64,000 bases of DNA. Source: Xylogone sp. PMI_703. Taxonomy: Eukaryota; Ascomycota; Leotiomycetes. The stretch is from positions 7,006,001 to 7,070,000 of the forward strand of contig JAJTUQ010000002.1 of the NCBI GenBank assembly GCA_021399445.1. The letters are read 5' to 3'. Below, piece by piece: positions 1 through 64,000 of this stretch (position 1 is the first letter of the stretch; each line of letters begins with the position of its first letter). The translations under genes were made by a program, and so were the position numbers. The notes beneath the pieces were generated by a model. It was not told the origin of the DNA and ran no database searches. It saw only the letters and a program-made list of their open reading frames with translations.

Positions 1-423
1 CCGGCTAAGTGGTGCTGCAGGAAGCCAAACTGAAGCTGTCAATAACCGGCCACTCACTTCTTCATGCTCAACTGAGATATCAACCGCCAAACAGAACCAT
101 AGAATGCTGCAGCCAAGTGCTGCAGGGCTTGACCGCGTCTAATCACCCCTTGCCTCCCAGATTAGTGTGCAGATAGTTAGTCTTTGGATGCGGAGGGGGA
201 TGCACACGCAACATCCGGCAGAGCGGGGAGCTTTAGAAAACCCACTACTATGTAGGTTAGGTAAATATAAATAAAGTAAGGGATGTTTCCGTCGCATATT
301 TCTTATTTCTTTTCTTTATTTGTTTGAAATTGTACATATCAAGGGAATTCCCTCCCACCGTCCATATAGAGAGTTCGTTTGGGGCTCAGAAAGGATTCAC
401 CATCGCGATCTCAATCTCGAACC
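1..423 (+). promoter_or_regulatory. Upstream region of the copper amine oxidase gene
   Basis: No gene seen. A TATA-like TATAAATA lies at 266-273, followed by a pyrimidine-rich tract around 299-322, a common layout ahead of fungal transcription starts. A single GAGCGGG lies at 221-227; it resembles the motif clustered at 11.7-12.3 kb but one copy may be chance. Confidence 0.4.
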
Positions 424-2738
424 ATGTCACAGAGATCGGTCCCTCACCCACTCGAGCAGCTCCGTGTCGATGAAGCTGCTCGAGCCCGTGATATTGTCAT
501 ACGGTCACGAAATAATGGCCGCAAAGTAGTCCTCGATTTCCGACAGATTGCTCTTGAAGAGCCTGCCAAAGCCGAACTCCAAAAGTTCCTCGAGGTTGAG
601 CACACAAGCGGAATATCTGCCTCCACACCAAGGCCGGCTCGGCTTGCAAGGGTCTACTACGATGTTATTGGAAGTGATAAGATTCCTGTATACTATGAGA
701 GCGTTGTGGATGTCAATGCGGGCGAGGAGCTGAACTGCGAGGCTATCAGTTCGACATATCATGCAGCTTTGACGCTGTGAGTTTTCTACCTAGTATCCTA
801 TTATTCATTCAGAGAAGTTAGTAAGAATAGAAGCTAATTTCTGGGATCTAGGCACGAATTTGATGATCTTGTCGAAGCAGTCTGGGCATCCCCGCTCTTC
901 AAATCTGCTCTGGCAGAATTTACCCTCCCAGAAGGATTTGAGGTGGTCATTGAGCCCTGGCCCTATGGAGGCCCAGACCCAGATGAAGAAACGAGACGAT
1001 ACTTCCAAGGTCTCTGTTTTGCGCAAGATACACGCTCTGGAAACCCGGACTCTAATTTCTATGGATATCCGCTCCCATTGGTCCCTGTAATGGACGCACA
1101 TACCAAAGAGATTGTCAGAATCGATAGATTGGCTACTGGCGGCGAAGAGGACGGGCTAAGCAAAGAAACTACAAGCAAGGATGTTATCGGACATTGTCAG
1201 CCTGCGGAATATATCCCTGAATTACTTCCTGGTGGAGTGAGAAAGGATTTGAAACCGCTGAATGTAATTCAACCCGAGGGTCCGAGTTTCACAGTCACGG
1301 ATGAGAGCTTGGTGGAGTGGCAGAAATGGAGATTCAGGGTCGGTTTCAATTATAGAGAGGGGGCTACGATTCATGACGTCTGGTATGATGGGCGGAGTGT
1401 TATGTATAGGCTGAGCGTTAGTGAGATGGTAAGTTGCTTATATGCAGGCCTGTTTATCACTATTATACTCATACTTCCGATAGACTGTACCATACGCCGA
1501 TGCTCGATCGCCTTTCCAGCGAAAGCAAGCCTTTGATTTCGGCGATGGAGGTGCTGGTGCATGTGCCAATAACTTACAGCTTGGATGCGACTGTTTAGGT
1601 GCTATCAAGGTATACCTAACTCAGAAAATTTCAGTCTCGTTTTAACTAACAGTAGTCAAACAGTATTTCAATGCCACAACAACTCAGAAAGATGGTTCTG
1701 TCGTCCCAGCTCCCAACATAATCTGTCTTCACGAACAGGACAATGGCATCGCATGGAAGCACACAAACTGGCGTACCGGACGTGCCGTCGTGACCCGTCA
1801 CCGCGAACTCGTAGTCCAGTTCATCATCACGCTGGCTAATTACGAGTACATCTTTGCCTATAAATTTGATCAGTCTGGCGGTATCAGATGCGAAGTCCGA
1901 GCAACTGGAATTGTGTCTGTTGTCAACATCGACAAGGGAAAGAAGAGTCCGTACGGAAACGTCGTCTCCCCGGGTGCCTTGGCACAGAATCACCAGCATA
2001 TCTTCTGCGTCCGAATTGATCCCGCTGTTGATGGACCCAAGAATACAGTTCTGCTCGAGGAATCCCACGCTGTCCCGTTCTCCGAGCAGCGCAATCCGAA
2101 TGGGAATTTCTACGAGGTGGTCCAGACACCAATTAAGAGATCAACTTGGGTTGATGCTGCTCCTCTGGACAACCGCATTGTGAAGATTGTTAATCCGTCT
2201 AAAATTAATCCCGTTAGCGGGAAACCCGTTGGTTACAAATTCACACCAGCTCCAACTCAGACTCTCCTGGCTCAAAAGGATTCGACTCAGGCTCGTCGAG
2301 CACAGTTTGCTCAGCATCACGTGTGGGTCACGAAATATCGTGATGGAGAGTTATATGCAGGAGGGAGATTCACACTTCAATCTAGAGATGAGGTTGATGG
2401 TGTGGCCGACGCTGTAAACAGGAAGGACAATGTAGAAAATGACGATGTTGTTGTCTGGAACTGTTTTGGTTTGACGCATAATCCTCGAGTGGAGGATTGG
2501 CCTGTAATGTGAGTCTCTACTCTTTTACTTACACGTCCGTTATTTCTCTCTTTTCGTTAGTGCTAATATGTATCACCCCTCTCATAGGCCCGTCGAAATC
2601 CTCGAGCTATATATCAAGCCAGTTGATTTCTTCACTGCGAACCCATCAATTGATGTTCCTTCGAATAGGAACCTGGAATCCAAGTTGATCTCTGGAGAGG
2701 GGCATTGTGGTGGAGAGAAATGCAAGCCCGTTTTATAA
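424..2738 (+). CDS. Copper-containing primary amine oxidase
   Basis: Oxidatively deaminates primary amines to aldehyde, ammonia and H2O2, using copper and the self-made cofactor topaquinone. Five exons are inferred: 424-776, 852-1428, 1484-1609, 1664-2508 and 2588-2738, giving about 683 aa, normal for fungal members. The cofactor motif NYEY is visible, with the precursor Tyr near residue 412. A probable catalytic Asp sits near residue 328 in AFDFG. Copper ligands are the HQH pair and the His of the C-terminal THNPRVEDWP block. The start at 424 is preferred over an in-frame ATG at 379 because homologues begin close to the HPLEQL segment. I see no classical C-terminal peroxisomal SKL. It converges with the MFS gene downstream. 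A role in using amines as nitrogen source is family knowledge. Confidence 0.93.
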
Positions 2739-3389
2739 TGCGGGTAGATACGGTGGATTATTTCTTGATATGCTGTATGATGTATGATGACTAGGCTACA
2801 ACTAAACCCGATTTGTATGATACTGGAATGAGACTATCTTCGATTCATAGTTTTCCTTTATAATGGTGATATTTCGGGCTAAGGGCGATGTACCATCCCT
2901 CGTTCGCAAATTGAACGACGTGATGTGAATTTCAGTAACTGCAGTCAGCTAAACTGTGACTTGAGGATGTGATCATGGATGGGTCTGGTTTTCACTTGCA
3001 AGCTTTGGAGACCCATCGTACTACACATGTAAACGCTAGAGATGAGAGCAGCAAGAGTGATATTTCAGAATGAGAACATGATAGGGACCCACTAATGCTG
3101 GACAAGAATCACACCATGTTTGTGTATCACTTTGAATTAACCTAAATATTACACGTATATTGCTTATTATCCAATAAAATGATATTCCCCACAATTATGT
3201 ACGATATAATATTCCTAGGAACTCCAAGCTCAGTATCTGAGGAAGATGCCTATACGATTTTTGTAACTCCATTTTCACCCATATATGCCTATGTCTTCTA
3301 AGTATGTATCCTCCATGCCATGCTATATGCAAATGACGAGATCATCAAAATCCGAGAAAATTTACAACATATAATCGTATAAAGTTCAT
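2739..3389. other. Intergenic region between convergent genes
   Basis: AT-rich DNA holding the 3' flanks of the amine oxidase (+) and the MFS gene (-). I see no gene or repeat in it. Confidence 0.5.
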
Positions 3390-4933
3390 TCAAGCCAGTG
3401 CTTTCAACGAGGTTCCCACCTTCGCTATCCTAGTGATCACAAGGAACACACTACTTGCAACAAGAAGCGAGGCACAGAATGCCTGGATACCAACATAGTT
3501 GGACCCACCGCCGAGAATAGCGCCCGAAACAGGAGTGCCAATCAGTAGTCCAAATGCTGCACAGGTGAAGACCATGCCCATTCGTGTGCCGACGATGCCT
3601 AAATGCGGCGAGAGCGTAATGATGCAGGTTGGAGGCAGGGAGACAAAGGCACCAGTGAAGAAACCGTACAACAGGGCAAAGACAATAACCGTACCCTTGG
3701 TCTTCATTGCAATCCAGCAGTATCCCATGAGAGCGGAGAGAAGTACACAAGGAGCCATCATATTGATGGGACCTGTCTTATCAGCTATGTAATTCGGGAA
3801 GATACGGCCAAATGTCGAGGCGGCATTCGCGATTGAGATGGTGTAGATAGAGAACTCGGCCGTGGTACCAGCTTTTGCAACAGAGTACTCGGGGAGGTAA
3901 TAGAATGGTGTGTACAGGCCTATGAAACCAAAGAAGACGGCGATGCAGTAGAACACGAAGGGCGGCTCTTTAAACGCGTGCCAATCAACAAGAGGGCGCT
4001 TCGCAGATGGCTTTAGTCTGACCTTCATGACCATGAGAGGGAGGATAAAGGTCCCCAATGTCAAGAACCCCAGGACCCTCGTCGTCCAGCCAAACCCGAT
4101 CTGGGGCTGCAATCGATGGAAGATAATGGGGTATATCACGCCTCCGAGACTGGAACCCGAGGCAGCAATCCCCATCGCTAGAGCTTTCTTGGTGTCAAAA
4201 TACTGGGCGACGATAGCCACGGAAGGGATGAATAGAAAGCCAGTCCCTAAACCGAGGGTGAGGCCTTGCGCGAGAAAGACTTGCCAGTATTCCTTGCAGA
4301 GACTGGTCATCATGAGACCGAAGACGACTAGGAAAGAACCAGCGTAGAGGAGCTCGCGAAAGAAGCCGGCATCGTAGAGGGGACCGGTAACGACGCCGAT
4401 GATAAGGAGGAGGAACGCTTGGAAGGAGCCAATCCAAGAAATGGAGGAAGGGCTGTGGTCAGAGAGAAGGTCGACTGTGTAGAAGGTTTGGTAGACGCCA
4501 TAGGTATTTGCAATTCCCCTGTTTCACACGGTTTATTAGTGTGGTTCACTTTGTTTGTATATTTGAAGGGCTAGCCGCGAGGGATGAGGGTGAGGACGCA
4601 CCATGAGTTCATAAAGAGCACAAACGAGCCAGCAACTTGGAGCCATGCATTCAATCCACCATTGGGAAATTTGGTAACATGCTTTTCAGTTGGAGGTGAT
4701 TCGACTGACGCTTCACCGGAAGGATGATCGATCGATTGCATGTCATTTTCGGGCTCCAAAGGGTCTCTGATCTCGGTGTCTACCTCCTCAGCTTCTTCAG
4801 CCTTCTCTGTTCGGCTACCATTCTCGGTATCAAGAGCGCCCTTTTCCTCCTTCTCGTTCATCTGGAGAGGATGGACATGTTCAGGTGCCAGCCCAGCCTC
4901 TTCAATCTTCTCATTTAATACCGAGCCTGCCAT
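3390..4933 (-). CDS. MFS monocarboxylate-type transporter
   Basis: Predicted plasma-membrane carrier of the fungal monocarboxylate transporter (MCH/SLC16-like) branch of the major facilitator superfamily. Two exons: 4933-4602 and 4518-3390, joined in phase 2 across an 83-nt intron, total 486 aa. The first exon gives an acidic cytosolic tail of about 90 residues rich in Glu and then GGLNAWLQVAGSF, the usual start of TM1 in this family. The second exon carries the other membrane segments, including the GTGFLFIPSVAIVAQYF block typical of fungal MCH-like proteins. The substrate cannot be read from sequence; short organic acids are the family norm. It converges with the amine oxidase gene. Confidence 0.88.
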
Positions 4934-6960
4934 AGCACTCTGCGCGATGCTGCACGGGTTATAATCTTGGATTGCACCCCGCGGCTAGGGAGCTTCGCCG
5001 AGGTACAAACGCGGAATGATGTATACGACTGCGTCCTGCATGCACTTCTTCTCGAGCCCTCACTCTACAAACCAAGCAGTAGATAAGAGATCATGAGAGT
5101 CTCGAACACTCAAGCTGAGAAAGAAATGGAAACCTGAGGGTTCCAGGCACTTTATATAGCTCCACCAAAAGGAGAAAAAGAGCTATTGATAAATTTTTCG
5201 GCGATGGGCTTTTAGGGTGGATTATGGGGTTATCAATCACCGACCGGGTAACGGCACCGAGCGTGCGTATGGAGCACATATCCAGCATATTTCCGGCGCC
5301 CCAAACAAGCCCAAGAGCCTAATGGATGTAGAGGGGCATGGGTTAGGGAGTTTAAAGGCCACTGGGTAACATGGTCTCTGGAGCTCGGCTTCCACTGCAG
5401 GCGGCGTAGTTGTTTCTGGGGCAGCTTGGGTCCCAAAAGCAGCAGGCTCTGGGCAGCCCCACGTGGAGAATGCGTCGGAGATGGATGTGCTGGGCGTGAT
5501 CGAGGACGTATGGCCATGGATATTGATTGTGTTGGCTAGCATTCGCAAGGTAATGCGAAAGATATTGCAACATGGAGGATGGTAATGAGCTCATTACATA
5601 CGTAAAGATGAATTATTGTTCTGTTGGATATGAGCATGGCAAGATCACCAAAATGTGACAGGAAAGAGCTCACCGCCCCTCCATCCGATCTGGGATCTTC
5701 ACGAGGGAGCTCCCATAACGCATAGCACTCGGCGGCTCTACTACAATCACGTACTACAATAAGTAATACATCTTAAGCAATACTTTACTCTCACAGTTCA
5801 TCGAGGTTATGCTTCATTTTTGTTTACTGATCGTGACAATATGCTTCGCACGGGGTTAACGGCAACCAACTCGTCGGGAATAGGGCGCAAGGAGGATGCT
5901 TGAACAGGCGCTACAGGCTACAGGGTTCCATTGCTAATCAAAGCGCTCTGGCACAGACGGCAGCGGCTTAAGGCCGAAAGAGCGAGATACCGTATCCGGT
6001 AGTAATACGGGTTCTGGACCTCAATCTCAAACTTAATAATTGCTCTGCTGCTTAGCAGCAGTGCTAGCTTATTACGTAGTCAAATGTTGTTGCTATTCTC
6101 GCAAAATCTCAAGGGTTTCCAGACAGAGTTGTCATGACTCGTGAGGGACATATTCTGCCAGATGATTCCAAAGCAAAGCTATCAATCAACTGTAGCCCCA
6201 GTATAAAAAGCAGAGCCAGAAATCACATCATCTTTAGAGTTCTGACATCGTTCAAAACTTGACAGGCTCTCATCTTGAAAGTAACACAATCCATTATCCT
6301 TGTTCCGTAGAGCATTCCGTATGATTACTGCAGCGCCCCTGCTCTACCGCTGGATGCTCAGCCTTATCATCAATTCAACTATGACAATGCAGTTGTCTGA
6401 AGCTACTATCTTTTCACAATACAGTCCATTTCCATCTGTTCAAGGCATACCAAGAATACTCAATTATTATTATGAAGGATATGCAATCCATCCGTGTGGA
6501 ATTGTGCTCGTAAAGGCGCAATATCTCCCAAAAGAGGAATTGGGTACCCTTGCTCGGCCCGCCAGCTCGGGATGCATTTAGCTTCCGAATAACCTTGTCA
6601 GGGCCCCTCGTACAACTACGCCACGGCTACAGGACGGCGTTTGGGTTGCTTAATAACATGTACCAATATCCCCTTCTAGTCATCTTGCGATGATGCGGGC
6701 CCCTCTCTTGGAGGATGGTCTGGAGGAAAGCTTGCTCGCCGAACAAGATCTAATTATAGCGTACGTATGGATAATCTGGGGTTAAACCATTTTTGATACC
6801 AACATTACAAAAGTAACGGCCGTATTGCCTTCATCTCGGCCGAGATGGCGACACCTGTTTGGAAGGGACCTTATCTCCGAAATGGAGTGTTGTAGTATGA
6901 TGATATTCAGGCGTGTATGTTTGGGGCGTGAGGCCCCGTTGTAACAAGCTTTTCTGATCA

Positions 6961-7054
6961 AGTCATTGATCTCCGAGAGAAACTAAGTCATCCATCTCCG
7001 AGTGAAAATAAGTCGCTCATGTCCGATGGAGTCATCCATCTCCGAGAAACAATA
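6961..7054. repeat. Four-copy 25-bp tandem repeat
   Basis: Four units begin with AGTC at 6961, 6986, 7011 and 7030. Units 1, 2 and 4 are 25 bp with core TCATCCATCTCCGAG (unit 1 diverges at a few bases). Unit 3 is shortened to 19 bp. No coding frame explains it. Confidence 0.8.
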
Positions 7055-8057
7055 CATCACGCAAACGAAGCATTAGCGAAGTTGATCTCGGGAGTGCTAG
7101 ATTTCCTGCGTGTAGATGGAAAGGAATTCGGAATTACACTAACAGCGTCTATACGGTGTATAAGCAGTGATCGTTAGAACTTGATTGATTTGTCCACGCA
7201 CAAGGAATGATATATTTCGAAGAAGACAGCTGGATCTCTGAATTCAGTCGCGCGTTCTCGTCTATAAGACCTCAAAGAGAAGAACAATGATAGTACCACA
7301 GAAAATGTGTCGTGAGAGAGTTTGGCCAAGCAAATACTAGCATGCATGTCCCCTATGCGGGAGTATGGTTCAGAAAAGGCTTAGATCACTAACAGCGCTA
7401 CTGTAGTTATGGAGCTCCTTACAATAATCAGCTCTAAAATGACTTTCATGTGGAATATGCTGTGAAACATACGGGTATTATCAGCTGCAGGCGGCGATTT
7501 GGGTATTAGCACCCTTCCGGGGTGATCAGGTGGGGGCATAAAAAGGAGACTACAAAGAATATATTTATTTCCCGAAGAGTCTCAGGACAGGCGCCATAGT
7601 AGTTTGTAATTGTTAGTAAGAGCCTCAAGTACGATATCATACTAAGTCTATCAAGCTCATTTTGCATATATAGCCATGCATTAGCCGTCGAAGGCCCAGT
7701 CTAAGGACTGTCGTACCATACCCTCGGGCCCTCTTAAAATGACATTTGAGATTCAGCGAGACACTCTACCCATTTAAACACAATATACTGTTCATAATAA
7801 GCTAGGAGTATATCTGGCATCTCAAACCCCTCCTTCCGCGGCTACTAGTAATGGGCGAGCCCTTTGGCGCCTTTACCTCCAATACTCTATTGACTTGTGA
7901 TTGGACAGCATGAACTATCGGAGTCCTCCCGCGGCTTACGATCTTCAAAAGAGAGCTTCCATACTATTAGCTTTGCTCTAGAAGCTCTTAGTATGCAGTT
8001 AATATGCAATAGTAATGCATCAATCGTGTGTAACTAAGCTATTTCGTTGCATCTAAC

Positions 8058-8070
8058 GGAGCGGAGCGGA
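8058..8070 (+). promoter_or_regulatory. Doubled GAGCGGA element upstream of the decarboxylase-like gene
   Basis: Two overlapping GAGCGGA copies, at 8059-8065 and 8064-8070, lie about 215 nt before the start at 8284. The same 7-mer is clustered in the promoter of the neighbouring Zn2Cys6 regulator gene. CGG is the usual core half-site of such regulators, so this is a candidate target site (inference). Confidence 0.5.
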
Positions 8071-8283
8071 CCAAACCCGCGGCTGACATCCACCGCCCCT
8101 CACCTCGTGCCCCTCTAAGCTGCCCCTCTGGGAAATCTGGGGAAGTAAGATAATGCAGCCCATGATTATATATATATTTTTGTTTCGTTCCTTTCTCAGA
8201 AATTTTATATATTCTTAGTTTTGCAACAATTGATTTTAGATACCAGTTTTCAAGAGTTTAGACATTTAACATTCTTGCGCAAC

Positions 8284-9478
8284 ATGGTTCTTAAGTTATC
8301 TTTCGCCTGTTGGGACTATGATCGAATGAAGGCAATTGAAGATGGAAGAGTCAGACCAGAAGGCATTGATTTGACATTTTTGAATTACCGAGTTGAGGAG
8401 ACGTAAGTAAAATGTATCAAGTGCTGCTACAATGTCAAACTCTAGTATCATTCGTTCTTCAGCTTGTTGATACTTTTATGGGAAAATGTAGCTTCTTCCG
8501 GCAATTAAGATTTAAAGAATTCGACGTCTCAGAGCTCTCTTTATCTTCCTACGTCCTTACATTGAATGATCCTAACCCGCCATTCATTGCCATACCTGTC
8601 TTTCCCTCCAGATTCTTCAGACACCAGTCGATGTATATCAACACCAAAGCTGGAATAAAGAAGCCTTCGGATTTGATTGGCAAGCGAATTGGAACGCCGG
8701 AGTTCCAGAGTGAGTGCTTTTATCCCAAAGTTTTGAATGGTATTGAGAAAAAAAGGAGATGGGAGAGAGTAGGGACTGCTAAAAGAGAGAAAAAGAATGC
8801 TAACTGGACACCCCTCAAGTGACTGCTGCTGTATGGCAGCGTGGAATAATGGAAGACGACTTCAACGTCCCAATGACCAGCGTCGAATTCTTCACCGGTG
8901 CCATCGAGCCCTCCGATACAGAACGCCACGACAAAGTCCACCACGCCGTTCCACCGGGAATGAAAATCAGTGCCATCGCCCCAGGCAAGAACCTATCACA
9001 GATGCTCGCAGACGGCGAAATCGACGCCATCTTTTCTGCCACGAAGCCCATTACCATGGGCACACACCCTGATGTAGCATACATGTTTCCCAACTTCAAA
9101 GAAGTAGAAGCAGACTATTATCGCCGGACGAAGATCTTCCCTATAATGCATGTCGTGGCGATTAAGCGCGACGTATACGATGCTAATCCGTGGATTGCGA
9201 AGACGCTGCAGAAGGCGTTTGAGGAGGCTATGAAATTGGCGTATGAGCCCATGTGGGAGAGAGCTGCGCTAAGGTATATCTTACCATGGCTGGAGGATCA
9301 TGTTAGAGAGACACAGGAGATCATGGGTGAGAAGGAGTGGTGGAAGGATGGCTTTCACGCAAATAAGCATGTTTTGGACAAGTTTTTGGAGTACTCGTAT
9401 AAGCAGGGATTGGCTAACAGGAGGTGGAAGCCGGAGGAGATTTTTGCGCCGAATACCCTTGAGAGTTATGTTATATAA
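8284..9478 (+). CDS. 4,5-dihydroxyphthalate decarboxylase-like protein
   Basis: Resembles bacterial 4,5-dihydroxyphthalate decarboxylase (Pht5 type), an enzyme with a substrate-binding-protein-like fold from aromatic acid degradation. Three exons: 8284-8402, 8492-8709 and 8820-9478, total 331 aa, close to the family length. All junctions are clean GT-AG and keep frame (T-FFRQL, then Q-MTAAVW). Recognisable blocks are FACWDYDRMKAIEDGRV at the N-terminus, DLIGKRIGTPEFQMTAAVW in the middle and MLADGEIDAIFSA further on. The start is the first ATG before the FACWDYDR block. It converges with a Zn2Cys6 regulator gene and has two copies of a motif clustered in that gene's promoter. The exact substrate is unknown, and fungal homologues may act on other compounds. 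Confidence 0.8.
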
Positions 9479-9783
9479 AGTTGTAAGTTTCTGATACTAG
9501 CTTGAGATTCCCTTGCAATGTTCGCGATGCTTGTTGTTGCAATGTTGATGCACTGCTTGTTTTTACATCCTGCACTATTGCTTCTCTTGGAGGGAAATCT
9601 AATGCACAAACACGTAAATTTATAGATAAGAATTAATTGTGCACATTATATAATGATGGATTCCTTGCAGATATATCTGAAAAGTTAAGGATAATTAGTA
9701 AGGCCTATTATACACAGGAGACTTCAAGTCCACAGTCAAACAATGGTTGGGATCAAATTCATAATATATCAAACTGGCAGATA

Positions 9784-11692
9784 TTACCCCTGAGTAGCAG
9801 CCAGGGCACCTTCTTCCTCGAGAGTGGCGAGGTAGTCTCCTGAGAACGCTGTCAGTTAGGAAACCTCAGATATACTACACAAACTCACCAGCAATCTTCC
9901 ACCTGTCCTCAATGGTTCTCAACATCTCTACCATCATCTTCATGTGTTCTACGCCCTCTGCACCGTCACCCTCTTGTATGAACCACGCGCACTCCGACGC
10001 TGCATCGCACAGACAATGGCACAGCATTGGACTTCTAGACAGTAGAGTATTAAACTCTCCAGCGATAATGTTGTTGTAGATATCCTTAGCAAGTTGGTAT
10101 GCTCCTACCATCACTTCCTTGAGGCCTTGCATAGATATCCTCTGCATCTCTGTCTCTTCTGGTATCCGCGGTCTACCCGAGTCGTGATCATTGCATGCGT
10201 ACATGCCATAGAGAATTAATCGTGCAGAGCAGCACAGAGCGATTGCAACTTCGGTACTTTCGTTTCTAGTACTGTAGCCGCACGCGGAATTATGAATAGT
10301 AAGATGTGAGTTCAAAGCCACAAGTGTCTGATGCAGCTGTAGCGCTTCCAATAGCCTGAATTGGGGCTCGATTATGTGGCTGTTATCGTCTCGGTGGCGA
10401 AGGACAAGGCCCAAGACGTGACTAGCCTGGCAAACGCAGGCGAACGAGCCTATCTCAGTATTTGTGGTGAATGAAGAGACAAAGAGTGGTTCATTGATTC
10501 CGACCTCGCCGTTGTTCCAACTGGATTCGGGGCAGGGAAGAAGAGCGCCTTGCAAAGGCAGGGGTGTTGCGAGAGGAAATCCACGAACACCTAAATTTAC
10601 GTATCTAACCACCAGCAATAGAGTACATCAGCCTACTATGACCTGGGTATCAAACGGGAGTCTATTTGTGAACATAGAAATCTGCCGCGGGCCACATACC
10701 GGTCAAGAATGATGACTGCCCACCAAGTCCTTCGTTCTTCTTCACATTGTGACCATGTCTTTGCTTCTTTAAATAGCTGTGTCCCTCTTTCCTTGTCGTG
10801 GAGTCCCATCATTATACCCATTCTTGCCGCATGACCAGTGGTCATGTAAGCCTGAGGATAGATTCCATTTCCAAGTTCGTAGGCCGCAAGGAAAACGGTG
10901 GACTGGAGTAGTTGGAGAGATGGTAAAGAGGAGTTTTCTACCGTGCAGTAGAACTCTTTGATTATACCATATAATGCAGACTCGACGGGTTGCTCAGACT
11001 GGGGTTCGGAGACCAATTTCATGCAGGCTAGTAAAAGCGCCAGCCCGATGTCAGGATCTGCACTGAAATTATTCACTTTGTGGAATAGTCGCTTTGGGCT
11101 AAGTATCGGTAGCCATGTGTAGGTGCTTTGTAAGAATGTATCACAAAGCGAATATAATATATCTGGTTGTAAGATGTCAAGAATCTGCTCTGGAATTGGT
11201 ATACTCGGATCTGGTCTGTCAGCGTTTATCTGGCGACGCGAGGTTGAATCCAGGAAGTATTTAGCTGGCAAAATTGCCCGTTTGATATCGGGGAATCCAA
11301 TGGTGCTCCCGGGGGATCGACGAAGAGGTTTGCAATTCGGTGTATCATTTTGGATATCGACATTCTGTGGTGGAGATTTCTTCTGGGGTCGAGGCTCTAA
11401 CCTGGTGTTATGTTTAGAAAGAGCAATGGCATATCCAGAATTGAGGTCTCACGCTTGTATTGGATAATCACAGGATTTTCCCAAACGAAGACACTTGAGA
11501 GAGATATATCAGTATAAAGCTGTATTACTGGTATTGTCTCTGTACAAACTTACTAATGAGCAAATCGGTAATTCTCTTGTGCACTTTCGTTTTAGTTTCC
11601 TGCATTATGTTAACGTTACTTGTAAGATGGTCTTGGCCAGGTTTATGGTACTTGCAAGGCCAACAGGCCTGGCTGGCATTCTGAGATAGCAT
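9784..11692 (-). CDS. Zn2Cys6 fungal transcription factor
   Basis: A DNA-binding regulator of the Gal4 class. Six exons: 11692-11652, 11599-11554, 11493-11453, 11401-10700, 10604-9889 and 9848-9784, total 536 aa. The zinc cluster is assembled across three tiny exons, with Cys at residues 10, 13, 20, 27, 30 and 37 in the canonical CX2CX6CX6CX2CX6C spacing. The long fourth and fifth exons hold a fungal-specific transcription factor middle domain, including the EERRTWWAVIILDRYV block. The start, MLSQNASQAC, is the only ATG in frame ahead of the cluster. It converges with the decarboxylase-like gene, and its own upstream region is dense in GAGCGGA-type sites, suggesting autoregulation and control of that neighbour (inference). 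The first donor, GTACCA, is unusual and worth checking in RNA data. Confidence 0.85.
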
Positions 11693-12340
11693 TATTGACT
11701 TATTATGCTTAAATTGCTAAGTGATGTATGGAGACGGAAGTAGGAGCGGAGAATTTGTTCCTGCCAGAATGCCCGCTCATAGCAGAAGCGGAGACATTGC
11801 CCGCTCTTTATATTGCCTATTGTCTCTGATCTGCAATATGTGTCTGAAATAGCTTAAGAAACTCGTTGTTAGTGTGTAGTACAAAAAAGTTTAAGAGGCG
11901 TTCCGTGTTTGTCGGAATCATCCAACCCTTGGGTGTATCGGTAGTGACGAATCGGGCTAGCACAAACACTAAAGATGCATGAGAGCGGACGAACAGCAGC
12001 GGACATGGCCACTCACGTGAGCGGGGATGTCATGAGTCCGCTCTCTCTCAAAGTCGAGCGGATATCTTCCACAATGATGCCTTTCTATTCGAACTTACTA
12101 AGAGTGTGAGAGTATAGCCAGTGGGTATAGACTGCCGTTATGCCTTGTCAAATTGACTATTCAGTTAGAGTGAAGCAACCAATGTGATCACATCTTATAG
12201 CTATACAGTGGCATTCTTGAACTTTGGAAGCAGGCAGCTTTCGATGTCCGCTCTTGCTCTTTGCAGGTCCCAGATTCGACAATCAGGTACAACATGATTT
12301 GAAAGTGTATCCACAAACTCAGAATAAATATTATTATTTG
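11693..12340. other. Intergenic region between the two regulator genes
   Basis: Promoter of the Zn2Cys6 gene and 3' flank of the bZIP gene. Apart from the motif cluster described separately I see no gene. Confidence 0.5.
11744..12253. promoter_or_regulatory. Cluster of ten GAGCGGR-type sites
   Basis: Within 510 bp upstream of the Zn2Cys6 gene there are five exact GAGCGGA heptamers (11744, 11983 and 12056 on plus; 12037 and 12247 on minus). There are also three GAGCGGG (12019 plus; 11772 and 11800 minus), one AAGCGGA (11786) and one CAGCGGA (11997). Two of them form the inverted pair GAGAGCGGAC (11981-11990) and GTCCGCTCTC (12036-12045), flanking a perfect palindrome CTCACGTGAG (12012-12021). 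This looks like an operator region for a CGG-binding zinc-cluster protein. Confidence 0.65.
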
Positions 12341-14094
12341 CTAAAACTTAAGAATAGATTCCCTCAACGCTGCATCCACATCTTCACGTCTTACTCCCGG
12401 TACTGGCCCAATGCAGACCGCCCGTTTTGCAAGATTTTCAACCAATCCAACGAGGTTGAGTGAGATGCTGACTAGATTCTCTCCGGCCTGGTCATCCACT
12501 TGTGTTTGCTGATGAAGTGAAGATGAGGTTTGTGGTATATCTGAGTTGCCTACTGTCGAAAAGTTCTGCCAGCGTGTCCCTACTAGGTCGAAGGGATCCA
12601 TACTTAGATTAGGATCCCATGCAGGGGTCGCGTCTATAAATTCTTCTTCTTCCAATCCTTCGATGGGCTCTGAACGTCTTAAATTCTCTATCGTAGCACC
12701 TGGCACGAGCAATCTCGCCTCTGAAGTCAGTGATATGCCTTCCAGTAATATACCCTGCACTTCCAAGTATTCTTGAACGTCTTGCGGCTCCAGCCACTCT
12801 CCATCCAGCTCACAAAGTGCACTATCCACCTTCGTTCTCGTCTTCCCACGCATTAGCCGTTGTACGGCCTCTCCAGGTGCTCCTCCTTCCCGCAACACCA
12901 CTACACTGGCATTACCTTCAATAACTCGGTACATGACAGGAAAGGTCCTGGGTTGAACTATGGTAAAGGGTTGCCCATGAAGGCTACTCATGACGTAGTT
13001 GATGGAGGCACGTAGCTGAGTCACGGAGAGGGACTCTAATGGTAGTGCCAACGCGGGAAATACGGAGTCATGCTTGGTGAGACTAGTCGATGTAAGAAGG
13101 CGAATGCCACGCTCGATGCAGGCGTGAAAGTATCGTGTTGCGAAGCTGAGCTCTGGCGGTGCAGGCAGCTGCGTCCGATGATTAGAGGATTGTGAGGAGT
13201 CCACAACGTGTTGGAAAATTAGGGAATATATCGGGGTATGCCACTGCTGGGTGATATCTCTGTATGTCGGCTGCATCGTATTTGGTTTACTTAGAGGTTT
13301 GACGTCCGACTTGGGTAACGCTGTTAGAATGTCCGCGATAGCAGCAGCCTGGTCTCTATCCACAGCACCAGGTTCCAAAGGAGAGATCTCTTCATCATTA
13401 GCTGTGCCATCTTTATCAACATTTTCATCGCCATTCACTAATTTGTTATTTGGTTTGTCTTCGGTCGGATCGCTTTCTTTTGCCTTTTGAGAAATCCGCG
13501 TGATCTTCAGAGATGCCCTACTCAGCTCTAATGCTATTGTCGACGGCAAGTCCGGGACACTGCTAATAGTCTCAACAACTTGACCAAAAACACGAAGTAT
13601 ATCATCAAGTGCACCCTCCAGTTTCAGTGCTCGTTCTTTTGCCGAGTTTAACGAAGCATCTTTCCGACTCCGATATACCCTTTGGGCTAGTCGCATGCGT
13701 TCCCTACGTATCTGCACTGGTTAGTTTAGTCAACTACGTTGCAATACTTCAAAACTTCTGAATATCTTTCTTTTTGGTTTAATCGAAAAAGTAGCTGCTC
13801 ATATGCTCATCTTGGGTGTACAGGCACAAAATGGGTATATGTTCTGTAGCGAGGGTTCAGGGGTTAAGCGCAGAAAACACAAATTCAATAGCAAATAACA
13901 AGCAATAACAACCCGATTTTGAATAAGTGCACCCGAAATGCAAGAAAGCCGCCGTAGTCGTAGTACTGTATTAAGTGGACCCAACTTACAGCTGTCTCAT
14001 CTTGCTCTCCTGCAGCTCTTTCATTTTTTCGCGGTCTTCCAAGCTTTGGCGGCTGTAGCCCGCGAATACCTAAATCTCGTATGGTTGATTGCAT
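12341..14094 (-). CDS. bZIP-type transcription factor
   Basis: Two exons: 14094-13990 (35 codons) and 13711-12341 (456 codons), joined in phase 0, total 491 aa. The second exon opens directly with a basic region, RRERMRLAQRVYRSRK (about residues 37-52), which fits the fungal bZIP signature with the AQR-YR-RK pattern, followed by a leucine/alanine-rich helical stretch. The N-terminal exon has an AT-hook-like GRPRK. The rest is a long regulatory region of unrecognised fold, acidic around residues 125-150. The neighbouring zinc-cluster gene is on the same strand, but no shared promoter is visible. The target pathway is unknown. Confidence 0.72.
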
Positions 14095-15123
14095 TATGGA
14101 TTTTGATTAGATGAATTCAACCAGTGAGTAGGCGCTGAAAGCTCAGAATGATAACAGACTCGACAAATGGGTGACAAATGATGCTTAGGGGGCTCTGGTG
14201 GTGATTACTTATCGTCATAACCACCAGACTTGGGCGAGACAAATGTTTTGTCTGCTCAGACAAATACTTTCCTAAAATGGAATATGGGTTTTTGGGATGG
14301 CGTCTCGGACTAATGCTTAAAAACGCCCCCAACACTGCATAACCGAGGCGGCAAGGGACAACTTTATATATAGTCCGATAGATAATCTCAGATCAGCTAG
14401 TCTCATGGTCTGGGATGAGATCCGGTGCTTTAATGTCATTAATATGAGAGAAAGTATTAGACGCCACCCGTGTTTTGATCCACATAATGCATGAAGGTAC
14501 ATATGTACTTACCCAGTGCGAAGAAGCGCTTAACTATCTTGAGTGAATGGTCTCTTGCCAGCGTAAATATGGATCTCTAGATTGCCGGCTCCTTATGCCC
14601 TCGAGCCTCCTGCCGGCATATTGTTCTAGCGTAATAGTCCCAATGTTGTAAGATTCTCACCATGCACGGTGCTGACATAACCGCCGGTTTAATCAAATGG
14701 CCAAGACTTCTGACTAATTCCTTAAAGCAGAAACTTGATCTTCTCCTTCTCTTATTCCGGCTTACTCATAATATGTCTATTTCCACTTTTGCTGAGAGGA
14801 TAACCCAAGCATGCTGAAATATAAAATGTGTTATGACAAAACGGGATCTCGCAAATAATAATATTTGCCATGTAGATTACATCCTTAACCAAGCTGTGTG
14901 CTCTATATCACTTCACGCCTTCTATTAACACTCTCTTTCCATTTCCCTTTGTCTCATTGGACAAGTTGATCATTTGGATCCAAAATTGGTGCAGTAGTAG
15001 ATACCATGCCTTCCGGATCATTCCACGATCCACTAAGCTGACTGTAACATAGTTCTCGTTTTATAGATAGATATTTTAAGACCTTGTTGATTCAGGACCA
15101 GCAGGGAATGTCTGGACGGGTTT
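14095..15123. other. Intergenic region
   Basis: Upstream flank of the bZIP gene. Several short open frames on the minus strand show no recognisable protein. Nothing else seen. Confidence 0.5.
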
Positions 15124-15300
15124 CTACTCCATTGAGGCGGCCGAGGATTGACTATATACAGATTGTTGAGTATAACTCGACAAATTCGTTGGCTCTCCCA
15201 TATTATCTGTTTGAGCACCTGTCTGGTATGAGACAGCATATCCCATTGAAGGAGCGCTACCAAGCTGAGTACCTGAGCTAGCATGCGGTAAAGAACCAAT
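15124..15300 (-). other. In-frame open extension after a TAG stop
   Basis: Directly after the TAG (15301-15303) that ends the gene upstream, the same frame stays open for 58 codons to a second TAG at 15124-15126. The encoded stretch is rich in Ser, Gln, Gly, Thr and Tyr, like a disordered C-terminal tail. It may be the lost or conditionally read-through end of the neighbouring protein, or coincidence. No intron of normal size can remove the stop. Confidence 0.35.
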
Positions 15301-15906
15301 CTACGAATGGTCCTGGTCTATACGAAGAGGACCAACTGGTATTGATTTCATCGCTTCAAACGCATGCTCCAGTAACTGTATGTTCGCATCTTCGCCGACA
15401 TCTTTATAAAACTCGTAATGGCCTTTTTCATCAGCATCCCAAAGGCCTTGCAATCGCGGACTATCTCTTGTGACCTTCCAACATCGAACTGATACACCAA
15501 CAAGAGTGCATGCATAGATAACGTCTTGATCTTGGTGTCCTTCAAGAAATGCTTCACAATAAAGCTCTGCTTGGTCCTCTAGATCCCGAATACCTGTCTT
15601 CCCAGCTCTTTTTGCTTCAACTAAGCAAAGTATGTGCCATTTGTATTGGGAATCGACAAATCTGACTGCAAGATCGCATGCTTTATCGACATCCATTTTT
15701 TCCGACGGAAGGTATTGGGAGTTGACCTTGAAGTTCCGCCCGGGGAAGAGCACTTCCTCGAAAAGGCCCTTGAAAAGAAGCACTGTGCGATACTCCTTTG
15801 GATCTATGATGTTTCCATGCTCATCGACGGTAATTTTAGCAGCTTGGTAATCCTCTTCATCACGTTGATCTTGAATAAGTCCATGAGGTTCCCAACGGAA
15901 AGACAT
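15301..15906 (-). CDS. Small conserved fungal protein with PD-(D/E)XK nuclease-like motif
   Basis: Single-exon 201-aa protein that I do not recognise by name. Its core has the layout of the PD-(D/E)XK nuclease fold: an Asp in CDLAVRF (residue 78), a beta-strand with LVEAK (Glu97, Lys99) 19 residues later, and a following helix with Gln112. This arrangement is shared by restriction-endonuclease-like proteins, including many uncharacterised fungal ones. No DNA-binding domain is attached. The start at 15906 is the first ATG of the frame. The frame continues open past the stop for 58 codons. Whether it cuts nucleic acid is unknown. Confidence 0.6.
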   Translation of the reverse strand: MSFRWEPHGLIQDQRDEEDYQAAKITVDEHGNIIDPKEYRTVLLFKGLFEEVLFPGRNFKVNSQYLPSEKMDVDKACDLAVRFVDSQYKWHILCLVEAKRAGKTGIRDLEDQAELYCEAFLEGHQDQDVIYACTLVGVSVRCWKVTRDSPRLQGLWDADEKGHYEFYKDVGEDANIQLLEHAFEAMKSIPVGPLRIDQDHS

Positions 15907-16821
15907 GATAGGAGGGTTTGTGTGGCTAAGAAAAGTATAAGTTTAGGAATTCTGCGATGGTTATTGATTAGTAAAATGAGATCTCTTGACGGTTGGCAAT
16001 TCGAGAGCTTATGATTAAATATTGCATATATCTCAGGATTATCTCAGACTTATATACAGGAAATCCAACTAGCCAAGGTCTAAGCCAAGCTTTTCTGGCC
16101 TAACCTACGTTGCGTAGATTGCCATGTGAATCTTTAGGCAGATCTCATTCTGCCATTTGCATATGCTACAAATAATTTTGGTTATCGAGTTGGTTGGTAC
16201 AACATTTGCAGCAATAACGCTGCCAGCCAATAGATCAGCGAGCTTGGCTAAATGTAAAACACCAACTCCGTGGCCAGCCTTTATACAAGATTGCCAAGGT
16301 TTTAGTAGGTTTCAACGTTTTGCAGCCATCATACTCAGCCGCCTGGTGCTGCTGTTCACCTATGTCGTTTGACGCTGGCCCTCCTGTATACAGGGAGGAG
16401 GCCCAAGTATTACCACTCGTTTCAAGCCGAGAAAATCGAGACAAATAAAGATACATATAGATTGGAGTCGAACGAACATGGATGCACCTCCCCTATGGAG
16501 GAGATGCCCTCTGCACCAATGAATATTTCTGCAGACAGCCTCACATGTAGCCATCACTTTGACTAGGTGGGTAGATGGGATTTGAAATCCAACATATATC
16601 AGCTACATCGTGCTGATACACATAGTGAGAGGTTCTAGCGTTGGCTCTTTAGCAGCCAGTCCTCTCCATTGTTAGATATCTTCCATGGTGGCGGCCCTTT
16701 CGCGATTGGGGATGAACCGCAGTCAGGATGCCAAGCAAGACATTATTTTAAATCCACTATGTTGTACTTGTAAGTTGACACATTAATCTTTTGGTACGTA
16801 CCAGCCCATGGCTCTATATGG
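15907..16821. other. Intergenic region
   Basis: Upstream flank of the PD-(D/E)XK-like gene and 3' flank of the F-box-like gene. Small open frames on both strands look non-coding. A weak tRNA-like A/B-box pair was rejected. Confidence 0.5.
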
Positions 16822-18977
16822 TCATATAATCTCGTGAACCACCACATAATGGGGGTCTGGATATGTTAGACAAGCAACAATAGTGTAATGACGCAGACCT
16901 ACATGATCCGGTCTAGACGCGGGAAAGAATTTCAACTTCTGACCGACGTGCGGCTTTATGAAAGGATCCGTATCAAGACACACGTGTATGGCATCAACGT
17001 ATGATGCATTAGTATCTCCAGAAAACCTGAAGACTAGAGTCGTAAGTTTGCCGTGATTATGATTATAAATCTCCGAGATCAACGACTTTTGAGAAGGGTC
17101 CCACTGCCCTAGAATCTCAATACTACCATCTTCATGGTGGATTGACATTCCTGTAAACCGACGCCCCACTTTCCGCGCCTCCAGCCGTTTGACGAGGTAT
17201 AGATTACCAATCGAAAGGTAACCAGCAGCCCCAGTTGTAGGGTGCATATGTTGAAGCATAGGAATTGACGGTAGATGCAGCGGTGTAGCTATTGTCCCTG
17301 CCTTGGTATTTTCAGTAATTCCTATATTCTTGATGATTTTCAGGCCGTGAGATCTTGCCGAAAGTGCATCATAGAAGATACCGGTAATTTCAGATCTTGG
17401 ATCCATATGCAAACAGGACCAGCTGTATCTGCAATCTCGAATAATAACAGAGGTAAGATATGGCCCAAAGACACATGTGCGATTGAGGCTTGTTGTAATC
17501 TAGTAAGGATTAGTGTGCTGCCAATACACGCGTTGTAAAAAACTGACCAAGATAGTTGGATCGCGTTCAGTGTTACAATGATCTATTGGCATTCGAAGCC
17601 ATACGGACTGGATATGTTCATTCAGGTTTAAATGAAAGTGAATAGGACAACCTTGGCGACTACCAATCAACCTATCTGATTTACCGTGGGTCATGATTCC
17701 TGTTATACTATGTCTGGTGGAGTACATCGTCAACCCTGATATATATTCTCCACCATCTAAGAAAGGAAGGTATCTACACAACTTCCAGTCGGGATAATTT
17801 CGAATCTGATGTATGTTGACTGTTTCCAGCATATGGTGTGACTCAGTGGCCGCAAACGGAAAATCTTGGTCCCATAGTACCTGAGATGACCGAGCTGGTA
17901 TCACCTCTTCGTCTATAAAATCAACTCGGAGGTATTTAAGATCCTTTATCGTATTAATGCTTGTGAGAATATTGAATCTGGGAGCTTACATCTTGCAATA
18001 TACGCAGATGTCCAATATCACTTCCATACATCACGCCGATCCAGCCATTGGTCGGATCACCAATCCAGGGAGACGTCGTGTCATCAGTATATAATACACT
18101 AAGTGCGTGAAGTCCGTAGCGGCCGAGTGCAAACTTAAGACCTTTGATTCCTGATCTTTTTAAACGAATACCTCTGGCATCATTGAATCTCAAGCATGAT
18201 ATTACTTCGTGTCCAAACACTGAGATTGATTCAGCGTAGAGAGTGTTCACTGCTGTGGGACAGATGAGATTTGCAGTCCTTCTACCGAGACAGTTTTTGC
18301 AGGTTTCGATCAGAACAGTCGAAGACGTACCAATTACCATAAGTGATAAAAGAAAACTCGAGGTGCAGTACGCAGATATCATGAGTCGAATCTCAGCCGG
18401 CAAACCAGACAAAGAGCTTAATAATCTTCCTAGCTCCGTATTCGGCACTGGTGTACTTGTTATGAAAGCAAAATCTATTTCAGCATCCCGAGTTGCATAT
18501 TTGTCATCCAATTCGAATATCGGACGGGTAGACTGAGCAAACTCATAAAGAGATAACGGGCTAAGGTTCTCATTGAGTACGTTGACCAGCTTCCAGCAGT
18601 CCACGTGAATGAGATAAGCAACTTTCTCCACCTGGTTCCAAGATCCGAGACATATATTTATTGTCAAGGATGGAGTATTCTTGAATTCAACTGGAACGTC
18701 ATCATCAAAAGTATATGCATCTATTAGATCTCCCCGCACCACAACTATTTTACGTTGCTCACTCGAATCAGCAATATCGCAGACTGAGAAACCCAATCAA
18801 CATATACATCTATCAACAATACAGATGTGCAGACTAACTTCCAAGTATGTTATACTCCCAGGCCACACTTTCTGGTGACGTGAAATCACCCTTGTAGTTG
18901 GGCTTGGGCAAAAGCTTGCGGCATAATGCGCACCGAGTGATGGCTTGAAACTGCAGTGGTGTGGTATATTTAGGCAT
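16822..18977 (-). CDS. F-box-like fungal protein
   Basis: Four exons: 18977-18839, 18783-17990, 17943-17548 and 17499-16822, total 668 aa, all joins in frame. The N-terminus has a CALC pair and a short conserved lead. An F-box-like helix, LPAEIRLMISAYC, lies roughly at residue 185. The downstream region, with WIGDPTNGWIGVMYGSDIG and later ITGIFYDA, matches a family of large fungal F-box proteins whose C-terminal part is uncharacterised. Such proteins usually recruit targets to SCF ubiquitin ligases, but no substrate can be named. The start at 18977 gives the MPKYTT lead with the Cys pair. It is divergent from nitrite reductase across 1.8 kb. Confidence 0.75.
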
Positions 18978-20774
18978 GTTCGTTCTAGGCATCGATCAAT
19001 GATTCTACTGCAGGGCCTCTATTATTGGCCTATTCTGTACAGATCGTACATCTGTGGTGATGGAGCCTTCTTGTTCATCAGATTGTTTTGAGCTTCGGCG
19101 AGCATCAAATCTTACATAATGAAACCGTCCAATCAGAATACATTATTCCTTGCTTATTTCAAAAATCATGGAGAGTGTTACTATCATGATATCACCTAAA
19201 ATGGAGCCTTTCTTTGCAAATATGGATTTACCATATTGTGGCAGAGGCACATTTGGCTACACGCTCAATCAAAGAGAAGCTACCAATTTTTTTTTGGCAA
19301 TACCAATTTGAGGATTATTTGCTGCCGGATCTATCTGCTTTTTGCTGTTAAAACAATCCCACGGACTCCAAATGGTACCGTCGATTATGTTCTATGTACA
19401 TAACCAAGTAGTGCGATAAAAGAAGCATCCAGTACGGCAAATTTGCTTAGCCTTGCCGGTATGCGTTGCTATATTGAAGTGTCAATAGTACATAGCCATA
19501 GCAGCCAACAGTTAAGAAAGCCTTTGTACCCCTCCCGAATTAAAGGTGATAGGAATGCTTCCATTCGCGCATGAGGCATGAAGTCAAGATAATAGGTCTA
19601 CTGTAAGCTTTTCTTCCTTATTTTCGTTTCCTTTCATCAGTCAATTGTTGGCCAGTAAGTAATCGGCTGCAGCGATGTTTGCCGTGTGTAATTGTAGGGA
19701 TCAGGGGCCGCGGCATATCATAAACGGGCTAAGCAGTGCCTTTCTAGTAGATCAACCGACTGAATCGGTCTAGAAGTATCAACTGCATTGTAATAAAATA
19801 ATTGAAGTATTATCTAAATTATCGCGATGGAAAATATAGTGTTGAACGAAAGTGCCTATTGTCGTTACTTAGTAATCCACGTCCTCAGTGAATTATCCTG
19901 TACTTCCGCATCTCCGACGAATCACCACCAGCAGCCAATCACCGCCCACGGATCTTAACCTGCCCACTGCTTATGTTCTTATCAGGAGAGACCCACGATG
20001 AGCGCGCGCCGAGGAAATGCACCTGGGAGCGATAAGGAATCAACTCCAGGCAAAAAATACCGTGATACAATAAAGAAGCCACGGGGGGCAAAAAGAGAAG
20101 GGTAGTGTTCATATCCCGATTAATGAATTGGAGTTTCTCCGGGGAACTTAGAGAACACGTTCTCGTTGGTGTGATTGGTGAAGAGGTGAGAATTGAAGAT
20201 TTTCCGAGGAGGTTTTCAAGGAAGGTTACTGAAGTATTTCATTGTTGCACGCCTTTGGGTCTCACGGCCCATTACGTTGCCGTATCTTATTACACTACTA
20301 TACAGCATTATCAGCCCTGGTGTAGTGGCGGTTGGGAAGGTCGTGATAGTTATCGCCGTTACCCTTCTTGTGTTCGCGCCGCGGGGTTGTTCTGGAAAGT
20401 ATATTGCTTGCTTGCTGACATGATCTGAGGGCCATGCTCGTAGATCTTTTCCGTTCTTCTGTTTCTTCCATCTCTTCTCTTCCATTCTGTCTTTTTTTTC
20501 TTTCATTTCTCCATCTTAGGTCTTGCTATTCTTTTGACCGTTGTATCGCGCGGTACCGGTGTATCTTTTTGTCGTTTTCTCTCCCCTTGCCACCGGTACA
20601 CCCATACATCCAACATACCCTTGCATATACATACATATCACGGGGTAATTTCACGCAATAATTTATTCGACGCTTACCTCTGTTACACAGCGCGGGGAAC
20701 GCTTTGGAATCCAGACTAATAAGTTCATCGCGGTATTACTGAGGGAAGGAGACAAGCAAGACACGCACGAAACG
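18978..20774. promoter_or_regulatory. Divergent intergenic region upstream of nitrite reductase
   Basis: No gene seen. GATA-type sites include AGATAA at 19587-19592 and an inverted pair, CTTATC at 19978-19983 with GATAAG at 20031-20036. These fit control by an AreA-type nitrogen regulator, though such sites are common by chance. A long pyrimidine-rich tract at 20447-20514 suggests a transcription start with a long leader of roughly 250 nt. Confidence 0.4.
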
Positions 20775-23700
20775 ATGAAGTCTGCTGCAGACGCCGAAGC
20801 AGGCACCAGCCTGAGCGCGCCGTTAGATAATGGAGCCGACAACGAGAAAACTGAGAGAAAGAAGGTGGTGGTGGTAGGATTGGGGATGGTTGGAATTAGT
20901 TTCATGTGCGTGTCTATCGTAACCATTTCTTCAGCAATCTCATTGAAGTGCATGGAAATCGAGTAATGGCCAGCTAACCCCTCTTTACAGAGAAAAGTTA
21001 ATAAAATTCGATGCCAAAAGACGAGAATATGACATCGTTGTCATTGGAGAAGAATCACACCTAGCATACAACAGAGTCGGATTAACGAGCTTTTTCCAGC
21101 ACCGGAAAGTCGAGGATTTATACCTCAACCCTAAAGAATGGGTTCGTTCGTTCCAATTCCCTTCTGAATCTTAGACTAGAAAAAGAAACAAAAGACTAAC
21201 AGTCCCTTGGGAATGTCATTAGTATCAATCGGTCCCAACAGGCTCCTTGAATTACCACATTAACACCAAAGTCACCTCCGTTGATACCCTGCAGAAGAAT
21301 GTCACCTGCTCCTCCGGCGAAATAGTCTCCTACGATATTCTAGTCCTAGCTACAGGCTCTGATGCGCTCTTGCCACGGCACACTCCCGGCTATGACGCCA
21401 AAGGCGTCTTTGTCTACCGAACGATCGAAGATTTAGAAAGTCTCATTAACTATTCAGCAACCAAAAAGGGCACTATCGGCACCGTTGTAGGAGGTGGACT
21501 GCTAGGTCTTGAGGCGGCAAAGGCGATGATGGATTTAGAAGCTTTTGAGAAGGTTAAGCTGGTAGAGCGGAATCTCTGGGTTTTAAGCAGACAGCTGGAC
21601 TCTGATGCGGGTAGTCTCGTAGTTGAACAAGTTAGGGCTCTAGGGTTGGATGTGATGCTTAGCAAGAGAGTAGGCAAGATCGAAGTCGACGACGACAATG
21701 CCGTTAAGGGAGTAGTATTTGAAGACGGAGAGCGAATGGATTGCTCCACGATTTGCTTTGCTATTGGCATCAAACCGCGAGACGAGCTGGCGCGGCGTGC
21801 AAATATCGAATGCTCCGAACGGGGAGGTGGAATCGTTGTGAAAGATGATTTGAGTACCAGTGCTAAGGATGTTTATGCCATAGGTGAGTGTGCAAGTTGG
21901 GAGAACCAGACTTTTGGTCTGATTGCTCCTGGCGTTGAGATGGCAGATGTGCTGGCCTTCAATCTTACGCAGGCAAAGGTTCACTCATACCGGAAATTCA
22001 AGCGGCCAGATCTGAGCACAAAATTAAAGCTACTGGGAGTTGAAGTAGCTAGCTTTGGGGACTTCTTCGCTGATAGGGATGGACCAAAATACCTGCCTGC
22101 TCGAGTTGGAAGAAAGAAGGATGGGGAACAGCCCACTCCCGTGAAAGCTCTTACTTACAAAGACCCATTTCAGGCAGTCTACAAGAAGTACCTGTTTACG
22201 TTAGATGGCAAGTACTTGCTTGGTGGTATGATGATTGGCGATACGAAGGACTATGTCAAGCTCGTACCACTAGTCAAGAACCAGAAGATGTTAGAAATCC
22301 CTCCGAGCCAGCTGATTCTCGGAGCAAGTAAGGGGGATGACGATGGAGCAGATGATCTGGACGATGACACGCAAATCTGCTCTTGCCACAATGTTACTAA
22401 AGGAGATGTTCTCAAGGTAGTCAAAGATGGAACTTGCAAGAGCATTGGAGATGTTAAATCTTGCACGAAAGCTGGAACGGGATGTGGAGGCTGCATGCCA
22501 CTGGTAACGAGCATCTTCAACAACCAAATGAAGGCCATGGGTAATGAGGTGAAGAATCATGTCTGCCCTCACTTTAACTACTCCCGTGCCGATCTATATA
22601 ACATCATATCGGTGAAGCAACTGAAGACCTTCCAGGAAGTCATGAAAGATTGCGGAAATGACCCTGACAGTGTTGGCTGCGAGGCGTGCAAGCCTACTAT
22701 TGGGAGTATCCTTGCATCATTATATAATCAACATATCATGGACAAGGAAACCAGAGGATTGCAAGAAACCAATGACCGTTACCTAGGTAATATTCAGCGT
22801 AATGGCACATACTCCGTCGTTCCACGAGTCAGCGGTGGAGAAATCACTCCGGAGAAGCTCATTGTCATTGGGAACGTGGCGAAGAAGTATAATCTCTATA
22901 CAAAAATCACCGGTGGGCAAAGAATCGATTTGTTTGGTGCCAAGAAGCAGGATCTGGTGCCAATCTGGGAAGAGCTTATTGCTGGAGGCATGGAGAGTGG
23001 TCATGCTTATGCTAAATCTCTGAGAACGGTAAAAAGCTGCGTTGGTTCAACCTGGTGTCGCTATGGTGTTGGGGATAGTGTTGGCATGGCTGTCCGGCTA
23101 GAGGAGAGATATAAGAGTATTAGAGCACCGCATAAGTTGAAGGGAGGCGTAAGTGGGTGTGTGCGTGAGTGTGCAGAAGCACAGAGCAAAGAGTAAGGCA
23201 AATTATATTTTTTACCCCCTTTTAACACCCATTTACTTATTCTTCTCTCCAGTTTCGGTCTCATCGCAACTGATAAGGGGTTCAATATCTTCGTCGGCGG
23301 AAATGGAGGTGCAAAGCCCAAACACACCGAATTACTTGCCAAGGATGTTCCTCCAGACGATGTTGTTCCGATCATAGATCGCTACCTGATGTTTTACATA
23401 CGCACTGCAGATAAGTTACAGCGGACAGCTCGCTGGCTTGAAGCCCTCCCTGGCGGTATTAAATATCTTCGAGAGGTGATTGTGGAGGATAGATTAGGTA
23501 TCTGTGCCTCTCTAGAAGAGCAGATGGAGCAGCTGGTGGGCTCATTCTTTGATGAATGGGCTGAGACCGTTAAAGACACTTCGAAAAAGGCACAATTCAC
23601 CCAATTCAACAACACCACCGAAACCCTCCCGACCATGGAATCAGTGAAAGACCGAGGACAGGAGAGGCCAGTCTATTGGGCAACAGAGAGCGTTAAAGAG

Positions 23701-24273
23701 GACTTCCGGAACACGAAATGGACATCCTTAACGTGGCAGCCCATCATCGAAGCCTCCCACTTCGCCGGAGCAGACGATGCGCCGAATGGAATCTCAGCAA
23801 CCATCAAACGGGGGGACACCCAGCTGGCCATATTCCGCGTCCGGGGCAAATACCTGGCCTCACAACAAATGTGCCCACACAAGCGCGCCTTCGTTCTCTC
23901 CGACGGACTGATCGGTGACTCAGGAGACAAGCTCTGGGTCTCATGTCCATATCACAAGCGGAACTTCACTCTCACCGGCGAACAAGCAGGTAGATGCCAG
24001 AACGACGAAGAGGTCAGCATTGCCACCTTCCCTGTAGAAGAGAGAGATGACGGCTGGATCTATCTAAAACTCCCACCGGTGCACGAGCTGGACGGTGTGC
24101 TGGGCACGAAGAAGTGGATGGTGAGAAAAGGAGAAAGTGGGCCGGAGCCGTTTGAGAAGTTGGACAAGAAGATGGCGATTAATAGACTGAAGATGAAGGG
24201 GAGGAAACCATTTGAGGCGCGAGCAGAAGCTGTGAGCGTTGGTGGGAATGGACAGATTAATATTGACTGGTAA
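20775..24273 (+). CDS. niiA: Assimilatory nitrite reductase [NAD(P)H]
   Basis: Reduces nitrite to ammonium in the cytosol, the second step of nitrate assimilation. Four exons: 20775-20905, 20991-21141, 21223-23192 and 23253-24273, total 1090 aa, normal for fungal enzymes. Domains in order are an FAD/NAD(P) pyridine-nucleotide reductase module ([13 protein letters not shown] near residue 35), a BFD-type 2Fe-2S module with CSCHN at residue 480 and CGGC further on, and a nitrite/sulfite-reductase ferredoxin-like region. The sirohaem/4Fe-4S ligands are CVGSTWC (700-706) and CVREC (740-744). Last is a C-terminal Rieske domain with CPH at 958 and CPYH at 982. All key residues are present. Nitrate reductase and a nitrate transporter, often clustered with this gene, are not in the window. 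Confidence 0.97.
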
Positions 24274-24869
24274 AAAAGGAGGATGCTTATTGATGTATCA
24301 TGTCTGTTTTCTTTTTTGCCTTTTTCTCTGTATATGTTACGAGTTGATACCATTTGTTATGAGATACTTATGATATAGATCTAGAATCATTACCAGTTGT
24401 CCTTTTTAGTCATTTAACATAAAACTCTTGTTGAATACGGTAGGTACTAGCCCAATTGTTAGGATTCGCTGTAACTACAGATGGAAGCCTCGAGCGCCGT
24501 TGCCGGTGCCGCCCGCCAGCGCCACAGCGTGGCATGCAGCGACGTCATCGCCAATGGCGGATGCTCAGTGACACGCAGAAAACCTCCAGTTGCCATTTTG
24601 TTTCCAATGAGGCAGGACGGAAGACGCATGAACTCCATCTATATACAGCGCTGGTCTAGGCCTTCTGCTCCGAACTCGGAAGGACCATTGCTTAATACCG
24701 GGCTGACGAATCCGGTGGTGTAGATGAGGGCATTGGGCATTGGGGTGCTTCTAGGCGGCAGCTTTCCGTCCCCAATCTGCATATGAATCCTTCAACACTT
24801 TAAGGCCCTCATCATCGTCGTCCTTCTACCTAGGTACTACACAGATGCTCTAGCAACGCCGTAATAGTA
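24274..24869. other. Intergenic region
   Basis: 3' flank of nitrite reductase and promoter of the MFS gene. A small open frame near 24456-24723 has no recognisable product. Nothing else seen. Confidence 0.5.
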
Positions 24870-26517
24870 ATGTCGTCGTACGTCCACGGAGCGCTCGAAG
24901 AGCTCGGCCTCGTCTCCCTCTACAACTCCTCCGTCGACGTTAAGCTCCTCTGTCTCCAGCGCTTCGTGCGCCTCTTCGCATACGGTGGCTCGACCCTCGT
25001 CCTGGTTGCATACCAGAATGCGCTGGGGATATCGCAGGCCCGCACGGGGCTCTTCATGACGTTGACGCTGGTGGGGGATATCTTGATAAGCTTCTTCCTG
25101 ACATTGACGGCTGATGCGCTGGGTCGAAGAGCGATTCTGGCACTCGGTGCTGCGTTGATGTGTGGCAGCGGGGTGGTTTTTGCATTGTCTGGGAACTATT
25201 GGGTGTTGTTACTTGCTGCTATTGTTGGTGTTATAAGTCCAAGGTATGTTGAGATTGGAGATTTGCCGGGAGAGATTGAAAAGGAGAAGGGATTAGCTAA
25301 CTGTTTTATATAGCGGCAATGAGATCGGTCCTTTTCGAGCCATTGAGGAATCAACTGTTGCCCATCTCACACCTGCTGAGAATCGAGGCGATATCTACGC
25401 GTGGTACTCTCTGACTGGCACAGCCGGTACTGCGTTCGGGATGATTACCACTGGGTGGATGGTGCGGTACCTGAGAGCTACGAAGAATTGGGATCAAGTC
25501 CAAGCTTATAGAGCTGTATTTTGGGGCTATGCAGTTTTTGGATTCATCAAGTTTCTTTTGTCTCTGGCACTCAGTACAAAGGTTGAAACGGAAAAGAAAC
25601 AACAAGCGCTGCCTGCTGCACGAGATGCAGAAGCTGCACCTCTGCTCGGGAATGCTAGCAATGGTAGTACGAAGAAAGTAAAGAAGAGCCGGTCATTGTT
25701 GGCACTTTTCCCTGAGATAAGTAAGGAGAGCAAGCTGATCGTGGTCAATCTGTGTCTTCTATTTGCACTAGACTCTTTCGCATCGGGTCTGGCTCCCCTG
25801 TATGTGCTTCCCTACTAGATGCCTTTATACAAGCCACATAACTGATAGTTAATAGTTCATGGATCACATGGTTCTTCAAGCAGAGATTCGACCTCCAAGA
25901 GGGATTCCTGGGCTCTCTTTTCTTTGTCACCAGCATCGTTGCGGCATGCTCAATGCTGGTCGCATCTTCAATTGCAAAGAGGTTTGGAAATATTCAGGTA
26001 CACCCTAAATCTCCCATCCTATGCACGCCTGATGCAATATATCTTTAGCAAAGCTAACTTCATCTAGACCATGGTCTTCACGCATCTCCCCTCATCAATT
26101 GCCCTTGCTCTGATTCCAATTCCAAACAGCCTTAACTTGGCAATGCTCTTCTTGATTCTCCGTGCCTGTACGCAGAGCATGGATGCCGCCCCTCGTAGTG
26201 CATTTCTCGCAGCCGTAGTTCTTCCCAACGAAAGAACCGCTATCCTAGGACTTATTAATGTGGTAAAAACCTCCGCTCAGTCGCTAGGACCGTACATAAC
26301 TGGGATCCTTGCTGGAAGAGATCTCTTCTGGGTGGCATTCGTTGCGGCAGGGAGCTTGAAAGCAACGTATGATCTGGGAATGCTGGCTGTATTCGCAGGG
26401 CATAAGACGAGGGAGGAGAGGGAACGAGAGGGGCTTGGTGAGCAGGCTGGGGAGGAAGAACTAGAGGCGGAGGAAGAGGAGTTGTTGAGGGAGAGTGAGG
26501 ATCCTAATGAGCGATGA
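24870..26517 (+). CDS. MFS transporter, substrate unknown
   Basis: Major facilitator superfamily membrane protein. Four exons: 24870-25243, 25314-25799, 25856-25997 and 26068-26517, total 483 aa, all joins in frame. The motif between TM2 and TM3, DALGRRAIL, is visible, as is FRAIEESTVAHLTPAENRGDIYAW, typical of a fungal multi-spanning group without assigned substrate. The C-terminal tail is very acidic (Glu-rich). It is not of the nitrate/nitrite porter type: no nitrate-signature Gly-rich blocks are seen. Proximity to nitrite reductase is therefore not evidence for nitrite transport. Confidence 0.85.
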
Positions 26518-26801
26518 GGATGTTATGGTTATTATATGATTTGAATAACTAATGCGTCAGATCCCCCCCTTTTCAAATATAGACTATCTAGAGGAAGTTA
26601 TAGTTTTTATAACATTACTTGCCTAATAGATCAAAGTATTGTTACTTTTTGCACTTGCTATTATCAATGTGGTAGTCGTAACTCTATGTCACACGGAGCA
26701 CAGTTCACTTACGAATTATCATATGCAGAGTAAAGAGACGAGAATCTCTCAAGTCATCTATATTACAATTGTCCATCTAAAGTACATAATGTATTATTTA
26801 T

Positions 26802-29410
26802 TTATACATATGCATGAGGGTCCTTTTTATCGCCCTCTGCGTTCTCCCATGTGCCGCCAATAGGGATTTGGTGATGGCCCAAGTTCTGGTCCCCCTCTAA
26901 AATAGCACCTTCATCCGTATCCGCATCTCTTTCTTCCTCGCCAGCTTCTACTTGTCTTTCGGACTCATCTCCAATCAAGCCTTGTCTCCTCTGCATCCTA
27001 GCTCTCATCTTGCCACTTCTGACCTTTCTGTCCGCTACAATATTGTAGTTGAGAGAATCAAGGCACTCATCAATTTTCGCCTCCGCTAAGCTCTTGACAT
27101 GGAATGCAAGAGCTTGACTCCTGAAAATCCCAGCAAAGCGGTAGCTGAGCCATAGGTAAAGCGTAAGTGCCTTGTGTAGAGACTCGAGAGATTCGAGGTA
27201 AAGCTTAGAGTCAAGTGCATCTTGACGATTGGGTGAATAGTCCAAGATCTCTAAGTCTACCTCGGGGATATCAAGCAGGTCCCCGCTAGATTGCTCGGCG
27301 ACACACCTTGCAAAGGCCTTGACGACAGCATGAAAGCCGACGTCACGGAGGGAAATTGGAGCGGATAAGAAAACAAGCTGGTCGGCTATGGTAAGGTTGA
27401 ATTCATCAATCAGGTCAGAAACATCGACGTGAAGACCTAAGTCACATAGATGATATCGAGGATGAAGATTGGCTATTTCATGAAGCCTGAGAAGGATGTA
27501 GCTGAATGGAGTCTCCTTGGGAAAATATGACGCAAACTGAGCCATTACCGATGCGGGCGGAAATATACCTGCGGTTTTGATGGGTTCGGCCTCGCGTGCC
27601 ATGGCGGCTTTGACAAAAGGAAGATCGTATTCCTCAAGGCAGGTCACGAGTCCTACATTCTCCTCTTCATCTTGAGGAGGAGGAGGAGGTAGTTGGGCTT
27701 GCGGATCTGTAGAGATGATTTCCTCATTTGCGGCGACAATTGCTTGTCGTGCAGTTCTAAACCGGCCCGCTCGACCTCCAATCTGTTTAATCTCAGAAGT
27801 TTCCATAACACGCATGTTGCGCCCATCGTGTTTCGAAATTGATTCAAAAACAATTCTCTTGATGCTTAAGTTTAGACCCATTCCAACAGCATCGCTAGCA
27901 ACGAGGAAATCATAATCATTATCAGGATCGTTGAATAAAGCTGCCTGCTGAGCACGAGTCTCTGGAGGGAGAGATCCATAAACAATCGCGCAACGTTTGC
28001 CTGTTGCCTTTTCGACTTCTCTCTTCATGGCGTGAAGGCCGATCCTGGAAAACAGAATAATTGCATCGCCTTTTTGTAGATTTTTTAGATCACCTTGAAG
28101 ACTTATCGGTGACGATTTCAATGGGCTCAGTCGGTCGTAATAGTGTACCTCAAGCTTATCACCCATGGCGGCACATAGGTCTTCTATAATTGATACCGTC
28201 CGTAGTTCACCGCAGAGATGAACTTCATCCGCTTGGACACCTAACAGTGCTTGTGTCCACGCCCAACCTCGTGAATCGTTACCTATCATCTGAATTTCGT
28301 CAATGACAGCAACCTCCACTCTCCTGTTGAGAGGAACCATTTCAACAGTACAGCTGCTAAAGGTCTTCCTTGTATCATGACCTTCTGGAAACCGACGCTC
28401 CTCACCAGTGATAAGAGCACAAGACTTTCCCAAAGCATTGAATCTCGAATAGATTTCATGAGCCAATAATCTCAGTGGCCCGGCGTATATGCCAGATTCT
28501 GCAGCTTCCAGCCTCTTCAGCGCATTATATGTCTTTCCGGAATTTGTGGGGCCAACGTGTAGATGAATCTTCCGTTGTAGTGCTCGGGTGGCAGGATACC
28601 ACTCAATAGGATATCGCAGATCGGCTACCGCTTTTTGTGCCATCTCCTCCTCTTTTGTAAATTTATGGCCAACTGCAAAGTTGATAAAGGCATGTCTAAT
28701 TTCTGCCCTCAAGCCCCCAAGATCGTGTTTCACAAAAGATTGTCGCAGTCGATAGAAAAGAGGATTGTCCTCCTTGGTGGCTTTTTTCGAGAGGATAGCC
28801 TGATCGCAAGCGTCTTGAATCTCATTACGAAACTGTGCCAATCTTCTATCAAGAGCCCGCTTGCTGGTAATGCCCCAAACTTTAACCTGACTCTTTGATC
28901 TGTGCCAATTGATAAACTGTCGCAGAAAACTGTGGTATTGCTCTAAAACAAGATCCGAAAACGCTTGCATTGGTCCTCGAGAAGGCTTCTTGTACATTTT
29001 ATCTCGGCCACGCCCAGTTGGTAGCTCCGGGCGTTCTGGACGCCTTGAACCTCGACGTCGAGGAGATCCATGTTGCTCTTTAGTTCGGTGTGGTTGGCTT
29101 TCAGTGCCGTCGGTGCCACCTTCGATGCTCAGCCCAGACTTTAGACCATCGTATTTCCCAATACCTGGATGAAGGATAGGTTGGCCGTGTTTGAACTATC
29201 TCAACTGATTAGCCTCGACATTACGAATAATGGATAGTAGAATGTTGTTCTCACCTTCTTTTTCAAGGATGGGCCTTTGGCTGGCAATCTGTTGTGAAAA
29301 CTCGAGGAGCTAAGGAGCCTCTTTTGAGTGAGACAGGCAGATGGACCCAGCCATTCTGCCAGTCGAAACGAACATATGGTACATATTCTTGACCTTCCCA
29401 CAATTGACAT
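26802..29410 (-). CDS. SUV3: Mitochondrial ATP-dependent RNA helicase SUV3
   Basis: RNA helicase subunit of the mitochondrial RNA-degrading complex (degradosome). Two exons: 29410-29255 and 29195-26802, total 849 aa. The first exon is a basic, Ser/Arg-rich presequence (RLLSSSSFHNR) fitting mitochondrial import. Helicase motifs are intact: Walker A GPTNSGKT at residues 267-274, Walker B DEIQ near 351, SDAVGMGLNL and the Arg-finger block QIGGRAGR. The C-terminal part matches the SUV3 core, followed by a basic and then acidic tail. It is divergent from the SNARE gene by 345 bp. Identification is firm. Confidence 0.95.
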
Positions 29411-29755
29411 TACAATATGTCAAGAAAAACGTTAAAGTGGAAAGGGAAAAGAGGCCCATTAAAAATGTGTAAAAAGCACAAGGTTGATTTTTGAAGGTGC
29501 TAATGGAATTTCGTTTTGCCGTCAGAGCCTGTTATGTAAGGCAGCAATGCATTCACTGCCTTGCTGCCTCGACTGCGTCATGATGCATCGTAATCCGCTA
29601 TCGTCGCCTTCGTTCCTGGCACTCCGTCATCTTTCTTTCTCCTCTTTCGCGGTTAGAGAATCGTGATCAATCAACAAAGACTGGATGGCCATCATCCAAA
29701 AACGCGCAATCGATCTATTCTAGAAAACTAAAGAATAACAAAAGCTGCCATCATC
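29411..29755. promoter_or_regulatory. Bidirectional promoter between SUV3 and the SNARE gene
   Basis: Compact 345-bp divergent spacer. No other gene seen and no clear TATA element. Confidence 0.4.
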
Positions 29756-30567
29756 ATGGCGTCCTCTTCTCACGCATCAACCCCTCTACTCTAGTAAGTC
29801 CGCGACACAAGACCTGACCAAATCACACACAATGCGCGGAATCATAGTCAACTGACTTTGCATCAAATAGCTCCTGCATCGCATATCACAGCACTATTCT
29901 TGCTGAATCAACCACCTCCGCAGCCTCCCAAACATCCAGCATCGCGTCCCTTGTCCTCCCTAAGATTACCCACGACACCGCCCAGAAGCTGACTTACTCA
30001 CACAACTCCAACTTCATCCATTATATCGCCGAAGCTCCTGCCGACTATCCATCTTGCCCATCTGCTGGTGGACTTACTTTCCTCGTAGTCGCCGACTCCA
30101 GCCTCGGGCGGCGCATCCCATTTGGCTATCTCGTCGAAATCAAGAACCGTTTCCTTGCTCAATTTCCACCGGACTCGACAGATTTCTCATCACTACCAAA
30201 TTATGGCGCCGCAAGCTTCAACAGTGAGATGAAAAAGTTGATGGTAGAGTACGGCACTACACAGGGAGGCAAGCAGGACGCGATCCGAAACGTACAAGGG
30301 GAGATTGACAATGTACGAGGGATTATGAGCCAGAATATCGAGAGCTTATTGGAGAGAGGAGAGCGAATTGATTTGTTAGTTGATAAGACTGGTCGGCTAG
30401 GGGGTAGTGCTCAAGAATTCCGAATTAGGAGTCGGGGATTGAGGAGGAAGATGTGGTGGAAGAACGTCAAGCTGATGGCGTTGTTGGTTTTTGTGATTAT
30501 ATTCTTGATTTATTTGTTTGTCGGATTTGGATGCGGATTGCCAGGATGGTCCCGGTGTATTGGATAG
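29756..30567 (+). CDS. VAMP7-like longin R-SNARE
   Basis: Vesicle SNARE for late-endosome/vacuole or related fusion. Two exons: 29756-29793 (12 codons plus 2 nt) and 29871-30567, total 244 aa. Order: an N-terminal longin domain (SCIAYHSTILAE onward), a SNARE motif of about 60 residues with the zero-layer Arg in LERGERIDLL, and a single C-terminal membrane anchor (LMALLVFVIIFLIYLFVGF) with a short luminal tail. The tiny first exon is supported by the ATG context and the clean GTAAGT donor. VAMP7 fits better than YKT6, which lacks a membrane segment. Confidence 0.9.
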
Positions 30568-31167
30568 CTGCGGGCGGGTATCTCTTTTGAAGCATGTTTA
30601 TGTATTTTATAGTTCTCTCTCTTTCTGTCTCATGGCTGTATTATTCGGTTTTCAGAGTGTGGGATCTCAAAAAATAATTCTGAAGAAGGGCTTGGCGGTA
30701 TTGGGAAATGCTAAAATACAAGTTTATAGCTAGCAGGCCAATGGAGTATAGGATTAACAGTTACCACTAGATTTACTAACATTTACCACTCCGTTTTGTA
30801 TATAGACTTGCAGTGTCATAAATCCCTCTAGCAGATCTCAATAGCTTTTCCAAGCTCGGAGTTCTTCTATAATGGCCCCATTGAACAATGCTCTATTGCA
30901 GAGATCTCCAAAATCTGACTTCAAGTGGCTTTCTATAGTTGGGGAGTACGCAAGCTGCTGGCAATGCGCGCATATATCATTTGTACAGCGTAATTGGCCA
31001 TACATAGCCTGTGATGTTAAAAAGTTATTTTCAAATGGATGAATAGTGCATGGTTAATAAATGCTCTATGTAGTACATATCATAAGACCATAAGATAACC
31101 GCTTTCCCATTCATTATAGAAAGATAAGATCAGGATTCATTCTCCTAGTGCCAACTTGGACATTGCC
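30568..31167. other. Intergenic region between convergent genes
   Basis: AT-rich 3' flanks of the SNARE gene and the MFS gene. Nothing recognisable. Confidence 0.5.
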
Positions 31168-32824
31168 TTAAACAGAAAACCTAAAGTCTGGGTGAGCAGT
31201 GCCAAGTTCCTCAAAGGTCTTCTGGCGCTGAATTTCAGTATCAGGATGGTCTCTCTCTGCGTCCTTCTTCTTGTTCTGTTCTCTGTAGTACCAGACGTTG
31301 AATACAGCTCCAAGGATCCCAACGGCAACGCAGACGAGGGTCACGATATTTCCTTTGCGGTAGGGAGGTTTTGTGTCAAATCCTTGAAGTCCACACAAAG
31401 CTGCAGCTTGGCCCCATGTGGTTACGAAGGCACCAGCCGTTGCTCGATGACTCCATTTCCGTGTGTTGAAGGCAAGCCAAGTGAGAATTAGATTCGCGTT
31501 TGAAAACATGCCAGCTGCAACGAGGCACAATGCGGCATAACGGGGCGCAATCCTCTCTGGTACGGCGGTAAGTATAATATAGCCTATCAGTGCAACACAT
31601 TCCATAATTATGACGGCTAGGCCTCGTCGTTGGAACTTATCTGCCAGAAATCCTGCTCCGACAGTGCCTACAAAGCCAGCGGCATAAATTGGAACAGTCA
31701 TGAGCTGAGAGCGTACAGCGGTAAATCCCATCTCGTGAATAATTGCAGGTAGAAAACTTCCCAAGGATGATATCCCAATTTGGCATGCTCCAAACATCAA
31801 GAGATAACCATAGAATGACAAGTCTTTGAAAGTGACCATCATATCATCCCATTTGAACTTGGCGTTGGGCGTGTTATTTGCCCTCCATGTCCGAATTACC
31901 AACAATCTCTTCTCTTCAGCTGAAAATCCCCATTTCACTCGTTCTGGCACAGGAGGCATCAAGAACACAACAAGAACTCCGAAAGCAACTGTGATTGAGC
32001 CCTCAATTAGGAACAACCACTGCCATGCAGCATACGGAGGGGTATTTCCGATATCCTTCACGATGCCATAGGATATTAATCCGTTAAATGCTCCTGCAAT
32101 GGTAGCCGTACTGAAGTAAATGGCTCCCCTAGTTGCTAGCTCCTCCGGTCCATACCATAGTGACAAATAGAGGGAAGCAACATGGACATAGCCCTCGCCG
32201 AATCCAATGAAGACACGAACGGCAACAGCGCTGGACCAGTTCTTCACTACCATCATAAGCATTGTCATGGCTCCCCAGAACATGGTTCCACCACCAACAG
32301 TGATTGGAGGGCCGACTCGTCTCATCTGCAATGTCGCTAGAAATTGAGACAAGCAATATCCAATGTAGAAGAGGGACACGACTTGGGCCCACTGGTGATC
32401 AGTTGCTTTAATGGCTTTCTGCATTCCAGCGGTCTGGGCGTTACCAATCTATGTAGGCACAGTATTAGCAATTAATGATGCCCAGTTTCTGTGTGAATTC
32501 GAGGCTTATAGGTCAGGTAACAGCTATATAAGACAGTGAACCTACATCAGACTTATCCATGGCGGAGAGAAGCATGATGATTGTTAGCAATGGTAGGATC
32601 CACATGTCCAACTTCAGCCTGAGACGGCTCATAGCTCTCTCGTCTTCTGGGCTAACGACTGGTCTGCCATTGTGAAATGGCAGTGGTTTTCCCTCAGCGT
32701 TAACAGGAGCGTGAGCGCTAGCAGACGGAAAGCTATCTTCGACATGGCTGATGACTCCCGATATTTCATCCTTCGAAACATCACCTAGCTCAGTTGAGCC
32801 TGTGTAAGGATGGATGGTCGCCAT
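31168..32824 (-). CDS. MFS anion:cation symporter (allantoate permease/Dal5 type)
   Basis: Predicted plasma-membrane carrier of the Dal5/TNA1 branch, which takes up organic anions such as allantoate, ureidosuccinate, nicotinate or pantothenate. Two exons: 32824-32546 and 32448-31168, total 519 aa, joined in phase 0 after the DKSD of TM1 (LTIIMLLSAMDKSD). The TM4-5 region with GFGEGYVHVASLYLSLWY and a long central loop with the WGFSAEEK element are typical of the family. Substrate not predictable. Confidence 0.88.
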
Positions 32825-35378
32825 AGTGGTAGGATGAATGCAGGGAGATTTGGGCAGGTGCCTACGGACATATGTTTCTGGGGTCTTGATGGCATCTATA
32901 TACAGACATACTGTGGCCTAGGCCAGCCACCGTTATGGAAGAAATTTACTCTGGGGTATCATCCGTCTGGGGAGTCTGCGGGGATCAAGGTGTTTGAGTT
33001 CCGTGGCTTATTGGCCTTCTCCGCATTTTCACTTAGATCAACGCCCTAATATGGACTGCGAAGAACTGGGCTGGTCTAACTGTGCCATCGCAATGGATAT
33101 CATTCGTTGGTAATTCGCTCGTTCAACCACATTTGGCATTGCGAAGAGGGCTTACAGAATAAGAACGCTTCTTAGCTTCGTTTCGGCGCCGACACATGAG
33201 CCAGCCATCCCCGGGTTGTCCGTCGGAATGCCAAGACAACTATATGCACACGCAAGGAGAGCGGCTGGTGCTTTCTTCTGTGAGTCTAATAAGCTTGAAA
33301 GACGTGACGACTTATTACTTTACGTTAAATACGCTGAAGGAGATCTTAGCCTGTGAGAATGCTAACCCTAGGACGTTTTGCCTCCTATCTCCTACAGCTC
33401 AGTCACCGATTCAAGACAATATATCCATAGACTAGAGATGATCAATAGTCAAAAGCCATTATAAGAGCTCTTTCTAGCAAACTTTCACTGGAATTCCACT
33501 CCGTTTGTGGTATCGAAGTCTAGAATCCAAGTCTCTCATTTCTTCATCTGCAATCAACTCCCTACCCCTTTTTTTCACCTTACCACAAAAGGAGGATGGT
33601 CGCTACGACGGCTTCTTCCGTGATAGCTGACTCGTGGATCATCTTCAAGGGGGTCACATTAGTCTTTGATCCCGAATCGAGCTTGTAAACTTCGATATCG
33701 AAAGGCCCGATGAGCTGGTTCAGCGATGAAACGATTCCACATGTAAAATACTAGAAAGGATGCCTCGGTCATTCAACCATCGGTCTCTATATCATAGCTT
33801 CTTGACCTCGCTCACTTCCCACACAGTGTTCGAATTGGATGCCTCAATGTGTATCCAGACAGCCGAGTCGGCTGCAAGCCGTCTCCCCTCAAGCAGACCC
33901 ATACAACCAGTGACGCTTCTGTAAACAGACTGAACGGTCGATATAAAAGATTGACCTAGTTAGTAAGTCAGCTCGTCCTCATCTTGCCACCCAAGCCCTC
34001 GGGATGTACTAGTAAGGTCCGGACTGCTCGCCACTAATGATAGACTGGCTCTTATATTCAATGGCGATATTCAGACGGAGATAAACTGGGGGATTTAATG
34101 CTGTATGGCGTATCTTAGTTCGTTATTTCCTTAGTATTTGTGGCAGAGAAGGTTCAGATCACACTCTTGGATTGCCTGCTGATACTATAGAGGATGCATT
34201 ATGGGCAACAGTAATAACGATTGTAAAGGAGCCACCACTTAAGTCAAGTGCGTCAAAAGGTAAATATGCGAGTATATCCAAGATAGAAGACAATTGATCA
34301 AAACCCAACAATATCACGATTAAGCAGCCATTCTTATGTCAGGTACACTCCCAATTCAGACGGAGCCGGAAGTTCTAAAATCATCCCGCTCCGCTCCAGT
34401 AATCTTGTTCTCGAAAGACCATTTCTATCCATAATATTGGCTGCCTCAATAATCTTGCCATTCATGTTCCAAAATGAGCTTTGGAGAGAGTTATTAAGAA
34501 CGCCACCATAGATAGTGTAGAAGAGAGCAGCGTATTACACATTCCGATGGCGACTCGCAATGAGAGAGTCGGAATGCCAAGCCGAGACTGCAGGCACGAG
34601 GAAATCCTGCATGGATGCGTGGATAATCCCGACTACATGGATTCCATATGCATTCACTCTTGTTGTACGTGATATAGAGTGAGATTGTAGAGTTTGGGGT
34701 GGTAACTACTTCGTTGTGTATTGCAAACGTAGATCGAGGCTTGGCCTGTCGGCCTTTCGGTGGCGTTTCACAGTTGTCGCATCAACAACAGGTGGCCTCC
34801 AATTATTTGACTATTCATATCCATCTGATTCTGACATTTACTACTTTTAATGAATCCGCGCTCATAAGTAATGGCTGATACTTCTGCCGAATGGCGGAGA
34901 CAGATTGTACACAGTTCTCTAGTACTGAGCCGGTCATATGCAATGAGTCGGTATCTATACGTTGCCCCTAATCTTATTTCACGTGCATTGATTTAGTGTG
35001 TGATATCTATCTTAAACACCCCATAGAACAAGAGTGTATCCTAGCAGAAAGGTGTTAAAAACATTGGAAATATAAAGAGAGACCGAGCACCCGGACTCTG
35101 AAGTTCAGCAAGCTGTTAATTATATGCTGGTTCGTTTAGTCCCTGTTAAGTATAAAATTCATCGCTATCATCTGGAGCTTTTATTCTCATATTTGAACGG
35201 CTCATAGACTGCTGAGTTCCCCATGTAATAGCTATGCTCTCAGAATGTACATAATGTCATTTTATTGATATATACCAATTTTTACCCTGCTTTAGATCTG
35301 GAGATTTTCTACATTGTATATTGTATGACTGTCTTCAAACCAACTCACAAGGTTTGTGCTTGCTATTTGTCAATCCAG
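32825..35378. other. Gene-poor stretch
   Basis: About 2.5 kb without a supportable gene. Short open frames at 33196-33435 and 34481-34672 resemble nothing known. It contains a doubled CCGCTC element at 34385-34397. Confidence 0.5.
34385..34397 (-). promoter_or_regulatory. Second copy of the doubled GAGCGG element
   Basis: On the minus strand this 13-mer matches the element at 8058-8070 in 12 of 13 bases. No gene start lies close: the MFS start at 32824 is 1.56 kb away. It may be a distant site of the same regulator or a chance match. Confidence 0.3.
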
Positions 35379-36492
35379 CTATAACTTATTCGCGGGTAGT
35401 AGTTCTGGAACCACCGTCAGTAACTCTTCTCCAAAAACTCCACGCCTGGCATTCTCCATAGCCAAGGTTTCCATCTTAGCCAGAGTCTCAGTAGTGTGTG
35501 TTCCCAAATGAGGAACCAGTAAGGCACGTTCGTTTTTTAGAAGTCCCTCATGCACCTCGGGTTCCTTCTCATAAACGTCTAGGCCCACGGCTGCGATACG
35601 GCCTTCATCAAGCGCAGCCGCCATCGCTGCTTCGTCGATGATGGCTCCACGAGCTGTGTTCACAATCACCACGCCAGGTTTCATTTTCGCGATCTGATCC
35701 TTCCCGATGAGGTGTCGTGTAGCTTTGGATAACGGAACATGGATTGACAATATGTCACTCTCAGCCAGTAATTGATCAAATGAAACGTATGTAGCACCTC
35801 CTGCTTGGTCTTCCGGTAACTTTGTTCGATTGTGATATATGGGTTTCATGCCGAAAGGCAGAGCACGCTGCACAACAGCCTTTCCAATCCGCCCCATCCC
35901 TAGGATCCCTAGAGTTTTACCCTGGGGATCATGACCGAAATCTATACCTTTTTTAAAATTACCCCTGTGGATACTATTAATTGCTGGATTCAGCTGTCTG
36001 AGTGCCCCAAGCAGGAGGAAAATAGTGAGATCAGCAGTTGCATTCGTCACGGGATCTGGTGCATAGGTGACGATGATGCTTCGAGCTTTACAAGCCTCCA
36101 CGTCAATTTGATCGTATCCGGCGCCATTGTGGCAGATATATTTCAGGGATGGGGGGAGTCGACTGATAAACTCAGCGTCGAAGTTACCGGCTACCTAGAC
36201 TTATCTCATTGGTATACTATTACTTTTGACGCGCGAATAAAGGGGCAGGACTTACTGCTCCGCTTGCAGAAGTTCGGTAGATAGCTCTGATGTTGTGATA
36301 TTTGTCTCCAATATCCTTGAAAAACTCTTGCCGTGACCTGCTTGTGACTACTTCTACTTGTGCGACTTTACTTAAAGACTCGAAAGCAGCCAGTGCATGG
36401 CGAACTGGATTGAAGAAGAGGATTCGTGGCTTTGCCGCAAGCATGTTTGACAGGGGGAGAAGTTGTTCGCCCACAACAAAGTGAGTGGGCAC
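35379..36492 (-). CDS. D-2-hydroxyacid dehydrogenase (glyoxylate/hydroxypyruvate reductase type)
   Basis: NAD(P)H-dependent reduction of 2-ketoacids. Two exons: 36492-36256 and 36194-35379, total 350 aa, joined in phase 0. The Rossmann motif GMGRIG is at residues 178-183. The catalytic triad is complete: Arg261 in TARG, Glu290 in DVYEKEP and His308 in PHLGTHT. The length and the HNGAGYDQIDVEAC block match fungal glyoxylate-reductase-like enzymes. The start could also be the internal ATG at 36444, giving MLAAKPRIL, which is closer to the homologous beginning. Confidence 0.9.
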
Positions 36493-37441
36493 GAGCAGAA
36501 ATAATACAGCAGACTATGCCAGGCTAGGACTATAGCGATTCTAGTCAAAAGTCAACTTACAACCCTCTGTAATCACCGGGGATCGAGGCTTTTTGGTACG
36601 GTGGAACTTTTTGTTGTACAGTAAATGCTCTGTAAAAAGTTTAACCGTTTGAATGCCGACATGAGATCTAACGGCATGCATATTTTGATGCTCACTTACA
36701 CCACAAATTATAGAGTTAATCTCCGACTCCTTGTTAGTGTATGAATACCACGTGGTATACCGGTAAGTCAAGGAAATTTCCATAGAACTGCAGGTAAGAT
36801 GTTTAAGTATTGCGAGTTGGACAGACCAGACCGGGATCAACATTCGGAGTATTTATTAACCGCACTCGCATACAGCGATATCGCTGTGAATAGCGCTGCA
36901 TAAGAGACTGGCACTGGACGACTAGTGGTGCCGCTTGGTACTCGGGCTTGAATGAGAAACATCTTAGATTGCTCACAAGACTGAATTCAAGGGTTACTTT
37001 CCTTAACTTGCAAGTTACTAATATGGCTTTGCTTAGACACACTATGCTCGGCCTATACCTTTAGTAGGTTCCATTAGATCAAAACTGCGGGGCTCATTCA
37101 TATAGGAAGTGGACGATCCTTGATACAAGTCTCACTCTATTAGCGGCAGAGTTGATATTCCTATCTAAGAATAACTTTATGGTCTGACATATTCAGAAAA
37201 TACCTTTAACCTAGCGAGACTGACTGATGTACAGCAGCTATGATATACGGATAGCTTCTTACCCGATACCCAAGCTTATTGCTCTCAATAGTTGGCATAT
37301 GAAGTATTTCAGCCAAAGGCCTCACCATCTTACGAGACTCCAAACGCGCTGACCGTCTTCGCACGTTTAAAGGGGTAGAAGTTGGCCAAAGACTTAAATC
37401 TTTAATCTCACCAAGAGGCCAAAGTTCAATGAATCCCTCTA
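36493..37441. other. Intergenic region
   Basis: Minus-strand open frames at 36541-36843 and 37206-37475 have no recognisable product and no convincing splice partners. Nothing else seen. Confidence 0.45.
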
Positions 37442-38379
37442 TTATCTTACCAAACTCCAATCGGGTATTCTCCATCTTTGCTCACATCCCTCAAAAACTT
37501 GTTCAAACCATCTCTCTCTTTTCTCCGAAAATCCATCCCTGTCCCACCTCGCAGTCTGCCACCCAAATCCCCTATAAATCTTTCCCAATCCTCGATCGAC
37601 ACTACATTCTTCCTCTATAATCCCAAAATCTCTTTGAATCCATTCTCGCCACTCAGGACTGTAATTTAATGTTTTCTTAGGCTCAAACACGTCCCCATAG
37701 AATTCCAGTGGCATGATTTCCAAGGAAAGATATTTCGAAGTCCATTCAGAGAGAAGGACAGAAGGGGGGTGTGATGGCAAATCTAGAACATCTGCACTGG
37801 TTGGGATGTCGCTATAATTTGTACACCAGGACCTTAAAGTGCCTATTTTGTCTGTCAAATTTATATAACACTTGTCTAAAGGAAAGCAAACACAAACAAG
37901 AATGTAAATCATAAAGTAACCAATCCCCATATACTTGTCCCCAAGTTACGGCTATGATATTTGGTGGAAGTAATGAAGCTTCATCTCCTTGGAACAACGG
38001 ATCACGTGCTTCTCTCCACATTCCCTCGTCATCTTCTTCGGCAGGATCTGTAAGGTATGTTAAGGGCGTTGTACATGCTCCATCTATTAAGACCTAGTAA
38101 AATGATTAATACAGTTTCTAAATTCAATTTTTTCTTGAAAGATAATACGTCGTGACATTGTTTTGACAAATACGGCAGTTTGCTCATGAGTTCGAGGCTT
38201 TCAGGAGTATAACCCACTGCGAGCCCAAGAGAAGCGTTGAACTCTGGTCCGTAAGGTGGAAAACGGATATCAGAAGGTTGGATGTGACATGATTCTACAA
38301 GAATTTTATAAAATGTTGTTAGTGCATCAATGAGGGGTTGGTGTTGATTGGAATCTAGATCGCTGTTAGAAAGAGACAT
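37442..38379 (-). CDS. Conserved fungal hypothetical protein
   Basis: Three exons: 38379-38149, 38093-37898 and 37842-37442, total 275 aa. Both introns are exactly 55 nt, each with an acceptor that keeps frame. The product is soluble, with no signal or membrane segment. It has blocks such as LPPNIIAVTWGQVYGDWLLYDL and a C-terminal FGWQTARWDRD, reminiscent of small fungal SMI1/KNR4-like proteins, but the resemblance is too weak to name. The start is the ATG at 38379 (MSLSNSD). Divergent from the ribonucleotide reductase gene by 1.2 kb. Confidence 0.6.
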
Positions 38380-39558
38380 GTTTGGTGGCAAGGCTGGAAA
38401 AAAATAGTGAGTGAAGAAGGAAAATAATGAGTGTCAAAACAAATACAAGTGTGAATAAGAAGCCAGGTAATTGGAGATCTCCTTTCGTACCGACAAGAAG
38501 GCGGAGAGGGAGGGTGATAGGAGGAAAGCTTAAGGGTAACTGCGCTATACTGTACTAGGATCCCTGCTAGCCGGATATCCTGTCAAGTCATATAAAATTT
38601 GTCCCATAGAGAACAAAATATTCTCACTCATACATCAACAGTTCAGTGCAATGGAATTATGGCGGACTTAGCATATTATGCAAAATACCCACCCGTGGCA
38701 TGTTAACTTGAAAGAAAAACATCTAAGTATCGAATCGGTATGATTAACTCTGCTCTCAGCTTTACCTCACAAACTGGATCAATGGAATAGCCTCCTCCTT
38801 TAGGTTGTCAGTGTTTATCAGTATTTCCTCATCTTGTGTAGGGCTGAGATCATTCATGAATGAGAGGCAACAAATATTTGCAACAGCATAAGCACCCGTC
38901 CTCTTGTAGAGCGATGTTACTACATCAAATCCCTCCTTGAAAAGCTACCAGTGATGTGATATGTTAACATATACATGTGGTTTTCAAGTGACTTTTGATA
39001 CGCCCAGGATGCCTCACGCGATTACGATGCCTCTGTTGTGATATATGACGTGACTGCCTCTATAGTATAATCTATGATGGCGACCCTGCGGCATTCTCTG
39101 ACTCTGCAACGCGGCACGATATCTCGCAATAGCATGTGGTAATGCGTGATACTACATCATGTTACTCCATATAACTCAAAACACACGTATCGCTTCCTAT
39201 GGTGACACCGATACTTACTGAATAAATACCATATATGACTTACAATTTTGCCCGCCCAGCTACTATGAAGACAGTCCTAATCCAGCAGAGCGGGAAGTTC
39301 AATTACTCGTGTTCATCACATACCCACGCATCTGTGGATCACTAGAAATTATTCTATTCAAGTACTTCGTCTAGGTTCCAGAGTTCATCTCATTCTGGAA
39401 GTCTGCCTACTACTTAGTTTAATTTCTCTTTGTGTTTTGCTCATCCTTGGGTGCTCACAATATATAAATTTGAAGACAACCATTAGATGCGTTACGGTTA
39501 GTTTGGCAACTACTATAGAAAGTCGTTTACGAGCAAGAGATTGGGGCTGTACTCCGTG
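38380..39558. other. Divergent intergenic region upstream of the ribonucleotide reductase gene
   Basis: A minus-strand frame open for about 60 codons (roughly 38769-38950) looks weakly coding but has no start or partner exon. A lone GAGCGGG lies at 39288-39294. No oxygen-responsive element could be recognised. Confidence 0.4.
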
Positions 39559-42074
39559 ATGGCAGCTGCAAGTAGGGCACGACAGGATGATATCAAGTTA
39601 GTCCAAGAATATTTAGCCAAAGCAACATGGAAGGGTGCCGAGAATGCAAACTCAACATACTCACACCAAGGTCTGATGCAATATATTTCAGGGCACATTG
39701 TATCAGAATATTGGCTCAACCATGTTTATACGGAAGAAATACGGCGTTACAGCAAAGAGGAGAATCGCTTCCATATTCACGATCTCGGATTTTTGAGTGC
39801 TTACTGTTCAGGATGGAGCATAGAAGATATCCTGCTTGAAGGATTTGGGGGAGTGGAGAATAAGATTCAGTGCAGGCCCCCGAAACACCTTAACGCTGCT
39901 CTTGATCAAATAGTCAATTTCCTGTTTACACTTCAGGGAGAACTTGCAGGAGCGCAGGCTCTGTCCAATTTTGATACTTACCTTGCCCCGTTTGTTCGTC
40001 ATGATGCACTATCAGAAGAGGCAGTGTTCAAATACGTTCAAAGTTTTGTATACTCGCTCAATGTCCCCACAAGGAGTGGCTTTCAGGCTCCATTTACGAA
40101 CATCTCGATGGATCTGGTCTGTCCTAGGACCCTTGAAGGACAGCCCGTGATCATCGGAGGAAAGCGGCACTCCACATGGACGTATAACGACTTTCAGAGG
40201 GAAATGGATATAATAAATTGTGCCTTTACTGGGGTAATGATACAAGGAGATGGCAATGGCAATATTTTCTCATTCCCCATCCCGACTTACAATCTCTATG
40301 ACGGGTTCGATTGGGATTCGCCCCAGTACCGGTCTATCTGGGCGATGACAGCTAAATATGAAGTCCTTACTTTGCTAATTTTATCAACAGTGATCTAAAT
40401 CCCGAAGATTTTCGGTCGATGTGCTGTAGACTGCGTCTCGACATAAGCAAGCTGCACAACCGTGCTGGAGGACTGTTTGGCTCTATCCCGTTGACGGGTT
40501 CTATTGGCGTGGTTACATTGAACCTTCCTAACCTTGCTATTCGTTGCGCTGGAACGAAAGAATCGTTCTTTGAGATTCTCGCAGATACGCTCCGAGTGGC
40601 AAAAGATTCCCTGGAGATCAAGAGGAAAATCATTGACGGGCATGCAGAATTATATCCCTATGCTGCTCATTATTTGTCTGTGATACACAAGCGAACAGGG
40701 TCATACTGGACAAACCATTTCAGTACAATTGGAGTACTGGGTATGCATGAAGCACTCATAGAGTTTTTTGGGGAGGGAATTATGGAGCAGAAAGATTTTG
40801 CTTTGGAGGTTCTGGAGTTTATCAAGCAGAAGCTCCAGGAGTTCCAGAGACAGACAGGAAATCTCTACAACTTAGAAGCTACCCCGGCAGAAAGCACCTC
40901 CTACAGATTGGCACAGCGAGATCAGTCGATCTTCCCTGATCATAAGGTCCCAAAGTTCTATACTAACTCAACTATGCTTCCAGTAAATGCAACAGAGGAT
41001 GTATTCGAGGCGTTAAATCACCAGGAAGAGCTGCAGTCTTCTTACACGGGAGGAACCGTTTTCCACGCATTCTTGGGCGAACGTCTTCCTAGTTGGAAAC
41101 AAGCACGAGACCTTGTCAAGACACTTGCTACACGATATCGCATTCCGTACCTTTCGTTGACGCCAACATTCAGTATCTGCAAGGCACATGGATATATCGA
41201 TGGCGAGCAGCCAAAATGCCCAATATGTGCAGAAGAATGTCTTGTATATTCGCGAATCGTGGGTTATTTTCGACCAACTAAAGACTGGAACGAAGGAAAG
41301 AAAACAGAGTTTGCTATGCGGAAGCGGTACCGTGTACCAGCAGCGATTATTGGAAGTAGCCAGTCCGTATCGCCAGTAGTAGCAGATCTTCCGGTTGCTG
41401 GCTATACAAAACTCACTTTGAGTGATTATCCAGGCAAAGTACAGGCATCCATTATGTTCACCTCGCGCTGCAATCTCCAGTGTCCCTGGTGTCATAATGG
41501 TCCCATTGTACTGGGGGAGCGGGATCCTATCACGGTATTTGACATTCTAAAACACATCACCTCAACGGAGCACAAGAACCTTGTAATATCTGGCGGTGAG
41601 CCTACCATCCATACTGGGCTCATCCCCTTCCTCCGCATACTCAAAGCATCAGGGGTCAGTGTGAAACTTGATTCAAATGGCACTGCACCAGATGTTTTAC
41701 GTCAAATTGTTGCGGAGAAGTTGGTTGACTTTATAGCCATGGACATCAAGTGTGCTTTACACAGGTATAAGCAAGTCGCCGGACGCCATGTGGATGTTGA
41801 GGTTCTTAGATCCAGCATCGACGTTATCAAGAGCTCTGGCGTACCATTTGAATTTCGTACGACTGTTGTGCCTTCACTTGTTGATATTGAAGATCTAGTG
41901 GAATGCAATAAGCTTGCTGATGGTAGACTTACTATCCAGCGTTTTAGGAGCGGGAAGTCGAATCTTCACAAACGCTTTAGAAACTGCGAAGAATACACAG
42001 AGGAGGAGTTAAATTCAATAGTTTCACAGTTGGCAATATCCGGCTACACGTACGGGAGATATTCGGCACCATAG
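39559..42074 (+). CDS. nrdD-nrdG: Class III (anaerobic) ribonucleotide reductase fused to its radical-SAM activase
   Basis: NrdD makes deoxynucleotides without oxygen using a glycyl radical; NrdG is the iron-sulfur/SAM enzyme that generates the radical. Here both lie in one intronless frame of about 838 codons. The NrdD part matches the Thermotoga-like branch: FHIHDLGFLSAYCSGW, RPPKHLNAALDQIVNF and FINSDLNPEDFRSMCCRL (active-site Cys region, residues 289-290). A Zn site and the glycyl-radical loop SRIVGYF follow (Gly about 569). After a short linker comes LSDYPGKVQ, then CNLQCPWCHNG (CX3CX2C from residue 638) and ISGGEPT. No N-terminal ATP-cone is visible. One base is apparently missing near 40360-40363, where the frame changes between AKY and PYFANFINSD. 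The start at 39559 is the first in-frame ATG after a stop at 39499. Confidence 0.88.
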
Positions 42075-42554
42075 CGGGGGAACTTACCTGCAAATGTCTC
42101 CACCAGCAGGCAAAGGGAGAGCTGTTTGGTTACGGATAAATTGGGTTATTTAACCGTTGAAGGCGGCAAGTGTGGAACAAAGTTGAGGATCGAAGTCAGT
42201 GGTGAAGACCATAGATGTTAAACAGGTCTACCTTCACAACATGGGAAGATTTGAAGGAGGTAGAGTATCGGTATCTCGGGATGTGAACCGCAAACCAAAG
42301 GTTCGATGTATTGAAGATCTACGGGGATTCTAGCGCCTAGTGTAGTGAATAGCGGAGTGTCGGGCGTGTGAAAACAAATACGGGTAGCGGACTATCGGCA
42401 AGACCCCATCTTGCATCTCATATATGCTACTGTATTTATATCCTCACGGATACTTAGAAGCAGTAGCTCAGGCTATCCAACTCACGTTATTCTCATGATT
42501 GTGTGCGAACGATAGATTCTTCACACTTACTACACTGCTCTCTGAAAGCGTAAT
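42075..42554. other. Spacer between nrdD-nrdG and the GH3 gene
   Basis: 480 bp with no gene. It contains two TAGCGGA words (about 42350 and 42384) whose meaning is unknown. Confidence 0.4.
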
Positions 42555-44795
42555 ATGACGCTAAGTACCATCAGCATGACTCCAGTAGAGCCGGTTGACT
42601 CTACTGACTCGTCTTTTACATTCCAACATGCATTACAAGCTATCAAGGATGGACAGTCTATCCGTCAAGTAGCCCAGCTATTGCTCTCAGGGCTAACTAA
42701 AGATGAACGCCTCTCCCTTCTAGATGGTGATATCCCATTTTGGGAGGGTATGGATAGTATGTTTCGGGACCGTTACAACCGTACACCATATATAATGGGC
42801 TCCGTCCCACGCTTGGGTATACCTGGGGTCCGCTTTGCGGATGGACCTCGTGGGGTTGTTCTGAATGAATCAACAGCATTTCCGGTGTCTATGGCACGTG
42901 GTGCTACCTGGGATATTGAGCTTGAGAGACGAGTCGGTAATGCTATTGGTCTTGAAGCCAAAGCACAAGGGGCAAATTATTTTGCTGGTGTTTGTGTTAA
43001 TCTCCCACGACATCCAGCCTGGGGACGTGCTCAAGAGACATACAGTGATGACCCACTCTTGCTCGGGGAATTTGGCTTTGCCTTAACGCAGGGTGTTCAG
43101 AAGCATATCATGGCCTGCGTCAAACACTACGCCTTAAATTCAATGGAGAATGCACGATTCAGGGTAGATGTAGAGATTGATGAAGATGCTTTGCAAGAGG
43201 TCTATTTGCCGCATTTCAGGAGAATCGTGCAAGGAGGTGTAACATCGGTCATGCCCGCTTACAATTCTGTCAATGGAGAATGGGCCGGACAAAATAACCA
43301 CTTATTGAATGAGATTTTGCGAGACCAGTGGGGATTTGATGGTTTTGTGCTCTCTGATTTTGTTTTCGGTATGCGGGATTCTGTAAAGTCTGTTAAGAAT
43401 GGGTTGGACATAGAAGCCCCGTTCAGCCAACAACGCAATATGCATCTCAAAAGTGCTCTGGCTTCTGGAGAATTGGAGTGGTCTGAAATAAATCGATCAT
43501 GCCTTAGAATTCTAAGCAAGGAACTGGAATTTGGAGTTAAGACAGAAGAGAGCCAGCCAGATGCTTCGGTTGTCTTTAGCAAAGAACATAGGGCACTCGC
43601 TCGAGAAGCAGCGGAGAAATCCATGGTTCTTTTGAAGAATGAACATGTAGAAGGAAAGCCTTTACTGCCCCTTAACTCAGAGAAAATCTCAAAGATTGCT
43701 GTAGTTGGACGTTTCGCCAACACTCCAACCACTGGTGATAAAGGCTCTTCCCAGGTGTTTCCTCCTCATGTTGTTACAGCTTTCAAAGGGCTGAAAGCAG
43801 CCTTGCCAAACGCTGAAGTCGTCTTAGATGACAGTGACTCTTTAGAGCGGGTAAGGCAGCTCGCGTCCCAAGTCGATGCTGTGGTCTGTATTGTAGGGTA
43901 CAACAACAAAGATGAGGGCGAGTATCTTATTGATGCTTTAGAAGACAACCCGGCACTACTAAAGCTCTTCCCACCTGCTATTGCTGCGGAAGAGAAAGAG
44001 ACGTTTGCTCTCATCCGAGGTGATTCGACTAAAGATAAAGGGGACGAATCTCTCGAGGTCGGCTCTGGTGGTGATCGGAAATCTTTACGACTACGAGAAG
44101 AGGATATGAAACTGATAGAGGCAGTGGCTACACAAAATCCGCGCACAATAGTATCGATTATTGCTGCCGGCGCAGTCATCATGGAAGAATGGAAACATAA
44201 GGTCCCTGCTATTCTTATGAGCTGGTATAGCGGATGTGAAGGTGGACACGCTCTTGCTAATGTGCTCTTTGGTCAAGTTGATACCAGTGGCAGGTTACCA
44301 TTCTCCATTCCAACGGACGAATCTCACCTACCATTCTTCGATCGTAATGCCACTAAGATTCGTTATGATCGTTGGCATGGCCAGCGTCTACTAGATAAGC
44401 TCAATGTTCCAGCCGCATTCCCTCTCGGCTTTGGACTATCATACACAACATTTACCATGGCTGGCCTTCGCATTGAGCAAGCAGATATAAATGAAGAGAA
44501 GGAAGAAATGCTAGTGAGGTTCTCCGTGAGTAACACAGGCACCCGAAGAGGGAGACATATCGCCCAAGTATATGGACTTCCTGGGCTGAATGACTTTCCT
44601 GTTCGCGTGTTACTGGGTTTTACTCCCGTAGATTTGGATGCCGGAGAGTCAAAGAATATCACAGTGTCTGTTTCACTGAGGCCACTCCAGAGATGGGTTA
44701 ATGGTGTATTCAGGTTACCTTCGAAGGATGTTGAAATAGAGGTGTCGTCTTTCTCTGGCGATCCCCGTGGATTACGAACTACATGTAAAATTTAA
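42555..44795 (+). CDS. Glycoside hydrolase family 3 (beta-glucosidase-like)
   Basis: Hydrolyses beta-linked glucosides or related sugars by a retaining mechanism. Intronless, 746 aa. Order: GH3 N-terminal barrel (GVRFADGPRGV, then KHYALNSMENARF), with the predicted nucleophile Asp268 in VLSDF; a C-terminal alpha/beta domain (KSMVLLKNE, ILMSWYSGCEGGHALANVLFG); and a fibronectin-III-like end (FSVSNTGTRRGRHIAQVYG). SDF in place of the more common SDW marks a different GH3 subgroup. No signal peptide is seen, so it is probably intracellular. It follows the intronless nrdD-nrdG gene on the same strand. Possible acquisition by transfer is inference from the missing introns and the neighbour. Confidence 0.9.
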   Translation: MTLSTISMTPVEPVDSTDSSFTFQHALQAIKDGQSIRQVAQLLLSGLTKDERLSLLDGDIPFWEGMDSMFRDRYNRTPYIMGSVPRLGIPGVRFADGPRGVVLNESTAFPVSMARGATWDIELERRVGNAIGLEAKAQGANYFAGVCVNLPRHPAWGRAQETYSDDPLLLGEFGFALTQGVQKHIMACVKHYALNSMENARFRVDVEIDEDALQEVYLPHFRRIVQGGVTSVMPAYNSVNGEWAGQNNHLLNEILRDQWGFDGFVLSDFVFGMRDSVKSVKNGLDIEAPFSQQRNMHLKSALASGELEWSEINRSCLRILSKELEFGVKTEESQPDASVVFSKEHRALAREAAEKSMVLLKNEHVEGKPLLPLNSEKISKIAVVGRFANTPTTGDKGSSQVFPPHVVTAFKGLKAALPNAEVVLDDSDSLERVRQLASQVDAVVCIVGYNNKDEGEYLIDALEDNPALLKLFPPAIAAEEKETFALIRGDSTKDKGDESLEVGSGGDRKSLRLREEDMKLIEAVATQNPRTIVSIIAAGAVIMEEWKHKVPAILMSWYSGCEGGHALANVLFGQVDTSGRLPFSIPTDESHLPFFDRNATKIRYDRWHGQRLLDKLNVPAAFPLGFGLSYTTFTMAGLRIEQADINEEKEEMLVRFSVSNTGTRRGRHIAQVYGLPGLNDFPVRVLLGFTPVDLDAGESKNITVSVSLRPLQRWVNGVFRLPSKDVEIEVSSFSGDPRGLRTTCKI

Positions 44796-47016
44796 TGATA
44801 GCACCCCCATAAATGCAAGTACTTCCATACAAGCCACCACATACCACACATTTTTGTCGGTGCACATTTGTGGAATACTACCGGCATGAAAAAGTGTCTC
44901 TTAGAGCAATAGCATAAACAGGAAGGTGCGGTTTATTGCACCCCTTATGGAGTACGCTGTATTTGCCTCCAAGAAACTAGCCATAACGATTGCATCTTTA
45001 GCACTCGACACAACAGTAGTCAATTGTTGGTCAACCGGGCAATTCTCTCAACTGGACACTCCGGTAGCATGGAACTCAGGCACAAGGTGAAGCATCTAAC
45101 TGGCATGGTATTTGAGGGAACTGTCCGGGTTCACTAGTAGCTACTGGTAGTTCGAGCACGACTGACTGTTCCACAGGCTATCTCCTCAGCTACAATAGTC
45201 CACATATTCATCGCATCATTTTCTTTTTTTCAATAGACGATGTTCATGCACAAATTTGCTAAGCCAATAATACCACGTAGCATAGTATGATTAAAGATGA
45301 GGTTGTACCTCCGTACCGGTAGTACTTATGATTATTTGGACAGATGGTCTGGGCATTCACCTGGATTGACACTGCCAATCGCTGCTCGCGCCCAGCCCGC
45401 CTTGACCACTTAACATGCTACGGGAGATATAAGCTCAAATATTCACTCTCCTTTCGGTCAGATGTGGTCGTGTCCTCGCACTTTATTCGAGATGATCCTG
45501 GAGTACGAGGGCTGATGCAGGGGGCGGCAGGATGAGGTTACTCACCGTAACATTGGCGTCCGGTCAAACGAAACAGGGTGAAGTCTACGGTCAGTGAAAG
45601 ATCCTTAGTACAATTTCAAAGTTAAGTAGACTGCCCTTCCTACGTTAGAAGTAAACGCATTCTTCAAAGAAGCAGATAGCAGATAGCAGGCAGGGCAAAC
45701 AACGGGAGCCACTTGTTTCTCTTCACCACGCTCCCCCAGTCTGTTGCGGGTCCCTTGAGGAAGCCCTTATTATTCGACAACGCAATTGGCACCTCCAAGG
45801 CCAGGAAGATGTGATAAATCTACACCAACCATCAGTTCGGCCTCTCAAAATTATGAGAGCTCTCACAAGACGGTTGCATTCTTTGACCGCGCCCGGACTT
45901 AACCGGCCAGAACCACCGCAAGATGATCCTCTAGCTGTGCGTTTGTAGGTAGTCACTGATGAATTTAGAAATGTGACTTGATAAAAGTTCCAACTTCGGC
46001 GTCGATAACGGTGTACCTTCAGTATCTATGAAGATACAGTCAGAACCTCTTGTTATTAACATTGACATTTCTGTTATACATTCCAGTGAGTCGCTGAGAC
46101 GAAGAGAGGTATGCTCAAAATCGGTATAGAATATGAAAGATGCTTCTTTCTACCCTGGAACATCCTCTCCTGGAAATTTGGCCATAAAGATGGATTAAGC
46201 TGCTGCTTATCCGATGTACCAGGGGCAGTAAGGTTGTAAAAATAGGGCTGATCGTGTGAAATCATCACATTCTTCCATAACGAGTGAACTAATCAGTGCT
46301 CTGCAAAGTACGTTTATGGTCCATATCATTCTGAACACTATTGCTGTCGGCATCATTACAATGATATACATGTAATGCACATATAAATATAGAAATGTTA
46401 TTTTGATTGATTGATCAATGGCTTTCTTCGATTCTACCCACATTAGTTAAGATAAGCAGCTTTTATTTGGTGTTGCGCTCAAAGCGTCAATTGCCGTTGG
46501 AGACTACATCACTCCTGTAGGTGATACATGGGAAGCAGCGTTATTCGTTTGGGAAGCTGGAAGCCTCTAGGAATTTGGTAATTGAAGTATTTGCCGATTT
46601 AGGCCTTTGATGTGCAAATTTTACAAGCTGGAACCTATGCGAATACGTGAGTTGATTAAATGCTGAAACATTGATTGGAAACTATGAAGGGATAAGGCTG
46701 ATTCTGACTTCACAACACGATACAATACGTCGGCACTACCTTGCTGCACCATGCGTTGGCTACGCCTTGTGAATATCTATCCCCATCCCCTCACTTTACT
46801 TAACAACCCGAATCGACAAACTGGGGGTCTCTACAAGAAATTTTAAATAATATTTTAATTTTTACACGCCAGCGTACCGTTCTTTCATCAAGAATTTGAT
46901 TTTCAATGATCAAATATCAATATTTGGTAAGTTACTGCGCGATTAATATCCTCCATCTGCCTGTCGCTCATCTTCCCAGCATCATAATTTTTATCTACCA
47001 TTAAACAAACCTTTCC
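44796..47016. other. Gene-poor stretch
   Basis: About 2.2 kb without a supportable gene. It contains a short heptamer repeat (AGCAGAT, AGCAGAT, AGCAGGC) at 45671-45691 and a very AT-rich block near 46840-46865. Confidence 0.5.
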
Positions 47017-47352
47017 ATGGAATCAAAGTCAGATATCTATAAATATGAGCCTATCGATTTAGACACGTCAGCCTTTCGACTGCTGCGACTTTGCAAGGGC
47101 CGAGGATCGGATATTAAGTACGAGCTACTTCAGGCCTTTACTGAAGGCGAGAATATTATTCTCTATGAAGCTTTGTCATACACATGGGGTGATGCAAAAG
47201 TATTATATCCTATAAAGGTGAATGATGGAAAATTATATACTACTAAAAACCTATATCATGCACTTTACCATCTCCGCATGAGTGACAGAGACGGGTTGAT
47301 GCTGTTTGCATATATATCAATCAACCCCGAACGGAACCCCTCAGAAACTTGA
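47017..47352 (+). pseudogene. Truncated HET-domain gene
   Basis: Encodes the first 111 residues of a heterokaryon-incompatibility (HET) domain protein. FRLLRLCKG, YEALSYTWGD and LYTTKNLYHALYHLR are normal. The next conserved block (usually with WIDAICINQ) is degenerate, and the frame stops 15 codons later inside a hairpin. Intact HET proteins run several hundred residues further and trigger cell death in non-self recognition. No continuation is found downstream, so this is a remnant. Confidence 0.75.
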
Positions 47353-47380
47353 GGTTTGGACCTCCATTTTCTGAGGGGTT
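47335..47380. repeat. Perfect 13-bp inverted repeat with nested inner stem
   Basis: Arms AACCCCTCAGAAA (47335-47347) and TTTCTGAGGGGTT (47368-47380) pair perfectly. The 20-nt loop holds a second stem, GAGGT (47351-47355) with ACCTC (47360-47364). It sits on the broken 3' end of the HET fragment. It may be a foldback-element scar or a transcript terminator-like structure. Confidence 0.7.
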
Positions 47381-47856
47381 TCGTTTCTTGCATTTGCTTG
47401 TACAGTTTTATTTTATGTATTTTGGTGTATACTAAGTTATGAAGAGGTGAGTTTGCTCGGTTTTGTAGTAAATTTCGAGGTGACGGGTAGACCGGGACAA
47501 ACGGTACGTAGCATTTGAGGTTGAAACGCCAACGCAACTCCTTCCAATTTGCACACAGACCCGGTCACAATCAGTGATTCGCTGTGCAGAGTGCTGTGGG
47601 TTTTCATTGGCACTTACCGCTTTGAGTTGCAACGCGTTTCAAGAACAAGGCTGCGGTAACGGCCTTCCTATATATGAACACTGTTGACCCAAACATTACC
47701 CTTGTATCATCTCATAATTTGAACATCAATTTTCGATTCTTAACTTTCTCTAGACTAGACCATATATGGTGACATATTACACTTGACACTTGGAGTAATT
47801 ACTATAGATTTGCGCAGTCAAAGACAAGCAGAAGTTAACCGACAGCCTTGTTCACC
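47353..47856. other. Intergenic region between HET remnant and GHKL/DUF3883 pseudogene
   Basis: No gene seen apart from the hairpin overlapping its left edge. Confidence 0.5.
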
Positions 47857-50800
47857 ATGCCAAGCGAAGATGACGAAAAGCTGGCTGCAAAAAAGTTGAT
47901 TCAGGGCATCTGTGAAGAGCATGGTTTTATGACAGAGGAAGAAGAGCGTTATTTCTCTCCAGAAGCTCTCCGTATTGCGCAACGCAAACTTCTAGCCAAA
48001 GACAAGCTCATCGGTTCATCGGTCCTGACGCAAGTGACCCCAAGGGATTTTTGTCTCTTCCTTCCCCCTGAATGGTTCGCTGTTGTATTAACCAACTTTC
48101 TAGGCTCGCCAAAAAACTATACACAAGCAATGCTCGATTTATATTTGAGTTACTACAGAATGCGGATGATAATACCTTCAATACAGCTCGACAGCGAGAT
48201 GAGATGCCTTATTGTTGGTTCATACCAGCACGTGCCTATCACGTGCATGTAAGCTAAACCTATTCCGGAGGAGAGCCGTAGCCGTAAGCTATATAACCCC
48301 TCCGGCCATACGTAGTAGAAACAACAACCTCTCTCAATATAACGCAATTAGCATACCGTAATTACAGTATTACGTCGTGCCACGCGTTATGGGAGTGTAC
48401 CGACACTTATGTTTCCTTTAAGGTATTTGCGGATAGAATTGAAATTGACTGCAACGAAGATGGTTTTACCCCAGAAAATATCAGGGCCATTTGCAATGTC
48501 GGACAGAGTTCGAAATCTGGTGCCCAAGGCTATATTGGCGAAAAGGGTATTGGATTCAAATCCGTATTCATGTATGCCTCCAGGGTTCACATCCAATCGG
48601 GACCCTTTTCCTTCTATTTCCAGCATCGAGAGGGAGATTCTGGTACGGGCATGATCTCACCAATTTGGCAAGATCCCGAGCAAAATGATTTTCCTCGCCC
48701 TCTTACTCGGACCACTCTGTTTAGGCGGGAATTTGAGGACACCGCGAAGTTCAAACAGATACATCAGACGTTGCATGAGCAGCTGAACAAGCTGCAAAGC
48801 ACCCTTCTATTATTCCTCAGAAATATTAGATGCATTAAAATTTCCATCTTCAACGGGGAAAATCTACGAACATCGTATACGAAGTTTAAAAGTGATAGCC
48901 CAATCGACCGCAATCGGATTCAACCAGATACTATGTTTCAGATTCCATTAGATACCATTTCGGAAACTACAGTACCCAGCGAAAAAAAATGATGAACCAA
49001 GACGTCTTTACAACTGCATTATCCATGAGGTGAACAATCTTCAGGGAAATGAGAACAGAACTTACTCTAAAACTGAACTCGCGAGTAATGCTTTCGCTAA
49101 GTCGGAGATTATACTCGCTTTCCCGGTGACCAAGGACTCGCAGCCATTAATTGAGCGTCAAGATCTTTTTGCATTCTTTCCAGTTAGAAAGGTTGGATTT
49201 AAAGTAGATAACAACAACAAAGATATTCTCCAAGGGGATACCTTGGACTAATTGGCATTGGATTATTGTAGTTTATAATACAAGCGGATTTTGTCACTCA
49301 GGCAAACCGACAGGATATTGTCGTAACGTCAGCACGAAATCGTGGACTACAACAAGGAATAGCGGATACCTTCGTCAAAGCTGTTCTCCAGTTCTGTAAA
49401 AATGACACTCTGCAGTACACCTGGATGAGATACCTCCCCAGCAAGGATTACCCATGGGATCCTTTTTGGGGAGAAGTCTCAAGTGGAATCAAAAAAGCTC
49501 TCATGGAGGAAGATATTGTGCGATCACAGAAAGAAGGAGTGCTTCGACGCATTGTCAACCTCAGATACCGAGAAAAAAAAGCTTTGGATCAATATGGAGA
49601 GCCACTATTCGGAGATCTGGACCCTGGTATTTATTTATCTGATAAATATAATACCAGCGATGTTGATATTTTGAAAGAATATGGATTGCCGAGCCCCAGC
49701 ATGAAAGAAATTATTCTTACTGTAGAGAAGAATTATGATTTCTGCCATGCCAAGATATTCGCTCCAAATATTGACAATGTCTGGCACACTAAAGCTGTGA
49801 AACTCCTCTCCGAGCCATTTATAAATCAACGGTCTGATGAGATTGATGAAATTAACAAGCTTCGCATAGTTCCTCTTTGTGGCTTCAAGGTCGGGCCTGT
49901 CTATTTGAAGCAGTACTACTACCCTGATGTGTCTTCAGTTTTAATCCCACGAGACCTAGATAAGTTTCCATGGCTTATCAAACCCGAGGTTGCGAATAAC
50001 GAATCATGGAAGATATTTCTTGATTATATAGGTGTGAAGACAGCAGATATTAAGCTGGTTCGCCAGAGTATTTTCCAGAAATATCAAAATGAAAAGCTTC
50101 CCGTGAATCTGGAAAATTCGTTTGATCACTTGAAATTCCTTTACCTAACGCATGAAATGAGAACTAATGATGAAAGCTTCGCGATGATCAAAATCCATAA
50201 CTAAGATGAAGGCGATCAAATCTATTCACCTTGTGATTATTATATCGTTGATGACAATCCATATAGGCCACAAGCACTTCTGAAGGAAAAGCACAATGAA
50301 GATGACTCAAAAGAGCATTCCCCAGGGCTAAATGTCAATTTTATGCATTCTAAATATTTCAAAGATGCTCTGAAAAACAAAAACGGAATGCTTTCCTGGA
50401 TAGAATGGCTTTACAGTTGTCTAGGTGTAAGGTGACATATTTGAGTGGCTACTTCTGACATGCTACTCTCAAAAGAATGTACTTATGTGGCAGTTCATCG
50501 ACCAGAAAAATTTTTGGGGATGTTGCGAGATATCTTTGATAATGGCAACAGACAGCCTTTTTCTGAAGAGAAATTCATGAAAGAGCTCAAAGTGACTCCC
50601 GTTCTTTGCCAGTCTGGCGAGAAACTTCCACTTTCAACAGTTTATCTGCCATTTCCAAAACTCAAAAATCGTTACAAAGATTTTGCGAAACATGAGAATT
50701 TTCCTTTTCTATTTCTTCCACCGTTTCCTAGGGATAATGAGGACAATTTCCTTGGTTGGTCTTTCCTCGGCCTAAAGGATGAGGATACAGTCGACTTCCG

Positions 50801-53596
50801 GCTCAACATTTTGAAGTATATCAAAAAGGAATATTCGGATCCGAGTTATCTGGAGGACCCAACCCAGATTATAAGACTATACCAGCTAATTGAAAACGCT
50901 TGTGTCGAGGGCTCTGATTCTGCAAAGAATCAGAAGACAATTCGGTAAGAATAAATCTTATTTTACTGAATATTACTATAATCTGACTTATACTTTTAAG
51001 GCAAACTTTTATCAAAGACTCATTAATCCTCATACCCAAAACAGTGAATAACAAGGGATGTTGGGTATCTCCGGAGAAGTGTCTCTTAGACGCCCCAAAC
51101 CTTTTCAATGTGGTGTGTGCTTTACAGTGCTGTTACGAAGAAGCTTTTAGTAAGTCTGTGTTTAAGATAAGTCTTATCACGGAATTCTTTTCCACTATCC
51201 TTAAGGTATAACGTATTCAGTATCTTGATATTATCCATGAATTCCAGGATCTGCAAAACTGTGACTGCAATGACTGGAAGAGAATTCATAAATTATACAC
51301 TCTTCTAATCAGTTTGATTCCTTCTGACAATCAGGCATTTTTATGGTACGTAAATATGCTGCATAGCAAGTTTGTTTATACTAATAATTACCTAGAGATC
51401 AGTTTGAGACGTTCAGTCTCATTTCTATCCCCAATGATGGAAAATCATGTTGGTGCAAGCCGTCAGAATGCCTCTGGGGAACGACTGAAATATACGGAAT
51501 GGTCCCTATCAACATATACAATGATGATCTGGAAAAGTTATTTGTCAAAATTCTTGGGATCAAGACTTTAACAATGCAGATGGTTTTGGATGAATTACTA
51601 CAGATGCCCTCTTGATCTCCACCCGTATCTACGAAGTAAGTAAAGCAAAAATTATGGGCGATCAATTCGTTTCTTGCGTCAGGTGAAACGGCACCGCCGC
51701 CGTCACATATTTTACAAGCATCAATCTTCCCTGTAATATGGCCTGATGGGACAGAATGTCTTCTCTTGGCTCAAAATCTGGATAATTTCACCATTATTAA
51801 TCGTAAGACGCTTAGAGATCTGTTCCTAGGTAAAGTGATGGTTTTAGCCTTTACTCTTCAAGAAGTTCGATGCTTAGTATTTCTAATCAAGTGGCTCTCT
51901 CTCGAATCAAGATATTTGACAAGGTGTATGAAAGAAATATCGAAGGTGAATGCAGATCGCTAGACCCCTATCTCAACTCCACACCGAGATATTAGTATTA
52001 AAGCATACAGTCTTCTGCGGTACGTAACCTCCCCTAAAAATCTTCATACCTGAATTATTAATACTTAATATTTGGCTTAGCGTTACCGCCAGTTTTAATA
52101 GTCCTAGATTCAAGGCTGACCCAGAAGGTCTCTACAAAACACTCAAATCAGTCAGGGTTATGGAGACAAAAGGCATCTCATCTGTACTACTCTTGTCTCA
52201 AGATGGACAGCAACATGAAGTCGAAGTTGGGAGGAGCATGTTGCATATCCACGAACAAGATGGTCATCTGACTATCTATATTCCCCGTGACAAAGCTGAC
52301 CAAGAGTTCTGTTTCGAGAGCAAATTGCCAGAAGCATTAACAGACTGGCTCATGGGAGACACGGTTGCTCAAATGTCCATTCGATCTGAGAGAGCTGCAT
52401 TGAACACTGTCACTAAGCTATTGAACTGTCGACTATCAATCATCGCACGGATTCTTGAGCATGATGGTATAGTGAACGTAGACATCCCGGAATCTGTTAC
52501 TTCAGTTGCGACTGCACACGGATCTGAATCCGAGGTTGAAATTGTTGAAGAGCAAACTGACGGTTTATCACTATCGACAGCTAGAACTAGTGTTGCTTCT
52601 TCAGTTGTGGCTACAGAAAGGACAGGATCTGAGGTGGAAACTCTCGAAGATCAAGCTGATAGTTCTTCCATTTCGACGACTAGAACAGCGAGCATAAGGT
52701 TAGACAGACATCATGTAGTCAGAACATTCTTTAGAGCCTCTCCCCAAGATCAGTCGTCACCGGCCATTGAGGAAGATATTCTAGCGGACAATTCGTATAT
52801 AAAGTTGTTGGACAACGTGATTAGAATTGCCAGTAGGAGCACGTTTCCTGGGACAGGGTCATATAATATGGTACCTCTTCTTGAAGCACTTCCGGATGAA
52901 GAAGTTATGGTTGAAAGTTTTGATGGTCTTGACATCTTGGAAGCATTCAGCTCATCCAGTCGGTTTGAGAGATGCAAGAAAATCGGAGCCGCAGGAGAGT
53001 TATTTGTAAGTATTAAGGCCCGTGTCTAAATTCTGCTAGTCTGACCAAGTTTAGGTCTTTGAATTACTTTCTCACCTAGAACTCGGCTTTGACTGGTCTA
53101 ACTGGGAGAGTACAATCCGCAAATATGTAAAAGTTCACTCTAATTACTCTGGTATGGACGCTTGGCCTCATAGAGAAACAGCAGACATTGTTTATGAGGA
53201 TGAAAATGGTAATTTCACTTCATTTCTAATCGATAAGGGCCACTTGAAAGAAGCAATATGGCAAGGTAGAACTCCAAAATTCTATTTGGAAGTAAAAACC
53301 ACAACAGGACCATGTAGCTCACCGTTCTTCATGAGCAAGGGTCAATACCAGAAGGTCAGTCACTTGCTCTCTTGTAATTTATGCTGGACTAATTATTCTA
53401 GATGCAAGAGTGGAGCAATGGAGAAGATGGGAATCGAAATACAGATATAGTGTATATGGTCATGCGGGTATTTAATCTGGGCAAAGATTCGATGGGGGTC
53501 AGAATTTACGTTGATCTAAATATTTTACGACAAAATGGAGGCCTTGAATTCACTGCAGAGAAATGGTCCATTGTTCCCGGACATGAAAATCTATAA
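47857..53596 (+). pseudogene. GHKL-ATPase/DUF3883 (NO VEIN-like) large protein, decayed
   Basis: Remains of a protein of well over 1,500 aa. The N-terminal Hsp90/histidine-kinase-type ATPase has FIFELLQNADDN, then NEDGFTPENIRAIC and GYIGEKGIGFKSVF. A long middle region with HRPEKFLGML follows. The C-terminal DUF3883/NOV domain has a PD-(D/E)XK-like core (ETADIVYEDENG, then FYLEVKTT). Exons are readable from 47857 to 53596: 47857-48033, 48104-48248, 48423-49203, 49272-50944, 51001-51345, 51396-51635, 51683-52019, 52081-53005, 53055-53354 and 53402-53596. Lesions are a frame slip at 48031-48034, an A8 run (48982-48989) that shifts frame, in-frame stops at 50202, 50433, 50442, 51209 and 51961, a stop across the 51345/51396 junction, and a shift near 51602. 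Related ATPases occur in plant NO VEIN and in bacterial defence loci; the fungal function is unknown. Confidence 0.82.
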
Positions 53597-53765
53597 AATT
53601 ACAAATGCTCTTGGGGATGAATGGTCAAGTCTTCGAATAGGTCGAAGTTAGATTCCCTGGGAAAGAATAGCTAGTATACTACCTTGGATCTTATATTACG
53701 GAGCCGCATTTCGTCTTCGAAGACAAGAATGTTGTTAACTGGTAGTTGTGCAAATATAAAAACAG

Positions 53766-54308
53766 TTGTATATAAAGCTTCTTTTAGATCGACGAAGAGA
53801 TGAAATTCTAATAATAGGACATATTGTTTCAAATATAAAAGGAGAAAAGGTTGATAGAGAGGATACGAGGAAGCTGCTATTGAATTACCAGGAAGAAGAT
53901 GTGGTCGAAACTACGAGACAGCTTGAAGTACCGGGGTGGACATTTCCTGTTTCGCAGCACGAACTTACAAGGGGTGAAATAGTAGCATTTCTGCTTGAGT
54001 TGTGCAAAACCAAGACTAAGGTTCCTGAAGAACTTCTCGTAGAGCTAACTGAATCATTTGATGTTAACTGTATGTCATTTCTCTTCAAACATCATAAAGA
54101 CAAAATCTGTATCACAAATAAAGTGCTTGCGGCTACGACGAGGAATCAGGAAAATGGTGAAGAATTATTTTCAGTCTTCCATCGACAAGACAGTGGCATC
54201 AAAATCATAGAGAAAGATATGGACAGATTTACGGTTAAATTACTAGTGTATGTAAAGAGAGACGACATATATATTCCAGTCTCTTACGAGGCACAGCCAT
54301 GGTTATAG
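53766..54308 (+). pseudogene. Remnant resembling C-terminal repeats of fungal NLR-like proteins
   Basis: A 180-codon open frame without an ATG. It carries KLLLDRRRDE, then SFDVNCMSFLFKHHKDKICITNKVLAATTRNQENGEE, in pieces that recall the short helical LLLDRRGDE / ITEEVV-type repeats at the end of fungal NACHT or NB-ARC proteins. No NTPase domain or start is found upstream, so it is probably a fragment. It lies just after the GHKL/DUF3883 pseudogene. Confidence 0.4.
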
Positions 54309-54576
54309 CAGGGGTAGCTTAGAGTTACAAACTAAGGACTAACACAGATTCCTATTCCTTATGAGAATATTGATTACCGGGATGAACTTGAAAAAGAGCG
54401 AACAATGTCAAATTACTGTCACCGTGACGACGCCCAAACCACCTGACACCTAACGTGCGACTCAATCAAGATTTGCTTATAATTTGACATAGCACAGCAA
54501 AAATAAAGGCCAAGAGAAAATAACATATTTCTAGTGATAGATAATATACAGTTTCATTATTCATTGTATGATGCTT

Positions 54577-56915
54577 TCAGAGAAGGGCAAACGGAGAGTT
54601 GAGAGGGTCCCAATCTCCATTGAATGGACCAACACCAAGGTCATCCGAAAGCACGCCAGGACTTGGCTGGTTGTCCTCTATATTAAGCGATTCAGTATTG
54701 ATTGGTACTTCATCATATCTGTCAGCAAATACTACTCAACCAAAAAGTGATATTGCCGGCGGTCAGACCCACCTGTGGTTGAAGAGTGCAAGCCAATCTT
54801 CCGCTGACCACCAACATGGTCTCGCCAGTAGAATAGGCTATCATAAGCAATGCTTGCCCCAAATCGCGTGGTGCAAGCCAATGACGGAGGCTCATGCCGT
54901 ATCTGGGGTGGACTCAAGACGTTGATACCCTGCCATAGCTGTGCAACAATCTCGGAATACCTCGCAGCCACATCATTGTTTTCGATGGAGCACTTCCGAA
55001 GTGCTGTGATACCTTCGTTGGAAATTGCTTTGCCATGGTCGAAGTCGACCTCTTCTCGATAACTTGAGCCTAGGACCTTCCAAATAACACAGCACGCGGT
55101 AAACAACATCCAGAATAGGTAGGCAGGGATGTATCGGAAGAAGGAGTAGTCAGAGTCAGCATCTGACATGGCTGAAATCAACACTTCCGCAACGGAGTAT
55201 GTTTTGAGAATTCTTTGTTTCCGGTGTTCTGATGTAGTGTCTGAGTCAAAGAAGCATTGGATATGCAGGTAGAGCTCGGTAGAAAGATGATACAACTTTG
55301 TGATACCTTATTAACGATCAATCAACGAGCATATATAATGGATATAGAAATATGCATACTTACCCGTAACGTTGTCAAGAGTCTGCGCGAGTCTCTCTAT
55401 CTCATCTTCCAGCGGCTGGATGATTTGATCAACGCTTTTGGGGTCGGGGCCGAAGATTCCAGTAGTGCTACCAAAAAGGGCCCTGTCTACCTTGGAGCAG
55501 AACCTCTGCATACTAAGCAGATTGTGAAGAGGCTTCAGCAGATGGTGTATATATCGATGCTCATTAGGGATAGTAAAAGTAAGGTCTAAGGATATCGGTA
55601 AACTCCCATGAATGCAGGAAGAACTGTGTCCATAGTGAGCAGACAAACATCTCTAAGTATTCAGGGTGGTTGAACTGACTTCTGAATGACGATATTGCAG
55701 GCAGCCCAAGTCTTGATACGCTCTGGCTGAAGGGAAGGTGAAGGTATGCATTTAATTCGATTGAAATCACCTGGATTCTCAGGTCGATGCAGCCCCTGTT
55801 GAACCGCTAAGCGCAGTGATATATCGCTCCAGATTGCGGTGTTTTGGTTGAATACCGACGACATGGGAAATGGCCACGTACACAGGAGCAATAATGCCTG
55901 AATAGTGGACAGGTCTCTAGGGCGAGAGGATATGGTCTCCCATGCCAACTGGGTGACCGGTCCAGAGAGGGCCCTTGAAAGGATGATATCTTGCTCATAT
56001 CGGCGTGAGGATACAGTAATAACTGCCCAAAACAACAGCGGAGATACTGCAAAAACATCGGCTGGGGGTTTCTGTATAAGAAAAGGCAGGAATGCATGGT
56101 AGCAGGTGAAGTATCTAGGGAAGGAGTTAGCCCCAAGCATACTTGTGCTACAAACATATGCTAACATATTAAACAAAGAATCTGCTTGATTCGAACTCAA
56201 ATCCACTGAGTCTAGGCGGAAACTGGAGCCTGTGGAGCCGGTCCGTCGCACTGGTGGATGTGTTGGATCAAGATGTTGCTGGGGAAAGATGTAAGTAGAG
56301 CACTGCGCAGATTGTGACGATTGTAGGTTATTGCTAAATAGCTGGTCTGGTCCGATAATAGTATTTGAATCCACAGATGTCAGCCCATAAGTTGGATCTA
56401 TAGTTCCATTCGGATTAATTGATTGTGTGGGATCCAGGTACTCCGGAGATAAATTATAAGTCGTCGGCTCCTGGGTATGTAATGATTGGATGCCCTCTGT
56501 TTCGGTTGTTTGTGATACTATGGATGACTCTTCGAGAGAAACAGCGTTGCCCAAGTCTCCAAAAATTGAGAGAGCAGCGGCTTGGGATGCGTCGTTGGTC
56601 TGGCCAATTGCATGGATAAATTCCTGGACTCGCTTCTCTAATTCATCAATCTTTCTGCCCATATGATACTTCAGCTATAAGGGATTTAGTAAGAAAAGGA
56701 AATAGGATTTGTATACCTGTTCTTATTGCTTCGGTGAAACCGGGGATCTTCCTTACAGTCAAGGCCAAATTTGGTGCATCGCCGGCACGGCCCATCTGAT
56801 TTCTCACACCGCGACTTGTAGTTTAATTAGAAGTGTGCCAATGTCAGTTTTTACATGTCAAGCACACCTTATTCTGCCTGCAAGCGGTGCAGGCAATGCG
56901 TTTTGACGAGATCAT
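54577..56915 (-). CDS. Zn2Cys6 fungal transcription factor with apparent 3' frameshift
   Basis: Gal4-class regulator. Exons: 56915-56868, 56814-56717, 56654-55680, 55623-55364, 55306-54773 and 54718-54577. The zinc cluster has Cys at residues 9, 12, 19, 26, 29 and 36 (CX2CX6CX6CX2CX6C), followed by a coiled-coil-like RKIDELEKRVQEF, as in Leu3/FacB-like proteins. A fungal-specific middle domain follows (ICTYHAFLPFLIQKPP-like region onward). Near 54803 one base seems missing: the frame changes from YWRDHVGG to AEDWLALFN, and only the second frame reaches the last exon, which ends WDPLNSPFALL. Restoring frame would give about 685 aa; otherwise the protein ends early at 54732. It heads a likely catabolic cluster with the next three genes. 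Confidence 0.78.
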
Positions 56916-57383
56916 GAGATAGGCCTGTCGTTCTCCTGACCATTTGTTGCTATTGTCGGAAGCTTCTTGATGAGCGATCAGACCCCGCGTTTCGTTTCGT
57001 TTCGTTTCGTTATATCAGCTTGAATGCCGCTCTAGGCCGAAGCGGGAAAGGACTACTTATGTCATTGCCTTGACCAACCACTGTCTGAGGTACTACTGAT
57101 GGGGACGTGTAAGCTTAGTGAGTGATGGACAGGTACTTACGGAGATACTACTATGAAATTTGGGAATTTATGGTATTTATTGCTCCATGACATTAAGCAA
57201 ACTTAGGAGTATCTATGAATACTGGTTAATTTCTGCTTTGTTAAGTTGTTAAATTTGCTAAGTTCATGGCCAATCTTTCTCAGTTCATAAAGGTATATGT
57301 GGAGAATATAGAAATCTATGGGCAGCATCTATTTCATCTACAGCTTGAGATCGTGGAAAGATTGGTAAACTCTGCTATGGAAT
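56916..57383. other. Intergenic region with CGTTT microsatellite
   Basis: Promoter of the Zn2Cys6 gene and 3' flank of the lyase gene. It contains a (CGTTT) array of 4.8 copies at 56988-57011. No gene seen. Confidence 0.5.
56988..57011. repeat. CGTTT pentanucleotide microsatellite
   Basis: 24 bp, 4.8 perfect copies of CGTTT, about 75 bp upstream of the Zn2Cys6 start. Confidence 0.9.
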
Positions 57384-58425
57384 CTAATATTTGTAACGTT
57401 CCTCTAGATCCCAATACTTTTGAAAACCGACAGCATCGCAGACCTCAGCTGCAGATAAGATTTGAGGCGGAGCTCCAGACGTAAAACTACCTTTGAGAGC
57501 ATCTAGGCTTTGTTTAATGGCATTTATCTTTGCCGCTGCAACAGTAAAAGGATAGACTGCGAGAGAATACCCTAGACTAGCTAGATCCCGCGCTGAAATA
57601 TTCTCCGTCAGCCCTCCTTCAATGATATTTGCCATTAACGGCACTTTAAGCGTTGTGACCGCACGTTCCATACTTGCACGATCGGGTAATGCTTCGATGA
57701 ATACGATGTCTGCCCCGATCTCTGCAAAGCGGGAGGCTCGGAATATGGCTTCGTCCCATCCTAGAATGAGAGAGTCTGTCCGCGCCAGTATCACGATATC
57801 GACGCCCTCCTTGCGAGCATCAACTGCAGCCCGGACTCGTGCGAATGCTTCTTCCCGTGAGACAACTGCCTTCCCCTTCGTATGGCCACAACGCTTCGGC
57901 CATGTCTGGTCTTCGATCATAACACCTGCAGCACCCGCCTTTGCAAATCCCTGGACTGTGCGACGCACGCTGACCGGAGAACCGTAACCAGTATCACCAT
58001 CTACCAAGATTGGAATATTAACCTGTCGGTATACTTCTTGGATGCGCGTTGCCATTTCTTGAAAGGCGATATAACCCTAGCATATCAGTTTAGTCTCAAT
58101 ATCTTCGACACCAACAACAGCAGAGTTTACACACTGTATCGGGGAGTCCAAAGGTTGATGAAACCATGAATCCCCCTAGAAAAATGAAGGGAAATCCTGC
58201 TTCCTCAACAAATTGGGCGGTCAATGCATCATCAGAACATGGAGTGGCGAGGATTTTGTCTGGGTTGCCGGCACTATCCAAAATCATAGAGCGTAATCGT
58301 GACGCTTGAATGGAAGGAATTGATCCCCGACAGTGCTGCAATACTAGCGTCAAGTCATTAATATCAATATCACCGTTATCACCTATAGCACCTGATTCAA
58401 TGACCGGAAAAGGATAAGGCGCCAT
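57384..58425 (-). CDS. Isocitrate lyase/PEP mutase family lyase
   Basis: Two exons: 58425-58135 and 58076-57384, total 327 aa, joined in phase 0 at GLPDT-GYIAF. Metal and active-site blocks are intact: DGDTGYG (123-129), IEDQTWPKRCGH (151-162, with the KRCGH signature) and an ARTDS segment. Fungal members of this size include oxaloacetate acetylhydrolase, 2,3-dimethylmalate lyase and methylisocitrate-lyase-like enzymes; sequence alone does not choose among them. All cleave or rearrange C-C or C-P bonds of short di- or tricarboxylates with Mg2+. It lies between a Zn2Cys6 regulator and a tricarballylate-dehydrogenase-like gene on the same strand, which favours an organic-acid catabolic role. 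Confidence 0.88.
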
Positions 58426-59662
58426 CTCTGTTTCGCGCTCAGTCGGTTAAGCTCAAAGTGGTTTTATGTGATCTACTCTTTGAGAAGCTCCCACACTATA
58501 TTTATATACTGTTCCTTCATATATTACCAAGGACTGTTAAGAACTGGAAGAAGCCGCTCCGACCACATTACCAGTATCATCACCGACATCGCGCCTGTTC
58601 TGGAGTCACCTGTGGATGCTCCACGAGATTGTAATTGTATACCGATACCGGAGTATCATTTATACATGCAATAATAGCAGTCACGTTCAGTTACATCCGT
58701 AACAAATGTTGTAATATCGATCGTTGCTTGCCGGATGAGGAGCCAATTGAAACTCTGAAAGTAGCTTTGCAGCCAATCAGGATCGAGTTTTAAAAAATAA
58801 GAGCCGCCATGATTCCACATATAGATACTTCCGATATAATAGCGAGCCGCTAACAATTGTAAACATTTGAGTTTTGACTTCTCTCTACTCAAGAGAGGTA
58901 TATCCGGCGCCGGAAACCCTTTGCTCTGGGTCGAGGGCAGTGCGAATGGAAGCTGTCATCTTTCAACCTTGGAGTTCTTATTTGGGCCGGTACGGCGCGG
59001 CCGGCCCGGAGCGGCGTGATTGTGTAAGCACATCCGACTCGAGGTTCATTGGCATGCGGCTACTCTTTACAGCACCTGTAGACCCGTAAAGTATCTGGTC
59101 GGTCTTCGCGTCTCATATTGAAGATAATAATTCTACACCAGAAGACACTATTATGTATGAAACAAAATTTGCTGGGAAAACTCGGTCACTTTGAATGCTA
59201 GAGGTGGTTAGCCAATTCCATCATACTTATCAAATGAGTGTTTTTAAGAGTCTGGAATGCATTTTAGGCTTGTGAGATTTTCTTTCATAAAGATTAAATA
59301 TAATGGCGTCTACATTAAATCAATATTTAAGGACTGTAAAACTTGAACGATTCGCCTCCCAGCTTCATTGTGCCATTGTTAACGCTACCCAATACACGAC
59401 AAAGCTAGACTGCGTATCATTCTCTTCAACGTAGCTACTTAGCCAAGAGAATTAACATAGTTTAACGGCTATATAATTTTAATCATATATATGTACTTGT
59501 TTAGGAACATTGCAATACATGTGATTTAGACATCGTGCTTTTAGCGCATTCAAGCTGAATCTCTTGAAGTAGATAAGCAGGAAAAACACGAGCAAAAGTC
59601 CTCAGCTATACTCCTTAAACTGATTTCGTGCATTTAGAATTGTAGGTTTCGTCAGAAGACGG
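58426..59662. promoter_or_regulatory. Upstream region of the lyase gene with CCGG-rich sites
   Basis: In otherwise AT-rich DNA there is CCGGCGCCGG at 58904-58913, an exact CCGGNNCCGG (Leu3-type) palindrome. Others are CCGATACCGG at 58642-58651, CCGGTACGG at 58987-58995 and GGCCGGCC at 58999-59006. These are candidate binding sites for the cluster's Zn2Cys6 protein. No gene seen. Confidence 0.45.
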
Positions 59663-61254
59663 TTATAGTTTTGAAACAGTTTGAACATAATCTCCTTGTG
59701 CATGCTGCCTACGTAGGGCCTCTCGTGCAGCTTCTCGGCCAGCAATACGCCCAAATACAGCTCCTTTAACGAGACCAGCGGCACCTGGGTAGTTGAAAGC
59801 GAAGAATCCGCCGCTGATTTCGCCAACTGCCCACAACCCAGGCATCTGATGACCTTCATCGTTAAGCACATGCGCAGTTGTGTCAGTCTTGAGACCTCCA
59901 TAAGTAAAAGTGATTCCTATAATGCATTAGATCCCAGAAGCTAGAGTTGGAATGGCATCGTACCGCAGGTGACTTCATATGCAACGTAGGGAGGTTGGGT
60001 CAATGGCTGGGCCCAGTTTGTCTTCGGGATTGCCAATCTATCTCCTGTAGACAAGCCATCCAAGTGGAAAGGGTCTAGTTGACCCCCTGGAGTAGCAGCA
60101 TTGTATTCACGAACCGTCTCAGCAAGCTGAGTGGGATTAACACTAAGCTTTTTTGCTAATCCTTTAAGTGTATTGTCTATCACAGGAGTCCCTGTGACGT
60201 ATCGTGGTTCTAGCATTTTCAAGGTGCTTTGATCGAAAATCTGGAATGCTCGAGCGCCTGGCTGTTTCGCAATTTTCTCTCCAATTGCAGCATAAGTCAG
60301 CTCAAAGGTATTTTCTCCTTCATTAACAAACCTATGGCCTTCAGAATTGACCATAATTCCAAATGGGTAAGAATAACGGCTAGTTTTGTCAGTTAGGCGT
60401 AGATCGCCAGTTGCTGGGGCGTGGAGATCTACTGGGACTGCATGACAGCCACCCCAGTGGCCAGTTGCTTGAGCACCAGCAGCAATGGCCTTTTCAATCA
60501 TTGTTCCAGTGTTATAGCGGCACCCACGTACTTTAGCAAGATCCCATCCTTCTCCTAGATATTGTCGGCGAAGACGCGGGGAGGCCTCGAATCCTCCACA
60601 ACCTAGAATTACTTGGCCGTAGAATTCAATGAATCCATCACGATGTCTGCCACGGACACCTAGAACAGTGTCACCGTCAACAATCAGGCCGCACGCTGGG
60701 GTAGAATAGAAGGGAGTGATCGATGATTTCTCAAGCGCCGCCCACAAGTTAGCCATCAGACCAATTCCTTCTCCCTCTGCCATCAGGCAAAGTCCCGGGT
60801 TGATATCGACGACTTCCTCTGTGATTTCATCTTCCTTGAAAAATTTGCTTAAGGCTAGCTTCCATTTAACTCCCTGATCACGCATCCAGCGGACAGTATC
60901 ATAGGATTGGTCGAACATGACCTGCATTGCCTCCCGATCACAGTGTCCTCGTGATGTTTCTAACATTTCCTTTGCATACCTCTCTTTTGTGAAAGGGATC
61001 AAATTAGCACGCCGGATATTGTGTTTTTCTCCGGGATGAAGCAATGGCTCAATGTCTTTCATCCCCCCATGCACAATACGAAAGGCAGCAGACGCAAAAC
61101 GACTGTTTCCTCCACGGGCAGCCTCAGGGGCAGCTTCCAAGACAGCCACTGTGGCACCAGCTTCATATGCAGATAATGCCGCCGTAATTGCTGCATTGCC
61201 GCCACCAACGACGATCACGTCGAATTTCTCAACTCTAGTGGCTGTGGGAGACAT
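59663..61254 (-). CDS. FAD-dependent tricarballylate dehydrogenase-like protein
   Basis: Flavoprotein of the FAD_binding_2 (fumarate reductase/succinate dehydrogenase flavoprotein) family, most like TcuA, which oxidises tricarballylate to cis-aconitate. Two exons: 61254-59964 and 59916-59663, total 514 aa, phase 1 join inside TCG-ITFTYGGLK. The N-terminal dinucleotide motif VIVVGGGNAA is at residues 13-22. Other signatures are ERGGNSRF-like EAARGGNSRF, a middle ILGCGGFE and a C-terminal GLWAVGEISGGFFAFNYPGAAGL for flavin binding. No signal peptide. It is divergent from the MFS gene and next to an organic-acid lyase gene. The exact substrate is inferred only from family resemblance. Confidence 0.85.
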
Positions 61255-62280
61255 CTTGGGTAGAAAGTAGTATCAGAAGAGCTAAAAGAGTAATATTCAC
61301 TATGTTTCACAGAATGGTAAGACATGAAAGTAGATTAAATATGATTTCCGCGTTGAGTATTCAATAAATATAACCACTTAGGTATAACGCCGGCCCAGCT
61401 GGAACCTATCATACGCTACAAAATATTCGATAGACAAAACAGCCCCCTCCTGGCTCGGGCAGAGCCACGCAGCGAAATTGAGCTGAATTGCGATCTACCA
61501 CCAATTCCAATCCATTTGGGATGAGACATGAGGCCGGTTCGGCCACCAATTCTTGTTGGAGATGCTACATCGGCGCCTGACCAGCACCGACGACGGAAGA
61601 ACCACACCCACGTCTAGATGCTTACTTAGCACCCAGAATTACCATTCTAATTATTCGACGAATCATACCAAGGTGTCCGTCCCTATGAGATGGCTATCTA
61701 CTTATCTAATTATCAAGAGTTTTAACTTGTGAATAATGACTAAACCTAATCTAAACTCTTAGCCCTTTCAATAATATAACTTATAAGTCGTTTTCCCTTA
61801 AAATGCCCAACTCTTAATGTCAAATTTGTTTTTCCTACCCATAGTTAACTAGCCAAGTCATAGAACAGACTTAGTAATAAAATTCTGGCACAATCAGATG
61901 ATTTGTCAGGTTTTCTCCAAACACTATGGAAAGTAAAGGTCTCCGTTCGATTCATCCACTCTAAGACGGAGGGAAGGACCGCTCTTGCTGCCGGCGTCGG
62001 CGCCGACAATTTTCTCCACCAGGGGAGCTTCAAACCTACCTCTTCATATGACAGTAATGTGATGCTTATTCTGCCCCTTTTCTGCTTATGATGCGGGGCC
62101 CCGCGTTGCTCTACTCTACCCCGGGCTTCAAGATTCGTGTGACAGTAGACAAACCTTGCGTACTCCGTATCAATATTCTTATAATATCACTTTGCCCCCT
62201 TCACTACCACCCACAAAATCTGAACTCCAACCAGTGTTTTTTCAAAGTGCTTCTTTTTCTCACTACGCTTAACCGTTACT
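61255..62280. promoter_or_regulatory. Divergent promoter region with CGG palindromes
   Basis: Shared spacer between the flavoprotein gene (-) and the MFS gene (+). It contains GGCCG-N3-CGGCC at 61532-61544, and CCGGCGTCGG at 61991-62000 overlapping a perfect 12-bp palindrome GTCGGCGCCGAC at 61996-62007. Such sites fit a zinc-cluster dimer. No gene seen. Confidence 0.45.
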
Positions 62281-63947
62281 ATGACTAAAAGTTCCTACCT
62301 TGGCTTACGTGGACACAGGCTCCAAAGGGCTATGCTTGCTTTCATAGTCTTTCCAGCCTATAATTTCCTTGGCTACAACAATACTGTAATGGGTGGATTA
62401 GTGAGCAATCGCCAATTCATCAATCAGTTCCCTTCCTTGGATACAATCACAACCAAGGGCACTAAACGTGCGCAAAATGCACGAGTTGAGGGAACAGTCG
62501 TCGCCATATACCTTGTAGGAGCTATGTTCGGAGCATTGTCTTGCTTGAAACTAGGTGACCGTCTTGGCCGTATTCGGACTATTTTAATTGGGGCGGCAAT
62601 CTCCATCGCAGGCTGGGTTTTAGAATCGTCCAGCTTTTCACTAGCACAGCTCATTGTCAGTCGCGTTGTGGTAGGGCTTGGGACCGGGGCAATATCAGCC
62701 ACTGTTCCCATATGGCAGAGTGAATGCTCTTCAGCTCGTCATCGTGGTTCAATCGTCGTTTTGGAAGGAACATTTGCTGGTACTGGCTTCATCCTATCCC
62801 AGTGGCTCGAGTTAGGTTTCTTTTTTGTTCAAGATTCATCAGCATGGCGGTTCCCGTTTGCACTTCCAATCGTCCTCACCTTGTTGCTTTTAGCTTTTGC
62901 CCCTTTTATGCCCGAATCTCCGCGTTGGTTAGTTAAACAGGGCCGTGTTGATGAAGCTCGCCATATTACATCCGTGCTAGAGGATGCTCCCGAGGATTCA
63001 GAGCTAGTAGCCACAATTATCGAGAAGATGCAACATTCTCTTGGCCTGATGCACAACGCATCTTTGAAGGACCTTGCACGAAATGGCGAAGATCGTCTTC
63101 TTAATAGAGCAGCTATTGCTATTTTCAGTGCTTTCGCGCAGCAAATGTGTGGCGTTGCTGTTCTTGGATACTACACGGACACAATATTTGAACAGTTTGC
63201 TGGATTGAGTCAGCTGAAGGCTAGAATTCTTTCAGGATCAGTGTATATTCTACTATTCATGTGTAGTATCATCACCTACTATACAGTGGATTATATGGGG
63301 AGACGAACATTAATGATGATCGGCATTAGTGGCATGGGAGTAATGTCTGCAGTCATTGCAGGGACAACATCGAATACCGACAGCCAAGCTTGTGCTATTG
63401 TTGCAACGGTTGCAGTGTTTCTATTTATGGCATCGTTTGGATTTGGGATGCTGGGCGTTAGTTATCTATACGGCGCAGAAGTTGCCCCTCTGGCTCACCG
63501 GGTTCCCATCTATGCTCTCACCTCGACTGTTCTTTGGAGTTTTAACTTTTTGTCCACGGAGAGTAAGTACGCAAAATCAAAATTCAGATTATTACTGAAT
63601 GTACAGTTTCTCCCGTTGCATTTGCGACTTTAGGCTCCAAATATTTTATACTATATGCCGCAATTGATCTTTGCGTCTTTCTACCTGGTAAGATTATTCC
63701 TTAAGTATAGAATTAATCCTGCTGACATGTTTCAGTTATATATTTTTTCTTTCCTGAAACACAGGGCTTGCTTTTAGAAGACATTGATATCATTTTTCGA
63801 ACAGCAAAGAATCCTCTGCATGTGGTCAAAGTTGCAAGGACTATGAATAAGTTGACCGAACCTAACGATCTCGAACGATCCGAAGAGACGCCCAAGCGGG
63901 AACACTTGCATCTGGAAGAGTTAGTCCCAGCAAGCGCTCATGAGTGA
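62281..63947 (+). CDS. MFS sugar-porter-type transporter
   Basis: Predicted 12-TM plasma-membrane carrier of the fungal sugar porter family. Three exons: 62281-63562, 63607-63687 and 63736-63947, total 524 aa. Sugar-porter signatures are present: GDRLGRIRT after TM2, PESPRWLVKQGR before the central loop, and PETQG at the end of TM12. The usual sugar-contact QQ pair after TM7 appears as AQQMCG. Position in a putative organic-acid cluster leaves open a non-sugar substrate. The gene is complete within the window. Confidence 0.9.
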
Positions 63948-64000
63948 ACATAGTTCCATAGATAGCATACTTTATGTTAGCTAACCGCTTAAATTTAGGT

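Follow-up and report, generated by a model that had tools for sequence, protein, structure and literature searches.

A reductase and activase locus in a fungal genome

The DNA analysed here (the window, 64,000 nucleotides) lies on an 8.2-Mb contig of Xylogone sp. PMI_703, a member of the Leotiomycetes with a genome of 50.1 Mb in 25 contigs, and carries on its forward strand the sequence of a class III ribonucleotide reductase, NrdD, followed by that of a radical-SAM activase, NrdG2. The start ATG at 39559 and the TAG ending at 42074 coincide with those of the first-pass annotation, and the motifs that it quoted (FHIHDLG, MCCRL, SRIVGYF, CNLQCPWCHNG and ISGGEPT) are all present, as are the fusion junction and the fungal host, but its description of the gene as one intronless frame is incorrect. 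Frame A stops at a TAA and the remainder is read in a -1 frame that is open from 40362. The features are as follows.

39559..40398, + strand: frame A, N-terminal NrdD (Pfam NRDD 1-237), ATG 39559 to TAA 40396-40398 (ORF and domain search)
39769-39789, + strand: FHIHDLG, frame A motif of NrdD
39799-39816, + strand: conserved active-site cysteine motif of NrdD, column invariant in 41 relatives
40332..40390, + strand: 59-nt GT-AG stretch skipped by the annotated protein P0001 (comparison of P0001 with both frames)
40362..40398, + strand: overlap of the open frames A and B, with the -1 break inside it or just upstream (frame analysis)
40362..42074, + strand: frame B (-1 relative to A), remainder of NrdD and then NrdG2, ending with TAG at 42072-42074 (ORF and domain search)
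40419..40433, + strand: MCCRL, finger-loop cysteine block of NrdD, invariant in 41 relatives
41247..41270, + strand: YSRIVGYF, glycyl-radical loop, with V-G-Y invariant in 41 relatives
41397..42074, + strand: NrdG2 radical-SAM activase domain (profile search)
41469-41501, + strand: CNLQCPWCHNG, NrdG2 motif in which CNLQCPWC is the CxxxCxxC cluster motif
41586-41606, + strand: ISGGEPT, NrdG2 motif

The Pfam NRDD matches of the first ORF (39559-40398; E-value 2.7e-69) and the second ORF (from 40419; 1.2e-96) are far beyond chance, and the C-terminal domain, with its CxxxCxxC motif, belongs to TIGR02495 (NrdG2; 151.2 bits, cut-off 131.15). Among NrdD families the highest-scoring is NF006126 (PRK08270 type), with a cut-off of 548 bits; taken singly, the split ORFs reach 381.4 and 409.2 bits, each below it. 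All 41 intact relatives match both NF006126 and TIGR02495, and one of these, P0003, scores 867.4 bits on NF006126. The alignment of relatives, A1, contains 41 of 47 listed proteins, with P0001, P0040, P0042 and P0045-P0047 omitted. With a structure model of P0003 (pLDDT 77.6, pTM 0.69), Foldseek gave matches for both halves: class III reductases, of which 4u3e was the best (5.0e-26), and the activase of pyruvate formate-lyase (3cb8, 5.6e-9). The roles given above to the glycyl-loop, finger-loop and active-site cysteine motifs are those usual for the family. PMC4493059 also bears on the roles of these motifs.

The ORF at 40419-42074 contains NRDD (262-562) and NrdG2, with the NrdD-NrdG junction uninterrupted in one frame, and because this junction is open the claim that a class III reductase is joined to a radical-SAM activase in a fungus holds. 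FHIHDLG belongs to frame A, whereas MCCRL, the glycyl loop and NrdG are all read in frame B. Lundin et al. (2010), who named such proteins NrdDG, remarked on the single reading frame that encodes them (PMC3019208). In Xylogone, the whole of NrdD and NrdG does not lie in a single open reading frame and, as the N-terminal portion of NrdD is read separately in frame A, we term this locus a frame-broken copy by descent rather than an intact member.

Neighbouring ORFs with Pfam matches are fungal-looking, for example a Suv3 helicase and two with fungal transcription-factor domains, or encode common enzymes and transporters. The objection that the gene might come from a bacterial contig is not borne out, as the 50.1-Mb genome, the contig of more than 7 Mb, the named fungal protein record and the fungal-type neighbours led us to reject contamination. 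In a survey of 829 fungal genomes for genes acquired from bacteria, PMI_703 (GCA_021399445.1, a mycoparasite) ranks in the top ten by number of transferred genes (PMC11708051); the terms 'ribonucleo', 'nrdD' and 'anaerob' are absent from the main text of that paper.

The frame break and the annotated intron

The public annotation at this locus, P0001, is an 818-aa protein of Xylogone sp. PMI_703 in which 258 residues from frame A precede 560 from frame B, with zero mismatches to either. It passes from one to the other by skipping 40332-40390, which has GT and AG ends and the removal of which restores the frame and drops a 20-residue stretch. The length of 59 nt is usual for fungal introns. That this is a real intron, with P0001 as the true product, is nevertheless very improbable: the 20 residues are present without a gap in 41/41 relatives in the alignment and, apart from the break, these 59 nt retain the character of conserved coding DNA. 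The structure model of P0003 places the 20 residues at the end of a helix (253-265) and in a strand (269-272), so that a protein lacking them would probably fail to fold as a reductase. A real intron was rejected and, since the stretch is coding in 41/41 relatives, the annotated intron is most likely an artefact of the gene model. This corrects the public model, in which the annotation conceals the frame break.

Frames A and B are both open over 40362-40398, as would be needed for ribosomes to produce the whole protein by a -1 translational frame jump. However, there is no X XXY YYZ slippery heptamer in 40340-40396, on which ground a programmed jump was rejected, and relatives P0002-P0044 are single proteins that need none; we regard such a jump as exceedingly improbable. 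That the break is exploited, with a new 59-nt intron or a frame jump making the fused anaerobic reductase conditional, for example on low oxygen, is likewise a reading to which we give very little credence.

There remain two explanations under which the break is simply damage, real or apparent. When the Xylogone protein is read in two pieces, it differs at only 1 of the 235 columns in which the 41 relatives all agree, and the differing residue is beside the break. In a leave-one-out control in which each relative was compared with the 40 others, rather than with 41 as for Xylogone, 13 of the 41 relatives altered none of their invariant columns and 28 altered 1 to 9. A single one-base event could explain both the odd residue and the change of frame, as expected if the fused gene is intact in the living strain and sequencing or assembly introduced a one-base error at this point. 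The GC3 of the locus, similar to that of its neighbours, also fits such an error, to which we give about an even chance. The terminal branch of Xylogone is, however, long beside those of the nearest rows (0.18 in the NrdD tree versus 0.056 for P0003, and 0.30 in the NrdG tree), which would also fit some relaxation of constraint and counts against pure error.

The same rather long branch in both trees also speaks for a very young pseudogene in a strain that has just lost its anaerobic enzyme and lives on class I, an explanation to which we give somewhat less than an even chance. No second NrdD locus, intact or otherwise, was found in a search of the Xylogone genome, so the break is in the only NrdD locus found; genes for both the large and the small subunit of a class I ribonucleotide reductase are present; and NrdDG is sporadic among fungi (Lundin et al., 2010; PMC3019208). 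Against a pseudogene, there is no other damage across the 1.7 kb of frame B or the 0.8 kb of frame A. Such near-full conservation indicates that the gene was fully constrained until very recently, or is still so and the assembly is wrong. The cause of the break would thus appear to be either very recent inactivation or an assembly error, and we lean slightly towards error. With class I genes present Xylogone need not rely on the NrdDG gene in air and, as long as the frame is broken, there is reason to doubt the proposal that its copy supports oxygen-free DNA synthesis.

Distribution and origin of the fused gene

NrdDG genes are of a known kind that public records already name. Lundin et al. 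(2010) described the fusion in Fusarium, Schizosaccharomyces japonicus and Phytophthora, argued for a bacterial origin and suggested that fusion allows a eukaryote to express the distal gene of an operon (PMC3019208, section 9). The first-pass annotation knew of no description of this layout, and with theirs its novelty falls. As in the eukaryotic NrdDG of that study, found in fungi and oomycetes and forming one group near bacterial sequences, NrdD precedes NrdG on one chain at the Xylogone locus, but this copy is frame-broken in the assembly and Xylogone is absent from the eight species given by Lundin et al. (2010).

Domains of both NrdD and a radical-SAM activase are present on one chain in 58 of the best 120 proteins listed from 7998 that were scored, the latter being drawn from a capped candidate set, as counted from precomputed domains. 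Within the same best 120, six of the first 64 do not have both domains (P0046, P0049, P0059, P0060, P0064 and P0067) and the remaining 56 are unfused. The hosts of the fusion include Fusarium, Ilyonectria, Dactylonectria, Clonostachys, Apiospora, Phaeoacremonium, Pleurostoma, Grosmannia, Ascosphaera, Cirrosporium, Brettanomyces and Phytophthora, so that a fused anaerobic reductase recorded in eight eukaryotes in 2010 is now on record in many more fungi. Some individual entries deserve mention. P0017, a fusion labelled as from the basidiomycete Pleurotus ostreatoroseus, sits among ascomycete rows, such as those of Mariannaea and Ilyonectria, consistent with either transfer or contamination. P0065 and P0066 are two fusions, perhaps from protists, on a separate long branch inside the fused group, and P0040 from Fusarium xylarioides is a fusion shortened to 671 aa, which may be a further copy in decay or one with a faulty gene model. 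P0049 is an NrdD of S. japonicus without a radical-SAM domain. Lundin et al. (2010) reported a singleton nrdD in this yeast in addition to the fused gene; the Discussion of PMC8520639 refers to a transferred S. japonicus enzyme of anaerobic deoxynucleotide synthesis as 'Class-I', probably a slip for class III.

An ATP-cone is listed among the precomputed domains in 47 of the 56 unfused proteins (from P0068 on, among the best 120 of 7998), whereas scans of 41 fusions gave zero matches to this domain. A cone encoded by an upstream exon in Xylogone was also rejected: the forward frames of ~39000-39558 hold 12, 8 and 7 stops, nothing cone-like was apparent by eye, and 41/41 relatives gave no match to a cone. 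Between two reference columns, the linker that joins NrdD to NrdG ranges from 8 to 63 residues across the 41 fusions, a variability that suggests a loose tether.

Prokaryotic reductases of the NF006126/PRK08270 type and their NrdG2 (TIGR02495) activases belong to the same families and have the same gene order as the Xylogone locus, but are encoded by two genes. Selection by two peptide patterns gave 583 confirmed places, and in 78 of the best 80 of these a separate nrdG2 follows nrdD, in agreement with the statement of the first-pass annotation that the two are separate proteins in bacteria. In one of the other two (L044) the contig stops 43 bases past nrdD, which accounts for the missing nrdG. 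The other (L060, 2641-5472), from Anaeromyxobacter terrae SG22, encodes a 943-aa fusion with the same NrdD-NrdG2 order on one frame. Four of 24 genomes of its family have a match and, as the other three carry the halves as separate matches in different frames, L060 is an independent event or an error. Descent of the eukaryotic gene from a bacterial fusion was rejected, as L060 is the one fused locus in the best 80 of 583 and falls among the bacterial rows, in a position that is unsure because it is a long row of odd composition.

Both trees, constructed with FastTree and unrooted, carry long-branch or composition warnings for several rows. Of the 114 rows of the NrdD tree, the eukaryotic/fused side accounts for 60 proteins together with the window pieces; the others are 13 unfused proteins and 40 loci from the set of 80. 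P0001, P0040, P0042, P0045-P0047 and P0067 are omitted, and the eukaryotic/fused side includes P0049, P0059, P0060 and P0064, which have no radical-SAM domain. In this tree the 61 eukaryotic/fused rows are on one side of a branch with support of 100 and the prokaryotic rows are on the other. The NrdG tree, in which three pairs of long branches meet and 12 rows have odd composition, separates 51 fusion rows from 79 prokaryotic loci at a branch with support of 99. The Xylogone copy thus groups in both trees with eukaryotic NrdDG and apart from prokaryotic NrdD and NrdG. Since the eukaryotic/fused rows are separate from all the prokaryotic rows used, and in agreement with Lundin et al. (2010), the sequences support an origin of NrdDG outside the fungi; the first-pass annotation had proposed an anaerobic bacterium as the source. 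Together with the separate prokaryotic genes, the grouping fits the proposal of Lundin et al. (2010) that two adjacent genes were acquired in a single event and later became one.

We conclude, with a probability of roughly 0.88, that the Xylogone locus represents, by descent, the already described NrdDG, the fused class III reductase of eukaryotes. A bacterial nrdD-nrdG2 pair was probably acquired once and became a single gene without an ATP-cone, which is patchy across fungi, yeasts and oomycetes. In the Xylogone assembly this gene is cut by one -1 break near 40362-40398.

Predicted chemistry of the intact relatives

With the help of S-adenosylmethionine, NrdG generates a radical that then resides on an NrdD glycine, where oxygen destroys it; from there the radical initiates reduction via a cysteine. 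The glycyl-radical chemistry of class III NrdG and NrdD is also treated in part of PMC3019208. In the intact relatives, the C-terminal NrdG2, with a 4Fe-4S cluster and S-adenosylmethionine, would place the radical on the glycine of an NrdD domain, either that of its own chain or that of a dimer partner, from where it would move to the finger-loop cysteine and allow ribonucleotide reduction without oxygen. The Xylogone copy has the Cys pair and the Glu of NLE, both invariant in the 41 relatives, and in an alignment of P0003 the same Glu is opposite a Glu of T. maritima and opposite a Tyr of T4 NrdD. A third Cys and a Glu in the active site define the NrdD2 subtype in parts of PMC4493059, and thioredoxin is listed as the reductant of the NrdD2 type in parts of PMC9176816. 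The Glu and the additional Cys of the Xylogone copy, putatively in the active site, resemble these and may point to a thioredoxin-like reductant in place of formate. No match to pyruvate formate-lyase was obtained in a search of the Xylogone genome.

A class III reductase domain (NRDD) in fungi, as in Xylogone, is also reported for anaerobic rumen fungi in a passage of PMC6712302 that is silent on fusion to an activase. Our literature search, which was not exhaustive, found no biochemical study of a fused NrdDG. For oxygen-free DNA synthesis in fungi, the intact copies elsewhere are the ones to study, and the Xylogone copy is no evidence of function. Elsewhere in the window, at 21247-24273, there is a nitrite reductase-like gene, with one ORF that has Pyr_redox_2, BFD and NIR_SIR domains and a following ORF, on the same strand, that has a Rieske domain.
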